Shown here: one piece after another, positions 1-64,000 of the stretch | Layout of the letters: every line of letters starts with the position of its first letter | Numbering within the stretch: position 1 is the stretch's first letter | Assembly (NCBI RefSeq): GCF_034259325.1 | Contig: NZ_JAXIVS010000017.1 | Coordinates: forward strand, 1-64,000 | Source of the DNA: Hyalangium ruber | GTDB lineage: Bacteria > Myxococcota > Myxococcia > Myxococcales > Myxococcaceae | DNA length: 64,000 nt | Direction of reading: 5' to 3' | Notes under the pieces: model-generated | Seen by the model: only the letters and a program-made list of their open reading frames with translations | The model's database searches: none | Told to the model about the DNA's origin: nothing | Translations under genes and position numbers: made by a program

Positions 1-1
1 G

Positions 2-133
2 CCACCGGCGCACGGACCGAACATCCACACCGAGGAACTCCGCTACCTCATCGGGAGCGTATCCCTCCACCAAGCGCTGGATGGCCAGCCAGCGCCGATG
101 CTCCAACTCTTCGGGCGAGCCTCGACTTCGCAT
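2..133 (-). CDS. IS630-type transposase, N-terminal fragment (runs off left edge)
   Basis: Reading from an ATG at 133 gives 44 codons open to the window edge. The peptide begins MRSRGSPEELEHRRW and contains a compact helix-turn-helix (AIQRLVEGYAPDEVAEFLG, then VDVRSVRRW). This matches the N-terminal HTH of IS630/Tc1-mariner-like transposases, which bind the element ends. The DDE catalytic domain would lie outside the window, so it cannot be judged whether the element is intact. IS630 elements duplicate a TA target; a TA-containing stretch lies near 186-190, but no second end is visible to confirm a boundary. Alternative: another HTH_29/HTH_32 regulator. Confidence 0.6.
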   Translation of the reverse strand, partial: MRSRGSPEELEHRRWLAIQRLVEGYAPDEVAEFLGVDVRSVRRW

Positions 134-461
134 CCTGCCAAGCTACCCTGGCTCTTCCGCGCGGACATTACTTTCCTGAGACGCTATAGCGCACCCGGCT
201 GCCGATCAAGGACCGGCTGCCAGTGGCCTGGGCTCGCGACTGCGATAGGTTGCGCGATGCGCTCGCCCACCGTCGGCCGGAGGTGCCCAGCCCGCACTCG
301 CCTGACGAACTCGCCGGCCCCTTCTCCTTCAACTTGCACTCCCTGGACGGCAGAACGGCGCTCCATTGCCTTCATGCTCTCGCTCTTATCAGGCTCTGCT
401 CACGCCAGTGCTAACGGCCGACTTTGACTCAGGCATTCCTAACTGGGCTCTCCACCGGGAG
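134..461. other. Non-coding or decayed stretch beside the transposase
   Basis: About 330 bp between the transposase start and the stop of the MBL lipoprotein gene. Short open frames of 63 and 109 codons exist on both strands, but none shows a recognisable motif, a good ribosome binding site or a protein-like composition. It probably holds the outer end and promoter of the insertion sequence plus the 3' flank of the next gene. Confidence 0.4.
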
Positions 462-1379
462 CTACTTCGTCGCGGCTGCGGCCTGCGCCTGCCGCTTCCA
501 CTCTGCCGGTAGGCCGATGTTCAGGAACACGTCGAAACCCTGTCCTGGATATGCCGCGAGGATCCTCTGCTTGATGCGCTCGAGCCCCTCCGCCGTCGGC
601 TCACCCTGCGGCTTCTCCGCCGCCACTTCCGCGATGACCCGCTCCAGGTACGCCTGCTCCTGGTCCAGCAAGCCCGCTCGGCCCGATGGGCCTCGCCCCG
701 GGTGTACGTACTTCGGCTTCAGCGCCTTCATCTCGTCAACCCGCTTCAGCCACTCGTCCGTCTTGCCGATCTCCAGCCAGCTGTGCGCGTTGTTCGCCAC
801 CATGTCCCCCGGGAACAGGTGCCCCTCGTACTCCACCACCACGTGCGCCTCGCTGCACCCCGCCCCCATCACGTGCGCCTTCACCGTCACGCCCCCCGCG
901 CTCAGCTCCGTCGTCGCCGCTCCGAAGCTGTCCGGCAATGGCACCTCCGTCGGGTAGTCCGGCTTGTAGCGCTCCGCGAACGCCTTCGTGCGGATCTCAT
1001 GCACGTGCGGAATCGCCGCCCGCACCTGCTCGCTCGTCACCACCCGGATGCCTCGCTTGCGCAGCACGTCCGTCCCGTTGAACTTGTCCGGATTCGGGTG
1101 CAGCACGATCGCCAGCTGCGCCTTCTTCCCCGTCATCTGCTCCGCCCAGTTCACGAACTCCTCCGCCGCCGAGGGCAGGAACTGGGTGTCGATCAGGATC
1201 AGCCCCTCCGGGCCCTCGATCCAGTACGACGACGTGCTGAACCCCCACGGCGAGGACACGTATGTCCCCACCCGTGCGTCCGCGCGAGAGGTCAGCGTGA
1301 CTTGCGCACCCTCCGGACTCCGAGTGGTGGCACAACCCGTCATGAGCGTGAACAGCAGAACGGATGCAATGCGACGCAT
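462..1379 (-). CDS. Metallo-beta-lactamase-fold lipoprotein with a degenerate metal motif
   Basis: 305 aa. The N-terminus is a lipoprotein signal ending in a lipobox LMTGC (Cys16), so the mature protein should be membrane-anchored. The fold resembles subclass B3-like metallo-beta-lactamases: a beta-rich start with LILIDTQF, then the signature position, a GCSEAH segment (His179), FPGDMV (Asp192) and a late His (VHPGRGP). The canonical HxHxDH metal motif is replaced by HPNPDK (residues 94-99), so two of the three usual His ligands are Asn and Lys. Asp98 and His94 remain. The protein may bind one metal, bind metals differently or be non-enzymatic. The next gene, on the same strand, begins about 60 bp downstream of the 5' end of this one. 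Confidence 0.75.
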   Translation of the reverse strand: MRRIASVLLFTLMTGCATTRSPEGAQVTLTSRADARVGTYVSSPWGFSTSSYWIEGPEGLILIDTQFLPSAAEEFVNWAEQMTGKKAQLAIVLHPNPDKFNGTDVLRKRGIRVVTSEQVRAAIPHVHEIRTKAFAERYKPDYPTEVPLPDSFGAATTELSAGGVTVKAHVMGAGCSEAHVVVEYEGHLFPGDMVANNAHSWLEIGKTDEWLKRVDEMKALKPKYVHPGRGPSGRAGLLDQEQAYLERVIAEVAAEKPQGEPTAEGLERIKQRILAAYPGQGFDVFLNIGLPAEWKRQAQAAAATK

Positions 1380-1439
1380 GGTGCGGTCTCCTGAGAGGCC
1401 GCACTTCTTATGCGCTCCCGCCTCCAGCCGACAACCCGT

Positions 1440-2570
1440 TCAGTCCGTGCCCGTCCGCTTCGAATCCGCGGGCAGTTGGAAGGCCGTCTCGTTGTCCGAC
1501 CAGATCGGCGGCTGCGCCTCTCCCGTGAACGCTCGCAGCCGCCGGTAGTCCGAGTACTCGGCCTGCATCGTCACCAGGTCCCCCGTCTGCATCCGCTCGT
1601 CCCCGCTCGGGTGCAGCTTCTCCGTGTCCCCCCGCCTCAACGCCAACGTCAGCGCCCCGAACCGGTCCCGCACCTCGGAGATGCTCGTGCCCGGTAGCCC
1701 CGTCCGCGCCTCGAACACCGACACCACCATCAGGTGCCGGCCAATCCGGAACGAGTGGACGATTCGCGGATCCAACGCCGCCAGCGCCATCGCCGGCGCC
1801 GCCAGCGAGGAGCTCGACAGCGCCTCCGCCTTGAACGTGTCTCGCACCTTCGCCACCAGGTCGTCGTCGAACAGGCGAATCACCACCCGGATGCTCGGGT
1901 TGAACCGCCGCGCGTCCAGCGCGATGTTCAGGTTCGCCAGGTCATCGTCCGTCGCACAGACGATCGCCGACGCCGCCTTCACGTTCGTGCGCGGCAGGCA
2001 CTGCGGGCTGCGGATGTCGTCGATCAGCAGCGGCACCTGCTCGTCTCGCAGCACCCCCACGAACGCCCCGTCCTCCCGCTTCTCCACCACCACCACGTCC
2101 TTGCCCATCGCCCGGAGCTGGTCCACCACCCGGTAGCCCACCCGCCCCGCCCCACAGACTATGACGTGCCCCTTCAGCGTCTCGGCGATCACCTCGATCC
2201 ACTCCTTGTCGCTCTTGTGCTTGGCGAAGAACAGGTAGGCAAAGCGCACCACGCCGTCCACCACCAGCGCGATGCCCACCGGCGGAATCAGCATGTTCAG
2301 CGCGATGCCCATCCAATCGTTCGAGCAGTCCAGCGAGGGCTGCCCGAACAACAGGAAGTACACGTGCTGCAGCGCCTTGCCCGCCGGCACCGGCTCTCCT
2401 CCCGGCACCTCACACCGCCATTGGAACAACGGCGGTGCCCCCAGGAAGAGCACCGCCGTCAGCATCAGCGTCGTCCGGAAGCGCCGCAGCAACGCCCAGA
2501 AGTACCGGAGGTTGATCGCCAGGCGTCGGCGCGGCGAAGGCCGTAGCGGTGACGTGTGCGTGTGCATCAT
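1440..2570 (-). CDS. RCK (TrkA-N/TrkA-C) channel-like membrane protein without a K+ selectivity filter
   Basis: 376 aa from the ATG at 2570, which overlaps the tatC stop as ATGATGA; the open frame extends 20 codons further but inside tatC. Order: TM1 about residues 34-48, a P-loop-like segment 66-85, TM2 about 88-115, a Rossmann RCK domain from about 134 with the nucleotide-binding motif HVIVCGAGRVGYRVV, and a TrkA-C-like domain near 285-365. This is the plan of MthK/Kch-type potassium channels. The TVGYG filter is absent: the segment between the helices reads LFGQPSLDCSNDW. The protein could be a two-TM RCK regulator or a channel of other selectivity. Translational coupling to tatC is likely. 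Confidence 0.75.
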   Translation of the reverse strand: MMHTHTSPLRPSPRRRLAINLRYFWALLRRFRTTLMLTAVLFLGAPPLFQWRCEVPGGEPVPAGKALQHVYFLLFGQPSLDCSNDWMGIALNMLIPPVGIALVVDGVVRFAYLFFAKHKSDKEWIEVIAETLKGHVIVCGAGRVGYRVVDQLRAMGKDVVVVEKREDGAFVGVLRDEQVPLLIDDIRSPQCLPRTNVKAASAIVCATDDDLANLNIALDARRFNPSIRVVIRLFDDDLVAKVRDTFKAEALSSSSLAAPAMALAALDPRIVHSFRIGRHLMVVSVFEARTGLPGTSISEVRDRFGALTLALRRGDTEKLHPSGDERMQTGDLVTMQAEYSDYRRLRAFTGEAQPPIWSDNETAFQLPADSKRTGTD

Positions 2571-3805
2571 GGCGTCGGGGCGATGCCCGCGGCCGCCTCC
2601 TGGCGCGCCCTCCGCCGCTCGATCAGCCACACCGCCAGCACGCCCAGCTCGTAGCAGAGCAGCATCGGCCCCGCCATCAGCGACAGGTTCACCACGTCAC
2701 CCGTCGGCGTCAGCACCGCCGCGGCGATGAGGCACACCACGAACGCATGGCGCTGGTACTTGAACAGCCACTTGCTGCGCACCACCCCCACCACCCCCAA
2801 CAGCGCCATCACCAGCGGCAGCTCGAAGATGACGCCGAAGGCGAGGATCAACAGCAGCACCAGCGAGAGCTGCTCGTTCATCGACAGCATGGGCCGCGTC
2901 CACCGCAGCGCCTCGTAGCGCGCCTTGCCCGCCGCCAGCTCCTTCTCCAGCTTCCACAGCCCGGCCAGCTCCTCGGCCCGCGTGGGCGCCACACCCGCCA
3001 GCAGGCTCGCCGCCTCGTCCATCGCCACCGCCGACACCGCGTAGTCCTTGCGGCCCACCGCCTCCACCGCCTCCACCCGCTTCTCCACCGCCTGCCGCAG
3101 CACCACCCGCGAGGACACCCCGAAGCCGTCCGCCGCCGCATCCAGCAGCTGCCCCAGCCCCGCCAGCCGCCCCGTCATCTCCACGCTCTCGGCGGGCACC
3201 ACCTCGAGCTCCCGCGCCTGCCCCTCGCCCTCCGCCCGCAGCGTTTCGCTCGCCCCCTTGGCCAGCTGCCCCGCCCGCTCCGCGTCTCCGATTCGCAGGA
3301 AGCGCAGCGCGTCCTCCGCCCGCAGCCGCCCCGTGTCCAGCCGCGACTCCAGCGCCAGCGTCTCCTCCTCGTTCAGGAGGAACTTGAACATCGAGGGCAG
3401 CACCACGAAGTAACAGAACAGCGCGCCGATCAGGAACGACAGCGTGCCCGCCGCCACGAAGGGCCCCGCCATGCGCTTCTCTTCCGGGTACAGCCCCGGC
3501 GAGACGAAGCCCCACAGCTGCATGAGGATGACGGGCGTGGTGAGGAAGATGCCGCAGTACACGCCCACCTTCATCAGCACGTTCAGCTCTTCGATGCCCG
3601 AGGTGTAGATGAGCGCCCGCCCCTCCGGCGGCAGCGCCTCCAGCACCGGCCGCATCAACAGCCCGAAGATCGGCTTGGCGAAGATGAGGGAGATCGTCCC
3701 CAGGCCGATCACCGCCAGGGTGCATTTGAGGAGGCGCGAGCGGAGCTCCGTGAGGTGCTCCGCCAGCGACATGCGCATTTCAGGATCGAATTTCGGAAGT
3801 GCCAA
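2567..3805 (-). CDS. tatC: Sec-independent (Tat) translocase TatC with a large periplasmic insertion
   Basis: 412 aa, against roughly 250 aa for most TatC proteins. It is the core receptor of the twin-arginine pathway and binds RR signal peptides on the cytoplasmic face. N-terminal MSLAEHLTELRSRL and the LWGFVSPGLYPEEKR loop are typical. The TM4 motif FGVIFELP keeps the conserved Glu (about 328). Extra sequence of about 150 residues (about 150-303, largely charged, Ala/Glu-rich and helical) sits between TM3 and TM4, in the second periplasmic loop. It follows tatA/B with a 2-bp gap and overlaps the RCK gene, so the three form an operon. Confidence 0.93.
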   Translation of the reverse strand: MALPKFDPEMRMSLAEHLTELRSRLLKCTLAVIGLGTISLIFAKPIFGLLMRPVLEALPPEGRALIYTSGIEELNVLMKVGVYCGIFLTTPVILMQLWGFVSPGLYPEEKRMAGPFVAAGTLSFLIGALFCYFVVLPSMFKFLLNEEETLALESRLDTGRLRAEDALRFLRIGDAERAGQLAKGASETLRAEGEGQARELEVVPAESVEMTGRLAGLGQLLDAAADGFGVSSRVVLRQAVEKRVEAVEAVGRKDYAVSAVAMDEAASLLAGVAPTRAEELAGLWKLEKELAAGKARYEALRWTRPMLSMNEQLSLVLLLILAFGVIFELPLVMALLGVVGVVRSKWLFKYQRHAFVVCLIAAAVLTPTGDVVNLSLMAGPMLLCYELGVLAVWLIERRRARQEAAAGIAPTP

Positions 3806-3807
3806 GG

Positions 3808-4344
3808 CTAGCCCTGCTTCGGCGCGTTACGGGCCACCGTGCCCGGAATGGGAGCAAAGCGAGGCACGGCCTCCTCCTGCTCACCCGAGGTTTCCGCCGG
3901 AGCGCTCTCCTGCGGCGCGACCGGCTCGCCCTGCGCGGCCACCGCCGCCACCGTGGCCCCCAGCGACTGCGGCTCCACGGCGGGAGCAGCCTCCACCGCG
4001 GGAAGCACCTCCGGAGGAGGCATCATGTGGGCGTAATTCCCACCTTCCAGGTGGGCTGGCACGTGCGCGGGCGGAGGAAGCGCGGCCGGCTCGGAGGCGG
4101 ACATCGCGGGGTGCTCCACCGGAGGTACCGGAGCGGGCACGGGCCGGGGTGGCTCGCGCTGGAACTCCTGGTCCATCTGGTAGAACTCGCGCGTCACCAC
4201 CGAGCGAACTTCATCCGTCTGCCGCCGGAACTCGCGCAGGAACTTGCCGATGCCGCGCGCCAGCTCGGGCAGCCGCTGCGGCCCAAGGATGAGCAGCGCG
4301 GCCACCAGGATGAAGATCATCTCGCCTGCGCCGATGTTGAACAT
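3808..4344 (-). CDS. tatA: Tat translocase subunit TatA/TatB
   Basis: 178 aa. The N-terminal membrane helix (about residues 5-21) is followed by the hinge ILGPQRLPEL and an amphipathic helix (ARGIGKFLREFRRQTDEV), the standard TatA/TatB layout. The long hydrophilic tail, rich in Pro, Ala and Glu, is closer in length to TatB than to the short TatA. Only one TatA/B gene is in the window, so it cannot be decided whether this is the pore-forming or the receptor subunit. First gene of the tat operon, directly upstream of tatC. Confidence 0.88.
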   Translation of the reverse strand: MFNIGAGEMIFILVAALLILGPQRLPELARGIGKFLREFRRQTDEVRSVVTREFYQMDQEFQREPPRPVPAPVPPVEHPAMSASEPAALPPPAHVPAHLEGGNYAHMMPPPEVLPAVEAAPAVEPQSLGATVAAVAAQGEPVAPQESAPAETSGEQEEAVPRFAPIPGTVARNAPKQG

Positions 4345-4465
4345 GTACGGACGGCTCCGCGGAAGGCTGGCTAGGGGTTATCGCGCCATGGGACGTCGGG
4401 TGCAACCCAGAGCCTACTCCTAGCGCCTCCCCCAACGGGCGGAGATGCGCCAGGACGCCCGCTTG

Positions 4466-5794
4466 CTAACGCTGAGAATTCGACTGGGACGGCAGGGGCG
4501 CCGTCCCCGCGGGCGTCGGCGCCGGAACCTGGGCCACCGCCGCCTTGGCGGCCGCCTCGGCCGTCTGGACGGCCTGGGCCGACGGGACACGGCTCCGGAC
4601 CCGACGCTCGACGATGTAGAGCATCAGCGGCACCAGCAGTGTCAGGACGATGGAGACCCAGGCGACCTCGGCGACCCCCCCCAGCCTTCCGTCCGGCAGG
4701 TTCGTCAGCATCAGCGGAGCGATGGCCGCCGAGCCCAGCGCCGAGGCCATGTGGGAGATGGCCGACTGCAGCGAGAGGAAGCGCGCGCGCACCGCGTTCT
4801 CCGGCACCCGAGAGGTGAGCGTGTTGTAGGCCACGTTGCGCAGCCCCATCGACATCATGAAGCCCATGAAGAGCGCGTAGATGGGCAGCCATTGGGGGTA
4901 GTTGACGAAGCCCAGGTACGTCATCGCCACCGAGCCGAACACGCCGATGGAGCCCACCCGGAACGAGCCATACTTATCTACCCACCGGCCCGCCAGCCGC
5001 AGCGTCGCGAAGCTCACGAAGCCACCGACGAAATAGAGCACCCACAGCTCGTGGCGCGGGTAGCCCAGGTTCTGCACGAGGTGGGTGGGGATGTTGGGGA
5101 TGAGCACGAAGCCACTCATCATCACGAACGCCGACATCACATAGGACAGCTGCACGTCCCTGCGGCCCAGCAGCTCCAGGGTGCCCACCTTGTGCCCCGG
5201 GCGTGCCCCTTGCTCCAGGTGCCCGCGCATGGGCGGCAGGAAGAAGATGGCGCCCAGCACCACCAACACCCCCATGGCCGCGACGCCCAGGAAAGGGGCC
5301 CTCCACCCGGCCAGGTTGGCCGCCTGGAGCGAGAGCGGCAACCCCACCACCTGCGCCACCGAGAAGGAGCCCATCACCGCCCCCATCGCCTTGCCGCGCC
5401 GCTCCGCGGGGATGATGTCCGCGATGATGGCCAGCGACAGCGAAGTGGCCGGCCCACCGAAGATGCCGGCCATTACCCGGGCCAGGACCATCGTCGACAG
5501 CCCCGAGGCCAGGCCTCCCGCCGCCGTGGCCAGCACCAGCCCCAGCATGGAGACGGCCAGCGCCTTGCGCCGATCGAAGCGGTCCAGGAAGTAGCCACCC
5601 ACCAGCCCCGCCACGCTCGCCGCCGCCGTGTAGCTGCCCGCCACGTAGCCGATGTGCGCCGAGTCGATCTGCAGCCCCTCCGCGAAGAAGGGGCCCAGCG
5701 GCATCACCATCACGAAGTCGAGGATGTTAACGAACTGGACCGCCCCGATCAGGAAGATGACGGCGCGCTCGGAGACAGCGGGAGGGGACGACAT
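4466..5794 (-). CDS. MFS transporter (DHA1-like)
   Basis: 442 aa with about 12 predicted membrane helices in two halves. The loop between helices 2 and 3 carries the MFS signature GYFLDRFDRRKAL (motif A) and the second half repeats it as GRWVDKYG. The N-terminal helix has VQFVNILDFVMVMPLGP, common in drug:H+ antiporters of the DHA1 group. The C-terminal tail after the last helix is Ala/Pro-rich and cytoplasmic. The substrate cannot be told. It sits just downstream of the MCP gene on the same strand (13-bp gap), so the two are probably co-transcribed. Confidence 0.88.
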   Translation of the reverse strand: MSSPPAVSERAVIFLIGAVQFVNILDFVMVMPLGPFFAEGLQIDSAHIGYVAGSYTAAASVAGLVGGYFLDRFDRRKALAVSMLGLVLATAAGGLASGLSTMVLARVMAGIFGGPATSLSLAIIADIIPAERRGKAMGAVMGSFSVAQVVGLPLSLQAANLAGWRAPFLGVAAMGVLVVLGAIFFLPPMRGHLEQGARPGHKVGTLELLGRRDVQLSYVMSAFVMMSGFVLIPNIPTHLVQNLGYPRHELWVLYFVGGFVSFATLRLAGRWVDKYGSFRVGSIGVFGSVAMTYLGFVNYPQWLPIYALFMGFMMSMGLRNVAYNTLTSRVPENAVRARFLSLQSAISHMASALGSAAIAPLMLTNLPDGRLGGVAEVAWVSIVLTLLVPLMLYIVERRVRSRVPSAQAVQTAEAAAKAAVAQVPAPTPAGTAPLPSQSNSQR

Positions 5795-5807
5795 GGTGGG
5801 AACCCCT

Positions 5808-7874
5808 TCAGACGCGGAAGCGGCGCACCTCGGCGCGCAACACCTCCGCCTGCTTCTGCAAATGATCGATGGCCTCCTCCAGCTGCCGCACCGATCGGGT
5901 CTGGTGCTCGGAGACGCCCTTGATGGTGTCCACCGCCTTGAGCACCTGCTCGCTGCCCATCGTCTGCTCCTTCTGGGCGCGGTTGAGGTGGGTGACCATC
6001 TCGTTGATGCTCTCGATGGAGCGGGTGATCTGCTTGCTGCCCTGCGTCTGCTCCTGGCTGCTGCGCTGCACGTGCGCGGTGATGGCCTTCATCCGCTCGG
6101 CGCTCTTGATGATCTGATCACTGCCCTTGGCCTGCTCGTTGGAGGCCTTGGAGATCATCTGCACCGTCTCTGAAATCCGCTGGATGGCGCCCGTCACCTG
6201 CCGGCTGCCGCGCGCCTGCTCCACCGTGGCCCGGGCAATCGCCTTCACCATCTGCGTGGCCTTCTGCGCGCTGTCGTTGATCTTCCACAGCGCCCCTTCG
6301 GCCTCGCGGCCCAGCTGCACGCCCTCCTCCACGTTGCGCACGCCCTGGTTCATCACCGCCACCGCGTTGCGGCTCTCCTCCTGGATGCTGCGGATGAGGT
6401 CGGCGATCTCCTTGGTGGAGGCGCCCGTGCGCTCGGCCAGGTCCTTGATCTCGTCGGCCACCACCGCGAAGCCCTTGCCGTGCTCGCCCGCCTGCGCGGC
6501 GATGATGGCGGCGTTGAGCGCCAAGAGGTTCGTCTGCTCGGCCACGTCGTCGATGACGTTGAGGATGTTGCCGATGTCCGAGATGCGCTTGCCCAGGCTC
6601 TCGATGACACCAGCGGCGGAGCGGCTGGTGTCCTTGATGCGGTCGATGCCGGTGAGCGTCTTCTGCAGCGACTCCACGCCCGACTGCGCGTCCTCGGACA
6701 CCTGCTCGGACAGGCGCGCCGTCTCGTTGGCGTTGGTCTCCACCTGTCCGATGGAGGAGTCCATCTTCTTGATGGACGAAGAGGTCTCCTCCGTGGAGGC
6801 CGACAGCGCCGAGATGTTGGTGGCCACTTCGCGGATGGAGAAGGACATCTCCTCGATGGCGCTGGTGGTCTCCTCCACGCTGCCCGCCATGGACTGCACG
6901 TTCTCGGCCACCTCGTCGTTGGTGGCCGCCATCTCCATGATGGAGGAGCTGCTCTGCTCGGCGCTCTGGTAGAGCACCTCCACGTTCTCGGCGATGCCTC
7001 GCAGGCTCGCCAGCATCTCCACCATGGAGGAGGAGGTCTCCTCCACCCGCGACTGGATGGTGGAGGCGCCCGAGGACACCGTGGTGCCCGTACGGGAGAT
7101 CTGCTCAATCACGCCAGCCAGGCTCTCGGACACGCCGCGCACCCGGCCCAGCGTCTCCCGCCAGCTCAGGGCGATTCGGTTGAGGGCCTCGGCCAGCTTG
7201 CCCAGCTCGTCCTGGGTGCCCACCTCCACGCGGCCCGTCAGGTCCGACTCCGCCAGCCGGCGCGCCATCGACATCATCGCCTCCAGCGGCTGGAGGATGA
7301 GCGCCCGCGAGATGAGGAAGAAGAGCAGCATGAAGACCGCGAGACCAATCACGAAGATGAGCGCCAGCGTCCGGCGCACCGTGCCGACGGCCTCCTGGAT
7401 GGAGGTGGAGTTCATCCCCACCACGACCCAGCCCAGCTCCTTGTCGTCCCGGTTGCGGATCACCTCGACGAGCAGCCAGCTCCCCGCGCTCGGCTTGAAC
7501 TCCGCCGGCGAGCCGGCCTGCTGGTACTGCTCCAACAGCTCCTTGAGCGTCGCCGGCGCTCGGGTGGTGGAGCCGAGGGGCTGGCGATCCGTGCCCAGCA
7601 CCGAGGCGAAGGCGAAGTCCCGATCGCCCTCCAGCAGGCTGTTGAGCGTCGCGCGCAGGGGAGCCCCCGGCACCAGCTCCTGCTCCTGGGCGCCCATGAG
7701 GCGGGCGATCTCCTGGGCCTTGGCCCGGCCGTGCTCGACGAGCCGCTCCTCCAACAACCCCCTCACCGTGTCCGGCACCGCCAGAAAGAGCGCCAGGAAC
7801 AGAATGGCCTGAGCCAGGGCGAAGTACCCGAAGAGGACTCCACGAAGACCGTATTTCTGGAAGCGACGAGCCAA
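5808..7874 (-). CDS. Methyl-accepting chemotaxis protein
   Basis: 688 aa. Order: TM helix near residues 15-37, a periplasmic sensor region of about 135 residues, a second TM near 173-195, a HAMP domain, then a long coiled coil. The signalling tip is [12 protein letters not shown], preceded by VIDDVAEQ and followed by [19 protein letters not shown], the hallmark of MCPs that couple to CheA/CheW. The start is a TTG; no ATG fits before the first helix. The C-terminus (EVRRFRV) lacks the CheR-binding pentapeptide. In myxobacteria such receptors feed Frz/Dif/Che pathways for gliding and development, but no che genes are nearby. One tip residue reads Ile where Ala is commoner ([11 protein letters not shown]). 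Confidence 0.95.
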
Positions 7875-8024
7875 GGCTCCGCAATCTACGGAGGGAATCG
7901 AACAAAGGGCAAGGAACGGGAAGGCCGTTCGCGCAGCGGGGCTGGAAGAATCCCGGAACCCCGTGGATTCTGGGGCACTGGGAGCGTAGGCCTGGCCCTA
8001 CCCTGCCCTTGGAACCTACCTGGT

Positions 8025-9053
8025 ATGACGCCTCCCACCCTACTTTTGACCGATCCCCTCTTCCTCAAGCACGAACCCGGCAGGCAGCATCCGGAGAGCC
8101 CGGCCCGGTTGCGGAGCATCCTCTCGGTGCTGGCGCGCAAGCCGGTGGCGGGCACGCAGGTGGGCCAGCCGCGCTCGGCCACGGAGCAGGAGCTGGCCTC
8201 GGTCCACACCCCCGAGCTGCGAAAGTACCTGCTGGGGCTGGCCGGAGAGCGCGCGGAGATCGACCCGGACACCCAGGCCTCCCCGGACACCTATGACGCG
8301 GCGGTGCTGGCCGCGGGGGCCGCGGTGCAGGCGGTGGAGGAGGTGATGTCGGGCCGGGCGAGCAACGCGTTCGCGCTGGTGCGTCCTCCGGGCCACCACG
8401 CCGAGCCCGGGCGAGCCATGGGCTTCTGCTTCTTCAACAACGTGGCCATCGCCGCCGAGGCGGCACGCCGGCACGGCGCCGAGCGGGTGCTGGTGCTGGA
8501 CTGGGACGTCCACCACGGCAACGGCACCCAGGCGGCCTTCTGGGAGCGCCGGGACGTGCTCTACCAATCCGTCCACCAATACCCCTACTACCCGGGCACG
8601 GGAGCGCCGCACGAAGTGGGCGTCGGCGCGGGCGAGGGCTTCACCATCAACTGCGGCCTGCCGGGTGGCGCCTCGGACGCGGATTATGGGGCCCTCTTCC
8701 AGGAGCTGTTCCTGCCCATCGCGGACGCGTTCCGGCCCCAGCTCGTGCTGGTCTCCGCGGGCTTCGATCCCCACCGGCATGACCCGATTGGAGGAATGCT
8801 GCTCAGCGAGCGCGGCTTCGCGGCGATGTGCTCGGCGATGAAGGCGCTGGCCGACAGCCTGTGCGGAGGCCGCCTGGTACTGCTCCTGGAGGGGGGCTAT
8901 TCCCTGGAGGGGCTCTCCCAGTCCGTGCATGCCTGTATCGAGGTGCTGGCGGGGCGGCGCGACTCCTTCCCCACCGGCGAGACCAGTTCGGACGCGATGC
9001 ACGCGCTCGCGCTGAGCCGCGAGGCCCTGCGGCCCTACTGGCCCGCGCTCTGA
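8025..9053 (+). CDS. Histone deacetylase / acetylpolyamine amidohydrolase family protein
   Basis: 342 aa. Zn-dependent deacetylase of the arginase/deacetylase fold. All diagnostic motifs are present: RPPGHHAEPG (catalytic His pair), LDWDVHHGNGTQ (Zn ligands Asp and His), SAGFDPHRHDP (Zn Asp) and LEGGYSL near the end. It resembles class II HDAC-like bacterial enzymes. The start is the ATG at 8025; the longer open frame runs antisense through the MCP gene and is discarded. The stop directly abuts the stop of the convergent response-regulator gene (zero spacing). The substrate (acetyl-lysine, acetylpolyamine or another amide) is unknown. Confidence 0.92.
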   Translation: MTPPTLLLTDPLFLKHEPGRQHPESPARLRSILSVLARKPVAGTQVGQPRSATEQELASVHTPELRKYLLGLAGERAEIDPDTQASPDTYDAAVLAAGAAVQAVEEVMSGRASNAFALVRPPGHHAEPGRAMGFCFFNNVAIAAEAARRHGAERVLVLDWDVHHGNGTQAAFWERRDVLYQSVHQYPYYPGTGAPHEVGVGAGEGFTINCGLPGGASDADYGALFQELFLPIADAFRPQLVLVSAGFDPHRHDPIGGMLLSERGFAAMCSAMKALADSLCGGRLVLLLEGGYSLEGLSQSVHACIEVLAGRRDSFPTGETSSDAMHALALSREALRPYWPAL

Positions 9054-9461
9054 CTACCAGGACGAGAGCCCCGCCGATTCCGGCGGCGCGGGGGGTGGCG
9101 CAAAGCGCGCCACGGTGCTCAGCAGGGAATCGAGGTCCAACGGCTTCGGCAGGTACCCAGCCACCCCGAGCTCGGCGACATCGTGCGTGCTCAAGCCCTG
9201 CCCGGAGACGACGACCACCGGAATGGCATCGAGCGCGGGATCCGCGCGCTGGCGGGCCCGGAAGGCCCACCCGCTCACGTCCGGCATCATGAGATCGAGC
9301 AGAATGAGGTCCGGGCGCAGCCCGCTGTCCAGGCGCTCCAGTCCCTCGCGGCCAGTCCGCGCGGTGGCAACGTGGTAACCCTCCATCTCGAGCGCATCCT
9401 GCAGGGAGAGGAGGATGTCATGGTCGTCATCGATGACCAGCAGGCAGCTTGGATGATTCAT
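9054..9461 (-). CDS. Single-domain response regulator (CheY-like)
   Basis: 135 aa from the ATG at 9461, preceded by a strong purine-rich site (GGAGAGGGAG). It is a receiver domain only: VIDDDHDIL supplies the acidic pair, LILLDLMMPDVSG the phospho-acceptor Asp, VVVSG the Thr/Ser position and YLPKPLD the conserved Lys. There is no output domain, so it should act by protein-protein contact. It is divergent from the GAF histidine kinase gene (257 bp between starts), a natural partner candidate. Confidence 0.93.
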   Translation of the reverse strand: MNHPSCLLVIDDDHDILLSLQDALEMEGYHVATARTGREGLERLDSGLRPDLILLDLMMPDVSGWAFRARQRADPALDAIPVVVVSGQGLSTHDVAELGVAGYLPKPLDLDSLLSTVARFAPPPAPPESAGLSSW

Positions 9462-9718
9462 CTCCCTCTCCTCCCTCCTCTTCACGGTGCTGATGAAGTC
9501 GGGGAGGCGCCACTGACCGACGGTTTCACCGGGTGGACACCAGGTAGCCAGGCTCCCTGGGTCCACCTTGGGAATATCTCTCGTGTGGCATGAGCGGTCC
9601 TCTTGCTCGCCCCATGCCCTGGGGAACAGCGACGGCACATTGGCATCCCAGGACTTACCTCAATGAGAGCGGCCATCGCCGTTGGGACAGACACTTACGG
9701 AGATTCCCACCCCTCACC

Positions 9719-11602
9719 ATGGACCCCACCCAGGACCCGCACAACGAGGCGCCGCGCCAGGACACACCGGCTGCCCCCGAGGGGCGTCCTCTCCGCAGGC
9801 GTGAGCTGCAGGCCAACGAGGCCTTGCAGCTGCTCTCCCGGGTTGGCCGCCTGCTCTCCGTCCGACGGGGCAGCCTCCGCCTCCGGTTGCAGAAGGCCCT
9901 TCGCGCGGCCACCTCCTACGAGCTGGCCACCTTTGGCCTGTTGGACCTCATCCGGGCCGATGGGCAGTTGCACCGCGTGGTGGCGGTCCATCGCAACGCG
10001 GAGAGCGAGGCCCACCTGCGCGCCGTGCCGGGCCACTATCGCCCCGACACCGCATGCAGCCCCATCCACGAGGTGCTGCACACGGGCCTGTCGCGGCTCT
10101 TCGTGGACTACCCGCTGGAGGTCCGCCGAATGGTGGGCTCGTTGCCCGAGCACCTCGCGCGGCTGGAGGAGCACCAGCCCCGCTCGCTGTTGGTGGTGCC
10201 GCTGTCGAGCCGCGGGCGCGTGCTGGGGCTGATGCTGCTGGCCCGAAGCGAGCCCCTGCCCCCGTACCGGACCGAGGACTTGGAGATAGCCGAGGAGCTG
10301 GCACGGCGCCTCGTCGCCGCCATCGACTCCGCGCGCATGAGGCGCAAGGCCCAGCGCGCCGAGCGCCGGGCGCGGTTCCTCTCCCGGGCGAGCCAGGCGC
10401 TCGCGGCCTCGCTGGACTACCGCGTGACGCTGGACCGGGTGGCGCGCCTGGCGGTGCCCACGGTGGCGGACCTGTGTACGGTGGACATCCTCGAGGAGGA
10501 CGGAAGCATTCGCCGGCTGGCGGTGGCGCACCGCGCGCCGGAGAAGGCGGCCGTGGCCTGGGAGCTCGAGCACCGCTGGCCCTCGCGCCTGGAGGACTCC
10601 TTCGGCCCTGGCAAGGTCATCCGCAGCGGCCGGCCCGAGCTGCGCGGTGAGGTGCCGGACGCGAAGCTGCCCCTGGCCGCAAGGGACACGGAGCACCTGC
10701 GCACGCTGCGCACCCTGGAGCTCGAGTCGTACCTCGTCGCCCCCTTGCAGGCGCGGGGACGCACGCTGGGCGCCATCACCTTCGCGTATACCGGCTCGCA
10801 CCGGCGCTACCGCAAGGCGGACCTGCACCTGGCCATGGAGCTGGCCGACCGCGCCGCCCTGGCCGTGGACAACGCGCTGCTCTACCGCGCCTCGCAGGAG
10901 GCCGTGCGGCTGCGAGATGAGTTCCTCGCCGTCGCCTCGCACGAGCTGAAGACGCCGCTCACCCCGCTGGCCCTGCGGCTGCAGAGCCTGCGCCGGGAGC
11001 TGGACCGGGGCGGCGCCATCGTGAACCCCACGCGCCTGCGCGAGCACGTGGCCGCGCTCCAGCGTCAGAGCAAGCGGCTGTCCACGCTGGTGGAGAGCCT
11101 GTTGGATGTCTCGCGCCTCGAGGCGGGCCGGCTGGAGCTGAACCTGGAGTTCGTGGACCTCTCGGCGTTGGTGCGCGAGGTCATCGGCCGCTTCGCCGCG
11201 CAGGCCCTGCGCACGAGCACCGAGCTGGAGGTGCGCGCCGAGGAGCCCGTCGTGGGGCGCTGGGACCGCATTCGCCTGGAGCAGGTGGTGAGCAGCCTGC
11301 TCAGCAACGCGCTCAAGTATGGCGTGGGCCGACCCATCCACATCCGCGCCGAGCGCAGCCCCACGGGCGCGCGGCTCGTGGTGAAGGACGAGGGCATCGG
11401 CATCTCCCCCGAGCACCTGCCGCGCATCTTCGACCGCTTCGAGCGGGCGGTGTCCGCCGAGCACTTCGGCGGGCTGGGGCTGGGGCTCTACCTCACGCGC
11501 CACCTGGTGGAGGCGTTCGGCGGCACCATCCGCGCCGCCAGCGAGCCGGGCCAGGGCGCCACCTTCGAGGTGAACCTGCCGCTGGCCTCACCCGAGGCTT
11601 GA
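9719..11602 (+). CDS. Sensor histidine kinase with two GAF domains
   Basis: 627 aa from the ATG at 9719, which gives a clean start (MDPTQDPHNEAP). No membrane helix is visible, so it is a cytosolic sensor. Order: GAF 1 (about 40-220), GAF 2 (about 235-410), HisKA with the phospho-acceptor box AVASHELKTPLTPL, then HATPase_c with N box LLSNALKYG, G1 DEGIGI and G2 GLGLGLYLTRHLVEAFGG. It lacks its own receiver. Divergent from a stand-alone receiver gene, which probably takes its phosphate; ligand and output are unknown. Confidence 0.93.
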   Translation: MDPTQDPHNEAPRQDTPAAPEGRPLRRRELQANEALQLLSRVGRLLSVRRGSLRLRLQKALRAATSYELATFGLLDLIRADGQLHRVVAVHRNAESEAHLRAVPGHYRPDTACSPIHEVLHTGLSRLFVDYPLEVRRMVGSLPEHLARLEEHQPRSLLVVPLSSRGRVLGLMLLARSEPLPPYRTEDLEIAEELARRLVAAIDSARMRRKAQRAERRARFLSRASQALAASLDYRVTLDRVARLAVPTVADLCTVDILEEDGSIRRLAVAHRAPEKAAVAWELEHRWPSRLEDSFGPGKVIRSGRPELRGEVPDAKLPLAARDTEHLRTLRTLELESYLVAPLQARGRTLGAITFAYTGSHRRYRKADLHLAMELADRAALAVDNALLYRASQEAVRLRDEFLAVASHELKTPLTPLALRLQSLRRELDRGGAIVNPTRLREHVAALQRQSKRLSTLVESLLDVSRLEAGRLELNLEFVDLSALVREVIGRFAAQALRTSTELEVRAEEPVVGRWDRIRLEQVVSSLLSNALKYGVGRPIHIRAERSPTGARLVVKDEGIGISPEHLPRIFDRFERAVSAEHFGGLGLGLYLTRHLVEAFGGTIRAASEPGQGATFEVNLPLASPEA

Positions 11603-11716
11603 CGCAGTCCCTCCCCTAGCCCATGTCCACCGCGATGCGGATGGTGCGCAACCTGCCGGACCGGCTCTTCGACCCCGTGGCGCGCAGGCTGCGCTGAGCG
11701 CCACGGGAAGCAGGGG

Positions 11717-14377
11717 CTACTGCTGCCCCATGAGGAACTCGCGCTCGTCGATCTGGCCCTTCTCGGGGGTGGCCTCCTTCGGCTCCGTCCCCTTCTTGAA
11801 GTACATGACCTCCTTGTCGCGGCTGCTGCTGGAGGCGATCTTCCCCGTCTTCTCGTCGATGGTCAGGCGCACCAGCTGCATGGTGGACCAGGGGTAGAAC
11901 TCCGGCTGCGGGCGGCCCGCGAGCGCCTTCTTCATGTACTCCAGCCAGATGGGCAGCGAGGCGCGACCGCCCGTCTCGTAGCGGTTGAGCGGGTGCGGGT
12001 TCAGGTCGTAGCCCACCCACGACACCGTCACCAGGTCGCGCGTGAAGGCGGCGAACCAGGTGTCGAACGAGTCGTTGGTGGTGCCCGTCTTGCCCGCCGC
12101 CGGCTTGCCCAGGCGCTGGGCCGGACCACCCGTACCCTCCAGCACCACGCCGCGCATCAGGTTGGTGATGATGAAGCCCGTCTCGGGGCTCATCACCTGC
12201 TCACCCGGCTCGAAGAGGCGCGCGTAGCCCGCGGCCACCCGGTCCTGCAGCGGCGCCCACGGGTCGTCGAACGCCGTGTGGTCCTCCAGCGTGCGGCCCC
12301 AGCGGTCTTCGATCTTGCGAATGAAGTAGGTGGGCTTCTTGCGTCCGTAGCGGTTGAAAGTGGCGTACACCTGCGCCAGCTCCATGGGGTAGACGCACGA
12401 GGAGCCCAGCGCGGCCGAGAAGTCCATGTTCATCGGCGTGGAGATGCCGAGCTTCAGCGCCCACTCGGACATGTTCTTGGTGCCCACCGCCCCGAACGTC
12501 TTCACCGCGGGGATGTTCATGGAGTTGACGAGCGCGGTGCGCAAGAGCACGTCGCCCTGGAACTCCGAGGTGTAGTTCTCCGGCTTCCAGGACACCTTGT
12601 TGTCCGGATCGTGCTCGACGATGGGCGAGTCGACGATGACGGTGGCCGGCGTCCAGTTCAGCTTCTCGATGGCGGCCGCGTACACCAGCGGCTTGTAGGA
12701 GCTGCCCGGCTGGCGGCACGCCTGGAAGGCCCGGTTGAACTCGTTGTCGTCGAAGTCGTAGCCGCCCACCATGGCCGTCAGGTACTGGCGGTGGGGATCG
12801 ATGGAGACGAGTGCGCTCTGCGGCTCGGGCAGCTGCTCCAGCCGGAAAAGCTTCGGCCCCGTCTGGGTCGGCTTGGCCAGATCCGCCGTCTGCGCGCTGG
12901 CGGGGACGACGGCGCCCTCGGCGGCGGGCGGCTCCTCGTCATCGGGGATCTCCGAGGCGAGCTTCTTGTCCCACTGCTCCTTGTCGTCCGTGAGGTCCTT
13001 CTTCTTCACGTGGCGCACGACGATGAGGTCGCCCACCGCGATGGCCCGCTTCACCGTGGAGATCATCGCTCCCGGCGAGTAGTAGGACTCGGGGTTGACC
13101 TTGCGCGCCCAGCGCATGCCCAAGAGCGGCAGCCGCGCGGCGTGCGGCCCCACCTGGATGTCGGCGCCCTGGCCATTCTCGTCGAGCTTCGTCACCAGCG
13201 CCACGTAGAGCCGGCCCAGCTGGAGCTTCTCGTCGCCCATGGCCTTCTTGCCGCGGGAGATGAACTCCTGGCGCTTCTCGTCCGTGTCCAGGTTCATCAG
13301 CGGGCCGCGCCAGCCCTGGCGCTTGTCCAGCTCCAGCAGGCCGTTGAGCACCGCCTCCTGCGCGGCGCGCTGCCGCTCGCTGTCCATGGTGGTGAACACC
13401 TTGAGGCCCTGCTCCAGCAGCGCCGGGTTGCCGTAGCGGTCGACGATGTCGCGGCGGGCCTGCTCCACGAAGTACGGAGCGAACTCGTGGAACACGTCCT
13501 CCACCGGGTACACCTTCACCGGCTCGGCGTTGGCCGTGTCGTGCTCGGCCTGGGTAATCATCCCCTCCACCAGCATGCGGCGCAGCACGTACGAGCGGCG
13601 CCTCTTGGCCGCCTCCGGCTTGAGGAAGGGCGAGTAGCGGCTGGGCGCCTGTGGCAGGCCGGCGATCAGCGTCATCTCCCCCAGCGTCAGGTCCCGCACG
13701 TCCTTGCGGTAGTAGTTCTCCGCCGCGCTCTGCACCCCGTAGCTGTGGTGCCCGAGGAAGACGTTGTTCAGGTAGAGGTAGAGGATCTCCTCCTTCGTCA
13801 GCGCCTCCTCCAGGCGCCGGGCGAGGATGGCCTCGCGAATCTTGCGCGTGAGCGTCTTGGCGGTGGCCTCCTTGTAGCCCTCGGCGCCGATGAGCACCGC
13901 CTTCGCCGTCTGCTGCGTCAGCGTCGAGCCACCCTGGATGCCGCCGCTGCGCAGCCCCAGCTTCGAGCCGATGGTCTTGAAGCCCGCGCGCGCGGTGCCC
14001 AGCACGTCCACGCCCATGTGGTCGAAGAAGCTCGAGTCCTCGCTGGCGATGAAGGCCTGCACCAACCGCTTGGGGATGCGCTCATAGGGCACCACCTTGC
14101 GCCGCTGGTTGTAGAACTCGCCGGCCAGCACCGCGTCGTCGGTGTAGACCTCGGTGACGATGGGCGGCCAGTACTCGTCCACCTTGGGGATGGCCGGCAG
14201 CCCGGGGGAGTAGATGTAGTACACCCCCACCAGGCCCACCGCGCCCGCGGTGGCGCCCGTGAGGGCCAGCCAGCACATGAGCTTCAGGGGGAAGAGCCAC
14301 CAACGGCCCTTCTTCACCCCATCAAGGACGAGCTTGGCGCGGCTGCGATCGAGGTTCTTCGGATCAGGTGTGCTCAT
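11717..14377 (-). CDS. mrcA: Penicillin-binding protein 1A, bifunctional transglycosylase/transpeptidase
   Basis: 886 aa from the ATG at 14377, which overlaps the stop of the upstream pseudouridine synthase gene as ATGA. One N-terminal anchor (about 30-56). GT51 transglycosylase: catalytic Glu in FIASEDSSFFDHMGVD (about 113) and GGSTLTQQ. The middle holds an OB-like region typical of PBP1A. The transpeptidase has SxxK at GSSYKPL (Ser559), SMN (619-621) and KTGTT (763). It polymerises and cross-links peptidoglycan in the periplasm. The C-terminal tail (about 870 onward) is short and charged. Confidence 0.95.
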   Translation of the reverse strand: MSTPDPKNLDRSRAKLVLDGVKKGRWWLFPLKLMCWLALTGATAGAVGLVGVYYIYSPGLPAIPKVDEYWPPIVTEVYTDDAVLAGEFYNQRRKVVPYERIPKRLVQAFIASEDSSFFDHMGVDVLGTARAGFKTIGSKLGLRSGGIQGGSTLTQQTAKAVLIGAEGYKEATAKTLTRKIREAILARRLEEALTKEEILYLYLNNVFLGHHSYGVQSAAENYYRKDVRDLTLGEMTLIAGLPQAPSRYSPFLKPEAAKRRRSYVLRRMLVEGMITQAEHDTANAEPVKVYPVEDVFHEFAPYFVEQARRDIVDRYGNPALLEQGLKVFTTMDSERQRAAQEAVLNGLLELDKRQGWRGPLMNLDTDEKRQEFISRGKKAMGDEKLQLGRLYVALVTKLDENGQGADIQVGPHAARLPLLGMRWARKVNPESYYSPGAMISTVKRAIAVGDLIVVRHVKKKDLTDDKEQWDKKLASEIPDDEEPPAAEGAVVPASAQTADLAKPTQTGPKLFRLEQLPEPQSALVSIDPHRQYLTAMVGGYDFDDNEFNRAFQACRQPGSSYKPLVYAAAIEKLNWTPATVIVDSPIVEHDPDNKVSWKPENYTSEFQGDVLLRTALVNSMNIPAVKTFGAVGTKNMSEWALKLGISTPMNMDFSAALGSSCVYPMELAQVYATFNRYGRKKPTYFIRKIEDRWGRTLEDHTAFDDPWAPLQDRVAAGYARLFEPGEQVMSPETGFIITNLMRGVVLEGTGGPAQRLGKPAAGKTGTTNDSFDTWFAAFTRDLVTVSWVGYDLNPHPLNRYETGGRASLPIWLEYMKKALAGRPQPEFYPWSTMQLVRLTIDEKTGKIASSSSRDKEVMYFKKGTEPKEATPEKGQIDEREFLMGQQ

Positions 14378-15339
14378 GACGGTTCCAGCGCAGCTCTTTT
14401 GAGTATGTCCTTCAGCTCTGGAGGCAACCGCGCCTCCACCGCGACCTTCCCGCCGTGTTGGGGGTGCGGAAATTCGATGCGCTCGGCGTGCAGGAACAAA
14501 CGTTTCAAGCCCCACCGAGCCCGCACGTCTCGGTTGAACGCAAAGTCGCCATACTTCCTATCCCCGGCAACAGGGTGGCCTACCGCGGCCAGATGCCTTC
14601 TTATCTGATGAGTGCGCCCGGTCTCGATGGTGCAGGAGAGGAGCGCCACCTCGCTCGATTGCCGGATGACCTTCCAGCGGGTGAGCGCCTCCTGCATGTT
14701 CACCCCTCGACGGGCCTTGGACTCGGCCGTCTGCTGGTGCTCCGACAGGGGGAGGTCGATGACCCCCGAATCCTTGGACATCTTCCCCTTCACCAGGGTG
14801 ATGTAGCGCTTGCGGGCTTTACTGTGGGTGAAAACTTCCGTGAAGTGGACCATCGCCGGGCGGCGCTTGGCCACGAGGATGACGCCGGAGGTCTCCCGGT
14901 CCAGGCGGTGGGCGGGCGAGGCGGTGAAGTCGTTCCGGACGGCCTTGGGGCCCAGGTAGGCGCGCACGTAGTCCACCAGGGTGCCGCCGGTAATGCCGCT
15001 GCCGGTGTGGACGGCCATGCCGCTGGGCTTGTCCACGGCCATCATCCACTCGTCCTCCAGGAGGACGACCAGCTCGCTGGGGTCCACCGGAGGCGGAGGA
15101 GGCGGGGGACGCGGGCCGTCCGGGGAGGGGCCGAGCAGCTGCTTCTCGTCCCCGCGGATGGTGATGACGTCTCCGGCGGCCAGGAGCTGCTCGGGCTGAG
15201 CGCGCTTGCCGTTCACGCGGACCTTCTTCACCCGGATCATCTTGAAGAGGTGACTGGTGGGCATGGAGGCCAAGCGCTTGCGGAGGTACTTGTCCAGCCG
15301 CATCCCCACACTGTCCTCTTCGATTCGGTACTCGATCAT
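14374..15339 (-). CDS. 23S rRNA pseudouridine synthase, RluC/RluD family
   Basis: 321 aa from the ATG at 15339 (MIEYRIEEDSVGMRLDKYL). An S4 RNA-binding domain (about 12-58) leads, then a proline-rich linker (about 76-87, eight or more Pro), then the catalytic domain with HRLDRETSG (catalytic Asp147), VLVAKRR and GRTHQIRRHL. The S4 plus catalytic layout fits RluC/RluD enzymes that convert uridines of the large ribosomal subunit RNA; which positions are modified cannot be told. It overlaps the downstream PBP1A gene by four bases (ATGA). Divergent from the pentapeptide-repeat gene, 44 bp between starts. Confidence 0.92.
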   Translation of the reverse strand: MIEYRIEEDSVGMRLDKYLRKRLASMPTSHLFKMIRVKKVRVNGKRAQPEQLLAAGDVITIRGDEKQLLGPSPDGPRPPPPPPPVDPSELVVLLEDEWMMAVDKPSGMAVHTGSGITGGTLVDYVRAYLGPKAVRNDFTASPAHRLDRETSGVILVAKRRPAMVHFTEVFTHSKARKRYITLVKGKMSKDSGVIDLPLSEHQQTAESKARRGVNMQEALTRWKVIRQSSEVALLSCTIETGRTHQIRRHLAAVGHPVAGDRKYGDFAFNRDVRARWGLKRLFLHAERIEFPHPQHGGKVAVEARLPPELKDILKRAALEPS

Positions 15340-15383
15340 TTGTTCTTGGCGCGGGACCAGACCACACGAATAATTGCCGGTCC

Positions 15384-16841
15384 ATGCCGAAGGCACCCAG
15401 TATCGAGAAGCTTCTTCAGAATGGTTCCGCCGAGTGGAACAAGCTCCGCAAGGCCGGCCAGGTAGCGACCGACCACACCGGCGCCACCTTCACGCAGCTG
15501 TTCTCCGCCAACGCGGACCTGTCGGGCCTGGGGCTTGTCGGCTCGGAGTGGGAGCGTTGCGACCTTTCGAAAATCAACTTCCGGGACACGGACCTGTCCA
15601 ACGCCTACTTCCACGGGGGGCGGCTTCAGGACTGTGACTTCCGAGGCGCCAACCTCGAGGGGGCCACGTTCGAGAAGCTGAAGCTCCTGCGCTGCGACTT
15701 CACGGGCGCCAAGGGGCTGGACGACGTGGAGATGGAGGACGTGGACATGGACCGGGTGGTGGGCCTGGATGGCGAGGAGGCACCTCCTCCCCCGCCGCCG
15801 CCCGCCCAGGGGATTACAGCCTTCACGCGCGAGCAGCGGGAGAAGGCGCTGGGCGCGGCTGCCACGGCGGTGTTGGGCCCAGCCGCCGAGGAGCTGCCGC
15901 CCTTCAAGCCGCAGGACCCGCCCGGGGCGCTGTTCTTCCGGGTGCTGAAGCGCCTGGCGGCGCCGCCGCCGTGGGTGCTGGATGTGCCAGGGCTGAGGCC
16001 GCTGGTGCCGCAGCGCCTGCCGCCGGGCTCCTCGCTGGAGGCGATGTACCGCGAGGCAGTGAAGTCGCGGCTGGAGAACAAGAAGCCGTCGGCGGACCCG
16101 GGCGCGGTGGAGCGGGCGCAGAAGGCGCTGCGGATGGGGAGCAAGGACGCGGCGGTGGCGGCCATGTACCTGCGCGAGGTGGGGGTGCTGCCGCAGTTCC
16201 GGTTCTCGGCGGCCAAGGTGCTCAAGGACGCGCTGCGGGCCGAGGTGGAGGTGGATGACCTCACGGGCGCGATCGACCCGCGGGTGACGGGGGCGCTGCT
16301 GGAGCTGCGGCTGACGCACGAGGTGGTGGAGCACCTGCAGGAGGCGCGGCGGCGGCTGTCGGCCACGCAGCTCTACACGGCGCTGTTGGAGGCGGGCTTC
16401 ACGCCGGAGAACAACTGGGACGAGGCGCTGGAGTCGGCCGAGGCGGCGATGGAGCTGGCGCAGCTGGCGACAGGCGAGGACCGCAACGCGCTGTTCGAGG
16501 GCTTCCAGGTGTTCGCGGCGCTGCCGGACGAGGCGCGGCTGCGGCGACTGGCGTACCTGGCGGAGACGGTGACGAACCTGGAGCTGGTGAGCCGGCTGCC
16601 GGAGGGCATGGAGCCGCAGTGGCTCACGGGCCCCGAGACGCGCGAGTGCCACGACCGGGAGATGACGTACGTCCAGGCGCTGAAGGCGGAGGACATCCCG
16701 GCGAAGGTGCCGGCGCTGGGCAAGGCGGAGCTGGGCGTGCCCGAGGGCGAGGTGCCCGAGGAGAGCGAGGACGACCTGTTCGTCCACCTGCGCTGCGACG
16801 TGTGCGGCAAGGAGAAGCTCATCGTCCAGTCGCCGGAGTGA
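15384..16841 (+). CDS. Pentapeptide-repeat protein with a C-terminal CxxC motif
   Basis: 485 aa. Residues about 34-116 form pentapeptide repeats of the A(D/N)LxX type (for example ADLSG, CDLSK, TDLSN, CDFRG, ANLEG, CDFTG), which fold into a right-handed quadrilateral helix. A proline run (PPPPPPP, about 134-140) links to a long alpha-helical region of about 300 residues with no recognised domain. The end has CDVCGKEK, half of a zinc-ribbon-like knuckle. It carries no signal peptide and is probably cytosolic. Function unknown; pentapeptide proteins range from gyrase-protecting proteins to scaffolds. Confidence 0.8.
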   Translation: MPKAPSIEKLLQNGSAEWNKLRKAGQVATDHTGATFTQLFSANADLSGLGLVGSEWERCDLSKINFRDTDLSNAYFHGGRLQDCDFRGANLEGATFEKLKLLRCDFTGAKGLDDVEMEDVDMDRVVGLDGEEAPPPPPPPAQGITAFTREQREKALGAAATAVLGPAAEELPPFKPQDPPGALFFRVLKRLAAPPPWVLDVPGLRPLVPQRLPPGSSLEAMYREAVKSRLENKKPSADPGAVERAQKALRMGSKDAAVAAMYLREVGVLPQFRFSAAKVLKDALRAEVEVDDLTGAIDPRVTGALLELRLTHEVVEHLQEARRRLSATQLYTALLEAGFTPENNWDEALESAEAAMELAQLATGEDRNALFEGFQVFAALPDEARLRRLAYLAETVTNLELVSRLPEGMEPQWLTGPETRECHDREMTYVQALKAEDIPAKVPALGKAELGVPEGEVPEESEDDLFVHLRCDVCGKEKLIVQSPE

Positions 16842-16871
16842 GCGGACCTCCGGCGTAGCGACGAAGGCGGG

Positions 16872-17108
16872 ATGCGCATGGATGCCTTCGTTGTCCTTGT
16901 CTTCATGGTGACCGCGCTGGCGCTGTGGCTCGCGAGCGCGGTTCCCTATGGGGTGCTGCTCGTGCTGGTGAATCTGGTGTATCGGGCTTCCAGCGGACAT
17001 TTCTTCCGCTGGTTCTCCCGCGCCACGATCGTCCCGTTCCTCCTCCTGCTGCCCGTGTGGATCGTGGTCGCGTACGCGCTGTGGTCCAACTATCCCGGGC
17101 CCAAGTGA
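16872..17108 (+). CDS. Small two-helix membrane protein
   Basis: 78 aa, 30 bp after the pentapeptide-repeat gene on the same strand. Two hydrophobic segments (about residues 4-36 and 50-71) separated by a short basic stretch (RASSGHFFRWFSR). An in-frame ATG at 16878 is an alternative start. No family is recognised. The close spacing suggests co-transcription with the upstream gene. Confidence 0.6.
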   Translation: MRMDAFVVLVFMVTALALWLASAVPYGVLLVLVNLVYRASSGHFFRWFSRATIVPFLLLLPVWIVVAYALWSNYPGPK

Positions 17109-17164
17109 GCGAGGACCCGAGCCCGTTAGCGCACGTGTAGGTCACGCAAAGAGCAGGCGCGAGC

Positions 17165-17545
17165 ATGGAGCACGAGGAAGGCGAGTGGCATGAGATTCGG
17201 GTGCTGGACACCCGAGTCCAGCAGGGACAAGCCTTCGCACTCACAGAGGACGTGCGCGCTCTTCTGCTGCGCTCGGCTCCAACAGTGGCCATCAGCGTCG
17301 CCGAAGCGGAAGAGGCCCTCGCTACCGTGGAAAGTGCGACCGCTTTGCTCCGAAAGATTCGAGAGCGGATCCGCGAGGGCTCGAATCGCATCGGCGATGC
17401 GCTCTTCCGGATGCATGAGTTCCAGGATGCCGGGGATCTCAAGGGGGCTCGTCAGGAGATGCGACACGTGCTCACCGTCGAGGTGGTCCCGCACTATCGC
17501 GAGATTGCCGAGGGTGAACTCGCCAAGCTCAACAAGCTGTCGTAG
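17165..17545 (+). CDS. DUSAM-domain protein (myxobacterial paralogue family)
   Basis: 126 aa, soluble and mostly helical. The layout W-x-E-I-R-x-L-D...ALTEDVRALLLRSAP...V...EA and the later RIGDALFRMHEFQDAGD segment match the DUSAM family, so far seen mainly as many paralogues in Myxococcaceae and relatives. Its role is unknown. It lies just upstream of a Ser/Thr kinase gene on the same strand (113 bp between). Confidence 0.75.
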   Translation: MEHEEGEWHEIRVLDTRVQQGQAFALTEDVRALLLRSAPTVAISVAEAEEALATVESATALLRKIRERIREGSNRIGDALFRMHEFQDAGDLKGARQEMRHVLTVEVVPHYREIAEGELAKLNKLS

Positions 17546-17658
17546 CTGACACCGGGCGTAGCAATCCCGCGAGACGACACTCGGGTCGGGGCTGGTGCTG
17601 GCAGTCAGACCACCGTGCAAGGTAGGGTGCCGGACTGCTCACCTGATTGGACGCCTCC

Positions 17659-19050
17659 ATGACGAAAACCGCTGGCCCTCGCTCTCCTCTCCCTGGCGAA
17701 ATGCTCGGCCAATGGAAGCTTATCGATCGCGCAGGACGTGGGAGCTTCGGCGTTGTCTTCCGCGCGCAGCTCACTGCTGAGCCTGCCACCGTGGCCGCGC
17801 TGAAGCTCGCCCGTGAGCCCATGGATGCGCGTTTCGAGCGGGAGGCGAAGTTGCTGGACTCTGCCCGCTCGCCACACTTGCCCAGGCTGTTGGACAAAGG
17901 GGAATGGCTCTCGCCGGATGGGCAGAGCTACCCCTACCTCGTCATGCAGTGGGTGGAAGGCCTGCCTCTGTACGCTTGGCGGAATTCGCAGGGACTCAGC
18001 AATGCCTCCGCAGCACGAGCCCTGGCCCACGTGGCGCACGCTCTAGCGGAGCTTCACCGCATCAGGGGCGTGCATCGGGACGTCAAGGGCGACAACGTAC
18101 TGGTGAACTCCGAGGGCCAAGCCGTACTGGTGGATCTGGGAGCCGCCTGGCATGTGGGGGCGCGTCCGCTCACCGATACCGTCATTCCCCCGGGTACCGA
18201 GGTTTACCGCAGCCCTGAGTTGCTGCGCTTCCGGCGCCAATTTCGCCGCACCCCAGAGGCGCACTACATCTCTCAGCCGGCCGATGACCTGTACGCACTG
18301 GGGGTGACGGCTTATCGCTTGGTAACAGGTACCTACCCTGGCCCTCTCACCAATCCGGACACCTCCTCGGCCGAGCCCTCGCGTTTTCTGCCACCAAGAG
18401 AGTTGGCCACGGTGACTCCGGAACTTGAGCGGCTCATTTTCCGGATGCTCTCGGAGAAGAGTGAAGAGCGAGGCACGGCAGCAGAGTTGGCCCAGGCTCT
18501 GGAGCAGGCAGCGATCAACTCCGGGGCAGCGCCTCTCACGAAACGTCCCAGCATGATGCAAACGCAGAAGACCTCCCGACCAGGTCCGCGCTCACATCTC
18601 ACGGTCCCCGTCTGGCTCTCCTGGGTCGGTAGTTCCGCAATCGCCGCCTCACTGGCACTGGTGGTGTGGATGGTAGCCACTCCCCCACAGCCACCCAAAA
18701 CCATGGAGCTAGCGCATGCCGAGGAAGAAGAGGCGCAGAACGCAGGTGCTCCTGAAGAGCGCCTGACGGGCCTCGCGGACGCGGGAGTGGGGGAGGTCTA
18801 CGCTTCGACGGCTGCGCTCCCGAGCGCTGGGGTGCCCACCTACGCCATCGGCCTGCCGATGCCAACCAAGCCTTTCCCAGGCCAACGCAAGCCTCCATGC
18901 CGGCCTCGCTCGGAGGTGGAGATTCATGGCGCTTGCTGGGTCCGGCTAGACATCAAGCCACCTTGTGGGAACGAGGGCTTCGAGTGGGGCACCCTCTGCG
19001 TCGTCGCTGCTTTTGATGGGCCCAAGTCCAACACCTCGGAGCACCCTTGA
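17659..19050 (+). CDS. Transmembrane Ser/Thr protein kinase with a Cys-rich C-terminal tail
   Basis: 463 aa from the ATG at 17659. Kinase domain: glycine loop GRGSFG (26-31), ATP Lys in ALKLA (Lys49), catalytic loop HRDVKGDN (Asp141, Asn146) and metal-binding motif DLG instead of DFG (159-161), a tolerated change. APE is replaced by SPEL. A single TM follows at about 305-330. The outer tail has Cys residues in a set pattern (PGQRKPPC, then GACWVR, PPC, EWGTLC). The same tail pattern is seen in the second kinase at 52971. Probably active; substrate unknown. Confidence 0.92.
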   Translation: MTKTAGPRSPLPGEMLGQWKLIDRAGRGSFGVVFRAQLTAEPATVAALKLAREPMDARFEREAKLLDSARSPHLPRLLDKGEWLSPDGQSYPYLVMQWVEGLPLYAWRNSQGLSNASAARALAHVAHALAELHRIRGVHRDVKGDNVLVNSEGQAVLVDLGAAWHVGARPLTDTVIPPGTEVYRSPELLRFRRQFRRTPEAHYISQPADDLYALGVTAYRLVTGTYPGPLTNPDTSSAEPSRFLPPRELATVTPELERLIFRMLSEKSEERGTAAELAQALEQAAINSGAAPLTKRPSMMQTQKTSRPGPRSHLTVPVWLSWVGSSAIAASLALVVWMVATPPQPPKTMELAHAEEEEAQNAGAPEERLTGLADAGVGEVYASTAALPSAGVPTYAIGLPMPTKPFPGQRKPPCRPRSEVEIHGACWVRLDIKPPCGNEGFEWGTLCVVAAFDGPKSNTSEHP

Positions 19051-19072
19051 AGCCACTCTCCAAGAAGAAGAT

Positions 19073-19684
19073 TCAGGGCTTCGAGACGGCTGGATCCGCC
19101 ACTGCGGGCATCGAGTAGGCAACCGCTGGCGGTAGCTCTACCTTCACCCGATCTCCTGGACGGATGACGCCCGGGCGCTCCACCCAGCTCACCAGCCCAC
19201 GCCGCTCGTGCGCCGCCTTCACGAAGCGGTTCGCCAAGCCTGGCTGCTCCGGGTGGTGGGACTCCACGGTTCTCCCCACCTTGCGGCAGGGCTCGTTCTC
19301 GCCCTCCACCACCAGCGTCGCGTCCTCCGGAAAGACGAGCCGCGTTCCCGGTGGCAACTGCGTCAGCCGAGGCACTCCCGCGAGTTCCAGGTTCGCCCCC
19401 AACCACGCCGCCAGCACCTGTGGCACACCCAGCGCCTCGGCGATCAGCGCCAATTCCTCGGTCGACACGATGGAGACCTGTCGCGTGTTGCGCACCAGCG
19501 CGCCTCGCGGAAACCGGGGCGTGCGCACGTCCGCCTTCCGCGTCAGCCCCGCGTGCCGGTCTCCCACGAAGCCCTCGAAGGATACCTTCACCTCCGGCAT
19601 GTCCCGGGTGATCAGGTTCTTCGGCTCGGGGCCGATCAACACGCGCACGGAGCGGCCCGTCAGGTGCGTACCCAATGGCGCCAC
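19073..19684 (-). CDS. MOSC-domain protein
   Basis: 203 aa from a GTG at 19684, one base after the stop of the upstream exonuclease gene; an in-frame ATG at 19744 lies inside that gene. The sequence matches MOSC (molybdenum cofactor sulfurase C-terminal) proteins: FVGDRHAG near the start, RNTRQVSIVSTEELALIA, LGANLELAGV and the conserved Cys in ENEPCRKVGR. MOSC proteins bind or transfer sulfur to Mo cofactors or act on N-hydroxylated substrates as in YiiM. The actual substrate is unknown. Convergent with the kinase gene. Confidence 0.85.
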   Translation of the reverse strand: MAPLGTHLTGRSVRVLIGPEPKNLITRDMPEVKVSFEGFVGDRHAGLTRKADVRTPRFPRGALVRNTRQVSIVSTEELALIAEALGVPQVLAAWLGANLELAGVPRLTQLPPGTRLVFPEDATLVVEGENEPCRKVGRTVESHHPEQPGLANRFVKAAHERRGLVSWVERPGVIRPGDRVKVELPPAVAYSMPAVADPAVSKP

Positions 19685-19685
19685 C

Positions 19686-20663
19686 TCAGAAGAGCGCGAG
19701 CTGTTGCGGCTTGCTTCCCAGCGGCCGCGCGTCGATGCCTTCATCCCGCAGCACCTGCGCCAGCTCCGCCTTGAAGCCGTAGTGCGTCAGCACCTCGCGC
19801 GCCCCCGTCGCCTTCACGTACTTCACCAGCGAGGGACAGTCCGCGTGGTCCGACACCGGGAAGGCCACCTGGGCCCCGTACCGGTACGCCGCCCCCGCAT
19901 CCAACGCCCAGCCCGTCAGCACCGCCGTCGCCCGAGGCCAGATCCCCGTCAGCCCGCCCGTGCGTGACAGGTGCGGCGGGAAGAAGAGCACCTCGCCCGG
20001 CTTCACCGTCCCGTCGAAGCACCGCAGCCGCTCGATGTGTACTCCCAGCTCGGTGTAGAGCTGCGCCATCTCGAAGATGGACTCGTGCGCCACCAGCTCG
20101 AAGCCACGGCCCGCCAGGTGCTTCATCGCCTCCTGGCTCTTGCCCAGCGCGTAGCCCAGCAGCACCGGCACCGTGTCGCGCTCCTGCTGCTGGCGCACCC
20201 AGGCCTCGACCGCCCCGAATACCTCCTCCCGAGGAGGGAAGCGGTAGCGCGGATGCCCGAACGTGGCCTCGATGACGAGCACGTCGCACTCCGCCACCTG
20301 CGTGGGCTCCGCCGTCAGCGAGGGCACCACGTTCAGGTCCCCGGTATAGACGATGCGCCGGCCATCTCCGCGAATCACCCGGAGCTGCGCGCTGCCCAGG
20401 ATGTGTCCCGCCGGCAGCAGCTCGAGCATCAGCGGGCCCAGTTCGAAGAGCTGGTTGTACGGCACCGCCAGCGGCGCGTTCACCTTGCCCAGTCGGTGCG
20501 CCATGAAGCGCAGCGTCGCCGCCGTCGCGATGGTGCTCTCATGCCGGGCGATATGGTCCGAGTGGCCGTGGCTGACGAAGGACAAGGGCGTCTTGCGCGT
20601 CGCGTCCAGCGACAGCGGCGTCCCCGTCAGGTGCAGTCCATTTCGCCTCAGCTCGACGCTCAT
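19686..20663 (-). CDS. MBL-fold exonuclease (ligase-associated DNA repair type) with C-terminal clamp-like motif
   Basis: 325 aa from the ATG at 20663. The metallo-beta-lactamase fold has an intact metal motif FVSHGHSDHIA, then AGHILGSAQL, VYTGDLN and VSDHAD, as in beta-CASP/MBL nucleases such as SNM1-like and the ligase-associated DNA damage exonucleases. The extreme C-terminus is QLALF, close to the QL(S/D)LF sliding-clamp-binding consensus. No ATP-dependent DNA ligase gene is in the window, though Ku lies about 31 kb away. The MOSC gene follows directly. Confidence 0.85.
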   Translation of the reverse strand: MSVELRRNGLHLTGTPLSLDATRKTPLSFVSHGHSDHIARHESTIATAATLRFMAHRLGKVNAPLAVPYNQLFELGPLMLELLPAGHILGSAQLRVIRGDGRRIVYTGDLNVVPSLTAEPTQVAECDVLVIEATFGHPRYRFPPREEVFGAVEAWVRQQQERDTVPVLLGYALGKSQEAMKHLAGRGFELVAHESIFEMAQLYTELGVHIERLRCFDGTVKPGEVLFFPPHLSRTGGLTGIWPRATAVLTGWALDAGAAYRYGAQVAFPVSDHADCPSLVKYVKATGAREVLTHYGFKAELAQVLRDEGIDARPLGSKPQQLALF

Positions 20664-20769
20664 GCGCTCGCCTCGGTATAGCGCGCCTCCTGACCCGTTG
20701 CGTCCTCGATCTGGCGAACCACCCATCAGGGCCCGCCAGTTCGATTCCCCAGCAGGCGAGGAGCCTGTC

Positions 20770-21669
20770 CTACGCCTGGGTCTCCTGTCGCGCCCGCCGC
20801 CAGTCCCACACGGCCGCGCTCAGCTCCGAGACCAGCACGCTCAGGACGATGAGGCTACCTCCCACCCACTCGCGCACCCCTAGCGTCTCGTACCCCAGCG
20901 CCACCGAGGCCACCGCCGTGAACACCGCCTCCAGCGAGTAGATGATCACCGCGCGCACGGCCGAGGTGCGCGCCTGCGCCCATGTCTGCAACCCGATGGC
21001 CACGGCGCTGGCCATTACCCCGCAGAAGAGCACTGCCCCCACGAAGGCCGGCGTCCACGCCACCCGCGCCTCCACGAAGGGCAGGAACAACACCGCTCCC
21101 AACGACACCACCCACAACTGCACCGCCACCAACGCCACCACCCCCTCCTTCGGCGCATAGCGCTCCGTGAGGACGACGTGGACGGCGTACGCCATCGCTC
21201 CCGCCAGGGTGAGCCCGTCTCCCCGGGAGAGCCCCTCGGTGGAGCCCACCTCCGGGCGCGTGAGGAAGTAGAGCCCCACCGCCGAGAGCACCACCCCCAG
21301 CAGCGACGAGACGCGCGGCACCCGCCGGAACAGCACCAGCAGCACCAGTGGCACGAACAGCACATACAGCCCGGTGATGAACGCCGAGCGCGAGGGCGTG
21401 GTCGTCGCCAGCCCCACCGTCTGGAAGGCGAAGCCCGCGAAGAGGAAGACGCCCAGCACCGTCCCCCGCCGCAGATGGCTCGGCTCGAACATCCGACGCC
21501 GCGCCATCGCGCTCAGCACCGCCGCTCCCACGCCGAAGCGCAGCGCCAGGAACGTGAACGGGTCCCCGTGGCCCAGCGCGTCCTTCACCACCACGAAGGC
21601 GACGCCCCACAGGATCGTGAGCGCCACCAACACTCCATCCGCCTGGAGACGGGCCCGCCGCTCCGTCAT
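20770..21669 (-). CDS. EamA/DMT-family permease
   Basis: 299 aa from the ATG at 21669. Ten predicted helices in two EamA repeats; TM1 reads LVALTILWGVAFVVVK and the repeat motif TPSRSAFITGLYVLFVP is typical. These inner-membrane carriers export metabolites or amino-acid-like compounds. It follows the S24/S26-GNAT gene on the same strand after 148 bp, so it could export a product of the 21.8-30 kb peptide locus, but that link rests only on position. Confidence 0.88.
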   Translation of the reverse strand: MTERRARLQADGVLVALTILWGVAFVVVKDALGHGDPFTFLALRFGVGAAVLSAMARRRMFEPSHLRRGTVLGVFLFAGFAFQTVGLATTTPSRSAFITGLYVLFVPLVLLVLFRRVPRVSSLLGVVLSAVGLYFLTRPEVGSTEGLSRGDGLTLAGAMAYAVHVVLTERYAPKEGVVALVAVQLWVVSLGAVLFLPFVEARVAWTPAFVGAVLFCGVMASAVAIGLQTWAQARTSAVRAVIIYSLEAVFTAVASVALGYETLGVREWVGGSLIVLSVLVSELSAAVWDWRRARQETQA

Positions 21670-21740
21670 GGGAGGAAGGAGAACGTCACACCGAGGATGG
21701 CGATGCCCAGCACCTCTCCATGGCTGAACTCCCGCGTCAT
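21666..21740 (-). CDS. Possible 24-aa membrane leader ORF overlapping the EamA start
   Basis: A short frame, MTREFSHGEVLGIAILGVTF plus four residues, ends in TGA sharing the ATGA with the permease start codon. It is hydrophobic enough for one membrane helix and the overlap resembles the coupling seen elsewhere in this window. The ribosome binding site is weak. It may be a small membrane protein, a coupling leader or chance. Confidence 0.3.
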   Translation of the reverse strand: MTREFSHGEVLGIAILGVTFSFLP

Positions 21741-21817
21741 GTTCTGCCCCAGCGAAATCGACACCGAACGACGCGGGCTTTTGGCGCACCGGGCCCACTC
21801 GCGCAATCCCCATCGCG

Positions 21818-22780
21818 TCAAATCAGCGTGCGCTCCAGGACCACCAGGGGCTTGACGCCTCCCGCGACCTTCCACTCCTCGTTGACGCGCTGGGTGAGCT
21901 CGGGCGTGGAGGACCGGAACCCCGCCCTCCGGAACGTCCGCAGGGAGGCCACGTTGTCATCGTCGATGTCCGCGAAGAGCCGGTCTGCTCCCTGCGCCCG
22001 AGCCGCTTCCACCAGGCAGCAGATGATCTGGTAGGCCACCCCCATGCGCCGCGCCCGGGGCGCCACCACCAGCGAGCGCACCCACAACCCGTCCAGCGCC
22101 AGCCCCTCCTCGCGGTAGTTGTCCAGCCAGGCGAAGCCGCACATCCGCCCTCGCTGGTCGAACGCCCCCACCGCCGCGCCCTCCGGGTCCTCCCGCGACC
22201 AGCGCCGCAAGAGCTGCATGCGCAGGAAGCCCGAGGGCACCAGCAGCCGCTCTCCGGCGAAGACCAGCAGCGCGTCGAGATCCTCCGCCCTCAGCAGGCG
22301 GATCTCCAGCTGGCCCAACCACCGCCTCCGCAGCGGCCGAGACCAGCCCGACACGGTGAAGTCCCGCAGCCCACGAAGGGCCTCGCGACCCTTGGGCCGC
22401 GACCACACCTGGGCCAACAGCCGATGCCCCAGGAAGAGCGTGGGCCGAATCAGCCGGGGCAGCGGGAGCATCCACCGCCCCCGGCGAAGCGCGGTGATGC
22501 GGCCCAGCACCACGCCCGTCGGGTCCTGCACCCCCAGCAGCGAGGCCGTCACCACCGGCTCGGTGGAGGTGACCACGTGCGCCACCAGCCGCCGCCCTAC
22601 CCGCACGAGCGCCACGTCGCCCCGGGCCAGCTCCTCCGACTCGCAGCGCAGCACCCGCACCGAGTCTCCACTGCGCAGCAGCGGGTACAGGCTCCGCCCC
22701 GCTCCCCTCAGCCAGATCTGGCGTCCGGGAGGCGTGGACTCGAGGAGAACCGTGAGGTCAGCGGGCGATCTGCCTGCCAT
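21818..22780 (-). CDS. S24/S26 signal-peptidase-like domain fused to a GNAT acetyltransferase
   Basis: 320 aa from the ATG at 22780; the open frame can start at 22816, deeper in the kinase gene. The N-terminal part (about 1-100) resembles S24/S26 peptidases: GRSLYPLLRSGDSVRV with Ser30 at the nucleophile position, then ARGDVALVRV and RLVAHVV, with His68 where Sec11-type peptidases use His. The C-terminal part (about 160-320) is a GNAT fold with motif A (SLVVAPRARRMGVAYQII) and DDDNVASLRTFRRAGF. It overlaps the end of the HprK-like gene by 23 bases. Proposed role: cleave and/or acetylate the neighbouring 47-aa peptide. The function is inferred. Confidence 0.75.
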   Translation of the reverse strand: MAGRSPADLTVLLESTPPGRQIWLRGAGRSLYPLLRSGDSVRVLRCESEELARGDVALVRVGRRLVAHVVTSTEPVVTASLLGVQDPTGVVLGRITALRRGRWMLPLPRLIRPTLFLGHRLLAQVWSRPKGREALRGLRDFTVSGWSRPLRRRWLGQLEIRLLRAEDLDALLVFAGERLLVPSGFLRMQLLRRWSREDPEGAAVGAFDQRGRMCGFAWLDNYREEGLALDGLWVRSLVVAPRARRMGVAYQIICCLVEAARAQGADRLFADIDDDNVASLRTFRRAGFRSSTPELTQRVNEEWKVAGGVKPLVVLERTLI

Positions 22781-23528
22781 CGAGCCAGTCTCGCACGAAG
22801 CCCGCCGCGGCCTCATCTTTGCGGAAGACGAAGCGGCGGACCGTGGTCTGCTCGACGATGTGCGCCAGGCGCCGGAGCACCTCCCGGGGCGAGCCCTCGC
22901 CCGGCAGCGGCCGGAACACCTGCCCCAGCATCACCGTGAGAGCCTCCCGAGGGGAGACCTCCTCCAGCCGCTCCTCGGTTCCTTTGTGGAGCAACAACAC
23001 CGCTGTCAGCGGTGCGCGGGCACGCGTGGAGGGCAGATCCAGATCCGAGCAGAAGGGGCTGCCCTCCACCCGCCCCTCCGGGTACAGGGCCAGCACCTCG
23101 TCCGAGAGCACCTGGGCCCCGGCGGCCTGGGTACACAGCCGGGTGAAGGTGGACTTGCCCGCCCCGCTCGGACCGATGGCCACCACCCCGCGCTCACCGA
23201 AGGCCACGCCTCCCGCGTGCAAGAGCAGGCCTCCCTGCCGAAGCGTGGCGAGCTGCATCCCCACCCGCAGGGCCAGCTCCGTATCCAGCTCGCCCTTGGG
23301 AGGCTCCACGCGCACCACGTCCCCGTCTACCTGGAAGCGCGTTCCCTGGGGGTAGCGTGGATCCAGCGGAGCGCCCTGGCCCTCGGGCACTGGTTCCGCT
23401 CGCAGCACCAGGCGGGACGCCGACTCCGCGGAGGACAGGAAGGGGGCGAGCGTACACCGCTCGCCCGCCAGGGTCAGAAGCTGCGCATCCACCTCCACGC
23501 TCCAGTCACCGAAGCGCAGACGCCGCAT
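22758..23528 (-). CDS. HprK-related P-loop kinase
   Basis: 256 aa, preceded by a strong ribosome binding site (GGAGGGGGAG). The C-terminal half contains LLLHAGGVAF, a Walker A GPSGAGKST (119-127) and VLSDEVLAL, as in HPr kinase/phosphorylase. The canonical HPr-kinase N-domain is absent; this short form is common near RiPP precursors. HPr-kinase homologues phosphorylate a C-terminal Ser in some lasso peptides (paeninodin type). It lies 21 bp after the 47-aa peptide gene, which makes that peptide the likely substrate. Confidence 0.82.
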   Translation of the reverse strand: MRRLRFGDWSVEVDAQLLTLAGERCTLAPFLSSAESASRLVLRAEPVPEGQGAPLDPRYPQGTRFQVDGDVVRVEPPKGELDTELALRVGMQLATLRQGGLLLHAGGVAFGERGVVAIGPSGAGKSTFTRLCTQAAGAQVLSDEVLALYPEGRVEGSPFCSDLDLPSTRARAPLTAVLLLHKGTEERLEEVSPREALTVMLGQVFRPLPGEGSPREVLRRLAHIVEQTTVRRFVFRKDEAAAGFVRDWLDGRQIAR

Positions 23529-23549
23529 CCGCTCCCCCTCCCGTCTCCC

Positions 23550-23693
23550 TCAGCAGCCGAACTCGGGATCCGGGACGCAGTTGCTCGGGGTGAAGAGGTC
23601 CGGCACGAGGATCCGCTCCGAGCGCACCTGCGGCGGGCTGTAGACCTTCTTCTTCTTCTTCTCAGCCTTCACCGGCTGTGCGGGCGTCGTCAT
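23550..23693 (-). CDS. Precursor-like 47-aa peptide, probable RiPP-type substrate
   Basis: 47 aa: MTTPAQPVKAE, five Lys, then a core ending in Cys47. The middle reads VYSPPQVRSERIL (Tyr18, Pro20-21), a short motif of the Y-x-x-P type that many precursor leaders present to PqqD/RRE proteins. The C-terminus FTPSNCVPDPEFGC has two Cys (39, 47) and Ser37/Thr35 as possible modification sites. It starts 10 bp after the stop of the giant FG-GAP gene and lies 21 bp before the HprK-like gene. Such small genes are often missed by annotation pipelines. Assignment rests on context and composition. Confidence 0.7.
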   Translation of the reverse strand: MTTPAQPVKAEKKKKKVYSPPQVRSERILVPDLFTPSNCVPDPEFGC

Positions 23694-23703
23694 GGGTCCA
23701 GGC

Positions 23704-26700
23704 TCAATAGTACACCATGACACGGGCCGGGTTCGATTGACTATCTCCGGCCGCCAGGTCGGGCTTCCCGTCCCCGTTGAAGTCCAGGATGGTCAGGGTG
23801 ATGCCAAGCGAGCTGGCGGACTCCACCTTGGACTGTGAGAAGCCGTTCTCCTGCATCGTGTCGAACTCCTCTCCCGGGATGCCTCGGTTGTAGAAGACGA
23901 ACGCGGAGCCTCCCGCGCTGAGGTTCTGGCCGATCGCGAGATCCGGCCGGCCGTCCCCGTTGAGATCGCCTTGCGCCAGGGCGTTGCCCAGGCGACTTCC
24001 ACCCAGGATCTCCAAGGGCGCCGTGGTGAAACCCGACGGGCCTCCATCGCGGAACACGTAGACCTTGTTGAGCAGCGCCTGGCTCACCACGAGGTCCAGC
24101 CTCGGCCCTCCCGCCAGATTCACTCCGCCCACCGCCTCCGTGCCGAAGCTCGTGGGCAGACTGCCGCCGGTGTTCGGGCCCTGATGCAGCACCTGCAGCG
24201 CATCCGCCAGCGTGGGCGGATTCGCCGAGCGGACGGTGCTGCCGGAGTACACGTAGAGGTTGTTGATCCGCTCGAACGAGTGCGGAAGGGTGAAGTCCTC
24301 GACGCCATCCCCGGTGATGTCTCCCAGTCGGGTATAGCCACGGTTGCGCCCGAAGAAGTTCACGACGGGCGTGTTGGCCGGCCCGGTGATGACCTTGTCC
24401 GCGCTGCTCGTCGTGACGACGCACGGGGCAGTGGCGCTGCAGCCGGTGCCCAGGGCCCGCCAGGCGCTCGGGGAGCGCCCGTAGAAGATGTAGACCTTGG
24501 GCGGGTTCTCGGTATGCGCGCTGAGGGCCAGCTCCTGCAGTCCATCGCCGGTGATGTCGCCGATCATCTTCACGGTGCCACCCAGCGTGGCGCCCGCGGG
24601 GCCGCGGAACTCGATGGGCCCCGTGGTGTCGACGGTGGTGTTCTTGCGGCCGAAGTACAGGAAGGCCCGGCCACTGTTGGTCGCATAGCCGCGCACCCCC
24701 AGCAGCAGATCCTGGACCACGTCCGCCGTGGGATTGCCCGCATCACCCACGTCGAAGTCCGCCCCATAGAACTGGGAGCCCGTCTCCGGCAGCGTGAGAT
24801 CCTGACGGAGCGGCGGATTGGCCGCCGTCGGGTTGCTCTTGCCGTAATAGATGTGGGCCGTCCCAGGGACACTCGACGCGGCGGCGACCACCAGGTCATC
24901 GAAACCATCCGCGTTCAGGTCGCCGCGCGAGTTGATGTAGAGGCCGAAGTTGTTGCCCGCCGCGCCCGGGTTGGTCAGCGTGAGCGAGGTCCAGAAGTTA
25001 CTGAGGACCTCCTGCGCCGTCTCCGCCACGAAGGGCGCGTAGTTCCCCACCTCGTCGCGCGGCCGGACCTGGATGGAGTAGCGCGCCAGGGGAGGCACCG
25101 TCAGCGTGTAGCGCGTGGTGCCAGCCGGCAGCAGGTTGCCCGTCTCCTGCCGCACCTTCGTACCGAAGAAGGCGGCCGTGTCCTGGATGCCATTCTGGAG
25201 CAGGGCATTGGTCGTCCACCGCAAGTCGTAGCCCACGGGCACGCCCGAGGTTCCATCGTCGCCGCTGGCCGTCCACGTCACCTCCACCCTCGCGGTTCGC
25301 TCCTGGCCCGCAACCAGCGTGCGCGTCACGGTGGGAGTCGCGGGCGGCACCACATCCACGGTGGCCGCCACGCTGTGGCTCGTCACGTTCCCGGACACGT
25401 CTTGCACGCGCAACTCCAGCGTGCCCACCGTGTCCTGCGGCAACGTCACCGGGACCTCCAGCGTCTGCGGGTCCGTGGTCACGCTGAACTCCGAGGAGAC
25501 GGCGCTGCCCCGATAGAAGGCCTGCACCTTGCTGCCCACCGCCTGGATCACCGTGAGGGTGAACGTCGCGTTGGCGTCCCCTCCCGGCGCCGCGTCCACC
25601 ACCCGGTCGGGCGCGGGCGTCGGGAGCAGGAAGACGTTGGTGCTCGCCACGAAGTAGAGCGTCGTCGGCGAGGGAGAGACGGAGGTGATGAGCGGTGGGG
25701 TGATGTCCACCGTCACATCCACGGACACGGTAGTGGGCGCGCCAGAGCTGCTGAAGACCTCGATGGTGAGCACCGTGTGCTCGCCGTCGCTCAACGTCAC
25801 GTCGAAGAAGAAGTCGCCCGTCGTCGCATCCGCGGTGGTGGTGGCCTCGGGCGTGCTGGAACCGCCACGGTAGAGGCTCACCGTGCGTCCGCCGCAGGCC
25901 GGGGTGCTCCCGATCAGGCGGTACTGCAGCCCCGGGGTCGCCGGGTCCCGATCGTCACGGGACAGCAGCGTCACCACCGCGGCGGACGGCGTGGTGAGCG
26001 TGATGGGGCAAGGGAGGCGCACGTCCACGCCAGCGGCCAGGTCTCTCGCGGTGTTGCCGGCGGTGTCCGTCGCCTCGACCGAGACCGTCTGCACGCCGGT
26101 GGGGAAGTTGAGGGTGCCCTGCGCCACACCCGAAGACACCGGCAGATCTCCGACGATGGTCTGACTGCCCCCATCCACCTGGGTGAAGATCCGGACCGAG
26201 CCCACGTCGTCGGAGCCGACATCCACGCGAACGGGGATGCTGGCGTTGGTGTAGAGGGTGCCCGCCATTGGCGTGACCAGGTCCACCACCGGCGCCTCCA
26301 GGTCCACGGTGATGGATTGGAGCACCTGCGCGCTGCGGTTGCCCGAGGTGTCCGTGGCGGTGATCGTCAGCGTGTACGTCACCTTGCCCGAGGATGGCAG
26401 GGTGTACTCATGCGTGGCGGCGAGAGACGTGGGCGTCAGGTCCACCGCGCCCCCCGACGGCGTCAGCTCCATGCGCACGCCGCCCGCCCCGACGTCCGTG
26501 TCGGTGTTGACGGTGACGCGCAGCTGGAAGCCCGGGGCACTGGAGCCGTCATCGGCGATGCCCAGCACGTTCCGGGTGGGAGCGCTCACCACGAGCGAGG
26601 GCGCCACGCGATCCAGGCGGAACGAGAAGAAGGCCGCCGTATTGAGCGGGTAGAACGCGGTGGGGTTGGCGATGCGGTTGGCGTTGCCCGCCGCGTCCGT

Positions 26701-29529
26701 CACGGTCACGACGAGCGCGTAGTCCGCCGCGATGCCCGTCGGCAGGGACGAGAGCGAGACGGTGGCCTGGCCGTCGGTGACGGTGGCCTGCCCGTAGATG
26801 ACCCCCAGGTTGCTGGCGTTGCGCACCTGCACCGAGCGTCCGGGCTCCAGGCCATCCACGGCGATGCGCAGCTGCGGCGCGCCCGTGGGGAGCTCCACGG
26901 CGTTCAGGCGCTTGTCGCCGTTGGTGTCGCCGAGCAGCTCCACGGCACGCACCACCGGCTCGACGCTGTCCACCCAGATGGGGACCTCCTCGGAGACGGA
27001 GATGGCCCCATCATCGAGCACGGCCTTCAGGGTGTAGCGACCGTCCGGATAGGTGAACTCGGGGCTGAAGGCCGGCACGTTCGAGGCCAGGGTGAACCAC
27101 CCCGAGCCATCTCGGCACGGCGCCGCGCCCGGCGTGAGCGCCACATCCGTGCAGAGGTCCACCACCGCGTTCGGCGATCGCCCCGGGGCGCTGTAGCGGA
27201 GCTGGTACTGGATGCCCTCCCGGCCCGGCGTCACGTCCGTGCTGACGATGTAGACCGGAGCGGGCGCGGGCGGAGGCGCGGGGATCTCCAGGACGATGTT
27301 CCCCGGCAGGGTATCCACCAGCAACAGCACCGTGGCGCAGGCCACGATGCCTCCCGGTCCGATGAGCTCGGCCCGGAGCACGTTGGCGCCCTCCTCAAGC
27401 ACCACGCCCGTGAACGTCTTCTCCGTGTCGGAGAGCGCCACCGGCACGGAGGCGATCTCGGTCGTCCCGCGCAGCAGCCGCAGCGTTCCCGCAACCGTGG
27501 GCGTCACCGCCAGGCGCACGGCCACGGTAAGCCCCGCGCCCGGCGTCGCCATCACTCCGTCCGAGGCGCCCAGGTAGCGCTCCGCCTCGGGGGAGATGAA
27601 GCGCAGCTCCCCACCCGCGAAGGCCAGCGTCAGCGTCTGGGTCTGCGGGGTGGTATTGCCCGCGGGGTCGGTGGACACCAGCCGCAGCTCACACGTGCCA
27701 CGGGACGGAACGGAGACATCGCGCAGCACCAGCGCGCCGCTGGCGTCGGCCTGGCCCGTCACGCCCGCCGTCATGCCGCACCCCGTGGCCGTCACCGAGG
27801 CACGCGGCTCGGTGGCCACCTCGAGGGCGATCTGCATGCCCGGGCTCAACGAGGTGTCGTTCAGTCCCGAGCCCAGGGTGGTCTGCCCCGCGGGCAGCCC
27901 GCGCACGTTGAAGGACAGCGCGGGCGCGGTGGTGTCCACGCCCAGCGACAGCGCCTGGCTCGTGGCGTTGCTCCCCGGACAGGTGGCGACCAGGGTGTAT
28001 TCGCCATCTCCCGGGAGGGAGAGCGCCAGCTGGCCCGAGCCGGAAGCTGCCGTCCCGCTGGCCTGGCCTCTCGGAGTGCCGCTGGCATCGCGCGCCACCA
28101 CGGAGATGGGGCCGTTGCCCGACTCCACCCGGACCTGCGTCGACGTGGCGCGGGTGAGCGCGCCATCCACGGGGGAGATGATGCGACAGAGCGGCCGGCC
28201 CGTGGAGACCGTGACGGACTCCACCGCGCACTGCTCGATGCCCGCGGCGTTGCTCACGCAGGCCTGCACGGTGTTGACGCCCTCGGCCAGGTTCGCCGTG
28301 AAGGACGCCACGCGGTGGGTGCCGGCCTGCACCGTCGCCACACGCTGGGGGCGCCCGAACTGGCCCGTCACCGAGGTGAACAACCGCACCTCCGTGCCCA
28401 CGGGCAGGGTGTCCACCTGGACGCTCACAGGGATCTGGATCCCTTCTGCCTGGGGACTCCCGTCCGAGGTGACGCTCCCGGCGACGAGCAGGGTCAGCGA
28501 GGGCGCGGCGCTCGCGACCGTGACGGGAATCTCCCGCGTGGTGACGTTGCCGCCCTCATCCGCCACGCGCAGCGTGTAGAGGTACTCCCCATCCACCGGC
28601 ACCGTCACCGTGGGGAAGGACACGCTCCCGGCCACCACTTGCGTGGACAGGTCCGGAGCGTTCGGCCGCGACAGCGTGGCGGTCATGCCGGAATCAATGC
28701 AGCCCACGGTGGCCTCCACCCGGAACGTCGTGGAGGCCACGGGCGCGAACGGCCCGGCCACCTCCACCTGCGGCGCCACCGTGTCCAACAGGATGTTGCG
28801 CTTGGTGGACGTCACCGACTGCTCCCCGGTGCGCACCACCGCGTAGCACGCCGCCCGCTCGGACTCGCACGCCGCCTGCCCCAGCGTCACCGACAGCTGC
28901 GTCACCCCGCTGCTGTTCACCGTGAAGTCCGTGGCCGGCACGCCGCACGCCTGCTCGCAGTAGAGCGTGCCCGTCTTGCCCGCCAGCCCCGTGCTCTTCA
29001 CCGTGAAGCGCAGCTGGTAGCCCGCCGTGCCCGGATCCGCGTCGTCCGACTCGCGCAGCACCTGGCCCTCGGCCGGCTGCGTCAGGTCCACCGTGGGCGC
29101 CTCCGTGGACACCGTCACGCTGATGCGCCGGGTGGCCGTGCGCCGGCTGCCCGCCTCCTCCACCGTCACCTGCAGCACGTTGGTGCGCGCCAGCAGCAGC
29201 GCCCCCGGGAAGCGCACCACGGCTCCGTCGATGATGCCCTCGGGCCCCGCCCGCCACACCTGCTCGGAGGGCGCGCGCAGTTCCAGCTTCGCGCTGGCGA
29301 TCGTCACCGGACGGTCCGCCGTGTCCCGCGCCACCGCCTCCACGTCGTATTGGAAGCCATCCGTGGCCGGATCCGCGTCGTCCACCAGCGCCAGCCGTTG
29401 CCCGTCCGTGGGCCGCGCGAAGTCCACCTCCAGCGCCGACTCGACGGGAGGCGTGCCGCAGTTGCACCCGGAGGCGCCCCATACCAGCGCGAAGCTCATC
29501 AGCAGCCACTGCCATACCGCACGGCGCAT
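23704..29529 (-). CDS. Giant lipoprotein with Ig-like repeats and a C-terminal FG-GAP array
   Basis: 1,941 aa. Signal with lipobox GASGC (Cys22) followed by NCGTPP. Residues about 30-1400 are tandem Ig-like/invasin-type modules with recurring phrases such as VTVDGEY, TDTSGN, TDAAGN, ATDTAGN. A fibronectin-like segment (about 1400-1510, VEVTWTASGDDG) precedes an FG-GAP region (about 1512-1941) with DLNADGFDDL, DITGDGLQEL, DITGDGVEDF, DLNGDGRPDL and DFNGDGKPDL, predicted to bind calcium and form an integrin-like propeller. It is probably outer-membrane and surface exposed, for adhesion. It lies between the PqqD-like and peptide genes on the same strand. Confidence 0.9.
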   Translation of the reverse strand: MRRAVWQWLLMSFALVWGASGCNCGTPPVESALEVDFARPTDGQRLALVDDADPATDGFQYDVEAVARDTADRPVTIASAKLELRAPSEQVWRAGPEGIIDGAVVRFPGALLLARTNVLQVTVEEAGSRRTATRRISVTVSTEAPTVDLTQPAEGQVLRESDDADPGTAGYQLRFTVKSTGLAGKTGTLYCEQACGVPATDFTVNSSGVTQLSVTLGQAACESERAACYAVVRTGEQSVTSTKRNILLDTVAPQVEVAGPFAPVASTTFRVEATVGCIDSGMTATLSRPNAPDLSTQVVAGSVSFPTVTVPVDGEYLYTLRVADEGGNVTTREIPVTVASAAPSLTLLVAGSVTSDGSPQAEGIQIPVSVQVDTLPVGTEVRLFTSVTGQFGRPQRVATVQAGTHRVASFTANLAEGVNTVQACVSNAAGIEQCAVESVTVSTGRPLCRIISPVDGALTRATSTQVRVESGNGPISVVARDASGTPRGQASGTAASGSGQLALSLPGDGEYTLVATCPGSNATSQALSLGVDTTAPALSFNVRGLPAGQTTLGSGLNDTSLSPGMQIALEVATEPRASVTATGCGMTAGVTGQADASGALVLRDVSVPSRGTCELRLVSTDPAGNTTPQTQTLTLAFAGGELRFISPEAERYLGASDGVMATPGAGLTVAVRLAVTPTVAGTLRLLRGTTEIASVPVALSDTEKTFTGVVLEEGANVLRAELIGPGGIVACATVLLLVDTLPGNIVLEIPAPPPAPAPVYIVSTDVTPGREGIQYQLRYSAPGRSPNAVVDLCTDVALTPGAAPCRDGSGWFTLASNVPAFSPEFTYPDGRYTLKAVLDDGAISVSEEVPIWVDSVEPVVRAVELLGDTNGDKRLNAVELPTGAPQLRIAVDGLEPGRSVQVRNASNLGVIYGQATVTDGQATVSLSSLPTGIAADYALVVTVTDAAGNANRIANPTAFYPLNTAAFFSFRLDRVAPSLVVSAPTRNVLGIADDGSSAPGFQLRVTVNTDTDVGAGGVRMELTPSGGAVDLTPTSLAATHEYTLPSSGKVTYTLTITATDTSGNRSAQVLQSITVDLEAPVVDLVTPMAGTLYTNASIPVRVDVGSDDVGSVRIFTQVDGGSQTIVGDLPVSSGVAQGTLNFPTGVQTVSVEATDTAGNTARDLAAGVDVRLPCPITLTTPSAAVVTLLSRDDRDPATPGLQYRLIGSTPACGGRTVSLYRGGSSTPEATTTADATTGDFFFDVTLSDGEHTVLTIEVFSSSGAPTTVSVDVTVDITPPLITSVSPSPTTLYFVASTNVFLLPTPAPDRVVDAAPGGDANATFTLTVIQAVGSKVQAFYRGSAVSSEFSVTTDPQTLEVPVTLPQDTVGTLELRVQDVSGNVTSHSVAATVDVVPPATPTVTRTLVAGQERTARVEVTWTASGDDGTSGVPVGYDLRWTTNALLQNGIQDTAAFFGTKVRQETGNLLPAGTTRYTLTVPPLARYSIQVRPRDEVGNYAPFVAETAQEVLSNFWTSLTLTNPGAAGNNFGLYINSRGDLNADGFDDLVVAAASSVPGTAHIYYGKSNPTAANPPLRQDLTLPETGSQFYGADFDVGDAGNPTADVVQDLLLGVRGYATNSGRAFLYFGRKNTTVDTTGPIEFRGPAGATLGGTVKMIGDITGDGLQELALSAHTENPPKVYIFYGRSPSAWRALGTGCSATAPCVVTTSSADKVITGPANTPVVNFFGRNRGYTRLGDITGDGVEDFTLPHSFERINNLYVYSGSTVRSANPPTLADALQVLHQGPNTGGSLPTSFGTEAVGGVNLAGGPRLDLVVSQALLNKVYVFRDGGPSGFTTAPLEILGGSRLGNALAQGDLNGDGRPDLAIGQNLSAGGSAFVFYNRGIPGEEFDTMQENGFSQSKVESASSLGITLTILDFNGDGKPDLAAGDSQSNPARVMVYY

Positions 29530-29591
29530 GTGTCACTCACCTCTCGGCGGGCTCCGGCGGCCTCGCCATTCGCGGTACCAGACCCCGGCCC

Positions 29592-29939
29592 TCACGGACC
29601 GAGCACCAGCACCTTCTTCTCCACGAGGAGCTTCACGAAGGCCACCGTGTCGGCACGGCACGCCTCCGGCTCCACTTCGAACTCGTCACAGAGCACCGAC
29701 ACGATGTCGGCCACCGTCCGCCGCCCGTCCACCAGCTCCAGGATGCGCTCGGCCACCTCGGACACCTGTCCGCGTTCATCCTCGAAGGTATGCACCTGAT
29801 CATCCGGACTGGCCGCCACGAGCGCGCCGCGTACCCGCTCCAGCCCCGCCTCCGGGTGGAGCCGTGGCACCGCGCGCAGCACGTCCCGCCCCGCGCCCGA
29901 GAGTCGCTTCAGCAGCTTTTTGGGTAGGAGTGCAGCCAC
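29592..29939 (-). CDS. PqqD-like (RiPP recognition element) protein
   Basis: 115 aa from a GTG at 29939 with GGGAG upstream. The region RLHPEAGLERVRGALV, then VAERILELVDGRRTVADIV and DTVAFVKLLVEKKVL, matches stand-alone PqqD domains, which bind the leader of RiPP precursors through a winged-helix beta-strand surface. No PqqE-type radical SAM enzyme or other maturase is nearby. It is the first gene of the minus-strand run that leads through the giant lipoprotein to the 47-aa peptide (62 bp to the next gene). Divergent from the Coa1-like gene. Confidence 0.85.
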   Translation of the reverse strand: MAALLPKKLLKRLSGAGRDVLRAVPRLHPEAGLERVRGALVAASPDDQVHTFEDERGQVSEVAERILELVDGRRTVADIVSVLCDEFEVEPEACRADTVAFVKLLVEKKVLVLGP

Positions 29940-30152
29940 GGCCGTCTCCCGGAGGCCCCGCCCCCCGGTCCATGAGCCCACCTGGCCCCATGGAGGATGC
30001 GGCCATGCTACCCGCTCCCCCCGAGTCGGGCCAGCACACGGCCCCCCTGCCCTGCCTGCTGCTCGAACAAGGATTTGGGGGCTTTTCGGGGAACCGCTAT
30101 GACGGGGCCGCTCCCCCACGCGTGGGGCGGGAGCAGACCGGGAGGGTCGATC
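29940..30152. promoter_or_regulatory. Shared divergent promoter region
   Basis: 213 bp between the starts of the PqqD-like gene (minus) and the Coa1-like gene (plus). It must hold both promoters, but no convincing -35/-10 pair stands out by eye in this GC-rich DNA. Each gene has a purine-rich ribosome binding site (GGGAG and GGGAGGG). Confidence 0.4.
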
Positions 30153-30707
30153 ATGACGCCGGAAGGCAACCTGGCGCCGCAGCCGAGCTGGTGGAGCCGC
30201 AACTGGAAGTGGGCCGTGCCCGTGGGCTGCCTGGGCGTGCTGGCCAGCTGCGGGTGCCTGGGCGCCCTCATCTTCGGCGTGGCGTTCTCCGCCGTGAAGA
30301 ACAACATGGCGTATGAGCAGGCGGTCAACATCGCCACCACGGACGACGAGGTGCAGGCGGTGCTGGGAACTCCCATCACCACCGGCATGCCCAGCGGCGC
30401 GGTGAACTCCATGAATGGCCGGAGCAGCGCCGAGCTCGCCATCCCCCTGGATGGCCCCAAGGAGGACGGCGTGCTGCGCATCGAGGCCACCAAGCAGGGC
30501 GAGGAGTGGGACTACTCCATGCTCCAGGTGGAGGTGCCAGGCCGCGAGCCCATCGATCTGCGCGACCGGGTGGGCGGCGGAACGCCCCGGGAGCTGGCGC
30601 CCCCCACACCGGACGCCCCGCCCCCGCCGCCTCCTCCACCGGGAGTCGGTGACGCGCCGCACATCGAAGAGACCGGTGAGGAGCGCCCGAACGACATCAA
30701 CCTGTAG
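30153..30707 (+). CDS. Single-pass membrane protein, possibly Coa1-like
   Basis: 184 aa from the ATG at 30153. A short N-terminus and one TM (about 20-42, containing [20 protein letters not shown]), then an outside region with [29 protein letters not shown], typical of the small cytochrome-oxidase-assembly (Coa1) domain, and a proline-rich tail. Coa1-like proteins are often linked to membrane-protein assembly, but no oxidase genes are nearby. Moderate confidence in the family, low in function. Confidence 0.6.
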
Positions 30708-30719
30708 CCCGCAACGACA

Positions 30720-30757
30720 GAGGGGCGGCGCGAGCCGCTGGCCCGCCTCCGCCCCTC
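30720..30757. terminator. Hairpin between convergent genes
   Basis: GAGGGGCGG (30720-30728) pairs with CCGCCCCTC (30749-30757): a 9-bp GC-rich stem with a 20-nt loop in the space between the Coa1-like stop and the etfA stop. No clear U-run is present on either strand, so it would be a bidirectional, Rho-assisted type at best. Confidence 0.5.
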
Positions 30758-30776
30758 CGCTTGCTTCCGCCCTGCC

Positions 30777-31742
<966 letters not shown>

Positions 31743-31778
31743 GGAGAACTCCAGTCTCGCGAAGAGTTGAAAGGCGGC

Positions 31779-32576
31779 CTAGACGACCTTGGCCTCGTTG
31801 CGCAGCTTGTCCACCAGGCCCGCCACGTCCGGCACCTTGATGCCGGCCTTGCGCGGAGGAGGAGAGGACATCTTCACCACCTGAATCTTGGGGGTGACGT
31901 CCACGCCCAGCTTCTGCGGCGTCAGCTCCTCGATGGGCTTGCTCTTGGCCTTCATGATGCCGGGCAGGCTCGCGTAGCGCGGCAGGTTCAGGCGCAGGTC
32001 CGTGGTGACGACCGCGGGCAGCGCACACTCCAGCGTGGCCAGCCCGTTGTCCACCTCGCGCACCACGCGCACCGTCTTGCCGTCGGCGCCCACCTGCAGC
32101 GCGGGCACCTTGTTCTTCTCCTGCTCGCTCTCCAGCGACTCCACCTTGGAGGCGAACGTGGCCTGGCTCCAGCCCAGGAACTCGGCCAGGTACTGGCCCA
32201 CCTGGTTCTGGTCGTCGTCGATGGACTGCTTGCCCAGGACGACCATGTCCGGCTTCTCCTTCTCCACCACCTTCTGGAGCAGCCCGGCGATGCCCAGCTG
32301 GTCCAGCGCTCCGGTGTGGTTCACCCACACGGCGCGGGTGGCGCCCATGGCCAGCGCGTGGCGCAGCTGCTCCTGCACCTCCTTGCCGCCGATGGACACC
32401 ACCACCACCTCGCCGGTGTGCTTGGCGACCAGTCGCAGGCCCTCCTCGACAGCAATCTCGTCGAAGGGGTTGATCTTGTACTTCAGCCCCTCCTGGACGA
32501 TGCCGGTACCGTCCGGCTTGACCTTGATCTTCGACTCGGGATCTTCCACGCGCTTGGCGGTGACGAGGATCTTCAC
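31779..32576 (-). CDS. etfB: Electron transfer flavoprotein beta subunit
   Basis: 265 aa from a GTG at 32576, preceded by GGAGAAGG; an upstream ATG exists but the region before the GTG does not look coding. Typical ETF-beta motifs: MKILVTAKRV, NPFDEIAVEEGLRL, VLGKQSIDDDQNQVGQYLAE and LNLPRYASLPGIMKAK. It binds AMP structurally and pairs with etfA. Confidence 0.96.
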   Translation of the reverse strand: MKILVTAKRVEDPESKIKVKPDGTGIVQEGLKYKINPFDEIAVEEGLRLVAKHTGEVVVVSIGGKEVQEQLRHALAMGATRAVWVNHTGALDQLGIAGLLQKVVEKEKPDMVVLGKQSIDDDQNQVGQYLAEFLGWSQATFASKVESLESEQEKNKVPALQVGADGKTVRVVREVDNGLATLECALPAVVTTDLRLNLPRYASLPGIMKAKSKPIEELTPQKLGVDVTPKIQVVKMSSPPPRKAGIKVPDVAGLVDKLRNEAKVV

Positions 32577-32727
32577 GGCGGTCCTTCTCCTGGGCCAGAG
32601 CCTCTTTGATTCGAGAATCAGTCGTAGACGCACCTGTGCTGACGCGGTGCGCGAACGGGCTGGAGTAATACGCATCCGCCTCCCCCCCGGGCAACGGGAA
32701 ATCGCGGGGGAGAGCAGATTTACTTTT

Positions 32728-33864
32728 CTACCTGAACAGTTCCTTGGCGATGACCATGCGCTGGACCTGGCTGGTTCCCTCGTAGATCTGGATGAGCTTG
32801 GCGTCGCGCATCAGCTTCTCGACGGGGTAGTCCTTCATGTAGCCGTAGCCGCCGTACACCTGCACGGCGTCGGTGGTCACCTTCATGGCCATGTCGGCGG
32901 CGAAGCACTTGGCGTAGCTGGAGACCAGGGTGTTCTTCTGGCCCTCATCCAGCAACCACGCGCTCTGGTAGGTGAGCAGGCGCGCCGCCTGGATGCTCAT
33001 GGCCATGTCGGCCAGGAGGAACTGCACGCCCTGGTGCTCGCGGATGGCCTTGCCGAACGTCTGGCGCTGGGCGCTGTACTCCAGGCTGTGCTCGAGCGCG
33101 GCGCGGGCGATGCCCACCGAGAACATGGCGGTGAGCGGGCGGCTGTTGTCCAGCGTCTCCATGGCGATGGCGAAGCCCTGGCCCTCCTCGCCGATGCGGT
33201 TGGCCACCGGGACGCGCACCTCGTCGAAGTTCAGCGTCACCGTGTTGCTGGCGCGCTGGCCCATCTTGTTCTCCTTCTTGCCCACGGAGAGCCCCTGCGG
33301 CCGGCCCTCCACCACGAAGCAGGTGACGCCCTTGTGCTTCTTCGCCTTGTCCACCGTGGCGAACACCGTGAACTGCTCGGCGTAGCCGCCGTTGGTGATG
33401 AAGCACTTGGAGCCGTTGAGCACGTAGTGGTCGCCCTCGCGGCGCGCCGTGGTGCTCATGCCCGCCACGTCCGAGCCCGCTCCCGGCTCGGTGAGGCAGA
33501 ACGAGGCGAACTTCAGCCGCTCGCCGAAGTGCCCCAGCAGCCGCTGCTTCTGCTCCGGGGTGCCGGCCAGGATGATGGGCAGGTTGGCCAGGTCATTGGC
33601 CACGATGGTGGTGGCCACCGAGGCATCGCCCCAGCTCAGCTCCTCGCAGGCGATGACCTGATCCAGGTGGGACAACCCCAGCCCTCCGCACTCCTGGGGG
33701 ATGGCCATGTTGATCAGCCCCAGCTCATGGGCGATGGCGATCAAGTCCTTCGGGAATTCTGCCGTCTCGTCGTAGTGGGCGGACTTGGGGCGCACCACCT
33801 CGCGGGCGTATTTACGGGCAGTCTCCTGGAGTGCGCGCTGTGAGTCCGTAAGCTGGAAGTCCAT
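32728..33864 (-). CDS. Acyl-CoA dehydrogenase
   Basis: 378 aa from the ATG at 33864 (MDFQLTDSQRALQETARKY). Flavin enzyme that introduces the alpha-beta double bond in acyl-CoA; electrons go to ETF, encoded just downstream on the same strand. Motifs: CLTEPGAGSDVAGM, KCFITNGGYAEQF, QRQTFGKAIREHQGVQF, QVYGGYGYMKDYPVEKLMRD and the catalytic Glu in QIYEGTSQVQ. Close to short-chain/branched-chain enzymes. The apparent large open frame beyond 33864 is antisense to the next gene. Confidence 0.96.
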   Translation of the reverse strand: MDFQLTDSQRALQETARKYAREVVRPKSAHYDETAEFPKDLIAIAHELGLINMAIPQECGGLGLSHLDQVIACEELSWGDASVATTIVANDLANLPIILAGTPEQKQRLLGHFGERLKFASFCLTEPGAGSDVAGMSTTARREGDHYVLNGSKCFITNGGYAEQFTVFATVDKAKKHKGVTCFVVEGRPQGLSVGKKENKMGQRASNTVTLNFDEVRVPVANRIGEEGQGFAIAMETLDNSRPLTAMFSVGIARAALEHSLEYSAQRQTFGKAIREHQGVQFLLADMAMSIQAARLLTYQSAWLLDEGQKNTLVSSYAKCFAADMAMKVTTDAVQVYGGYGYMKDYPVEKLMRDAKLIQIYEGTSQVQRMVIAKELFR

Positions 33865-33972
33865 GCATTCCTCGGATAATTCGAAGAGAAAAAGAGGTGT
33901 TGGCGTTTTGACGAAGGGCGCCACGGTCGAAAATACTGTCGACCTACTTTCTTCATCAGGAGTTCCGAGATT

Positions 33973-36180
33973 ATGCAACGTCCGATTTGGCGCGTCTGCG
34001 CCGCCCTGGCGATGGCGATAGGCGCGGTAGTCGCCTGCAACGGCGGCGACCCGGTCGACACCGAGGATGAACTCTTCATCACCGCGACTCCCCGGCAGAT
34101 CAACAACCAGGGGGAGGCCAGCCTGATCGAGATCACCGCGACGAAGGCGGATGGGCTCAAGGGCACGGGCAAAGTCACCCTGAAGGCGCTCGCGGGCGCG
34201 CTGGGCAACGGCTCCTTGGAGGAGCAGCTGGACCTGGTCGAAGGCAAGGCGAGCACCAGCTTCACCTGCAACAAGGTGGACCCCAAGTGTACCGGCAATG
34301 TGCGCATCGACGGCACCTGGGGCGAGACCACCACCAGCGTCACGCTGGTCGTCAGCGGAAGCTCGACGACCGACGGTGGCACCACGGACGGCGGCACCAC
34401 CCCCATCACGGACGGCGGCACGGGCACGGGCGACGGTGGCGTGCGCCTGACGGTGACGACCTCCAAGGCCACCCTCTTCACCAACGTGGGTGACTTCGCG
34501 GAGATCACCGCGTCGCTCACCCAGACGGATGGTGGCCCGCGCGCCAACGAGCTCATCACCTTCGACACCTCGGTGGGTGGGCTCCAGGTGACTTCGAACG
34601 ACCCCCCCGAGCTGTCGGTGCAGGCGCAGACGAACGCTTCGGGCCAAGCGGTGGTTCGACTGGTGGAGAACGGCGTCGCGGGCACCACCAACGTGCGCGC
34701 TCGCCACACCACCTCGGGCGCCCAGGCCACGGTGCCGGTGAAGATCACCAACATCCAGCAAATCACCTACACCGGCACCACGTGCGGTGGGCAGGCCTGC
34801 ACCATCATGGGCGTCAACGGCTCGGGCTTCAACGAGCAGGCCCAGGTCTCCTTCAAGGTGGTGGACTCCACCGGCAACCCGGCGCCCGGCGTGTCCGTCA
34901 CCTTCACCATTCCCAACGCCCCCACGGGCACCACTGTGTCGCCCTCGGCCATCACCAACTCGCAGGGCATCGCCACGGCCACCGTGTCGGCGGGCCCCGT
35001 CATCGGCGCCATCGTCGTGAAGGCGGTGGCCATCACCAACCGCGTGCAGGTGGACAGCGCCAACATCGGTATCCGTGGCGCCAAGGTCGCCAACCAGGGC
35101 TTCAGCCTGGCGTGCGATCTGGTGAACATCGGCGTGTATGCCTCGGCCAACCCGCCGGCGGCCTACAACATCAACTGCAAGGTGAAGGTGGTGGACCGGT
35201 ACAACAACCCGGTGGGCACCGGCACCACGGTGAACTTCAAGGTCGAGGCCGGCAACATCGAGAACTCGGTGGCGACCAAGGCCTATTCGCCCACGGGCAA
35301 CAACGCGGACGAGGGCACCGGCACCGTGCGCTTCAACACCACCGGCGGTACCTTCTTCCCCGTGGACGTGCCCCCGCTCGACGCGGCCCCCAACCAGTCG
35401 CCCTTCCCGCGCGACGCGGAGCCCCGAGGCCCCTACGGCCAGCTCACCGCCAACCCGCGTGACGGTCTGGTCACCATCATCGCCTACACCCGCGGCGAGG
35501 AGTGGTTCTCCGACAGCAACAGCAACGGCGTGCGCGACTCGGGCGAGCAGTTCATCGACCAGGGCGAGCCGTTCGTGGACAGCAACGACAACGGCATCTG
35601 GGACTCGGGCGAGACGTACATCGACGAGGCGCCCGCTGACGGTCGGTGGAACGGCCCTGACGGCACGTGGAACAACGACACGAGCATCTGGACCGAGACG
35701 CGCATGCTGTACACGGGCCGTCCCGCTGGGAACCTGGCGGGCCACGTCTACATCACGCCTGCCCAGTTCGCGGAACCCTGCACGGGCGGCGTGCCGAAGG
35801 GCGGGCTGACCTACGTGAAGATGTACTACGGCGACGACTTCTTCAACCGGCCGCAGGCCCAGGGTACCGCCTTCACCGCCAGCCACACCGCCAGCAAGGG
35901 CGCCGTGCGCGTGCTCAACAGCGGCCTGCTGGATGGGTACGGCTTCGGCATGGAGCGGCGCTTGCTCAACTCCGCCGACCAGACGGCATGCACCGCCAGC
36001 TCGGCCATCTGCTCCTGGAAGGTGCTGTTCACCGACTGGGGCAACGGCTACGTGAGCGACGCGGAGATCAAGGGCGCCACCGCGGGTGACACCACGGGGT
36101 GCCAGAACGACACCGTCACGCTGGGCACCACGGTGCTCAACGTCACGACGTTCTCGGCCACCACGGGCGGCATCCAGTAG
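33973..36180 (+). CDS. Ig-like (invasin-type) lipoprotein with calcium-loop motifs
   Basis: 735 aa, preceded by AGGAG. Signal ends in lipobox VVAC. Several Ig-like (Big_1/Big_2) modules follow: LFITATPRQINNQGEASLI, LTVTTSKATLFTNVGDFAEI, VSFKVVDSTGNPAPGVSV and VNFKVEAGNIEN. A low-complexity DGGTTDGG linker lies near residues 130-157. Two EF-hand/dockerin-like loops, DSNSNGVRDSGE and DSNDNGIWDSGE, lie near residues 513-543. Probably outer-membrane-anchored and surface exposed. Ends with a strong terminator at 36206. Confidence 0.88.
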   Translation: MQRPIWRVCAALAMAIGAVVACNGGDPVDTEDELFITATPRQINNQGEASLIEITATKADGLKGTGKVTLKALAGALGNGSLEEQLDLVEGKASTSFTCNKVDPKCTGNVRIDGTWGETTTSVTLVVSGSSTTDGGTTDGGTTPITDGGTGTGDGGVRLTVTTSKATLFTNVGDFAEITASLTQTDGGPRANELITFDTSVGGLQVTSNDPPELSVQAQTNASGQAVVRLVENGVAGTTNVRARHTTSGAQATVPVKITNIQQITYTGTTCGGQACTIMGVNGSGFNEQAQVSFKVVDSTGNPAPGVSVTFTIPNAPTGTTVSPSAITNSQGIATATVSAGPVIGAIVVKAVAITNRVQVDSANIGIRGAKVANQGFSLACDLVNIGVYASANPPAAYNINCKVKVVDRYNNPVGTGTTVNFKVEAGNIENSVATKAYSPTGNNADEGTGTVRFNTTGGTFFPVDVPPLDAAPNQSPFPRDAEPRGPYGQLTANPRDGLVTIIAYTRGEEWFSDSNSNGVRDSGEQFIDQGEPFVDSNDNGIWDSGETYIDEAPADGRWNGPDGTWNNDTSIWTETRMLYTGRPAGNLAGHVYITPAQFAEPCTGGVPKGGLTYVKMYYGDDFFNRPQAQGTAFTASHTASKGAVRVLNSGLLDGYGFGMERRLLNSADQTACTASSAICSWKVLFTDWGNGYVSDAEIKGATAGDTTGCQNDTVTLGTTVLNVTTFSATTGGIQ

Positions 36181-36205
36181 CGTCCCGGTAACGCCTGAAA
36201 GCACG

Positions 36206-36249
36206 ACGGCCACCGCGCTCCGGTTCGAGTGCGGTGGCCGTCTCTTTTT
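36206..36249 (+). terminator. Intrinsic terminator of the Ig-like lipoprotein gene
   Basis: Perfect 11-bp inverted repeat ACGGCCACCGC (36206-36216) and GCGGTGGCCGT (36231-36241), loop of 14 nt, followed by CTCTTTTT. It lies 25 bp after the stop. The convergent aldolase gene ends at 36270. Confidence 0.85.
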
Positions 36250-36269
36250 CAACCCAGTGCCGCGGAAGG

Positions 36270-36917
36270 CTACTTCTTGGGCACCTTCTCCCAGTCGGCC
36301 AGGAACTTCTTGATGCCGATGTCGGTGAGCGGGTGCTGGGCCAGCTGGTTGATGACGCTGAAGGGCAGCGTGGCCACGTCGGCGCCCATGCGCGCCGCCT
36401 GGAGCACATGGATGGGGTTGCGCACGCTGGCCACCAGCACCTGGGTGGTGAAGTCGTAGTTGCCGTAGATCTCGATGATGTGGGCGATGAGCTCCATGCC
36501 GTCCTGGGAGATGTCGTCCAGCCGGCCCACGAACGGGGAGACGTAGGTGGCGCCCGCCTTGGCGCACAGCAGGGCCTGGTTGGCGGAGAACACCAGCGTC
36601 ACGTTGGTGCGGATGCCCTCGGCAGTGAGCGCCTTGACGGCCTTCATGCCCTCGGTGCCCATGGGGATCTTCACCACGACGTTGTCGTGGATCTTCGCCA
36701 GGGTGCGGCCCTCCTTGATGAGCTCGGGGGCCTCCAGCGAGACGCACTCGGCGCTCACCGGTCCATCCACGATGGAGCAGATCTCCCGAATGGTCTCCTC
36801 CAGGCCGCGGCCCACCTTGGCCAGCAGCGAGGGGTTGGTGGTGACGCCGTCCACGCACCCCATCTCATACGCCTTGCGGATTTCTCCGATGTCCGCCGTG
36901 TCGATGAAGAACTTCAT
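36270..36917 (-). CDS. fsa: Fructose-6-phosphate aldolase / TalC-type transaldolase
   Basis: 215 aa, the short TalC/FSA class. Starts [16 protein letters not shown]; Schiff-base Lys83 in [30 protein letters not shown] and VLVASVRNP are conserved. It catalyses reversible formation of fructose-6-phosphate or transaldol exchange in the pentose-phosphate pathway. Divergent from kpsF, and a sugar-phosphate link between the two is possible. Confidence 0.93.
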
Positions 36918-37061
36918 GTTGTCCCCTCTTGTGGGAAAACCTGCGCGAGCAGGGTGAACGTTTCCGGCCAGAGGACCGGGCGTGCGAGCGCGTAGTCGAT
37001 GCTCCGCACCGGGTCAAGGGTAGCGGCCCGCGGCGTTCCGAAGGTAGAAGAGCGGCGATCC

Positions 37062-38120
37062 ATGGCCCGCGCCCCCCGCTCCACCGCCAAGAAGCCCCGC
37101 CTCCGTGCCCTGCCCGGCCGTGACGCGGCCGTCTCCGCGCCGCCTCTTCCAGAGGAAGCCACGGCCAGCCTCGCTTATGCCCAGGGGGTGCTCGAGGCCG
37201 AGGCGCGGGCCATTCTGGGGCTGCGGCTGGGGGAGTCGTTCCTGCGGGCGCTCGCTCTGCTGCGTGGTTGCCAGGGGCAGGTGGTGGTGACGGGCATGGG
37301 CAAGGCGGGGCTGATCGGCCAGAAGCTGTCGGCGACGCTGGCCTCCACGGGCATCCGCTCGGTGTTCCTCCACCCCGCCGAGGCGGTGCATGGGGACCTG
37401 GGGCGGGTAAGCCGGGGGGATGTCATCCTCGCGCTGTCCAACAGCGGCGCCACGGAGGAGCTGCTGCGGCTGCTGCCCTCGTTCCGGCGGCTGGGGACGC
37501 CGGTGATTGCCCTCACGGGGGAGCCGGAGAGCGCGCTGGCGCGTGGCGCGGACGTGGTGCTGGGGATGGGGCGGATTGAGGAGGCGTGCCCGATGGGGCT
37601 GGTGCCCACCGCCTCGACGGCGGCGCTGCATGCGCTGGGGGATGCGCTGGCGATGACGCTGATGCGCTCGCGAAGCTTCGGCACGGAGGAGTACGCGCTG
37701 CTGCACCCGGGCGGGAAGATCGGGCGCTCGGTGCAGCGTGTCTTCGAGGTGATGCGCACGGGCTCGGCCAACCCGGTGGTGCGCGAGAGCGCGCGGTTGT
37801 CCGACGCGGTGGGGGTGATGACGAAGACGCCGGGCAGACCGGGGGCCACCAGCGTGGTGGACAAGGCCGGGCGGCTGGTGGGCATCTTCACGGACGGGGA
37901 TTTGCGCCGACTGGTGGAGGAAGGGCGCACGGACTTCACCCTGCCCATCCGCGAGGTGATGGGCCGCAGGCCTCGGTGCGTGACTCCGGAGACGCTGGTG
38001 CTCACGGCCGCGGCGCAGATGCGCGAGGCCCGGGTGGACCAGTTGCCGGTGGTGGACGCCGAGGGCCGCGCCGTGGGCCTGCTGGACGTGCAGGACCTGC
38101 TGGCCGCGCGGTTCCTGTAG
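37062..38120 (+). CDS. kpsF: KpsF/GutQ-type sugar-phosphate isomerase (SIS + CBS pair)
   Basis: 352 aa from the ATG at 37062; the open frame also allows 36999. An Arg/Lys-rich N-terminal extension (about 1-45) precedes the SIS domain (TGMGKAGLIGQKLSATLASTGI, HPAEAVHGDLGRV, ALSNSGATEELL) and two CBS domains in the C-terminal third. It makes D-arabinose-5-phosphate for Kdo/LPS synthesis. It ends 2 bp from the convergent stop of the next gene. Confidence 0.92.
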   Translation: MARAPRSTAKKPRLRALPGRDAAVSAPPLPEEATASLAYAQGVLEAEARAILGLRLGESFLRALALLRGCQGQVVVTGMGKAGLIGQKLSATLASTGIRSVFLHPAEAVHGDLGRVSRGDVILALSNSGATEELLRLLPSFRRLGTPVIALTGEPESALARGADVVLGMGRIEEACPMGLVPTASTAALHALGDALAMTLMRSRSFGTEEYALLHPGGKIGRSVQRVFEVMRTGSANPVVRESARLSDAVGVMTKTPGRPGATSVVDKAGRLVGIFTDGDLRRLVEEGRTDFTLPIREVMGRRPRCVTPETLVLTAAAQMREARVDQLPVVDAEGRAVGLLDVQDLLAARFL

Positions 38121-38122
38121 CC

Positions 38123-38863
38123 TCAGCTGGCCGTACCGAGGGCGCGGAACTCGGCGGCACCGTCCAGGAACTGCTGGATGGCGGCTTCATGGTCGCCATG
38201 GGCTGTGTGGAGAAACGAGTCCTCCCAGGCATGTCCCGGGGGGACACGGCCCGTGTCCTGAAGCCAGTGCTCGAAACGCGGGTATTCCTGGTCCTTCAGC
38301 CCCGCGAGGGAGAGGCATAGCCGGTAGCCATCGATGTAGCCGGCCATGAGTTCCACGCGTGCCTCGCCGATGTACATGAGGATGCGGCCCCCGCGGCGGA
38401 TTTCCAGCAACTCGTCCAACGTGGGCATGGGAGGCTGGGTGGGCTGGAGCGACGGCGGCTTGCCCAGGAGGCCGCGCTCCTCGCCATGCAAGGGTAAGGC
38501 CGCGAGTTCCTCCGGTGCCAGGTCGCGGAACTCCGCCACGAAGTCGAGGAACTTGGAGACCGCACGAAGGTGGTCGCCATCGCACTCGCGCAGGTATGCC
38601 GCCGCCCAGCCTTCCCCGGGCCACGCCTTCTTCACATCCCGGAGCCAGAGTCCGAACAGGTGGTCCTGCCCTTCATCCATTCCGAGCTGGTACGTGCATC
38701 GCCAGTACCCACCCATGAAGCACCTGAGCCGCCCCGCGTTCGGGAGGCCCATGTACAGATACGGTGGTGCCTGGCGCGTCCGCATGTCGTCGCGGATCCG
38801 CAGGAGCACTTCAACCAGGGTCGGTGGAGCCTTTGCCGCGGAAGGTGACGGTTCCTGGCTCAT
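38123..38863 (-). CDS. Hypothetical protein with a duplicated domain; putative immunity partner
   Basis: 246 aa, no signal peptide. It contains two copies of the same unit, roughly residues 14-115 and 148-242. Both have TL-x-E(L/V)L, then YMG/YIG, a Gly-Tyr pair (MGGYWRC / MAGYIDGYRL), an F-x-x-W-L segment (FGLWLRD / FEHWLQD), a G(D)H-x-x-A pair (DGDHLRAVSKFLDFVAEFRDL / HGDHEAAIQQFLDGAAEFRAL). The start codon overlaps the stop of the upstream secreted protein (ATGA), so the two are translationally coupled. That pairing suggests a cognate immunity protein; no family is recognised. Confidence 0.75.
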   Translation of the reverse strand: MSQEPSPSAAKAPPTLVEVLLRIRDDMRTRQAPPYLYMGLPNAGRLRCFMGGYWRCTYQLGMDEGQDHLFGLWLRDVKKAWPGEGWAAAYLRECDGDHLRAVSKFLDFVAEFRDLAPEELAALPLHGEERGLLGKPPSLQPTQPPMPTLDELLEIRRGGRILMYIGEARVELMAGYIDGYRLCLSLAGLKDQEYPRFEHWLQDTGRVPPGHAWEDSFLHTAHGDHEAAIQQFLDGAAEFRALGTAS

Positions 38864-39417
38864 GGGGACTCCACCACCTTCTCGACAATGGAAGTAAACG
38901 CGCCGAGCCGGCTCAGATAGTCGGCCCAGGGAAGCCCCGCAGCACCGGTATAGGCGTCGTAGGCGAACCCATTCATGCGGACCAGGACGTGGAGCCCCGC
39001 GTCCGCAACACGTGCGTCTTTGCCATTCTCCAGCCGAAAAACGATGTCGACATACACCCGCCTGTTCGAGACCTGAGTCGTGAGTTCCACGTATTCAGGC
39101 CTGCCGCCCAGGCGGGAGAAAGCAACGTGGAGGCTCCGCGCCACCTCCTGGCAAGCCCCTGGCACCTGTTTGCTCGTGTCGAAAGCCGTCTTGAGGCCCG
39201 AGAGCCACAATGGCGCCTTGAGCCCCGTGGCGACCTCGTAAGCCCGGATGGCTTCCACGAGCTCGCCGCGCGCTAGGTGCGCGAGCACCTTCGCTCGCGC
39301 GGAGTCCGTGATGCCCTGCACCTGCGACACAACAAGGCCTGGCACGGATGCGTGGGCCGAGGGCAGGACCACCAGACAGAGCACCAGCAACCACCCTGGG
39401 GCGCGCAGATGGAGCAT
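38860..39417 (-). CDS. Secreted papain-fold toxin-like protein
   Basis: 185 aa. Sec signal (1-24) ends at AHA. The C-terminal half has a papain-like arrangement: Cys89 in GACQEVARSLHVAFSRLGG, His143 in GLHVLVRMNG and Asp154 in FAYDAYTG, the order and spacing of papain-fold toxin (Tox-PL-like) effectors. The middle (about 25-85) is helical. It overlaps a downstream gene with a duplicated domain. Alternatives: a peptidase-like enzyme or transglutaminase-like protein. The active-site reading is an inference from spacing. Confidence 0.55.
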   Translation of the reverse strand: MLHLRAPGWLLVLCLVVLPSAHASVPGLVVSQVQGITDSARAKVLAHLARGELVEAIRAYEVATGLKAPLWLSGLKTAFDTSKQVPGACQEVARSLHVAFSRLGGRPEYVELTTQVSNRRVYVDIVFRLENGKDARVADAGLHVLVRMNGFAYDAYTGAAGLPWADYLSRLGAFTSIVEKVVESP

Positions 39418-39471
39418 CCACAGAGACTAGCACCGCATGCCTCGGCACGCGGGGTGCAGTGGCCCTCCTTC

Positions 39472-39705
39472 ATGGACACCATGAAGCACTTGGCGCTGGC
39501 TCAGCGCCTGGAAGAGGCAGAGGTTGCAGTGCAGCAGGCGTACGCGGAGCTGGACGGGAGTCCCACCGCGTGGACTGTGCTGGAGTCCGCCCGACGGAAC
39601 TACCGCGAGGCCGAGGCCGACGCCGTAGTCCTCCTGGGCGCCCAGGACGCCCTGGCCCTCGTAGAGAGCCGCCTGTCTCCGGCGGCGTTCTGGCTCTTGA
39701 GCTAG
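39472..39705 (+). CDS. Small helical hypothetical protein
   Basis: 77 aa from the ATG at 39472 (MDTMKHLALAQRLEEAEV). Composition is Ala/Glu/Leu-rich and amphipathic, predicted as a helical bundle or coiled coil with no Cys and no membrane segment. The upstream part of the frame is antisense to the toxin-like gene. No family recognised. The next gene is convergent (13 bp). Confidence 0.5.
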   Translation: MDTMKHLALAQRLEEAEVAVQQAYAELDGSPTAWTVLESARRNYREAEADAVVLLGAQDALALVESRLSPAAFWLLS

Positions 39706-39718
39706 AAAGTGGGCCCGA

Positions 39719-41188
39719 CTACTGGCCCGCCTTCGCCTGCAGCGCCGCCTTGTTCGGATAGTCTGGCACCGTGGACAGCAGCTTCGCCCACAGCGCCTTG
39801 GCGCCCTTCGCGTCGCCCTTGGCCTGCAACGTGTCGCCCAGCTTCTCCACCGCCGCCGCGTCCGAGTTCACCGCCACGCCCCAGATGCGATCGCCCATCG
39901 GCCGCCCCAGCCCCACCATCGCCCACGCCATGCCCGCCTTCGCCCGGCCGTTGTTCGGCTGGAAGGGCACCACGCGCCGGTACACCCCCAGCGCATCCTC
40001 ATAGCGCCCGCGCGCCAGGTGCTCCTCGCCCTCTTCCACAAGCTTCGCCAGCCCCGCTTCCAGCTCGGGCGTGCGCTCGGTGTTCTCGACGGCGTCGATC
40101 ATCTCCTGCGTCAGCACCGGCATCCCATCCTTGCCCGTGCCTCCCGCCGGCTGTCCCGTCGCTCCCGCCATGGGCCCACCCATGCCGGCCGGCCCACCGG
40201 CCGCCATCGGCTGGGAACGACGGATGCGCCGCTCCTCCGCGCGCGCCAGCTTCCACTTCTCCCGTCCGCCCGCCTTCGCCGTCTCCTCGGCGAACTGGCT
40301 CAGCTGCCGCGCCAGCCCCGCCCGAGGCGAGTCCGGATGCACCGCCAGCAGCGCCTCGAAGCCGTCGTGCGCCGCCTGCAGAGCCTTCACGTCCTCGCCC
40401 TTCGTCTCGTACAGCACCGCCGAGCGCGAGAAGAGCGCCTCCTCGTTCGTTGGCGCCACCTCCAGCACTCGCCCGTACACCAGCAGCGCGCCCTCCGTGT
40501 CGCCCGTCAGGTAGAGCGCATTGCCACGCAGCAGCTCCACGTCCAGCACCGGCTCCAGCGCCGCTCGCGCGCAAGCCACCGCGCCCGCGGTGTCACCCTT
40601 CTTCGCGCGCTCCTCGGCCACCTTCCCCATCGCCTCCACCGCCGTCTCCGGGGTGAAGCCGCAGCCGGCCTCCTCCGCGGTCGGCACGGCCTGCTTGCCC
40701 AGCTTCTTGCGCTGCTCGAGGTACAGCTTGCGCGTGGCGATCGCCTTCTCCTCCGCCTGGAGGAAGTACGGCACCGCGTCCGCCGTCCGGCCGTTGGTGT
40801 AGTAGAGCTTGCCCAGCGAGGAGGCGATCTCGAACGTCTTGTCCCGCTTGCGCAGTCCCTCCGTGGAGTCGAGCTGCTTGAGCAGCTCCTCGGCGGTGGG
40901 CGGCGCCCTCCCCGTCCCGGACATGGGCGGGTGCCCCTGCGGCATCGCCCCCGTCTCGGAGGGCGTGGCCCCCTCGCTCCCCGTCATGGGGGGATGGCCC
41001 TCGGGCAGGCCATTCGAGCCCGCCCCCGAGCCCGTCATCGGCGGGTGCCCTTCGGGCATGCCGTTCGAGGCGCCAGGCAACGCGGGCGAAGCCTGGGTCC
41101 CTGGAGGAACAGGCGGGTGGTTGGGAGGAAGGTTGGAGGGCTGCGCGGCAAGCAGGGCCGCGGTCGCGAAGGCCAGGGAGAGGGTCAT
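39719..41188 (-). CDS. TPR protein with a GHPPM repeat (CcmH/CycH-like)
   Basis: 489 aa from the ATG at 41188, in ATGA overlap with folK. Signal-like N-terminus (1-18, ATAALLAAQPS). Residues about 20-75 have three tandem copies of G(M/L)P(E/Q)GHPPM(T/S)G, a His-Pro-Pro motif seen in cytochrome-c-biogenesis TPR proteins. About six TPR-like helical pairs follow (LGKLYYTNGRTADAVPYFLQ, GNALYLTGDTEGALLVYGRV, RGRYEDALGVYRRV). Last gene of the operon. Its role is unclear: scaffold or heme-export related. Confidence 0.75.
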   Translation of the reverse strand: MTLSLAFATAALLAAQPSNLPPNHPPVPPGTQASPALPGASNGMPEGHPPMTGSGAGSNGLPEGHPPMTGSEGATPSETGAMPQGHPPMSGTGRAPPTAEELLKQLDSTEGLRKRDKTFEIASSLGKLYYTNGRTADAVPYFLQAEEKAIATRKLYLEQRKKLGKQAVPTAEEAGCGFTPETAVEAMGKVAEERAKKGDTAGAVACARAALEPVLDVELLRGNALYLTGDTEGALLVYGRVLEVAPTNEEALFSRSAVLYETKGEDVKALQAAHDGFEALLAVHPDSPRAGLARQLSQFAEETAKAGGREKWKLARAEERRIRRSQPMAAGGPAGMGGPMAGATGQPAGGTGKDGMPVLTQEMIDAVENTERTPELEAGLAKLVEEGEEHLARGRYEDALGVYRRVVPFQPNNGRAKAGMAWAMVGLGRPMGDRIWGVAVNSDAAAVEKLGDTLQAKGDAKGAKALWAKLLSTVPDYPNKAALQAKAGQ

Positions 41189-41712
41189 GACTCGGTCACC
41201 AGGGGGCTCGCCTCCGGCCATTGGGTGGCCACGAGCCTGCGGACGTCCTGCGGGGCGAGGTGGGAGAGCAGCTCCTTCACCGTCACGCGCAAGACTGGGT
41301 GTTGCAGTTCCGGGGCGAGCTCCACCAGCGGCTCGAGGGCGAAGCGGCGCTTGTGCAGTTCCAGGTGCGGCACCTGGAGGTTGGCATCCGCCACCACTTC
41401 GCCATCCCAGAGAAGAATGTCCAGATCGATGGGCCGAGGCCCCCACCGCACTCCCGAGCGCTGGCGGCCCAGGTCCTGCTCGATGCGCTGGAGGATGGTC
41501 AGCAGCCGCTGCGGAGGCAGGCCACAGTCCAGGGCCACCACGGCGTTGAGGTAGCGCGGCTGGGAAGGACCCACCGGCGCGCTATCGAATAAAGAGGAAC
41601 AGCGCAGCACGGCCACCGCGTCGATGCGCGACAGCGCTTGAAGGGCGGCCACGAGGTGGCCCTCGCGGTCTCCCTCGTTGGATCCCAGACCGACGTAGAC
41701 GTTGGCGCTCAC
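41185..41712 (-). CDS. folK: 2-amino-4-hydroxy-6-hydroxymethyldihydropteridine pyrophosphokinase
   Basis: 175 aa. HPPK of folate biosynthesis: transfers pyrophosphate from ATP to the pterin. Motifs: VYVGLGSNEGDREG at the start, APVGPSQPRYLNAVV, and the Mg-binding signature RWGPRPIDLDILLWDG followed by VPHLELHKRRFALEPL. It overlaps both neighbours by four bases (ATGA at each end), a sign of a tightly coupled operon. Confidence 0.96.
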   Translation of the reverse strand: MSANVYVGLGSNEGDREGHLVAALQALSRIDAVAVLRCSSLFDSAPVGPSQPRYLNAVVALDCGLPPQRLLTILQRIEQDLGRQRSGVRWGPRPIDLDILLWDGEVVADANLQVPHLELHKRRFALEPLVELAPELQHPVLRVTVKELLSHLAPQDVRRLVATQWPEASPLVTES

Positions 41713-42479
41713 GGCTCCATCTCAACCGGATTGGCCAGGGTTCCGATTCCCTCGATCTCCACTTCCACCGTATCCCCGGCCGCCAGCTTCCCCACCCCGG
41801 AGGGGGTACCCGTGCTTATCAGGTCCCCAGGCAGGAGCGTCATGATGTGGGAGATGAAGGATACCAGCGCCGCCGGCCCGAAGATCATGTCGGAGGTGCG
41901 GCTGTCCTGTCGCACCTCGCCATTGACGCGGCAGAGAATCCGCAGGTCCGCCGGAGACAGCCCCGTCACGGCCCACGGCCCGGCGCAGGCGAAGGTGTCG
42001 TAGCTCTTGGCGCGGGTGTGCTGCACCTCGCGGCGCTGGATGTCGCGCGCCGTCACGTCGTTGATGCAGGTGAGCCCCCAGATGGCGCGCGCGGCGGTGG
42101 CCTCGTCCACGTTCTTCAGGCGCTCGCCGATGACGAGCCCCAGCTCCGCCTCGTAATGCACCTCCTGACTCGCCTTGGGGATACGGATGGGCGAGCGCGG
42201 CGCGTTGAGCGCGGTGGAGGGCTTCATGAAGATGAGGGGCTCGGGCGGCACCGGCTTGCCCATCTCCTCGGCGTGCTTGCGGTAGTTCTGCCCGATGCAC
42301 ACCACCTTCGAGGCCTCGGAGGGCACCATCAGGCTGACCAGGCTCAGCGCGCGTCGCAGCCCCGTCTCCTTGCCACCCGCCCACGGCGCGGCGTTGAGCA
42401 CGACGACTTCATTGCCTTCGATGCGGCCGTGCTGCGCGCGGCCCTCGTGGAAGAAGCGGCAGTAGCGTGTAGCGCTCAT
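41709..42479 (-). CDS. Fumarylacetoacetate hydrolase family protein
   Basis: 256 aa from the ATG at 42479. Contains the FAH fold with SKVVCIGQNYRKHAEEMG, FMKPSTAL, the metal-binding Glu residues in HYEAELGLVIGE, CINDVTARDIQ, and GDLISTGTPSGVG. Members are acylpyruvate or 2-oxo-hept-3-ene-dioate hydrolases; the substrate is unknown. It follows dapB with a 1-bp gap and overlaps folK. Confidence 0.93.
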   Translation of the reverse strand: MSATRYCRFFHEGRAQHGRIEGNEVVVLNAAPWAGGKETGLRRALSLVSLMVPSEASKVVCIGQNYRKHAEEMGKPVPPEPLIFMKPSTALNAPRSPIRIPKASQEVHYEAELGLVIGERLKNVDEATAARAIWGLTCINDVTARDIQRREVQHTRAKSYDTFACAGPWAVTGLSPADLRILCRVNGEVRQDSRTSDMIFGPAALVSFISHIMTLLPGDLISTGTPSGVGKLAAGDTVEVEIEGIGTLANPVEMEP

Positions 42480-42480
42480 T

Positions 42481-43293
42481 TCACGTCCTCTTGAAGCCGA
42501 GCACGTCGGCCATGTCGTAGAGCCCCGGGCGCTGCGCCACCACCCAGCCCGCCGCCCGGAGCGCCCCCTTGGCGAACTGATCCCGGCTGGTGGCCCGGTG
42601 GGTGAGCTCCACACGCTCGCCCTCGCCGAAGAAGTAGACGGTGTGCTCACCCACCACATCACCGCCGCGAAGCGCCTGCACGCCGATCTCCTTCTGCGTG
42701 CGCGCCCCCACCGCCCCCTCCCGCGCCAGCACGAAGTCTTCCTTCGTGCGCCCCAGCGCTGAGGCGAGCACCTCCGCCAGCCGCAGCGCGGTGCCGGAGG
42801 GCGCATCCTTCTTCATCCGGTGGTGCGCCTCCAGCACCTCCACGTCGAAGCCCTCGCCCAACACCCGCGCCAGCTCCGAGGCCACCTGGATGACGACGTT
42901 GACGCCCACCGAGGTGTTGGGCGCGAGCACCACCGGAATGGAGCGAGCGCACGCGGCCACCACCTCGCGCGCCTGCGAAGTGAAGCCCGTGGAGCCGATC
43001 ACCATCGGCACCCCACGCATCGCGCACAGCCGCGCGTGGTGAACGCTCGCCTCCGCGCCGGTGAAGTCGATGACCACCTGCGCGTCCGCCTCGAGCGCCC
43101 GATCCAGCTCATCCACCACCACCAGCCCCATCGGCTCGCCCTGGCGCGCGGCCACCGCCGCGTCCTGCCCCACCGAGGGGCTGCCGGGCCGTACCGTGGC
43201 GCCCACGACGGAGAACCCCGAGGTGGCGCGCGCAAGCCGCAGCAGCGTGCCGCCCATGCGGCCGGTGACACCGGTGATGACTGTACGCAGCAT
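42481..43293 (-). CDS. dapB: 4-hydroxy-tetrahydrodipicolinate reductase
   Basis: 270 aa from the ATG at 43293. Rossmann motif [39 protein letters not shown], and the signature [16 protein letters not shown] with catalytic His and Lys. NAD(P)H-dependent second step of the DAP branch from dapA product. It sits between dapA (29 bp) and the FAH gene. Confidence 0.97.
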
Positions 43294-43322
43294 CGAAGGA
43301 TTCCTCGGCGGAGGGGGCTTGC

Positions 43323-44204
43323 TCACAGCAGGTTCAGGTGCGACAGCTCCTCCCGGAGCCGCGCCGCGTTTGGCTCCGTCATCGGCGTCATCGGCAGGCG
43401 GATCTCCGGGCCGAAGACGCCCATCAGGTGCAGCGCCCACTTCACCGGGATGGGGTTGGACTCGATGAAGAGCAGCCGGTGCAGGTTGTTCATCCGCACC
43501 TGGAGCTCGCGCGCCTTGGCCAGCTCTCCCGCCCGCGCCGTCGCCACCAGGTCCGCCATCATCCGCGGCGCCACGTTGGCGGACACCGACACCACGCCCT
43601 TGCCGCCGCAGGCGATGAAGGGCAGCACCGTGAAGTCATCTCCCGACAGCAGCGTAATGCGCTCGCCGCACTTCTCCACCAGGTCCACCGCGCGAGCCAT
43701 GTTCCCCGTGGCCTCCTTGAGGGCCACCACCTCGGGGATGTCCGCCATCCACATCAACGTCTCGGGCAGCAGGTCCACGCCCGTGCGACCTGGGACGTTG
43801 TAGGCGATGATCGGAAAGCCAGGGTGCGCGCGGGCAAGGGCCCGGTAGTGCTGCAGCAGGCCCGACTGCGTGGGCTTGTTGTAGTAGGGCGTGACGATGA
43901 GCGCGCCGTCCGCGCCCTGCTCGCGCACGGCCTTCATCGACTCGATCGTCTCCGCCGTGCTGTTGGAGCCCGCCCCCGCCACCACGGAGACCCGTCCGCG
44001 CGCCGCCTCCACCGCCACCTTCACCGTGCGGGCGCGCTCCTCCGCCGTCAGCGTCACCGCTTCACCCGTGGTGCCGATGGGCAGAATCACACTCGTGCCG
44101 CCGGCGATCTGCCGCTCGATGAGCGCTCGGTAGGCCTCTTCGTCGAGCTTCCCATCCCGGAAGGGGGTGGCAAGCGCCGTCATGGAGCCTTCGAAGGTCT
44201 TCAT
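43323..44204 (-). CDS. dapA: 4-hydroxy-tetrahydrodipicolinate synthase
   Basis: 293 aa. TIM-barrel aldolase that condenses pyruvate with aspartate semialdehyde. Motifs: [33 protein letters not shown] (Tyr135) and the Schiff-base Lys163 in [10 protein letters not shown]. The C-terminal [14 protein letters not shown] is typical. 16 bp downstream of lysA. Confidence 0.97.
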
Positions 44205-44220
44205 GGCGCCGCTTATACGT

Positions 44221-45468
44221 TCAGGCCCGCTCGCCGCGCCAGAGATCCTCGGGCTTCTCCCGCTCGCGCACCACCCGCCACGCCTCCCCGTTAACCATCA
44301 CCTCGGCCGGCCGGGCACGCGAGTTGTAATTGGAAGCCATGCTCATCCCGTAAGCCCCGGCGCTCATCACCGCGTACAGCTCGCCCTGCCCCGGCAGCAC
44401 CAGCGGGCGCGCCCGGGCCAGCACGTCGCTGGACTCGCACACCGGCCCCACCACGTCCACCTCGACGGCCTTGCCCCGCCGCTTCACCACGGGCTGCAGG
44501 GCGTGGTGCGCCTCGTAGAGCGCCGGGCGGATGAGATCGTTCATCCCCACGTCCACCACCACGAACTGCTTGGTGGGCGTCTGCTTGCGGTACAGCACCC
44601 GGGTGAGCAGCACCCCGGCGTTGCCCACCAGCACCCGCCCCGGCTCGAGGATGAGGGTGGCGCCGGTACCCTCCACCGCCTTGAGCACGGTGCTCGCGTA
44701 CTCCTGGGGCGAGGGCGGAGTCTCGTCCGCGTAGGTGATTCCCAGGCCGCCGCCGATGTCCAGGTACTCCAGCGGATGGCCCTGCTCGCGCAGCTCGCTG
44801 TAGAGCCCCGCCACCTTGGAGAGCGCCGCGCGCATGGGCGAGGCCTGGGTGAGCTGCGAGCCGATGTGGCAGTCCAGGCCCACCGCCTTCAGGCCCTTCA
44901 TCTTCCGGGCGCGGGCGTAGAGGGCCACCGCCTCCTCGAAGGGCACGCCGAACTTGGACGTCTTCAGGCCCGTGGCGATGTACCGGTGGGTGCGCGCGTC
45001 CACGTCCGGGTTGACGCGCAGTGCGAACGGGGCGCGGCGCTTGAGCCGGCGGCCCACCGCGTCGAGCACCTCCAGCTCCTCGGCGCTCTCCACGTTGAAC
45101 ATGAGGATGCCGGCGTCCAGCGCCTGCTCCATCTCCTCGGGCGTCTTGCCCACCCCGGCGAACACCGCCTTCGCCACGTCCCCGCCAGCCTGCCGCACGC
45201 GGGCCAGCTCGCCACCGGAGACGATGTCGAAGCCACTGCCCTGCTCGGCGAACAGCCGCAGCACCGCCAGGGTGCTGTTGGCCTTCACCGAGTAGCAGAT
45301 GAGGTGCGGGCGCGAGTACGCCGAGAAGGCCTCCGTCACCACCTGGAAGTGCCGGGTGAGCGTGGCGGCGGAGTACACGTAGGTGGGCGTGCCCACCGCG
45401 TCGGCGATGGCGGCCAGCGGAACGTCTTCCGCGTGCAGCGCGCCACGCCGGTAGTTGAAGTGGTTCAC
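44221..45468 (-). CDS. lysA: Diaminopimelate decarboxylase
   Basis: 415 aa. PLP enzyme, last step of lysine synthesis from meso-DAP. YSVKANSTLAV carries the PLP Lys; HIGSQLTQ, YLDIGGGLGITY, LEPGRVLVGNAGVL and GPVCESSDVLAR are diagnostic of LysA. Start codon overlaps the stop of the upstream lptM-like gene (ATGA). Confidence 0.97.
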   Translation of the reverse strand: MNHFNYRRGALHAEDVPLAAIADAVGTPTYVYSAATLTRHFQVVTEAFSAYSRPHLICYSVKANSTLAVLRLFAEQGSGFDIVSGGELARVRQAGGDVAKAVFAGVGKTPEEMEQALDAGILMFNVESAEELEVLDAVGRRLKRRAPFALRVNPDVDARTHRYIATGLKTSKFGVPFEEAVALYARARKMKGLKAVGLDCHIGSQLTQASPMRAALSKVAGLYSELREQGHPLEYLDIGGGLGITYADETPPSPQEYASTVLKAVEGTGATLILEPGRVLVGNAGVLLTRVLYRKQTPTKQFVVVDVGMNDLIRPALYEAHHALQPVVKRRGKAVEVDVVGPVCESSDVLARARPLVLPGQGELYAVMSAGAYGMSMASNYNSRARPAEVMVNGEAWRVVREREKPEDLWRGERA

Positions 45469-45689
45469 AGTCCTGCGTCCGGCGAGGAGCCCGGGGCAGC
45501 GGGCTCGTGAGGGTTGCGCGGAGGCTCCAGCGGCGGGCGCGGCTCCGCCGGGGGCGGCGGCTGCGGCGCGGTCTCCGAGGGGGGAGGCGGCGGAGGCTCC
45601 GGCGGACGAGGGGGGCCCTTGATGCCACAGGCCACCCCCAGGAGCAGCAGCCCCGTGAGCACGACGAGGCCGCGAGAGAGGCGGAGCAT
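45465..45689 (-). CDS. lptM: LptM-like (YifL) small lipoprotein
   Basis: 74 aa. Signal ends in lipobox GVAC followed by GIKGPPRPP, the CGxKGPL-type start of LptM/YifL lipoproteins, which assist LptD oxidation in the LPS translocon of enterobacteria. The tail is nearly all Pro, Glu and Ser and probably spans the periplasm. In E. coli yifL also lies beside a DAP gene (dapF), so the neighbourhood agrees. It overlaps lysA by four bases. Confidence 0.75.
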   Translation of the reverse strand: MLRLSRGLVVLTGLLLLGVACGIKGPPRPPEPPPPPPSETAPQPPPPAEPRPPLEPPRNPHEPAAPGSSPDAGL

Positions 45690-45698
45690 GCGCGCGGC

Positions 45699-47492
45699 CT
45701 AGAAGCGGATGCCGAGCGTGCCGCGCAGCGCCTGCGCCGTCTCGAAGTCCGGGCGGTTGATGGCGTCCGGAGGCTGCTGCAGGCCGCTCATGGGGAAGAA
45801 GATGCCCCAGGAGAGCCCGGCGACGAACCCGTCCTCCGTCTCGTAGCGGGCGCCCACGTCCACCTCCACGCCCAGCGCGGTGCTGGAGGTGGACGGGGTG
45901 GACTCGGCATAGAGCGCCTGCGAGTAGATGAGGGCGCCGAACAGGTCGAAGCCATCCGCCAGCGAGTACTTCGCCGAGGGCTTCACGTAGACGGCGTCGG
46001 TGACGGTGCCGATCAGCTCGCGCCAGAGGATGAGGTCCGGACGGAAGGCGCGGTTGAAGCGGAAGTTGCGGATGGCGTTGTCGCTGCAGCCGCCCACGCC
46101 GCAGGCGTACTGGGCGCCCTGGAGCGTGGTGGAGCCGTCCTCGTTCTGCACCTGGCGCGAGTAGTTGCCGAAGCCCGACGCCTTGTCACCCGAGGCGACG
46201 CCCACCTCCATGCCCAGGTTCAGGTTGCCGTTGAGCAGCTTGTACTCCGCCTGCGCCACGCCGCCGAACTGCAGCACGCGCAGCGACTGGTTGCGCGTCG
46301 GGTCGTTCGCGTCCCCCGCCGCCAGCGCCCGGTTGCCGATGGTGCCGTACACCGCGGCGAGCTCCACCTCCACGCGGAACAGGCGCTCCTCGTAGCGCAG
46401 CCACAGGTCCGGCACGTACAGCGTGGCGTCCCGGGGCACGAAGGCCGGAGAGGCCGGGTCCGCGTTCGTCACGTCCCAGCGCTGCGTGCGGTAGGTGAAG
46501 TGCAGGCCGTAGTTGAGCACGCCCAGGTTGTTCTCCAGCTTGGCCCGGGCCTGCTGGTCCGTATCGCGCCGGGCGATGGCCAGCACGTAGCTGTGGCTGT
46601 CGTCCGACTGGGACAGGTCCACCGGCTCGCCCACCTGGCCGTGCGGCCCGCCGGAGACGCCCTCCGAGTTGAAGTCGATCATCGGCGTCACGTAGAAGCC
46701 GGTGAAGGGCTCGGTGACGAACTGCACGCGGTCCACGTTGTCGCCGAAGTCGCAGTCCAGGCAGTTGCCGTCATTGCGCAGCATGCCCAGGCCCCAGTGG
46801 CTGCCCATGCGGCCGAAGCGCAGGATACCGACTGGGGTGCTCACCTCGCCGTAGGCGCGCTTCAGGGAGATGGAGTCCTTCAGGGCGTTGACGGCCGAGG
46901 TGGGCGGGTCCTGGCTCTCGGAGAAGATGGTGAAGACGTCGTTCTCGCCGCCGCCCGGGGTGGAGCCCAGCAGGATGTTGTCCAGCAGGTCCACCTGCAG
47001 CTTGAGGCGCACCTCCTCGGAGACGTTGAAGGTAGGCTCCATGCGCACGCGCATGTTGGCGCCCGCCTGGGTGTTGTCCGAGGCCGCGCGCGGCGAGCGC
47101 GGGAACAGCTCGGTGCCCAGCGGCTTGCCCAGGTCGAACTTGTAATAGAGGTTGGGCCGCAGGCGCAGGTAGCCGTCCAGGGTGAACAGCTCCAGCTTGC
47201 GCCGCTCCTCCGTCCACTCCTGCTGCCAGTCGGAGGACAGGGACTGGGTGGCCATCTGGGCGCGGATCTCCTCGCGCATCTCCTGCTTGGCCTGCTCCAG
47301 GCGGCGCTCCAGCTCGGCCTGCATCTCCGGAGTGAGCTCGGCGGCGGGGGCAGCGGCGGCAGGGGCCGGCGAAGGGGTTGCGGGCTGGGCGGACGCGGGC
47401 GTCCCGCTCTCGGGCACCGGCGTCGCCGGGGACGTCTGGGCGGTGGCCGTGGCGGAGGCGACGAGCAGCGCCGCCAGCAGGACGTGGGACAT
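45699..47492 (-). CDS. Outer-membrane beta-barrel protein (TIGR04551-like)
   Basis: 597 aa from the ATG at 47492 with GGAG upstream; a GTG at 47516 is an alternative. Signal peptide (LLAALLVASATATA) followed by a Pro/Ala-rich stretch and a helical region with EMQAELERRLEQAKQEMREE (about 60-85). The rest is alternating beta-strands with aromatic ends, typical of a porin-like barrel, ending in LRGTLGIRF (terminal Phe). It resembles a family of myxobacterial outer-membrane proteins of unknown function. Head of the DAP/folate operon, 9 bp before lptM. Confidence 0.75.
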   Translation of the reverse strand: MSHVLLAALLVASATATAQTSPATPVPESGTPASAQPATPSPAPAAAAPAAELTPEMQAELERRLEQAKQEMREEIRAQMATQSLSSDWQQEWTEERRKLELFTLDGYLRLRPNLYYKFDLGKPLGTELFPRSPRAASDNTQAGANMRVRMEPTFNVSEEVRLKLQVDLLDNILLGSTPGGGENDVFTIFSESQDPPTSAVNALKDSISLKRAYGEVSTPVGILRFGRMGSHWGLGMLRNDGNCLDCDFGDNVDRVQFVTEPFTGFYVTPMIDFNSEGVSGGPHGQVGEPVDLSQSDDSHSYVLAIARRDTDQQARAKLENNLGVLNYGLHFTYRTQRWDVTNADPASPAFVPRDATLYVPDLWLRYEERLFRVEVELAAVYGTIGNRALAAGDANDPTRNQSLRVLQFGGVAQAEYKLLNGNLNLGMEVGVASGDKASGFGNYSRQVQNEDGSTTLQGAQYACGVGGCSDNAIRNFRFNRAFRPDLILWRELIGTVTDAVYVKPSAKYSLADGFDLFGALIYSQALYAESTPSTSSTALGVEVDVGARYETEDGFVAGLSWGIFFPMSGLQQPPDAINRPDFETAQALRGTLGIRF

Positions 47493-47600
47493 GGGCACGT
47501 TTCTCCGGGACCGCACGGGGCGGCAGAGTCAAGAGGGCGGGCGAGTTAAGCCACGGGGGGGAGGGGTGTCAACGTCAACCACACCAAGCCTTCCCAGCGG

Positions 47601-48449
47601 TCAACGCCTGGGCGGGGGCGTGGAGCGCTTCCGGACCCTGCCCCCCTTGGGTTGACACTTCGGACAGGAGTGGGTGGTACGGCCCCCCTGGGGGAAGGAT
47701 TCCACCCGAGCGCCGCACTTGGAGCAGGGGCCTCCGGCCCGCCCGTACACCAGGAACGGGTTCTCCGAGGTGCGCTCCTCCAGATAGATGGGCTCCTCGC
47801 CCTGCTCTTCCGCCAGGGCGGTGGCGAACGTCTCGTGGATGGCCTGGGTGAGGGCCTCCCACTCCGCGGGCTTGAGGGTGGAGGGCTTTCGCGCTGGGTG
47901 AATACCCGCGCGGAAGAGCGCCTCGGCGGCGTAGATGTTGCCCAGGCCGGCGATGCGCTCCTGGTCCATCAGCGCCACCTTGATGTCCTGCCGCGAACTC
48001 CCCACCTCCTCCTTCAACTGCTCCGCGGTGAGCCCGTCCACCAGCGGGTCCCTCCCCAGGAGCTTCACGGCCTCCAGCTGGCGCAGGCGCTCGGCGGGAG
48101 CGGGCTCCATGCGCCCGAAGAGGCGGGGGTCCCTCAGGTGGATGACGAAGCCATCATCCAGGTGGAAGCGGGCGCGGCTGTAGGGCTCCACGTGCCCCTC
48201 CGGGCGCCGGACGAACTTGCCCGTCATGCCCAGGTGGGCCAGCAGCCCACGCCCTCCCTCGAAGGTGAGCAGCAGGTATTTGCCCTTGCGATCCAGCGCC
48301 TCGACGCGCCCCGTCAGCTCGGAGAACTTCGCGCGCCGGGCCCCCCGGAAGACACGGGTGGCGTCCGCCTCGGCCCTTAGCACGCGGTGGTCCTGAAACC
48401 AACGTGCCAGGTTGCGTCTGGCGATCTCTACCTCAGGGAGCTCAGGCAT
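47601..48449 (-). CDS. mutM: Formamidopyrimidine-DNA glycosylase (Fpg/Nei family)
   Basis: 282 aa from the ATG at 48449. MPELPEVEIARRNL provides the catalytic Pro2 and Glu3. HLGMTGKF, DPRLFGRM, the helix-two-turn-helix GLGNIYAAEALFRAGIHP, and a C-terminal zinc finger (CSKCG...CPKC) follow. It removes oxidised bases such as 8-oxoG and nicks the strand. Fpg versus Nei substrate choice cannot be settled by eye. Divergent from sodB, an oxidative-stress pairing. Confidence 0.93.
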   Translation of the reverse strand: MPELPEVEIARRNLARWFQDHRVLRAEADATRVFRGARRAKFSELTGRVEALDRKGKYLLLTFEGGRGLLAHLGMTGKFVRRPEGHVEPYSRARFHLDDGFVIHLRDPRLFGRMEPAPAERLRQLEAVKLLGRDPLVDGLTAEQLKEEVGSSRQDIKVALMDQERIAGLGNIYAAEALFRAGIHPARKPSTLKPAEWEALTQAIHETFATALAEEQGEEPIYLEERTSENPFLVYGRAGGPCSKCGARVESFPQGGRTTHSCPKCQPKGGRVRKRSTPPPRR

Positions 48450-48545
48450 CGATCGCGCCACATACCACCGTGGGCGGCGGCCGTGCATTTCTTACTTGTT
48501 GGGGCGCGTACACCCGCGAGAAGTTGAGCGCGCCAAACGCGGGCA

Positions 48546-48560
48546 CTTCTTTTAAAGAAG
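48546..48560. promoter_or_regulatory. 7-1-7 inverted repeat upstream of the SOD gene
   Basis: CTTCTTT-T-AAAGAAG is a perfect 7-1-7 inverted repeat in the mutM-sodB divergent region, 38 bp before the SOD start. Fur and PerR boxes are 7-1-7 dyads, though their usual bases differ (TGATAAT). Candidate operator; also possibly part of the 5' leader. Confidence 0.4.
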
Positions 48561-48598
48561 GCGCCCTCATCTCATCTCACTCCAGCACGGGAGGCCGT

Positions 48599-49201
48599 AT
48601 GGCCGACAAGAAGTACACGCCGATGCAGTTCGGACACCTCAAGGGGCTCAAGGGCATCAGCGACGCGGTGCTCGAGGTGCATTTCAAGCTGTACGAGGGC
48701 TACGTCAACCGGACCAACAAGCTGACCGAGACGCTCGCGGGGCTGGCCGCCAAGGGTGAGGCGGCGGGCACCAACCCGGCTTACGCGGAGATGACCCGCC
48801 GGTTGGGCTTCGAGTACAACGGCATGGTCCTGCACGAGTACTACTTCGGCAACCTGAAGCCGGGTGGCAGCGGTGGCACCGCGCCGGCGAACCTGAAGAA
48901 GGCGATGGAGGAGAGCTTCGGCTCCTTCGAGACGTGGCTGGCGGACTTCCGCGCCATCGCGACCATGCCGGGCATCGGCTGGGCGGTGACGTTCCAGGAT
49001 CCGCGCACCGGGTGGCTGTCCAACCACTGGATCACCCTGCACGAGACGAACAACATCGCCGGCTACATGCCCATCATCGTCCTGGACGCGTGGGAGCACG
49101 CCTTCGTGCCGGACTACAAGGCCAACGAGCGCGCCAAGTACGTGGACGCCTACTTCTCCAACATCGACTACGACGCGGCCGAGGCCCGGCTGAAGAAGTA
49201 G
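48599..49201 (+). CDS. sodB: Divergent Fe/Mn superoxide dismutase
   Basis: 200 aa from the ATG at 48599 with GGGAGG upstream. Metal ligands are placed as in Fe/Mn SODs: His28 (LEVHF), His79 (MVLHEYYF), Asp163 and His167 (VLDAWEHAFVPDY). The second helix pair, G-x-x-LKPGG and GWAVTF, is recognisable. Several usually conserved aromatics around the metal and the usual LLGLDVWEH context are altered, so this is a divergent subfamily. No signal peptide: cytosolic. A terminator follows at 49231. Confidence 0.88.
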   Translation: MADKKYTPMQFGHLKGLKGISDAVLEVHFKLYEGYVNRTNKLTETLAGLAAKGEAAGTNPAYAEMTRRLGFEYNGMVLHEYYFGNLKPGGSGGTAPANLKKAMEESFGSFETWLADFRAIATMPGIGWAVTFQDPRTGWLSNHWITLHETNNIAGYMPIIVLDAWEHAFVPDYKANERAKYVDAYFSNIDYDAAEARLKK

Positions 49202-49230
49202 TCCGGGGCGCGAAGTCCCACGAAGCAAGC

Positions 49231-49276
49231 GCGGCGGGCGGGCCTCTCTCCGGGGCCTTCCCGCCGCTGTGTTTTG
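49231..49276 (+). terminator. Terminator after the SOD gene
   Basis: GCGGCGGG (49231-49238) pairs with CCCGCCGC (49260-49267), with a further GGCC pair in the loop, followed by TGTGTTTTG. Lies 30 bp after the stop of sodB and before the convergent cyclase stop. Confidence 0.65.
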
Positions 49277-49287
49277 TTCACTCAGGC

Positions 49288-50712
49288 TCAGCGCAGCCGG
49301 TAGACGGTCGTCTCCCCTTCCACGCCCTTGAGCAGGGCCCGCTCACGCGTGGCGCTCAGCGCCGCGGCGCGGATGATGTCCTGGGCACCTGGAGCCCCGT
49401 ACACCGGCTCGGTGATGGCGATCTCGTCCGCGCTGGCCACGCCCTGCACCCGGGCGGCCAGGTTCACCGTCTGGCCGAAGTAGTCCAGCCGCTCGTTGAG
49501 CTCCACGGCGATGCAGGGGCCGGAGTGCAGGCCCACCTTGAGCTGGAGCTTCACGCCCTCGCGGCTGACGCGGCGCACCTCGCGCGTCATGGCGGTGGCC
49601 GCCTCCAACGCGGGGGTGGGCTCGGCGAAGCTGGCCATCACCGCGTCTCCAATGGTCTTCACCATGGAGCCGCCGCGCTCGGCGATGATGTCTCGCAGCA
49701 CGCCGAAGTGCTCGCGCACCAGCCCGTAGGCGCGGAAGTCGCCGATGCGCTCATAGAGCTCGGTGGAGCCCTTCAGGTCCGTGAAGAGCACCGTGAGCGA
49801 CTTGAACTCGAGGCCCCCCTCGGAGGGGATGCTCTCGGCGCGGAACAGCTCGCGGAAGGTCTGGTGCGTCACCAGCCGCTTGCCGCTGAAGTAGCGCCGC
49901 AGGGGGGGAGTGGACACCGTCTCGGCGCTGCAAGACATCTCGGCCCGGGGGACCCAGAACTTCAGCAGCGCCACCCGGACCGGCGCGGAGTTGCGGTTGT
50001 GGAGCGACACGGAGACCTCGCCCTCCCGCACCTGCACCTCGCCCGGCAACAGCCGGCCATCCAGCAGCTCCGCGTCCACGTGGCTCGTGCGGGACTCCGG
50101 GGTCGGCACCAGCTCGCACCACAGGTGATGCAGCGGCGCGGCCAGGAAGTAGGTCTGCCCTGGCTCCATCTTCGCGCTGAAGCGGTGGACGCCGCCGGGA
50201 GGAAGCGTCGCCGAGTCGAGCACGGAGTCGCCCACGAGCCGGCGGATGTCCTCCGGGAGGGTGCGACTCTGGGAGAACATCAGCGACAGCAGGTCCTTGC
50301 GCAGGTCCAGCAACTCGGGCTGGTGGAAGCGGATGCGGCGCACGGAGGGAGCCACGCTGAAGGCCACCTCCATGTTGTCATCCCCCGTCTCGATGCTGAC
50401 GCGGCACATGTGGCAGTCACGCGTCCGCTGGAGCGAGCGCAGCGCGGAGGGCGTGGTGAGGAAGGACGCACAGCCGGGACACAGCACGCCCCAGGTGAAC
50501 TCCAGGATGCCGGCGTGGGTGGCACGCAGGAACAGGTCGATGGCCTCATTCTCGGGGACGCCCTGCTCCTCGGCGAAGTGCAGGGGACTCATCCGGAAGA
50601 GGGCCTCCTCGGAGGAGGTCTCGAGAAAGCGCGCGAAGCGTTCGATCGTCTCGGGACGGGACCGGGGGTAGGAGCGAAGCACCTCAAGGCGGTTTTCGAG
50701 CGCGACGGACAT
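49288..50712 (-). CDS. Class III adenylate/guanylate cyclase with an N-terminal DUF5939-like region
   Basis: 474 aa. The C-terminal catalytic domain (about 300-474) has the metal Asp in LFTDLKGSTELYERIGD, the second metal Asp and Lys region in KTIGDAVMASF, and FGQTVNLAARVQ (substrate-contact region). The N-terminal 290 residues lack TM helices and contain a CPGC...CHMC pair (about 78-103), possibly zinc-binding. This layout is common in myxobacteria. ATP versus GTP preference cannot be read safely. Convergent with sodB. Confidence 0.9.
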   Translation of the reverse strand: MSVALENRLEVLRSYPRSRPETIERFARFLETSSEEALFRMSPLHFAEEQGVPENEAIDLFLRATHAGILEFTWGVLCPGCASFLTTPSALRSLQRTRDCHMCRVSIETGDDNMEVAFSVAPSVRRIRFHQPELLDLRKDLLSLMFSQSRTLPEDIRRLVGDSVLDSATLPPGGVHRFSAKMEPGQTYFLAAPLHHLWCELVPTPESRTSHVDAELLDGRLLPGEVQVREGEVSVSLHNRNSAPVRVALLKFWVPRAEMSCSAETVSTPPLRRYFSGKRLVTHQTFRELFRAESIPSEGGLEFKSLTVLFTDLKGSTELYERIGDFRAYGLVREHFGVLRDIIAERGGSMVKTIGDAVMASFAEPTPALEAATAMTREVRRVSREGVKLQLKVGLHSGPCIAVELNERLDYFGQTVNLAARVQGVASADEIAITEPVYGAPGAQDIIRAAALSATRERALLKGVEGETTVYRLR

Positions 50713-50817
50713 GGGGCGCCCATCGTAATCGCCACCTGTCCGCGCCGCATGACTGTTCCCCCAGCAGCCAGGCAGGCGCCCGGAAGCTGGGGGTAGGCCC
50801 CCCTGGGACCGGGGCCA

Positions 50818-51774
50818 TCAGGAGCGCTTCGGTTCCCCCTTGCCCCGACGAGACCGCACGGCCCCGGGGTCTACCTGCCGTCGCTCCCGAGCCTCCTTGG
50901 CGGCCATGGGGCGGAAGCGCAGCGAGCCCTGAGAAGGAAGGGCCCGACCCGCTTGATGGGGCTTGGGCAGCCCCTGGCGCAGCGCGGCGATGCCCTCCTC
51001 GATTCGGCGGAAGACCTCGGCGCGGCCCTCGAGCTCCTCGGGCGACGCCTCCTGCTCCCGGGAGGGCTCGGGGGTGGCGATGCGCGACTGGGCCCGGGCG
51101 CGCCGCTCCAGGAAGGACAACAGCCGCTCCCGGTGGGTGTCGTTGTAGCGGCGCGGCTCGAAGGAGGTGGACTGCGACTCGATGAGGCGCTGCACCATCT
51201 GCAATTCCTGCTCGTTGGGGCGAGGCCCCGCCACGGCCAGCTCCGGCAGCGTGTCCTGGGAGACCATCTCGTCGGCGTAGTGCAGCGTGGACAGGGCCAG
51301 CCCGCGGCCGTAGGGGCGCACCACGCACAGGTGCCCCTTGTGGCGCATCACCAGCCGCCCAAGGCCCACCCTCCCCGAGCGGCGCAGCGCCTCGACGAGC
51401 AGGCCGTACTGGCGCTCGGCCCCCACCTCCGGCACGAGGTGGAAGGCGCCCGCGTAGAACATGGGGTCGATCTCTCCCAGCTCCACGAAGTCCTCCAGCT
51501 CGATGGTGCGGCTGGACTTCGGGTCGAACGCCTCCAGCTCTCCGCGCGTCACCTCCACGTACTGGCCGCGCCGCAGCTCGTAGCCCTTCACCACGTGCTC
51601 GTAGGGCACCTCCTCGCCGTCGGCCGAGCACACGCGCTTCTGCTGGACGCGCGCTCCGTCCGCGTCATGGAGCAGGTGGAATTGCACCTGCTTGGGCTCC
51701 ACCGCGGCGTAGAGCCGCACCGGCAGGTGGACCAGACCAAAGCTCAGCGAGCCGACCCAGCAGGAACGTGACAT
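50818..51774 (-). CDS. ku: Ku DNA end-binding protein
   Basis: 318 aa. Bacterial Ku homodimer of the NHEJ pathway. The beta-barrel core is clear: SLSFGLVHLPVRLYAAVE, HLLHDADGARVQQKRVCSADG, VVKGYELRRGQYVEVT, EIDPMFYAGAFHLVPE and LSTLHYADEM. The C-terminal tail is basic and Arg/Lys/Ala-rich, which should aid DNA binding. The partner LigD is not in this window. Divergent from the M48 protease gene. Confidence 0.95.
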   Translation of the reverse strand: MSRSCWVGSLSFGLVHLPVRLYAAVEPKQVQFHLLHDADGARVQQKRVCSADGEEVPYEHVVKGYELRRGQYVEVTRGELEAFDPKSSRTIELEDFVELGEIDPMFYAGAFHLVPEVGAERQYGLLVEALRRSGRVGLGRLVMRHKGHLCVVRPYGRGLALSTLHYADEMVSQDTLPELAVAGPRPNEQELQMVQRLIESQSTSFEPRRYNDTHRERLLSFLERRARAQSRIATPEPSREQEASPEELEGRAEVFRRIEEGIAALRQGLPKPHQAGRALPSQGSLRFRPMAAKEARERRQVDPGAVRSRRGKGEPKRS

Positions 51775-52026
51775 CTCTTGGCCTCCCGGCGCCCGTACGC
51801 GGAGCGCCGCTTCCTAAGGTCCATCCCAGGCGGGGTGACGACAAGGAAGGCCGGGCTCCCCGGTGGAGCCCCAACCAGGGGGCCAGGCCCGACCGAGCGT
51901 TGCATAGCCGCCATCGAGCGCGCGTCCCAGCCGTGGTGACGAAAACAGAGGCTTGCCGCCGGGCGAGCCCCCGACTACGAGTCGGGCGCTTCAACACGCG
52001 GCGTCATGAAAGGAAGACACACTCCT

Positions 52027-52851
52027 ATGCAGCGGATCCTCTCGTTATTCCTGGGCATCACCCTGGCGGTGGGCTTCGGCACGGGCTGCGCGAAGCAGCG
52101 CATCCGCGCGGAGAAGGCCATCGCGCAGACGTTCATCTCGGATGAGCAGGAGGAGCAGATCGGCCAGCAGGTAAAGCAGGAGCTGGAGCAGAAGGAGAAG
52201 ATCCAGTACGTGCAGGACCAGGCGGTGGTGGACTACGTGAACCGGGTCGCGCTGCCCATCCTCCAGGCGGCCAACCGGGACCGCAAGGGCGTGAAGTGGA
52301 AGATCCACGTCATCAATGATCCGAAGACGGTGAACGCCTTCGCCACGCCGGGCGGCTACCTGTACGTGTACACGGGGCTCATCCTGGCCTCGGACAACGA
52401 GGCGGAGCTGGCGGGCGTGCTGGCACACGAGGCGGGCCACGTGGTGGGTCGGCACTCGGCGCGGGCGATGGTGAACGCCTACGGCCTCCAGGCGCTGAGC
52501 GAGCTGGCGCTGGGCAAGAACCCGGGCACGGCGGCGCAGATCGCCACGCAGCTGGTGGGCGGCGGCGCGATGCTGGCGCACGGCCGCAGCGAGGAGACCG
52601 AGGCGGACGAGTACGGAGCGCGCTACACCACGGCGGCGAACTACGATCCGCGGGGCCTGGTGACCTTCTTCCAGAAGCTGCAGGCGAAGGAGGGCAACAC
52701 GCCGGGCGTGCTGAAGTGGCTGAGCACGCACCCCACGAGCGCCGATCGCGTGCAGCACCTGGAGGGGTATATCTCCCAGAACGGGCTGCGCGGCACGGAG
52801 CTGGGGGCCGATCGGATCGCCCCCATCAAGCAGAAGCTGGGCGGCCGCTAA
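52027..52851 (+). CDS. M48-family metalloprotease lipoprotein (BepA/LoiP-like)
   Basis: 274 aa from the ATG at 52027, preceded by GGAAG; an ATG at 52006 is in frame. Lipobox FGTGC (Cys21). Zinc site HEAGHVVGRH (about 134-143) with the third ligand Glu in ETEADEYGARY. Periplasmic Zn-protease that degrades or helps assemble outer-membrane proteins. Ends with the helical LSTHPTSADRVQHLEGY motif typical of the family. Confidence 0.93.
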   Translation: MQRILSLFLGITLAVGFGTGCAKQRIRAEKAIAQTFISDEQEEQIGQQVKQELEQKEKIQYVQDQAVVDYVNRVALPILQAANRDRKGVKWKIHVINDPKTVNAFATPGGYLYVYTGLILASDNEAELAGVLAHEAGHVVGRHSARAMVNAYGLQALSELALGKNPGTAAQIATQLVGGGAMLAHGRSEETEADEYGARYTTAANYDPRGLVTFFQKLQAKEGNTPGVLKWLSTHPTSADRVQHLEGYISQNGLRGTELGADRIAPIKQKLGGR

Positions 52852-52970
52852 CGGCGTGCGGCCTACCGCCTCCGTCCGGGGGTAACCTCGGGGAGCGTGC
52901 TGCAAGCCGCCTACTCATGGGGTAGGATGGCCGTTGGGGGAGGAGCCTGTCCCCTCCCCCAAGGCCACGG

Positions 52971-54395
52971 ATGGACACCCCGCACGCACCCGAGCTGCAC
53001 CCCGCCTCGATCCCCACCGGCACGCAGCTGGCCTACTGGCGCGTGGTGGGCTGGCACGGTCGAGGCACCCACGGCACGGTCTACAAAGCCGTCAGCACCC
53101 TGGACGCGAAGGCCGCTCCCGTGGCCATCAAGCTGGCGGTCACTCCCGAGGATCCACGCTTCGAGCGAGAGGTGTCCCTGCTGTCAGCCCTCCATCACCC
53201 TCACGTGCCGGCGCTGCACGCGCACGGGCTCTGGCGACAGGGCCCTCGCAACTATCCGTACATCGTCATGCAGTGGGTGGAGGGAGCACCGCTCTACGAA
53301 TGGGCTGCGGCGCGGCGTGTCTCCTCCCGTCAGGCCATGCGGGTGCTGGCGCAGGTGGCGCGAGCGCTGGAGGCCACCCACGCGGCCCGCTGCATCCACC
53401 GAAACGTGAAGGGCGACAACATCCTGGTGCGCGAGGATGGCCATGCCTTCCTGATGGACTTTGGCGCGGGGCAACACGTAGGTGCGCCACGGCCCGCGTG
53501 GGAGCCCCTGCTTCCAGGCACGGGCGTCTACCGCAGCCCCGAGGCCTGGAGCTTCTGGTTCGAGTTCGTCGATGAGCCGAGCTCCCAATACCCGGCTGAG
53601 CCAGAGGATGATCTCTTCGCGCTGGGAGTCATCGCCTACCGACTCGTGACGGGGCAATACCCTCCCTCCACGGATCCCACGAAGAGTGCCTCGTATGTCT
53701 GGTACGCGCCGAGCCCCGGCCCGCGCGATCCCTTGGCGCTCAACTTCCGTGTGGATCCCCAACTCAACGCGCTCATCTTACGAATGCTGTGTGTGCGCCC
53801 CAGGGACAGGGGTACGGCCCGGGAGCTGGCGACCTTGCTGGAGCAGGAGGCCGAGCACGCCGGGCCTCGGGCGGATCTGCCCTTGTTCGAAGAGGTGCGC
53901 GAAGCGCCTCCCATCGCTCCCAGCCCCTGGAACTGGAGGCCTCGGCACGCCCTGGCCTCGGTGCTGCTTCTCTTCGCGCTTGGCGCCCTGTGGGCGATCC
54001 ACGAGCCTACGGAGGAGGAGCCCGAGGCCCCTACCGTCGCAGCGGCCGACAGCCAGGTCATGGACTCCAGGGATGGAGGTACCACGGAGCTGGCCGACGA
54101 AGTCCTCACCGCGCCCGTACGGAAGGAGGAGCTTGCACGCGTCTTGCCGATGATCACCCTGGACCTGCCCCAGAAGCCGCTGCCCGGACAGCGTCGGCCA
54201 GATGGCTCAGGCAAGTGCCGACGCGGGAAGCAGGAGTTCGCCATCAACGGCGGGTGCTGGATCCGAGCCGTGGATGTGCAACCTCCTTGCACCGATGATG
54301 AGTATCAGTGGGGAGATGGCTGCTACTACCCCGCGTACAACACGCCTCGGGAGCCCACGTCGAACCCGCCCAAGTCGCACCCGCCGCCCCCCTGA
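52971..54395 (+). CDS. Transmembrane Ser/Thr kinase homologue, catalytic Asp replaced by Asn
   Basis: 474 aa. Glycine loop GRGTHG, ATP Lys54 (VAIKLA), then the catalytic loop reads HRNVKGDN: the essential Asp is Asn145. Codons 53399-53422 read CAC CGA AAC GTG AAG GGC GAC AAC. DFG is intact (163-165). It has a TM near 325-345 and the same Cys-rich outer tail as the kinase at 17659 (PGQRRP, GGCWIR, PPC, QWGDGC). Predicted pseudokinase or very weak kinase, possibly a regulator or ligand-sensing partner of the active kinase. Confidence 0.85.
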   Translation: MDTPHAPELHPASIPTGTQLAYWRVVGWHGRGTHGTVYKAVSTLDAKAAPVAIKLAVTPEDPRFEREVSLLSALHHPHVPALHAHGLWRQGPRNYPYIVMQWVEGAPLYEWAAARRVSSRQAMRVLAQVARALEATHAARCIHRNVKGDNILVREDGHAFLMDFGAGQHVGAPRPAWEPLLPGTGVYRSPEAWSFWFEFVDEPSSQYPAEPEDDLFALGVIAYRLVTGQYPPSTDPTKSASYVWYAPSPGPRDPLALNFRVDPQLNALILRMLCVRPRDRGTARELATLLEQEAEHAGPRADLPLFEEVREAPPIAPSPWNWRPRHALASVLLLFALGALWAIHEPTEEEPEAPTVAAADSQVMDSRDGGTTELADEVLTAPVRKEELARVLPMITLDLPQKPLPGQRRPDGSGKCRRGKQEFAINGGCWIRAVDVQPPCTDDEYQWGDGCYYPAYNTPREPTSNPPKSHPPPP

Positions 54396-54481
54396 TCGCT
54401 GCCGGGGCCGATTTCTAGGGCTCCCCCTCGCGCGGTGCTAGCGTTCCCACGAGCGCAAGACATCGGCCAGAGGGAGCGCCC

Positions 54482-56131
54482 TTGAGCGAGACGAATCCCC
54501 CAAACAGCAGGTGGTCCAAGGTACCGCTCTGGCTGGCGGCCCTGCTCAACGGCATGGTCACCATCGTGCTGATCGTGCTCACCTGGTTCCTGTTCTCCAG
54601 TGAGATGGGGGAGCCGTTCCGGCAGAACACGGGCAGCGGGTACAAGATCGCCATCGCCGTCCTGGCGGGCCTGCTCACCGGCTTCATCACCCTCTGGGCG
54701 ATTGGCGGAGACCTCCGGAAGAAGTGGACGGATCTCGCCAAGTCCACGGTGGAGATCGCCCCCACCCTGCTGAGGCCCGTTCTCTTCGTGTTGCTGGTGA
54801 TCGTCCTCACGGTCGCCTATCGGGTCATGGTGGACGCCTCCCGAGCGGAGGCAGGCCTCGTGCCAGCCCCGGATGAGATCGACTTCTTCCACCTCGGGCT
54901 CGTGGGGCTAACCGCGCTGCCGTCGGTGCTGACGGCCTGCGTGTCGCTGCTCATCGAGCGCCGCATCGCGGCACGGGGGGTGTTCTCCTTCGCCGTCGAC
55001 AAGTCACGCCTCTCGGAGGACTTGCGCGACAGCGAGCTGCCGGAGCAGCTCCAGCGGAACTGGGACTACGAGCGCGAGCTCATGCAGGGCTCCATCCAGC
55101 GCATGGGCCGGCACGGCGCCATCCTGGGCTTCCTGGCCTCCGCCATCGTGGCCACCTGCGCCGTGACCATCATCCGCAGGGACAACGAGATGAACCACCT
55201 CGTGGCGCTGGCTGTTGGGACGGCGGCGAGCATCTCCTTCACCCTGCACCTGGGGCAGATCTTCTTCCGCTCCGCGAGCAACGACGCCACCGCCCGGATG
55301 ATGGCCTGGGCCTCTCGCACGCTGCTGATCGTCTCGGTCTGCGCCCTGTTCTTCGGCGCCCTGGCGCTGGGCAGCGACGGCAAGCTGTCCATCCTGGCGA
55401 AGAACCCCGCCACCGCGACGGCGGAAGACCCCTCCGCCCCCCCACCAGAGACAGTCCCGGCCCCCACCACTCCTCCGCCGGAGCCCAACCCCCTGCGCGG
55501 CCGCATGGGCGCGCTGCTCATCGGCGTGGCGGTGGCGCTGCTGGGCGAGCGGCTGATGCGGGTGGTGACCAACCGCGCCGCGAGCCTGCTGGGGATGGAA
55601 GGGCTCGCGGCTCCGCAGCCCGGGAACCTGACGCTCATCGATGGACTGAGCGAGGACGACTCCCGGCGCCTGGCCGAGGAGCGGATCGACTCGGTCCACG
55701 CCCTGGCCTTCACCCCCACGCCCCGCATCTTCTTCAACACCGTCTACAGCCTGCAGCGCATCTGCGACTGGCAGGATCAAGCCCTGCTCATCGAGCGTGT
55801 CGGACGAACCAACGCCCTGCTGCTGCGCGAACAGTTCTTCGTTCGTGGCGCCATCTCCGCCCGGCGTTATGCCCTCCAGAAGTTCGGTCCGAAGTCGCAG
55901 GACGAGCAGTGCCCCGCGGCGCCCCCCTCCCCCTCGGCACCGAAGCCTGGCATCGAGGGTGACAAGGAACCGGAGGAGCCCCTGGAGCCCCCCTTCGACC
56001 TGGGGCAGGGCTCCCACCTGCACCACGCGCTGCGCTCCCTGGTCGATGATGAGGACATCGAGCGGCTGGAGATCTTCTGGCGCGCGGTGCCGATCCTGAC
56101 CCCCGAGGACACCAAGCCGAAGACCGCCTAA
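54482..56131 (+). CDS. Polytopic membrane protein with a C-terminal helix-hairpin-like domain
   Basis: 549 aa from a TTG start with GGGAG upstream. Seven to eight predicted helices occur in residues 15-355, interrupted by a cytoplasmic helical segment (about 170-215) and a Pro-rich loop (about 315-340). The C-terminus has [19 protein letters not shown] and the following residues, which resemble small helix-hairpin-helix-like domains. Function unknown. Its TAA overlaps the rubredoxin TAG on the other strand (CTAA), the tightest convergent end here. Confidence 0.75.
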
Positions 56132-56295
56132 TCCTCCTCCAGGGGCTGGAAGTCGGCCTTGGAGGCGCCGCAGTCCGAGCAAACCCAGGTGTCGGGGAGG
56201 TCCTCGAACGCGGTCCCCGGCGCGATGCCCGAGGCGGGGTCTCCTTCCGCTGGGTCATAGATGTGGAAACACACGGCACATTGGTAGCGCTTCAT
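56128..56295 (-). CDS. Rubredoxin
   Basis: 55 aa from the ATG at 56295 ([19 protein letters not shown]); a second ATG lies one codon upstream. Iron is held by four Cys in CAVC and CSDC. The segment [20 protein letters not shown] is characteristic. Carries single electrons, for example to alkane hydroxylases, or in peroxide reduction. Its stop overlaps the stop of the convergent membrane-protein gene by two bases. Confidence 0.97.
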
Positions 56296-56358
56296 CATGT
56301 CGAGGCCTCGCTGCCCCCAGTATCGGGCAGGAGGCCTCGGTGACACCACGCCCCCGAC

Positions 56359-57402
56359 TCAGTGGACGGTGGGATTCGGAGGCTCGGACGGAGCCTCGGG
56401 CGGCTGCCCCCGGGCCACGCGGCGGCGCCAGCGCCAGAAGGCTCGCTGCGTCTTGGCCGCGCTGCTGGCGCTCTTGGCCGCGCCCGGCGTCTTGAGCGGC
56501 GGCTCGAGCGGCGGCGGCTCTCCGGGAGCCCGGGCCCCCTTCGCCTTGGCCCTCGCGTCGCGCGAGGCGTGCTCGAGGATGGCGTTCAGCTCGCCACCGA
56601 GGATGAAGATGAGGCCGGTGATGTAGAGCCACAGCAGCAGCACCACCACACCGCCGATGGAGCCGTAGGTGACGTTGTACTTGCCGAAGTGCTCCACGTA
56701 CTGCGTGAAGCCCCAGGTACACGTGAGCCACAGCCCCGTGCCGATCACCGAGCCCGGGGTGATGTACTTGAAGCGCTGCTTCACGTCCGGCAGCACGTAG
56801 TAGCAGAGCGCCAGCATCAGCATCACCAGCGAGGCGGTGAAGGGCCAGCGCGCCCAGGACCACACGAAGTGGAAGGCATCGACGAGCTGCAGCCGGTGGG
56901 CGATCCACTCCCCCGCCTTGCCGCCCAGCAGGAAGATGGTGAAGGACAGGGGGATGAGCAGCGTGCCCACCAGCGTCATCAGCATCGCCACGCCCTGGGT
57001 CTTCCAGATGGGCCGGGACTCGGGCACGTCATAGGCGAGGTTGAGCGCCTTGCGCAGCGCATCCACCCCGCGCGAGGCCGACCACAGCGCCACCAGGAGA
57101 CCCACCGTGAGCAGCTTGGGCCGAGGCTGGTTCACCAGCGAGCGCAGGTGCTCGTCCACCAGCGCCAGGGCATCCCCCGGCACCAGCGGGGTGATCCGAT
57201 CCAGCATGGACTCGACCGCCCCGGGCGCGAAGGGCAGATAAGCCACCAGCGTGACGAGGAAGAAGAGCAGCGGGAACAGGGAGAAGAGGAAGTAGTACGA
57301 GAGCTGCGCGGCACAGTCGGTGACCGTGTCCTCCTGGAACTCCTTCACCAGGCGCCGGCCGAACTCACGCCACGTCAGGTACTTGAGCCTCGGAAACCCC
57401 AT
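56359..57402 (-). CDS. YihY/BrkB-family inner-membrane protein
   Basis: 347 aa from the ATG at 57402, preceded by AGGGAGAGGAGGG. Six to seven helices with the family signature DTVTDCAAQLSYYFLFSLFPLLFFLV and the late YNVTYGSIGGVVVLLLWLYITGLIFILGGELN. The family was once called ribonuclease BN; the current view is a membrane transport or envelope role of unclear substrate. The C-terminal tail (about 290-347) is basic and proline-rich. Upstream of rubredoxin on the same strand. Confidence 0.9.
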   Translation of the reverse strand: MGFPRLKYLTWREFGRRLVKEFQEDTVTDCAAQLSYYFLFSLFPLLFFLVTLVAYLPFAPGAVESMLDRITPLVPGDALALVDEHLRSLVNQPRPKLLTVGLLVALWSASRGVDALRKALNLAYDVPESRPIWKTQGVAMLMTLVGTLLIPLSFTIFLLGGKAGEWIAHRLQLVDAFHFVWSWARWPFTASLVMLMLALCYYVLPDVKQRFKYITPGSVIGTGLWLTCTWGFTQYVEHFGKYNVTYGSIGGVVVLLLWLYITGLIFILGGELNAILEHASRDARAKAKGARAPGEPPPLEPPLKTPGAAKSASSAAKTQRAFWRWRRRVARGQPPEAPSEPPNPTVH

Positions 57403-57503
57403 CCACCCTCCTCTCCCTGGGGGATGGAAGGTGGGCATGGGCCCCAGAGGGTGCAGCAGGCGGGCAAGCGAGCCCCCTGAGCCTCTCTCGCCTCGAATGT
57501 CGA

Positions 57504-58391
57504 TCAGACGACTTCGGGCGGCAGGTACTTCCCGAGTAACGGACGCAGGCGGGTGCGCACCTCGTTGGGAATGCGGCCCCGGTCGGACCAGATGCCCGCG
57601 GCCAGCGCGGAATCACAGCGGCACGCCTGCGGCACCGTGGCGATGCGAGAGAGGGCCCGGCGGATGAGGGCCAGTCCATCGGCGCTGGTGGCCAGGCGGG
57701 TCTCGCGCAGCGCGGCCCCCAGCGCCTCCGGCTCGGCGTCACCCTGAGGCTGCCAGCCGTCATAGTCCGTGGGCAGCACCACCAGCGCGTAGTGCAGCTC
57801 CGCCTCCCGCGCCAGCTTCGCCTCCGGCATGGCCGTCATGCCGACCAGGTCTCCGCCCCAGGAGCGGTACATGAGGCTCTCGGCCCGGGTGCTCAGCGCG
57901 GGCCCCTCCATGCACACATAGGTGCCCTGCGTGTGGACCTGCGTGTTGTTCCCCTCGGAGGCCCGGATCAGCACCTGCCGCAGCGTCTCGCAGAAGGGGG
58001 AGGCCATCTCCACGTGTACGGCCAGGTCGTCATAGAAGGTGCAGGGCCGGCGGTAGGTGCGGTCGATGACCTGATCAGGGATGACGAGGTGGCGGGGCTG
58101 GATGTGCTCGCGCAGGCTGCCGGCGGTGCCACAGGCGAGCACGTGCGTCACCCCGAGCACCTTGAGGGCAAAGAGGTTGGCGCGGTAGGGCACGCGCGTG
58201 GGGCTGAGCTGGTGGCCGGACCCATGGCGCGCCAGCAGCACGAGCGACATGCCGTCCCGCTCCAGGGTGAGGAGGGGGCCAGCCGGCGGGCCGAACGGTG
58301 TCTCGATGAGGTGGGGGTCGGCCTTGGAAGGCCCGACCAGGGCTTCCACGAGCCCGGCACCTCCAATGATGCCCACCCGGATGCCTGCCAT
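57504..58391 (-). CDS. mtnP: 5'-methylthioadenosine phosphorylase
   Basis: 295 aa from the ATG at 58391; the longer frame to 58610 has no convincing start. Family PNP/MTAP class 2: VGIIGGAGL, LARHGSGHQLSPTRVPYRANLFAL, GTYVCMEGPALSTRAES and GGDLVGMTAMPEAKLARE. It splits MTA to adenine and methylthioribose-1-phosphate in methionine salvage. Lacks other mtn genes nearby. Confidence 0.93.
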   Translation of the reverse strand: MAGIRVGIIGGAGLVEALVGPSKADPHLIETPFGPPAGPLLTLERDGMSLVLLARHGSGHQLSPTRVPYRANLFALKVLGVTHVLACGTAGSLREHIQPRHLVIPDQVIDRTYRRPCTFYDDLAVHVEMASPFCETLRQVLIRASEGNNTQVHTQGTYVCMEGPALSTRAESLMYRSWGGDLVGMTAMPEAKLAREAELHYALVVLPTDYDGWQPQGDAEPEALGAALRETRLATSADGLALIRRALSRIATVPQACRCDSALAAGIWSDRGRIPNEVRTRLRPLLGKYLPPEVV

Positions 58392-58476
58392 ATGCGTCCT
58401 CCATGACGCTGGGGCAGGACGATAGCGCGCCCCCCGCGCCAGGCGAGGCCAAAGGCTGCTAACGTCGCGATTTGTC

Positions 58477-59271
58477 ATGCGCGTACCGCCGCTTCTGATG
58501 CTCCTCCTCCTCGCCGGGCCTGCCACCGCGCTGGGCTCGGGCGGCCTGGCCGCGTGCAAGGAGGACAACACCGCCTGCCGCGAGGACTGCACCGTCGAGT
58601 ACGGCAGCAACTCGCGGGCCTACAGCAAGCTCAACGCCTGCGTGGGCAAATGCACCAGCAAGTACAACCTGTGCCGCGAGCGCCACCTGGCGCTCCAGGA
58701 GCAGAGGGACCTGGGCATCGAGGCCAACCCGGCCAGCGCGGCGCCTCCGCCGCCCCCAGAGCCGACCCGGTACTCCTCCAGTGACGGCGAGGACCTCTCG
58801 CTGGAGGAGCGCGCGCCCGCGGCGGCCGCCTCTGACACGGGGGGTCGCCGGGGCGTCTACCGCACCTCCGAGCCCGCGGCGGAGTCCAAGCCCGCGGCCC
58901 CCGTCGCGAGCACGGATTCCGAGGAGGAGGATGCGGCGCCAGTGCCCACGCCCGCTTCGCCTCCGAAGAGCGAGCCCGCGGAGCCGACCGTGCGCCGGGA
59001 TGTCTACCGCGCCGCCGAGCCCGAGCCCGTCAAGGCACCGGAGCCGGCGAAGCCCGCTCCCGTGGCGGCCTCCGAGCCCAAGCCCGAGGCTCCCGCGAAG
59101 CCCGAGCCCGCGCCGAAGCCCACGGTCGCCGCCTCCGGCGAGTCGGATCCCCTGCTCGACGAGGACCCACCGCCTCCGCCTCCCAAGCCCAAGCCCAAGG
59201 CCCCCGAGCGCCCGTCGCTGCCTCCGGAGCCGAAGCACGACATCTCCGACTGGGACCCCAACGGAGACTGA
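58477..59271 (+). CDS. Secreted Cys-motif protein with a Pro/Ala/Glu-rich tail
   Basis: 264 aa. Signal peptide (LLMLLLLAGPATALG). The small N-terminal domain (about 25-65) has six Cys in a C-x6-C-x3-C...C-x3-C-x6-C pattern (ACKEDNTACREDC ... ACVGKCTSKYNLC), likely a disulfide helical hairpin. The rest is low complexity, Pro/Ala/Glu/Lys-rich, with repeated VYR(T/A) patches (GVYRTSEPA, DVYRAAEPE). Extended linker or cell-envelope spacer; function unknown. Confidence 0.75.
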   Translation: MRVPPLLMLLLLAGPATALGSGGLAACKEDNTACREDCTVEYGSNSRAYSKLNACVGKCTSKYNLCRERHLALQEQRDLGIEANPASAAPPPPPEPTRYSSSDGEDLSLEERAPAAAASDTGGRRGVYRTSEPAAESKPAAPVASTDSEEEDAAPVPTPASPPKSEPAEPTVRRDVYRAAEPEPVKAPEPAKPAPVAASEPKPEAPAKPEPAPKPTVAASGESDPLLDEDPPPPPPKPKPKAPERPSLPPEPKHDISDWDPNGD

Positions 59272-59294
59272 AGTCCGCTCCCGGGCGTGGGGCC

Positions 59295-60554
59295 TCAGAT
59301 GAGGGGCTTCAGCACCTTGAGAACTTCGGCCGCCTGGGTCGAGATCTTGTTGGCGCTCAGGATCGACTCATGGATGGCCGTGCTCATCGCGGCGTTGACC
59401 GGAGCGTTCCTGTGCCGCATCTCGAGGATGGGAGCGATCTTATTGTTGACGATGCTGGACTTCAGCGGACGCTCCGTCGCGGGGGGCTCGGGTCTCGTCA
59501 GCTCGTAGACGGCATCGTCGGTCCAGTGGTCTCGAACCGCTTCCTCCGTCGCCCCGATGGAGGTGGCGATCGCGGTGATGGCGGTGTCGTAGACGGTGTC
59601 GAGCGGAGCGGCGACAGCCCCCGTGGACGCGGTGTAGAGCCCGCATAAGGTCGTTGCCGCGAGGTACGGAACGCCGTTGGAGCGTGGGTCCATGGCCCCC
59701 TTGATGGTGCAGCCATGGAAGTCCTTCGCCAGGCCCGGGAGCTTGTCCAACTCCGCCGCCACCTCGAAGCTGAGGAACGACAACCACTGAAAGAACCAGA
59801 GCTTCAGCCGCACCCGGCTGTTCCAGTAGGCGTGGAGCGGCGCGGTGTTGTCCTCCGCCACGGTGTTGACGAGGGTGTTGGCCGCCGCGACCAGGGGGAG
59901 GATCTTCGGAAGCTCCTCGTCGGTGGTGAGCTGGGACCAGATCGCCTTCGCCTTCTTGGCGTCAGCTTGAAAGAGCGTCTCCGCGCGAATGGTCATGTTC
60001 GCCTGGCAGGAGCCATGGGTCGAAACCTTCGAGATGCGCCCCTGACAGGAGCTCCCTCCGAAGTCGGCGGAGGGGGTGAACGTCATCTGGCTGGGCGCCT
60101 TCGTGTACGCCTCCCTCACGATCTGCAGCAACTCCTTGAGGCCAATCCCGGTCACCGCGAACGGCGCGGTGACGACCTCTGCGGTGGCCGAGGAGACATT
60201 TGCGGCGGCTCCGAAGATCTGATCCAGCTCGTACTTGAGCTTGGGGATGCCGAAGCTGAACCCCTTGTTGGGGTTGTACTCGGCCTTCTCGCTCATGGTG
60301 CCCGAGGTGCGGGACACGTTGAGCAGGCCCTCGATCTCCAAGCCCAGTGTGAGGTGAGCGCGCGTGACGGGCAAGCGCGTGGTGTTCTCCGCATGGATGG
60401 CTCGAGGCACGATCCCCCCCGGGTCGCAAGTAAGCCCCAAGCTACAGCAAACTTCGCGCCTGCCCTCCGCGCCAGAGAACTTCCGTTCTTCTGGCGATGA
60501 CGCGTGGAAACGCGCTGCGGAAACCGCAGCGCGGACTGCGAAAGTCGCAGCCAC
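59295..60554 (-). CDS. Hypothetical protein, start uncertain
   Basis: Up to 419 aa. The frame from the ATG at 60296 (MSEKAEYNPNKGFSFGIPKL) is solid; the upstream part still looks coding for about 30 residues (RAHLTLGLEIEGLLNVSR), so the true start may be a GTG or ATG between 60296 and 60420. The region beyond 60420 carries hairpins (see 60511) and is doubtful. It has several Cys (GGSSCQG, GSCQAN, HGCTIKG) and helical C-terminal half. No known family recognised. Confidence 0.6.
   Translation of the reverse strand: MAATFAVRAAVSAARFHASSPEERKFSGAEGRREVCCSLGLTCDPGGIVPRAIHAENTTRLPVTRAHLTLGLEIEGLLNVSRTSGTMSEKAEYNPNKGFSFGIPKLKYELDQIFGAAANVSSATAEVVTAPFAVTGIGLKELLQIVREAYTKAPSQMTFTPSADFGGSSCQGRISKVSTHGSCQANMTIRAETLFQADAKKAKAIWSQLTTDEELPKILPLVAAANTLVNTVAEDNTAPLHAYWNSRVRLKLWFFQWLSFLSFEVAAELDKLPGLAKDFHGCTIKGAMDPRSNGVPYLAATTLCGLYTASTGAVAAPLDTVYDTAITAIATSIGATEEAVRDHWTDDAVYELTRPEPPATERPLKSSIVNNKIAPILEMRHRNAPVNAAMSTAIHESILSANKISTQAAEVLKVLKPLI
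60511..60550. repeat. Two adjacent short hairpins between genes
   Basis: CGCGCTGCGG-AAA-CCGCAGCGCG (60511-60533) is a perfect 10-bp stem; CTGCGA-AAG-TCGCAG (60536-60550) follows with a 6-bp stem. They lie 20 bp after the end of the aldo/keto reductase gene on the minus strand, so a terminator or mRNA-stability role is plausible. Confidence 0.55.
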
Positions 60555-60569
60555 CGCAGGGCATTGACG

Positions 60570-61622
60570 TCACGGTGTGCGGCGCTTGACGGCCCACTGC
60601 GTCGGAGGCGGATTGCGGTCACCGTTGACCGCGTACTGGTGCCAGTAGGGGTAGATCGGCGTGCGACCGCTCACCGCGTCGAGCTTCGCCACCTGCTCGG
60701 CCGTCAGGTTCCAGCCAGTCGCCCCCAAGTTCTGCCTCAGCTGCTCCTCGTTGCGCGCACCGATGACGACGCTCGAGATGGTGGGCTGTTGCAGCAGCCA
60801 GTTGATCGCGATCTGGGGCACGGTCTTGCCCGTCTCCTGGGCGATCGCGGCGAGCGTATCGACCACGTTGTAGAGGTGCTCCTCGGGAACTTCCGGAGCG
60901 CCCACCCCAGCGCTGACACGGCTGTTCGCCGGCAGCGGCTGGCCTCTCCGGACCTTGCCGGAGAGCTGGCCTCCCGCGAGCGGGCTCCACACCAGCGTGC
61001 CGACCTTCTGGTCGATCGCGAGCGGCATCAGCTCCCACTCGAACTCCCGGTTCACGAGTGAGTAGTAGACCTGATGCGCGACATGGCGCGGCAGTCCGTA
61101 CTTCTCGGACAGGCTCAGCGACTTCATCAGATGCCAGCCCGAGAAGTTCGAGCAGCCGATGTAGAGGACCTTGCCGCTCCGGACGAGATGCTCCAAGGCG
61201 TACAGCGTCTCCTCTACCGGCGTCATCGCGTCGAAGCCGTGGAGCTGGTAGAGCTCGACATGGTCGGTGCCGAGCCTGCGCAGGCTCGCCTCGCAGGCCT
61301 TGATCAGGTGGTAGCGCGAGGAGCCAACATCGTTGTGCCCCCGCCCCGTGCGGAAGGTGGCCTTGGTCGCAATCATCACCTCGTTGCGGCGCCCCGCGAT
61401 GGCCTTGCCGAGGATCTCCTCGGCGACCCCTTCCGAATAGACATCGGCGGTGTCGAACAGGTTGAGGCCCGCCTCCAGGCAGATGTCCACGAGACGCGTG
61501 GCCTCCTGCACCGTGGTGGTGCCCCAAGCCCGAAAGAACTCATTCGTCCCACCGAAGGTCGCCGTCCCGAGGCTCAGGACGGGAACCTTCAACCCCGAAG
61601 CTCCCAGCAGTCTGAACTCCAC
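60570..61622 (-). CDS. Aldo/keto reductase
   Basis: 350 aa. (alpha/beta)8 NADP-dependent reductase. Tetrad: Asp and Tyr in NLFDTADVYSEG, Lys in MIATKATF, and His in LYQLHGFD. Also VIGARNEEQLRQNL for NADPH. Closest to the YajO/Gfo-independent AKR branch and 1-deoxyxylulose-like members; the substrate is unknown. Confidence 0.95.
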   Translation of the reverse strand: MEFRLLGASGLKVPVLSLGTATFGGTNEFFRAWGTTTVQEATRLVDICLEAGLNLFDTADVYSEGVAEEILGKAIAGRRNEVMIATKATFRTGRGHNDVGSSRYHLIKACEASLRRLGTDHVELYQLHGFDAMTPVEETLYALEHLVRSGKVLYIGCSNFSGWHLMKSLSLSEKYGLPRHVAHQVYYSLVNREFEWELMPLAIDQKVGTLVWSPLAGGQLSGKVRRGQPLPANSRVSAGVGAPEVPEEHLYNVVDTLAAIAQETGKTVPQIAINWLLQQPTISSVVIGARNEEQLRQNLGATGWNLTAEQVAKLDAVSGRTPIYPYWHQYAVNGDRNPPPTQWAVKRRTP

Positions 61623-61716
61623 GATCTCCTGCCTTCCTTGCCGAATCGCTCCATGCGATCGAATGGCACGGGAGCACTACCACTTCTTCAGGGGCAGGGA
61701 CCTCTTCAACCACCCG

Positions 61717-61914
61717 CTATAGAATGCCCGGTGGCTCCGGCTGCGGATTCAGCGCCACCCAGGAAAACAATGAGCGAAGGCTGATCGCCCTCGGCGGCAG
61801 CGGTTGCGGGTTCAACAGAACCTCGCTGGCAAAGCCACCACGGACCCCTTCCAGCTCAGCGATGTCGAGGTCGCGGAAGTCGACGGTAGCCGTTTCGGTC
61901 TTCCATGCGGTCAT
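61717..61914 (-). CDS. Double-glycine-leader peptide with NPQP-type repeats
   Basis: 65 aa from the ATG at 61914. The leader DFRDLDIAELEGVRGG has the ELxxVxGG cut site of bacteriocin/RiPP-type peptides (Gly26-Gly27). The 38-residue core has two copies of LNPQP(L/E)PP (LLNPQPLPPR and ALNPQPEPPG). No Cys, no signal peptide. It lies alone between the aldo/keto reductase and a divergent lipoprotein gene; no peptidase-ABC exporter is seen in the window. Function unknown. Confidence 0.7.
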   Translation of the reverse strand: MTAWKTETATVDFRDLDIAELEGVRGGFASEVLLNPQPLPPRAISLRSLFSWVALNPQPEPPGIL

Positions 61915-62053
61915 GTGCCTGCTCGTGGTTTGACCGGCCGCTCCATTGCCACCGGTCCTGTCTGTAATGAATGGGCGGGTTGAGCGCCGATGTGATGGAG
62001 GAGCCCACGCTTCGAGCGCTGTTCGGGTAGGGAGCATCTGTAAGCTGCCATGG

Positions 62054-62950
62054 ATGACACTCCGTCCTGCGGCTGGCCCCTTCCGCCTCGTGAGTCTTGT
62101 GGTCACGCTCCTCGCCACGCTGCTCGGGTGTTCCCATGCGCCCAAAACAGAGTCGCTCGAGAACCCCTTCGGTGCCTTCAACTTCACGCTCGAGTCACGG
62201 CCGGCCAGTGAGCAGATCGGGCTGCTCGACGAGGTCGGCTACAAGGGCGTGGCGTTGACCTGGCCTGGCGTCGAGACCTTCGAGGCGTTCGCCACTGCGC
62301 CCGCGGTGCGCGAGGGCAGGTTCCGGCTGTTCGCGGTGCTGTACGACTTCCGGTTCGACACGCCGTGGAGCCGCGAAGAGGTCGACACGATGCTCTCCAC
62401 CCTCGCGCCTCAACGAACCGACCTGTGGCTGATGCTGAGCGGGCCTCACGGGCCCAATGAGTCCATGGTCACGGCGGTCCGCGAGCTCGTCGCCATGGCC
62501 ACGGCGCGAGGGGTCCGCGTCGTGCTGTATCCGCATGACGACAACGCGATCGAGAACGTCGAGGAAGCCGTCGCCCTGCTCCAGGCAGTCGGCCGCCCGG
62601 AGCTGAAGGTGTCCCTGCACCTCTGCCACGAACTCAAGGCGGGCAACCGCGACCGGCTCGCCGAGGTCATCGCCGCCGCCGCTCCCCACCTCGTGCTGGC
62701 GAGCATCCACGGCGCGGCGCGGGAGACGGTCACTCCCGGCTGGTCCACGACCATCCAGCCCCTGGACCGCGGCGACCTCGATGTGCGCAGCGCGTACCTG
62801 CTGCCGCTCATCCGCGCTGGCTACACCGGCCCCGTGCTCCTGCACACCTTCGGGCTCGTGGATCCCCCAGAGGAGCACCTCCGTCGCTCCTATGAGGCCT
62901 GGAAGCAGATGGCCGGCGAGGTCGCCGCCACCCTCGCGAGCGAGCGCTGA
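62054..62950 (+). CDS. TIM-barrel (xylose-isomerase/AP-endonuclease-2-like) lipoprotein
   Basis: 298 aa from the ATG at 62054. Lipobox TLLGC (Cys26) means a membrane-anchored periplasmic protein. The barrel strands are visible: GAFNFTLESRP, GVALTWPG, FAVLYDFRFD, VRVVLYPHDDN (metal-type His/Asp), LKVSLHLCHELKAGN, LVLASIHGA and GPVLLHTFG. It resembles sugar-phosphate isomerase/epimerase proteins. Divergent from the double-glycine peptide gene, 139 bp between starts. Confidence 0.8.
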   Translation: MTLRPAAGPFRLVSLVVTLLATLLGCSHAPKTESLENPFGAFNFTLESRPASEQIGLLDEVGYKGVALTWPGVETFEAFATAPAVREGRFRLFAVLYDFRFDTPWSREEVDTMLSTLAPQRTDLWLMLSGPHGPNESMVTAVRELVAMATARGVRVVLYPHDDNAIENVEEAVALLQAVGRPELKVSLHLCHELKAGNRDRLAEVIAAAAPHLVLASIHGAARETVTPGWSTTIQPLDRGDLDVRSAYLLPLIRAGYTGPVLLHTFGLVDPPEEHLRRSYEAWKQMAGEVAATLASER

Positions 62951-62953
62951 GCG

Positions 62954-64000
62954 CTATTCGGTGGCGCGGCCGCCCGAGCTCTCCCAAGGGAACAGGTAGC
63001 TCAAGGGCCGATGCACCCGCTCTGCCCAGGAGGACTCGTGGTGCTGTCCCCCCTTGTGCTCGTAGTAGGACAAGTCCTTGCCCTGCACGTAGCCCCGCGA
63101 CTCCAGCGCCTCCTTCATGTGCTGCGTCGGCGTCAGCGGATCCCTCCGGGTGCCCGCATCGATATAGAACTTCACCGGCACCCGCTCGGGCGATGTCGCC
63201 ACCTCGCGGATGAGCTCCGAGCCGTTCCACATGAACGAGCTGGAGAGGCAGGCCACCTTCGAGAAGACATCGGGGCGGCGCCTCCCCAGGTAGAAGGAGA
63301 CCAGTCCGCCCAGCGACGAGCCCATCAGCGCGGTGTCCTCCCGGCCCGGCAGGGTGCGGTAGTTCCCATCTACCCACGGCTTGACGGTCTCGATGAGGAA
63401 GCGCCCGTAGAGATCCGCGCCTCCCATCCTGCCGTTGGGAGGCCCCGGCGTGTACTCGAACACGCGCGCGTTGCCCGTGTTGTAGACGCCCACGATGATG
63501 ACCTCGTCCATGCGCCCCTGCGCGACGAGCGAGTGGCTCGTCCGGTCCGCGCCCCACGACACCCCAGTGAAGGAGGTGGCGTCCTCGAAGGCGTTCTGGC
63601 CGTCGTGCATGTAGAGCACGGGGTAGCGCTTGAGCGGGTTCTCCTCGTAGCTCGGCGGCAGCGAGATGACGAGGGTGCGCCGGTTGTCGAGCTGCGGCGA
63701 GTGGAAGTCATGCACCTTGTGCAGGGTCCCCACCGGTGGACCGAAGAACGGGTACACGTCCACCGTGGAGCCCGCCCGGAGGTGGTAGTTGCCACCGACG
63801 GACCAGGCCCGGTCATCCAGGAGCGGCTTGAACTCCAGTACCCCCGAGGACTTCGGCCACACGTAGGTCCAGACGTGGCCTTGCGTCCACGTGGCCTCCA
63901 GCCCCGTGCTCCAGGCCAGGGGCGGCTTGCTGCCACGCAGGGTGATGCGGCGGCCCCAGCCCGCGTCGTAGTGGACCCGGATGACCGAGTCGCCGTTGCC
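62954..64000 (-). CDS. Enterochelin-esterase-like alpha/beta hydrolase (5' end off the window)
   Basis: At least 348 aa, open to the right edge. The visible N-terminal part (VIRVHYDAGWGRRITLRG, then a W-x-W patch) looks like a carbohydrate-binding/CBM-like beta-sandwich, as in esterase D-type enzymes. Nucleophile Ser in ALMGSSLGGLVS; catalytic Asp in YIDAGTRRDP and His in GGQHHESSW. Related to Fes/IroE and feruloyl esterases; substrate unknown. Its stop ends 3 bp from the convergent stop. Confidence 0.85.
   Translation of the reverse strand, partial: GNGDSVIRVHYDAGWGRRITLRGSKPPLAWSTGLEATWTQGHVWTYVWPKSSGVLEFKPLLDDRAWSVGGNYHLRAGSTVDVYPFFGPPVGTLHKVHDFHSPQLDNRRTLVISLPPSYEENPLKRYPVLYMHDGQNAFEDATSFTGVSWGADRTSHSLVAQGRMDEVIIVGVYNTGNARVFEYTPGPPNGRMGGADLYGRFLIETVKPWVDGNYRTLPGREDTALMGSSLGGLVSFYLGRRRPDVFSKVACLSSSFMWNGSELIREVATSPERVPVKFYIDAGTRRDPLTPTQHMKEALESRGYVQGKDLSYYEHKGGQHHESSWAERVHRPLSYLFPWESSGGRATE

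Follow-up and report, generated by a model that had tools for sequence, protein, structure and literature searches.

The tatC gene near the start of the window (the whole analysed stretch of 64,000 nucleotides from Hyalangium ruber) encodes a protein with a large additional segment between TM3 and TM4, and the question is what this segment is, how widely it occurs and what it may do. The features concerned are as follows.

2567..3805, minus strand: tatC, 412 codons from TTG, plus the stop codon
3365..3760, minus strand: TatC core, N-terminal part (TM1-TM3), with Pfam profile positions 1-132 aligned at 3356-3760
2906..3364, minus strand: inserted periplasmic domain, TatC residues ~148-300, 153 aa, homologue of 9E0S by sequence and predicted fold
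2666..2896, minus strand: TatC core, C-terminal part (TM4-TM6), Pfam profile positions 133-208
3808..4344, minus strand: tatA/tatB-family gene, 178 aa, directly upstream of tatC, with a match to PF02416

The protein matched the TatC models of Pfam (PF00902, 205.6 bits) and NCBIfam (TIGR00945, 175.4 bits) above their cut-offs of 25.1 and 132.7 bits, respectively. The Pfam model was interrupted at profile positions 132/133 by a single in-frame insertion, all within one open frame. Two segments with a role in signal peptide binding, HL.EL..R in the N-terminal part and PGL...E in the first cytoplasmic loop, were present, and their residues were invariant in 12 insert-bearing relatives. The start of the gene was ambiguous, with a TTG at 3805 and in-frame ATG codons at 3778 and 3772; the PDB 9E03 chain of Myxococcus xanthus starts at the residue matching ATG 3772. 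The gene upstream of tatC scored 50.0 bits with the tatB model TIGR01410, under its cut-off of 56.5. A tatB-like gene, detected by sequence match, stood upstream of tatC in all 40 loci examined, with or without the insert. Downstream of tatC, a gene with TrkA-N and TrkA-C domains was found. A search of the genome of the window (G000) revealed no second TatC, and two more PF02416 matches were located on other contigs. The third TatA/B-family match of this genome, at C6:117093-117233 (29.9 bits), lay inside a 350-aa open frame and was distinct both from the TatA-like gene on C1 and from the gene adjoining tatC.

The initial annotation had described the segment as a charged, helical insertion of ~150 residues in a loop where most TatC proteins have only a short turn. 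Its size and location proved right: the inserted part comprised ~153 aa, and the Pfam model was split at this very place. Between the anchors LPSMF and LSLVL, 182 residues were counted in the window TatC, and 30-34 residues in 26 insertless TatCs of other Myxococcota (12 at 30-34 and 14 at 30-31). Charged residues made up 31% of the insert (27 D+E and 21 K+R). An AlphaFold2 model was built without templates from an alignment of 33 inserts of 141-164 aa (that of the window, 28 genus or family representatives, and four of 29 further close relatives). The model, with a mean pLDDT of 86.8, contained six long helices followed by a low-confidence four-residue C-terminal helix, in agreement with the charged and helical character described before. 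Insert residues ~26-56 and ~106-136 resembled each other as helical hairpins with a GD/KD turn (region 2864-3394, minus strand). The insert is placed in the periplasm on the basis of TatC topology and the homologous structure 9E03.

A phmmer search of the PDB aligned residues 12-411 of the window TatC collinearly with chain A of 9E03, the TatBC complex of M. xanthus (E 3.5e-199), and the insert with 9E0S, the isolated M. xanthus insert (E 1.4e-73). Searched as a profile, the insert found 9E0S at E 7.5e-71, and nothing significant in the PDB beyond 9E0S and 9E03. The predicted structure agreed: Foldseek superimposed the insert model on 9E0S with a TM-score of 0.81-0.82, the next chain being unrelated (E 0.56), and VIA-align gave Z 24.6 to 9E03 and Z 23.9 to 9E0S. 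Neither program returned another significant fold relative; the best other VIA-align row, a uranyl-binding protein (Z 11.1, 74 residues aligned), fell within the stated helical-bundle background and was rejected. The M. xanthus and window inserts share the TM3-TM4 site, the length class and the predicted fold, and are 69-72% identical in structural alignments, although a trimer has been reported only for M. xanthus. Judged by sequence and predicted fold, the insert of the window is a homologue of the M. xanthus insert. Canonical TatC structures (E. coli 9DZZ, 4B4A, and 4HTS) resemble the window TatC in the core, with two matched stretches each, but have no domain between TM3 and TM4, and the best stretch stops at window residue 145-146. 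Nitratifractor salsuginis TatC (9E02) also bears a large insert in a periplasmic loop; however, it occupies another loop, is unrelated and, according to the accessible portions of PMC13323110, is disordered. The best common stretch of 9E02 and the window TatC was confined to core residues 76-145.

The M. xanthus domain has been described by Deme et al. (2026, Nat Microbiol; PMC13323110), cited here from the accessible portions of the article. Its crystal structure is a homotrimer on a three-fold axis with a sulphate site. In the TatBC complex the insert is ordered and augments the TatC-TatC contacts, and the inserts touch each other. The periplasmic domain covers the periplasmic face of the complex and would block central egress. 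The same portions state that the core complex recognises substrates via signal peptides only, bound at the cytoplasmic face, and they place transport at the periphery rather than beneath the cap. The substrate-bound structures in the data statement are those of E. coli and N. salsuginis, with none of M. xanthus, and the TatC proteins of these two organisms, which lack this domain, assemble into the same (TatBC)3 complex. A 2026 review (PMC13186574, accessible part) argues against a central pore by pointing to the M. xanthus loops, which interact with each other and are said to prevent opening. In the accessible parts of other papers, TatC served as an inner-membrane marker (PMC6434023), and nothing on the insert was found in PMC3827258, a 2013 study of TatC diversity, or in PMC5201420. 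Our literature search found no deletion test of the cap. Thus, the observation made on the window is real but not new: the insert domain and its likely role are already published.

How far the domain extends was examined in a sample of 195 Myxococcota genomes, 179 of which had a TatC match. TatC matches spanning the insert were found in 97 of the 179, all belonging to four families of one order: f1, the family of the window (90 of 90 genomes with a TatC match), f7 (1 of 1), f8 (4 of 4), and f9 (2 of 2). The f1 count includes two genomes with the gene split over contigs (G147 and G148) and two whose matches start late (G079 and G151). No insertless TatC was seen among these 97 genomes. Each of the remaining 82 genomes gave at least two separate TatC matches among the matches listed, and the 26 of them that were read in sequence were all insertless. 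A profile built from the insert alone detected the TatC insert in 95 genomes (90 + 1 + 4) but not in the two of f9; hence, other distant copies may likewise have escaped it. Outside tatC, this profile matched proteins of G055 (contig C92, E 1.0e-4) and G041 (contig C91, E 6.3e-4), which we took as chance similarities of helical proteins; the TatC matches of both genomes were split and without insert coverage. Neither protein nor Pfam model searches revealed a TatC match in 16 of the 195 assemblies. Six of these (G080, G085, G092, G115, G120, and G133) belong to the family of the window and are 99-100% complete; G092 consists of only ~80 contigs. The missing TatC in these six may reflect an assembly gap, a masked stretch or true loss.

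Beyond this sample, the best 80 TatC loci listed in a genome collection were surveyed. Eighteen of them carried the insert, with 172-191 residues between the anchors. Seventeen bore a Myxococcia label, and the remaining one was named 'Comamonas sp. KCTC 72670' (L110, BNCN01000001.1). The latter locus has 71% G+C and shares 93% DNA identity over 4.2 kb with an f1 genome (L023); therefore, the Comamonas label is very likely wrong and the organism a myxobacterium. The other 62 loci, from eight labelled phyla and unplaced records, had 29-96 residues between the anchors. A short turn elsewhere, as initially described, thus mostly holds among these 62 listed insertless loci; more than 45 residues were counted in eight, namely seven Rhodobacterales-type (Alphaproteobacteria) TatCs with 47-64 residues (L133, L156, L164, L170, L174, L176, and L179) and a Phycisphaerae TatC with 96 (L178, 2001-2948). 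Altogether, nine Rhodobacterales-type TatCs (41-64 residues) and the Phycisphaerae one have extra residues at the same loop, shorter than the insert. Compared by eye, seven of the eight longer ones showed no resemblance to it. Among TatC records on plasmids, 39 of the 40 listed (of 127 found) aligned in one piece to an insertless TatC. The insert profile had no match in 31 genomes of insertless named loci (31 of the 62 loci; 9 labelled Myxococcota, 20 from other phyla, and 2 unplaced), a set with no known positive. Among the loci, plasmids and genomes listed, no insert was confirmed outside Myxococcota, and within this scope the segment is not common to TatC proteins of unrelated phyla.

In a tree of the TatC core with the insert columns removed (59 rows, 33 with the insert and 26 without), one change explained insert presence. 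The insert-bearing rows formed one group, with f9 branching first and a support of 92/83, which is below the starred level of the tree program; the rows flagged for long branches were insertless without exception. Comparison of the inserts themselves gave E 5.6e-32 over 152 columns for f1 plus two f8 inserts against the f7/f8 profile, a value helped by the two f8 rows present in both alignments. The two f9 inserts matched the f1 or f7/f8 profile modestly (probability 75-77%, E ~2e-5). A genus in the family of the window, g23 (G143, G144, and G145; loci L060-L062), has kept a shortened and strongly diverged insert. Its genomes measure 2.1-2.7 Mb, compared with 3.9-13.8 Mb in the rest of the family. 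With 19-22% insert identity, the g23 insert gave a profile comparison of E 3.8e-6 over 52 columns only, and its model is predicted to match 9E0S at a TM-score of 0.71-0.76, although the alignment behind this model held the other inserts, which may bias the predicted fold. Homology of these f9 and g23 sequences is further proposed from their identical placement, and the predicted fold counts as well in the case of g23. From the core tree we infer that a single gain of the insert probably took place in the ancestor shared by the four families of the order and that the insert was then kept.

The insert has changed faster than the rest of the protein. Its dN exceeded the core dN by a factor of 1.4-2.6 in 11 comparisons against the window TatC and of 3.0-4.5 in three others. 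The NG86 dN/dS over 14 pairs was 0.28-1.13 for the insert and 0.14-0.40 for the core; these values are rough, with strong codon bias. Identity to L044 was 58% in the insert and 82% in the core, and to L046, 39% and 69%, respectively. The faster change suits a structural add-on, and it may also reflect a variable binding site.

The source of the domain was sought by a Pfam scan of the 33 inserts, repeated on nine diverged ones, which returned weak, scattered matches only. PF02255 (PTS lactose-type IIA) matched three of the 33 inserts at E up to 1, with a best value of 0.00052, and the insert of the window was not among them. PTS lactose-type IIA is a trimeric helical protein. An internal duplication, helices 1-3 against helices 4-6, was considered and rejected (hhalign score 14.2, reached or exceeded by 4 of 200 column shuffles; probability 1.7%).

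Taken with the published structure, the sequence and model comparisons make it quite probable that the window encodes a single TatC with an insert of the lineage's own, which was gained once and kept and which forms a homotrimeric cap stabilising the (TatBC)3 core. By homology with M. xanthus, three inserts would come together above the complex and, as a cap, link its three TatC subunits on the outer side of the membrane. As such an immobile cap, the insert would mainly serve to keep the (TatBC)3 core assembled, while transport would proceed at the periphery with TatA, and this role would be what selection keeps. Since (TatBC)3 forms without the domain in E. coli and N. salsuginis, stabilisation by the insert is not strictly needed.

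The insert could instead be a neutral ornament of this lineage: a helical domain that came once into a loop tolerant of additions and is now retained only because the assembly has come to include its trimer. The loop does tolerate additions, as the 47-96 residues in 8 of the 62 listed insertless TatCs indicate; N. salsuginis carries its unrelated, disordered insert in a different loop (PMC13323110, accessible portions), and dN/dS exceeded 0.8 in 3 of the 14 pairs. However, not one of the 97 genomes has an insertless TatC, and the length of 141-164 aa, together with the predicted fold of the modelled g23 insert, is kept down to 19-22% insert identity, which makes a neutral ornament rather doubtful.

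Another explanation makes the insert a platform on which a periplasmic partner would dock, such as a chaperone, an envelope protein, peptidoglycan or signal peptidase, the trimer being only a scaffold. Its occurrence in all 97 genomes of the four families with a TatC match, its retention in the diverged small-genome group g23, its charge, and a length of ~150 residues, in excess of what joining TM3 to TM4 needs, all fit such a platform. Still, we regard it as unlikely: the insert diverges faster than the core, just seven alignment columns are invariant in 25 inserts, though the surface may carry a conserved patch, and the accessible portions of the literature found by searching name no partner. 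A more specific form of this idea, with the cap arising once in an ancestor of the order and docking a myxobacterial periplasmic factor, for post-export handling of Tat substrates or for tying the translocon to the envelope, appears quite unlikely. If docking did take place, the insert would have a lineage-specific partner and not a stabilising role alone.

Capture of emerging substrates, proposed in the initial annotation as substrate binding, is highly improbable: nothing direct speaks for it beyond the position of the insert on the trans side, and against it stand, in the accessible portions of PMC13323110, the mutual contacts of the M. xanthus inserts, recognition via signal peptides only at the cytoplasmic face, and peripheral transport, from which, as the substrate-bound structures do not include M. 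xanthus, the absence of substrate contact is extrapolated to the window TatC.

The stabilising cap is therefore the reading under which we place the present data. The domain and its solved structure have been in print since 2026, and what is added here is its range and history: probably one gain within one order of Myxococcota, with the insert spanned in every sampled TatC-positive genome of four families. The insertless sister families are natural controls.

Follow-up and report, generated by a model that had tools for sequence, protein, structure and literature searches.

What lies in the narrow interval between the gene for a giant predicted lipoprotein and an HprK-like kinase gene in Hyalangium ruber, and what might its product do? 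In the stretch of DNA analysed here (64,000 nucleotides, hereafter the window), this interval holds an unannotated minus-strand ORF with its ATG at 23693 and a TGA ending at 23550, translated as MTTPAQPVKAEKKKKKVYSPPQVRSERILVPDLFTPSNCVPDPEFGC. Its start codon follows the stop of the 1941-aa gene by 10 bp, and 21 bp separate its end from the HprK-like ATG at 23528, exactly the spacing given in a preliminary description of this DNA. The strong ribosome site noted there was also found: the 21-bp gap contains the purine-rich sequence GGGAGGGGGAG, which serves the HprK-like gene. The encoded peptide has a Lys-rich N-terminus, a conserved block, KKVYSPPQVRS (Y18, P21, V23 and S25), an ILVPDLF linker and then a variable tail, TPSNCVPDPEFGC, which carries the two cysteines that had been announced, Cys39 and Cys47. 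The motif first described as Y-x-P-P-type is present but is better written YxxP (Y18-S-P-P21).

Table 1 Features of the peptide locus, in window coordinates
Feature	Position	Strand	Evidence
EamA/DMT transporter gene, neighbour judged outside the system	20770..21690	-	Presence in genomes without the system
Serine protease domain, S24/S26 signal-peptidase-like, fused to a C-terminal GNAT domain	21818..22780	-	GNAT PF00583, E 2.9e-12
HprK-related kinase, 256 aa	22758..23528	-	NCBIfam HprK_rel_A, E 5e-6 (below its cut-off); AlphaFold2
47-aa precursor peptide gene	23550..23693	-	Sequence; same-slot orthologues; pN/pS about 0.16
Giant 1941-aa predicted lipoprotein, Ig-like and FG-GAP	23704..29529	-	Pfam Big_13, FG-GAP; lipobox ...GASGC
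PqqD-like RRE gene, 115 aa, likely GTG start at 29939	29592..29939	-	Pfam PF05402, E 1.9e-13

A genuine 47-codon gene

Orthologues of the peptide were first sought by a whole-genome search of the family, after which the same slot was read in further relatives; additional loci were located with an RRE profile, and peptides were then sought inside those loci. An initial set of 23 other genomes has the frame intact and in the same position, and it was unbroken in every further relative whose slot was read. In total, genome searches with peptide and RRE profiles, together with slot reading, yielded 43 precursors in 43 genomes spanning six families. The preliminary description had staked the ORF on conservation of its reading frame in related genomes, and the frame is indeed conserved at this slot. 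It had also proposed a dN/dS analysis, which indicates purifying selection: over the conserved block, the group of the window has a pN/pS of 0.16, four close relatives 0.21 and a more diverged group 0.43. Conservation of the C-terminal residues, a further check proposed, was borne out in part. Pairwise comparison of the final 11 codons among the four close relatives gives 12 synonymous and 0 nonsynonymous differences, leaving these residues unchanged, but the Cys pair is kept only in nearer relatives.

The part of the peptide that relatives share is [KR][KR]x[YW]xxPx[VLI]x[ST], followed by a tail that varies. The [YW] and P+3 positions are kept in 43/43 peptides, [VLI]+5 in 41/43 and [ST]+7 in 40/43, values that reflect in part how the set was built, as a profile or a YxxP pattern was used to find the later peptides. 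The S/T at Y+7 was not part of the YxxP search pattern, and the whole-genome searches with the peptide profile were unrestricted by position. When all loci were translated in six frames (1.53 million residues), the strict motif occurred 39 times, and 35 of these occurrences were the peptides themselves. Every one of the 43 peptides abuts the end of a long ORF, with a gap of -32 to +46 bp, and these neighbouring ORFs encode surface proteins with Ig/FG-GAP domains wherever they were scanned.

The window's peptide had no match in a Pfam and NCBIfam scan; none of the collected peptides matches NCBIfam, and a single Pfam match is at chance level, so that the precursors form a family without a model in either database. 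A short, Lys-rich, unannotated ORF lacking database matches could be spurious or decaying, a reading whose probability we consider negligible: the frame is intact in all loci examined, synonymous changes predominate and the motif is nearly missing elsewhere in the same loci. Conservation, pN/pS and the rarity of the motif outside the peptides thus rule out a spurious ORF. The hidden 47-codon ORF, as first claimed, is a genuine gene.

Three observations on the wider set stand apart. Weak whole-genome peptide matches in one genome (G008) were set aside, as was a second Cys-rich frame resembling YxxPx[L]RSE in another (G137 C25; L113 8523-8646, minus strand), which lies antisense to a predicted lipoprotein gene and may be due to chance. 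In one genus (g19), the complete locus is retained, with the same neighbours, in just one of 27 genomes (G079, locus L067), which points to repeated loss elsewhere.

Neighbouring genes and known peptide systems

The genes identified in or beside the operon encode the RRE, the giant protein, the peptide, the HprK-like kinase, the signal-peptidase-like (SpI)-GNAT protein, the EamA transporter and an MBL-fold protein. At the operon head, upstream of the giant gene, lies the RRE gene, and a whole-genome search found its PqqD domain in single copy in the 10.77-Mb genome. The RRE family profile matches the structures of the lasso RREs TbiB1 and PbaB1 and the LPP RRE LppB (5v1u, 9x90, 9x8z). The HprK-like kinase has a P-loop (GPSGAGKST), His104 and Asp143-Glu144, all invariant among relatives, and its AlphaFold2 model (pLDDT 94) matches the PEPCK/HprK fold. 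In one lineage (G010, G011, G046 and G088), other genes separate the kinase gene from RRE-giant-peptide, placing it a few kb away. The SpI-like domain carries Ser30, His68 and Asp86, invariant in 13 relatives, and its model matches LexA, UmuD and SipA-type folds. The GNAT fusion belongs to the window's branch and is absent or shortened in others (for example, G006, G052 and G137).

This gene set most resembles that of the Linear Polyphosphorylated Peptides (LPPs), which were described in 2026 from the lpp cluster of Paenibacillus alginolyticus and are reported to be restricted to Bacillota (PMC13381572). In LPP experiments, the RRE binds the YxxP of a YxxPxV precursor, an HprK-like kinase adds several phosphates to the core Ser3, and a SipW-like peptidase removes the leader, aided by the RRE; more generally, the YxxPx[V/L] signature binds discrete RREs (PMC13381572). 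The window's locus likewise has a discrete RRE, an HprK-like kinase with intact catalytic residues and, as predicted from sequence and model, a SipW/SpI-like leader peptidase with Ser-His-Asp (Ser30, His68 and Asp86, compared with the catalytic S29, H68 and D93 in LppS). Both systems combine a highly variable precursor C-terminus with the lack of a macrolactam cyclase and B2 in the locus. The LPP consensus YxxPxVLxHQxIxFETxxS, by contrast, is matched by the window's peptide in YxxPxV alone, and the NTP transferase and MsbA-like/ABC exporter of the LPP core were not seen among the genes identified in or beside the operon. The window further differs in its Cys-bearing tail, its giant Ig/FG-GAP lipoprotein gene, its non-Bacillota host and, in its branch, the GNAT fused to the peptidase. 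By the published definition, the locus is therefore not a full LPP, since its leader follows another consensus and it shows neither an NTP transferase nor an MsbA-like exporter; by analogy, it would work like one, as a variant.

Phosphorylated lasso peptides (paeninodin, and the bsf product; PMC10368454) share with the window a discrete RRE and an HprK-like kinase, and the YxxPx[L/V] leader motif is found in the window's peptide as well as in the bsf leader (YxxPxL). The genes identified in the operon and beside it include no lasso macrolactam cyclase (Asn synthetase-like), and nothing in the whole genome scored above the PF13471 cut-off for a lasso B2 leader peptidase. With neither cyclase nor B2 in the locus, a lasso precursor was ruled out. 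Outside the window, a weak, below-cut-off match to Transglut_core3 (lasso B2; G000 C17:86218-86436) lies in a frame of 530 codons, some 63 kb away from the peptide. A further likeness is to the SynChlorMet cassette (ScmC, HprK-like; ScmD, PqqD-like; ScmE/ScmF, radical SAM; NCBIfam), to which the HprK-like and PqqD proteins of relatives match weakly, all ScmC and ScmD matches falling far under the curated cut-offs.

We favour, with moderate confidence, an LPP-like RiPP precursor: its leader would dock on the RRE, the kinase would phosphorylate the peptide and the protease would trim it, and the product would act with or on the giant lipoprotein. In this pathway, the leader K-K-x-Y-x-x-P-x-V, part of the KKVYSPPQVRS block that by analogy is the predicted RRE-binding segment, would dock in the cleft of the PqqD-like RRE, which would present the precursor to the HprK-like kinase for phosphorylation of a Ser/Thr. 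One candidate phosphosite is S37, just past the ILVPDLF block and a putative counterpart of LppA Ser3, whose offset from the Tyr it nearly shares. The other is S25 (Y+7), which is more conserved than the Ser at the expected phosphosite but falls within the segment that, in LPPs, pairs with the RRE. The Ser-His-Asp protease would then cut off the leader around residues 33-37. The exact site is unpredictable because the LPP leader part before the cut, HQxIxFET, is absent here; signal-peptidase-like enzymes would not normally cut after a Phe or Leu, which counts against this explanation. So do the lack of an NTP transferase and an MsbA-like exporter in the locus, the lineage whose kinase gene stands apart and the weaker conservation of the Ser at the expected phosphosite. 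Binding, phosphorylation and cleavage are each modelled on LPP. In a final step, to which co-occurrence points, the short product with its disulfide-capable Cys pair would be exported and would act with or on the giant Ig/FG-GAP lipoprotein.

The preliminary description had called the peptide the natural substrate of the locus, a proposal strongly supported by its YxxPx[V/L] signature, by the presence of the sole genomic PqqD in the operon and by the way in which peptide, RRE and giant gene travel together. If correct, the RRE/HprK-kinase/signal-peptidase RiPP logic reported in 2026 from Bacillota would extend to another phylum.

A giant surface lipoprotein gene linked to the peptide gene

What is new relative to LPPs is the linked giant lipoprotein. 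Its gene sits between those for the RRE and the peptide, and it encodes bacterial Ig-like domains followed by FG-GAP repeats at the C-terminus. An orthologue was present in 37 of 96 family genomes, and all 37 were among the 40 genomes that bear the RRE. The EamA orthologue, by comparison, was present in 82/96, many of them without the RRE or the giant gene; as it is not restricted to system genomes, synteny alone does not explain the RRE-giant link. Its retention in genomes lacking the system ruled out EamA as a dedicated exporter or part of the system. The order RRE-giant-peptide is kept across six families and, together with the abutting genes and strict co-occurrence, makes it likely, on genomic grounds, that the giant lipoprotein is functionally linked to the peptide.

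These same features could suit a different role, in which the peptide yields no natural product and is instead a small factor that assists or matures the giant lipoprotein, such as an assembly or export signal that binds the FG-GAP propeller; its processing by the RRE, kinase and protease would switch the display of the giant protein. The abutting gene pairs in 43 loci, the confinement of the giant orthologue to RRE genomes and the constant gene order would all fit such a factor. We nonetheless consider it quite improbable, as the tail is far more variable than this role predicts and the kit can apparently work without a giant protein. An alignment scan with HprK found at least two loci outside the phylum, in Acidiferrales and Anaerolineales MAGs (L167 8847-11981 and L168 7816-10543), each with an RRE, a YxxP peptide, an HprK-like gene and a probable radical SAM gene, and the Acidiferrales locus also has an SpI-like frame. 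No gene for a giant surface protein was seen in either, suggesting that the kit predates its link to the giant protein or is spread more widely than that link.

An FG-GAP protein gene has been noted beside such a cluster before: it borders the bsf lasso cluster of Bradymonas sediminis and was presumed by the authors to be uninvolved (PMC10368454). That paper was the only one found in the literature on PqqD together with FG-GAP. For the LPP-like reading, peptides tied to a giant surface lipoprotein, whose orthologue is found only where the RRE occurs, offer a fixed partner protein, and with it a concrete experimental way into the question of what phosphorylated lasso peptides and LPPs do.

Cysteine tails and radical SAM relatives

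The tails vary in a patterned way. The window's nearest relatives have two Cys and farther ones have 4, 6 or 8; a few relatives have zero or an odd number. Among the 39 peptides with Cys, 36 have an even count (2, 4, 6 or 8), which suggests disulfides, and the two Cys of the window's peptide can, judging from its sequence, form a disulfide loop. Seven relatives (L147, L148, L149, L156, L160, L166 and L115) share the framework C-x(4-7)-C-x(4-9)-CC-x(6-9)-C-x(2-5)-C. The C-C-CC-C-C spacing is familiar from cystine-knot (knottin) peptides, which these seven resemble by framework spacing alone and which the window's own peptide, with two Cys, does not. The Cys-rich relatives may offer a new supply of disulfide-rich bacterial peptides that are genetically encoded.

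Radical SAM genes mark other branches. The f6 and f11 relatives have the RRE-giant-peptide-HprK layout plus a YydG-like radical SAM gene, and the f2 relatives have an added radical SAM/SPASM gene; none was seen in the f1, f7 and f8 loci, and the window's operon has no radical SAM maturase among its identified genes. The likeness to YydG-type radical SAM epimerase peptides (TIGR04078) is thus one of f6 and f11, the only relatives with Cys-free tails, with matches below the curated cut-off, and the window's peptide has no radical SAM gene nearby.

Could disulfide formation itself be the key maturation? The RRE and SpI-like protease would then do no more than deliver and trim the peptide, the HprK homologue would serve as an ATP-driven chaperone or gate rather than as a kinase of the core, and the product would be small and disulfide-stabilised. 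The even Cys counts, the shared six-Cys framework and the occurrence of radical SAM genes only outside f1, f7 and f8 speak for this. We still regard it as unlikely, since the invariant P-loop, His and Asp of the kinase argue for catalysis, a disulfide-forming enzyme was not identified in the locus, and the f6 and f11 peptides lack paired Cys yet keep RRE and kinase.

The preferred, LPP-like reading leaves room for a broader one, possible but in our view doubtful. It describes a previously undescribed, surface-linked RiPP class in Myxococcota, in which the RRE/HprK/SpI kit would produce one precursor per genome and the mature peptide, disulfide-looped (knottin-like in some lineages) or epimerised, would serve the giant, integrin-like Ig/FG-GAP lipoprotein of its operon as a dedicated ligand, cap or cargo. 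Peptide and surface protein would function as a single unit, perhaps with a role in predation or in recognition between cells.

Finally, two loci with YydG-like radical SAM genes (L114 11747-12769 and L161 5683-6696) beside RRE-giant-peptide-HprK encode peptides with Cys-free, Gly/Pro-rich tails and are candidate epipeptide loci.
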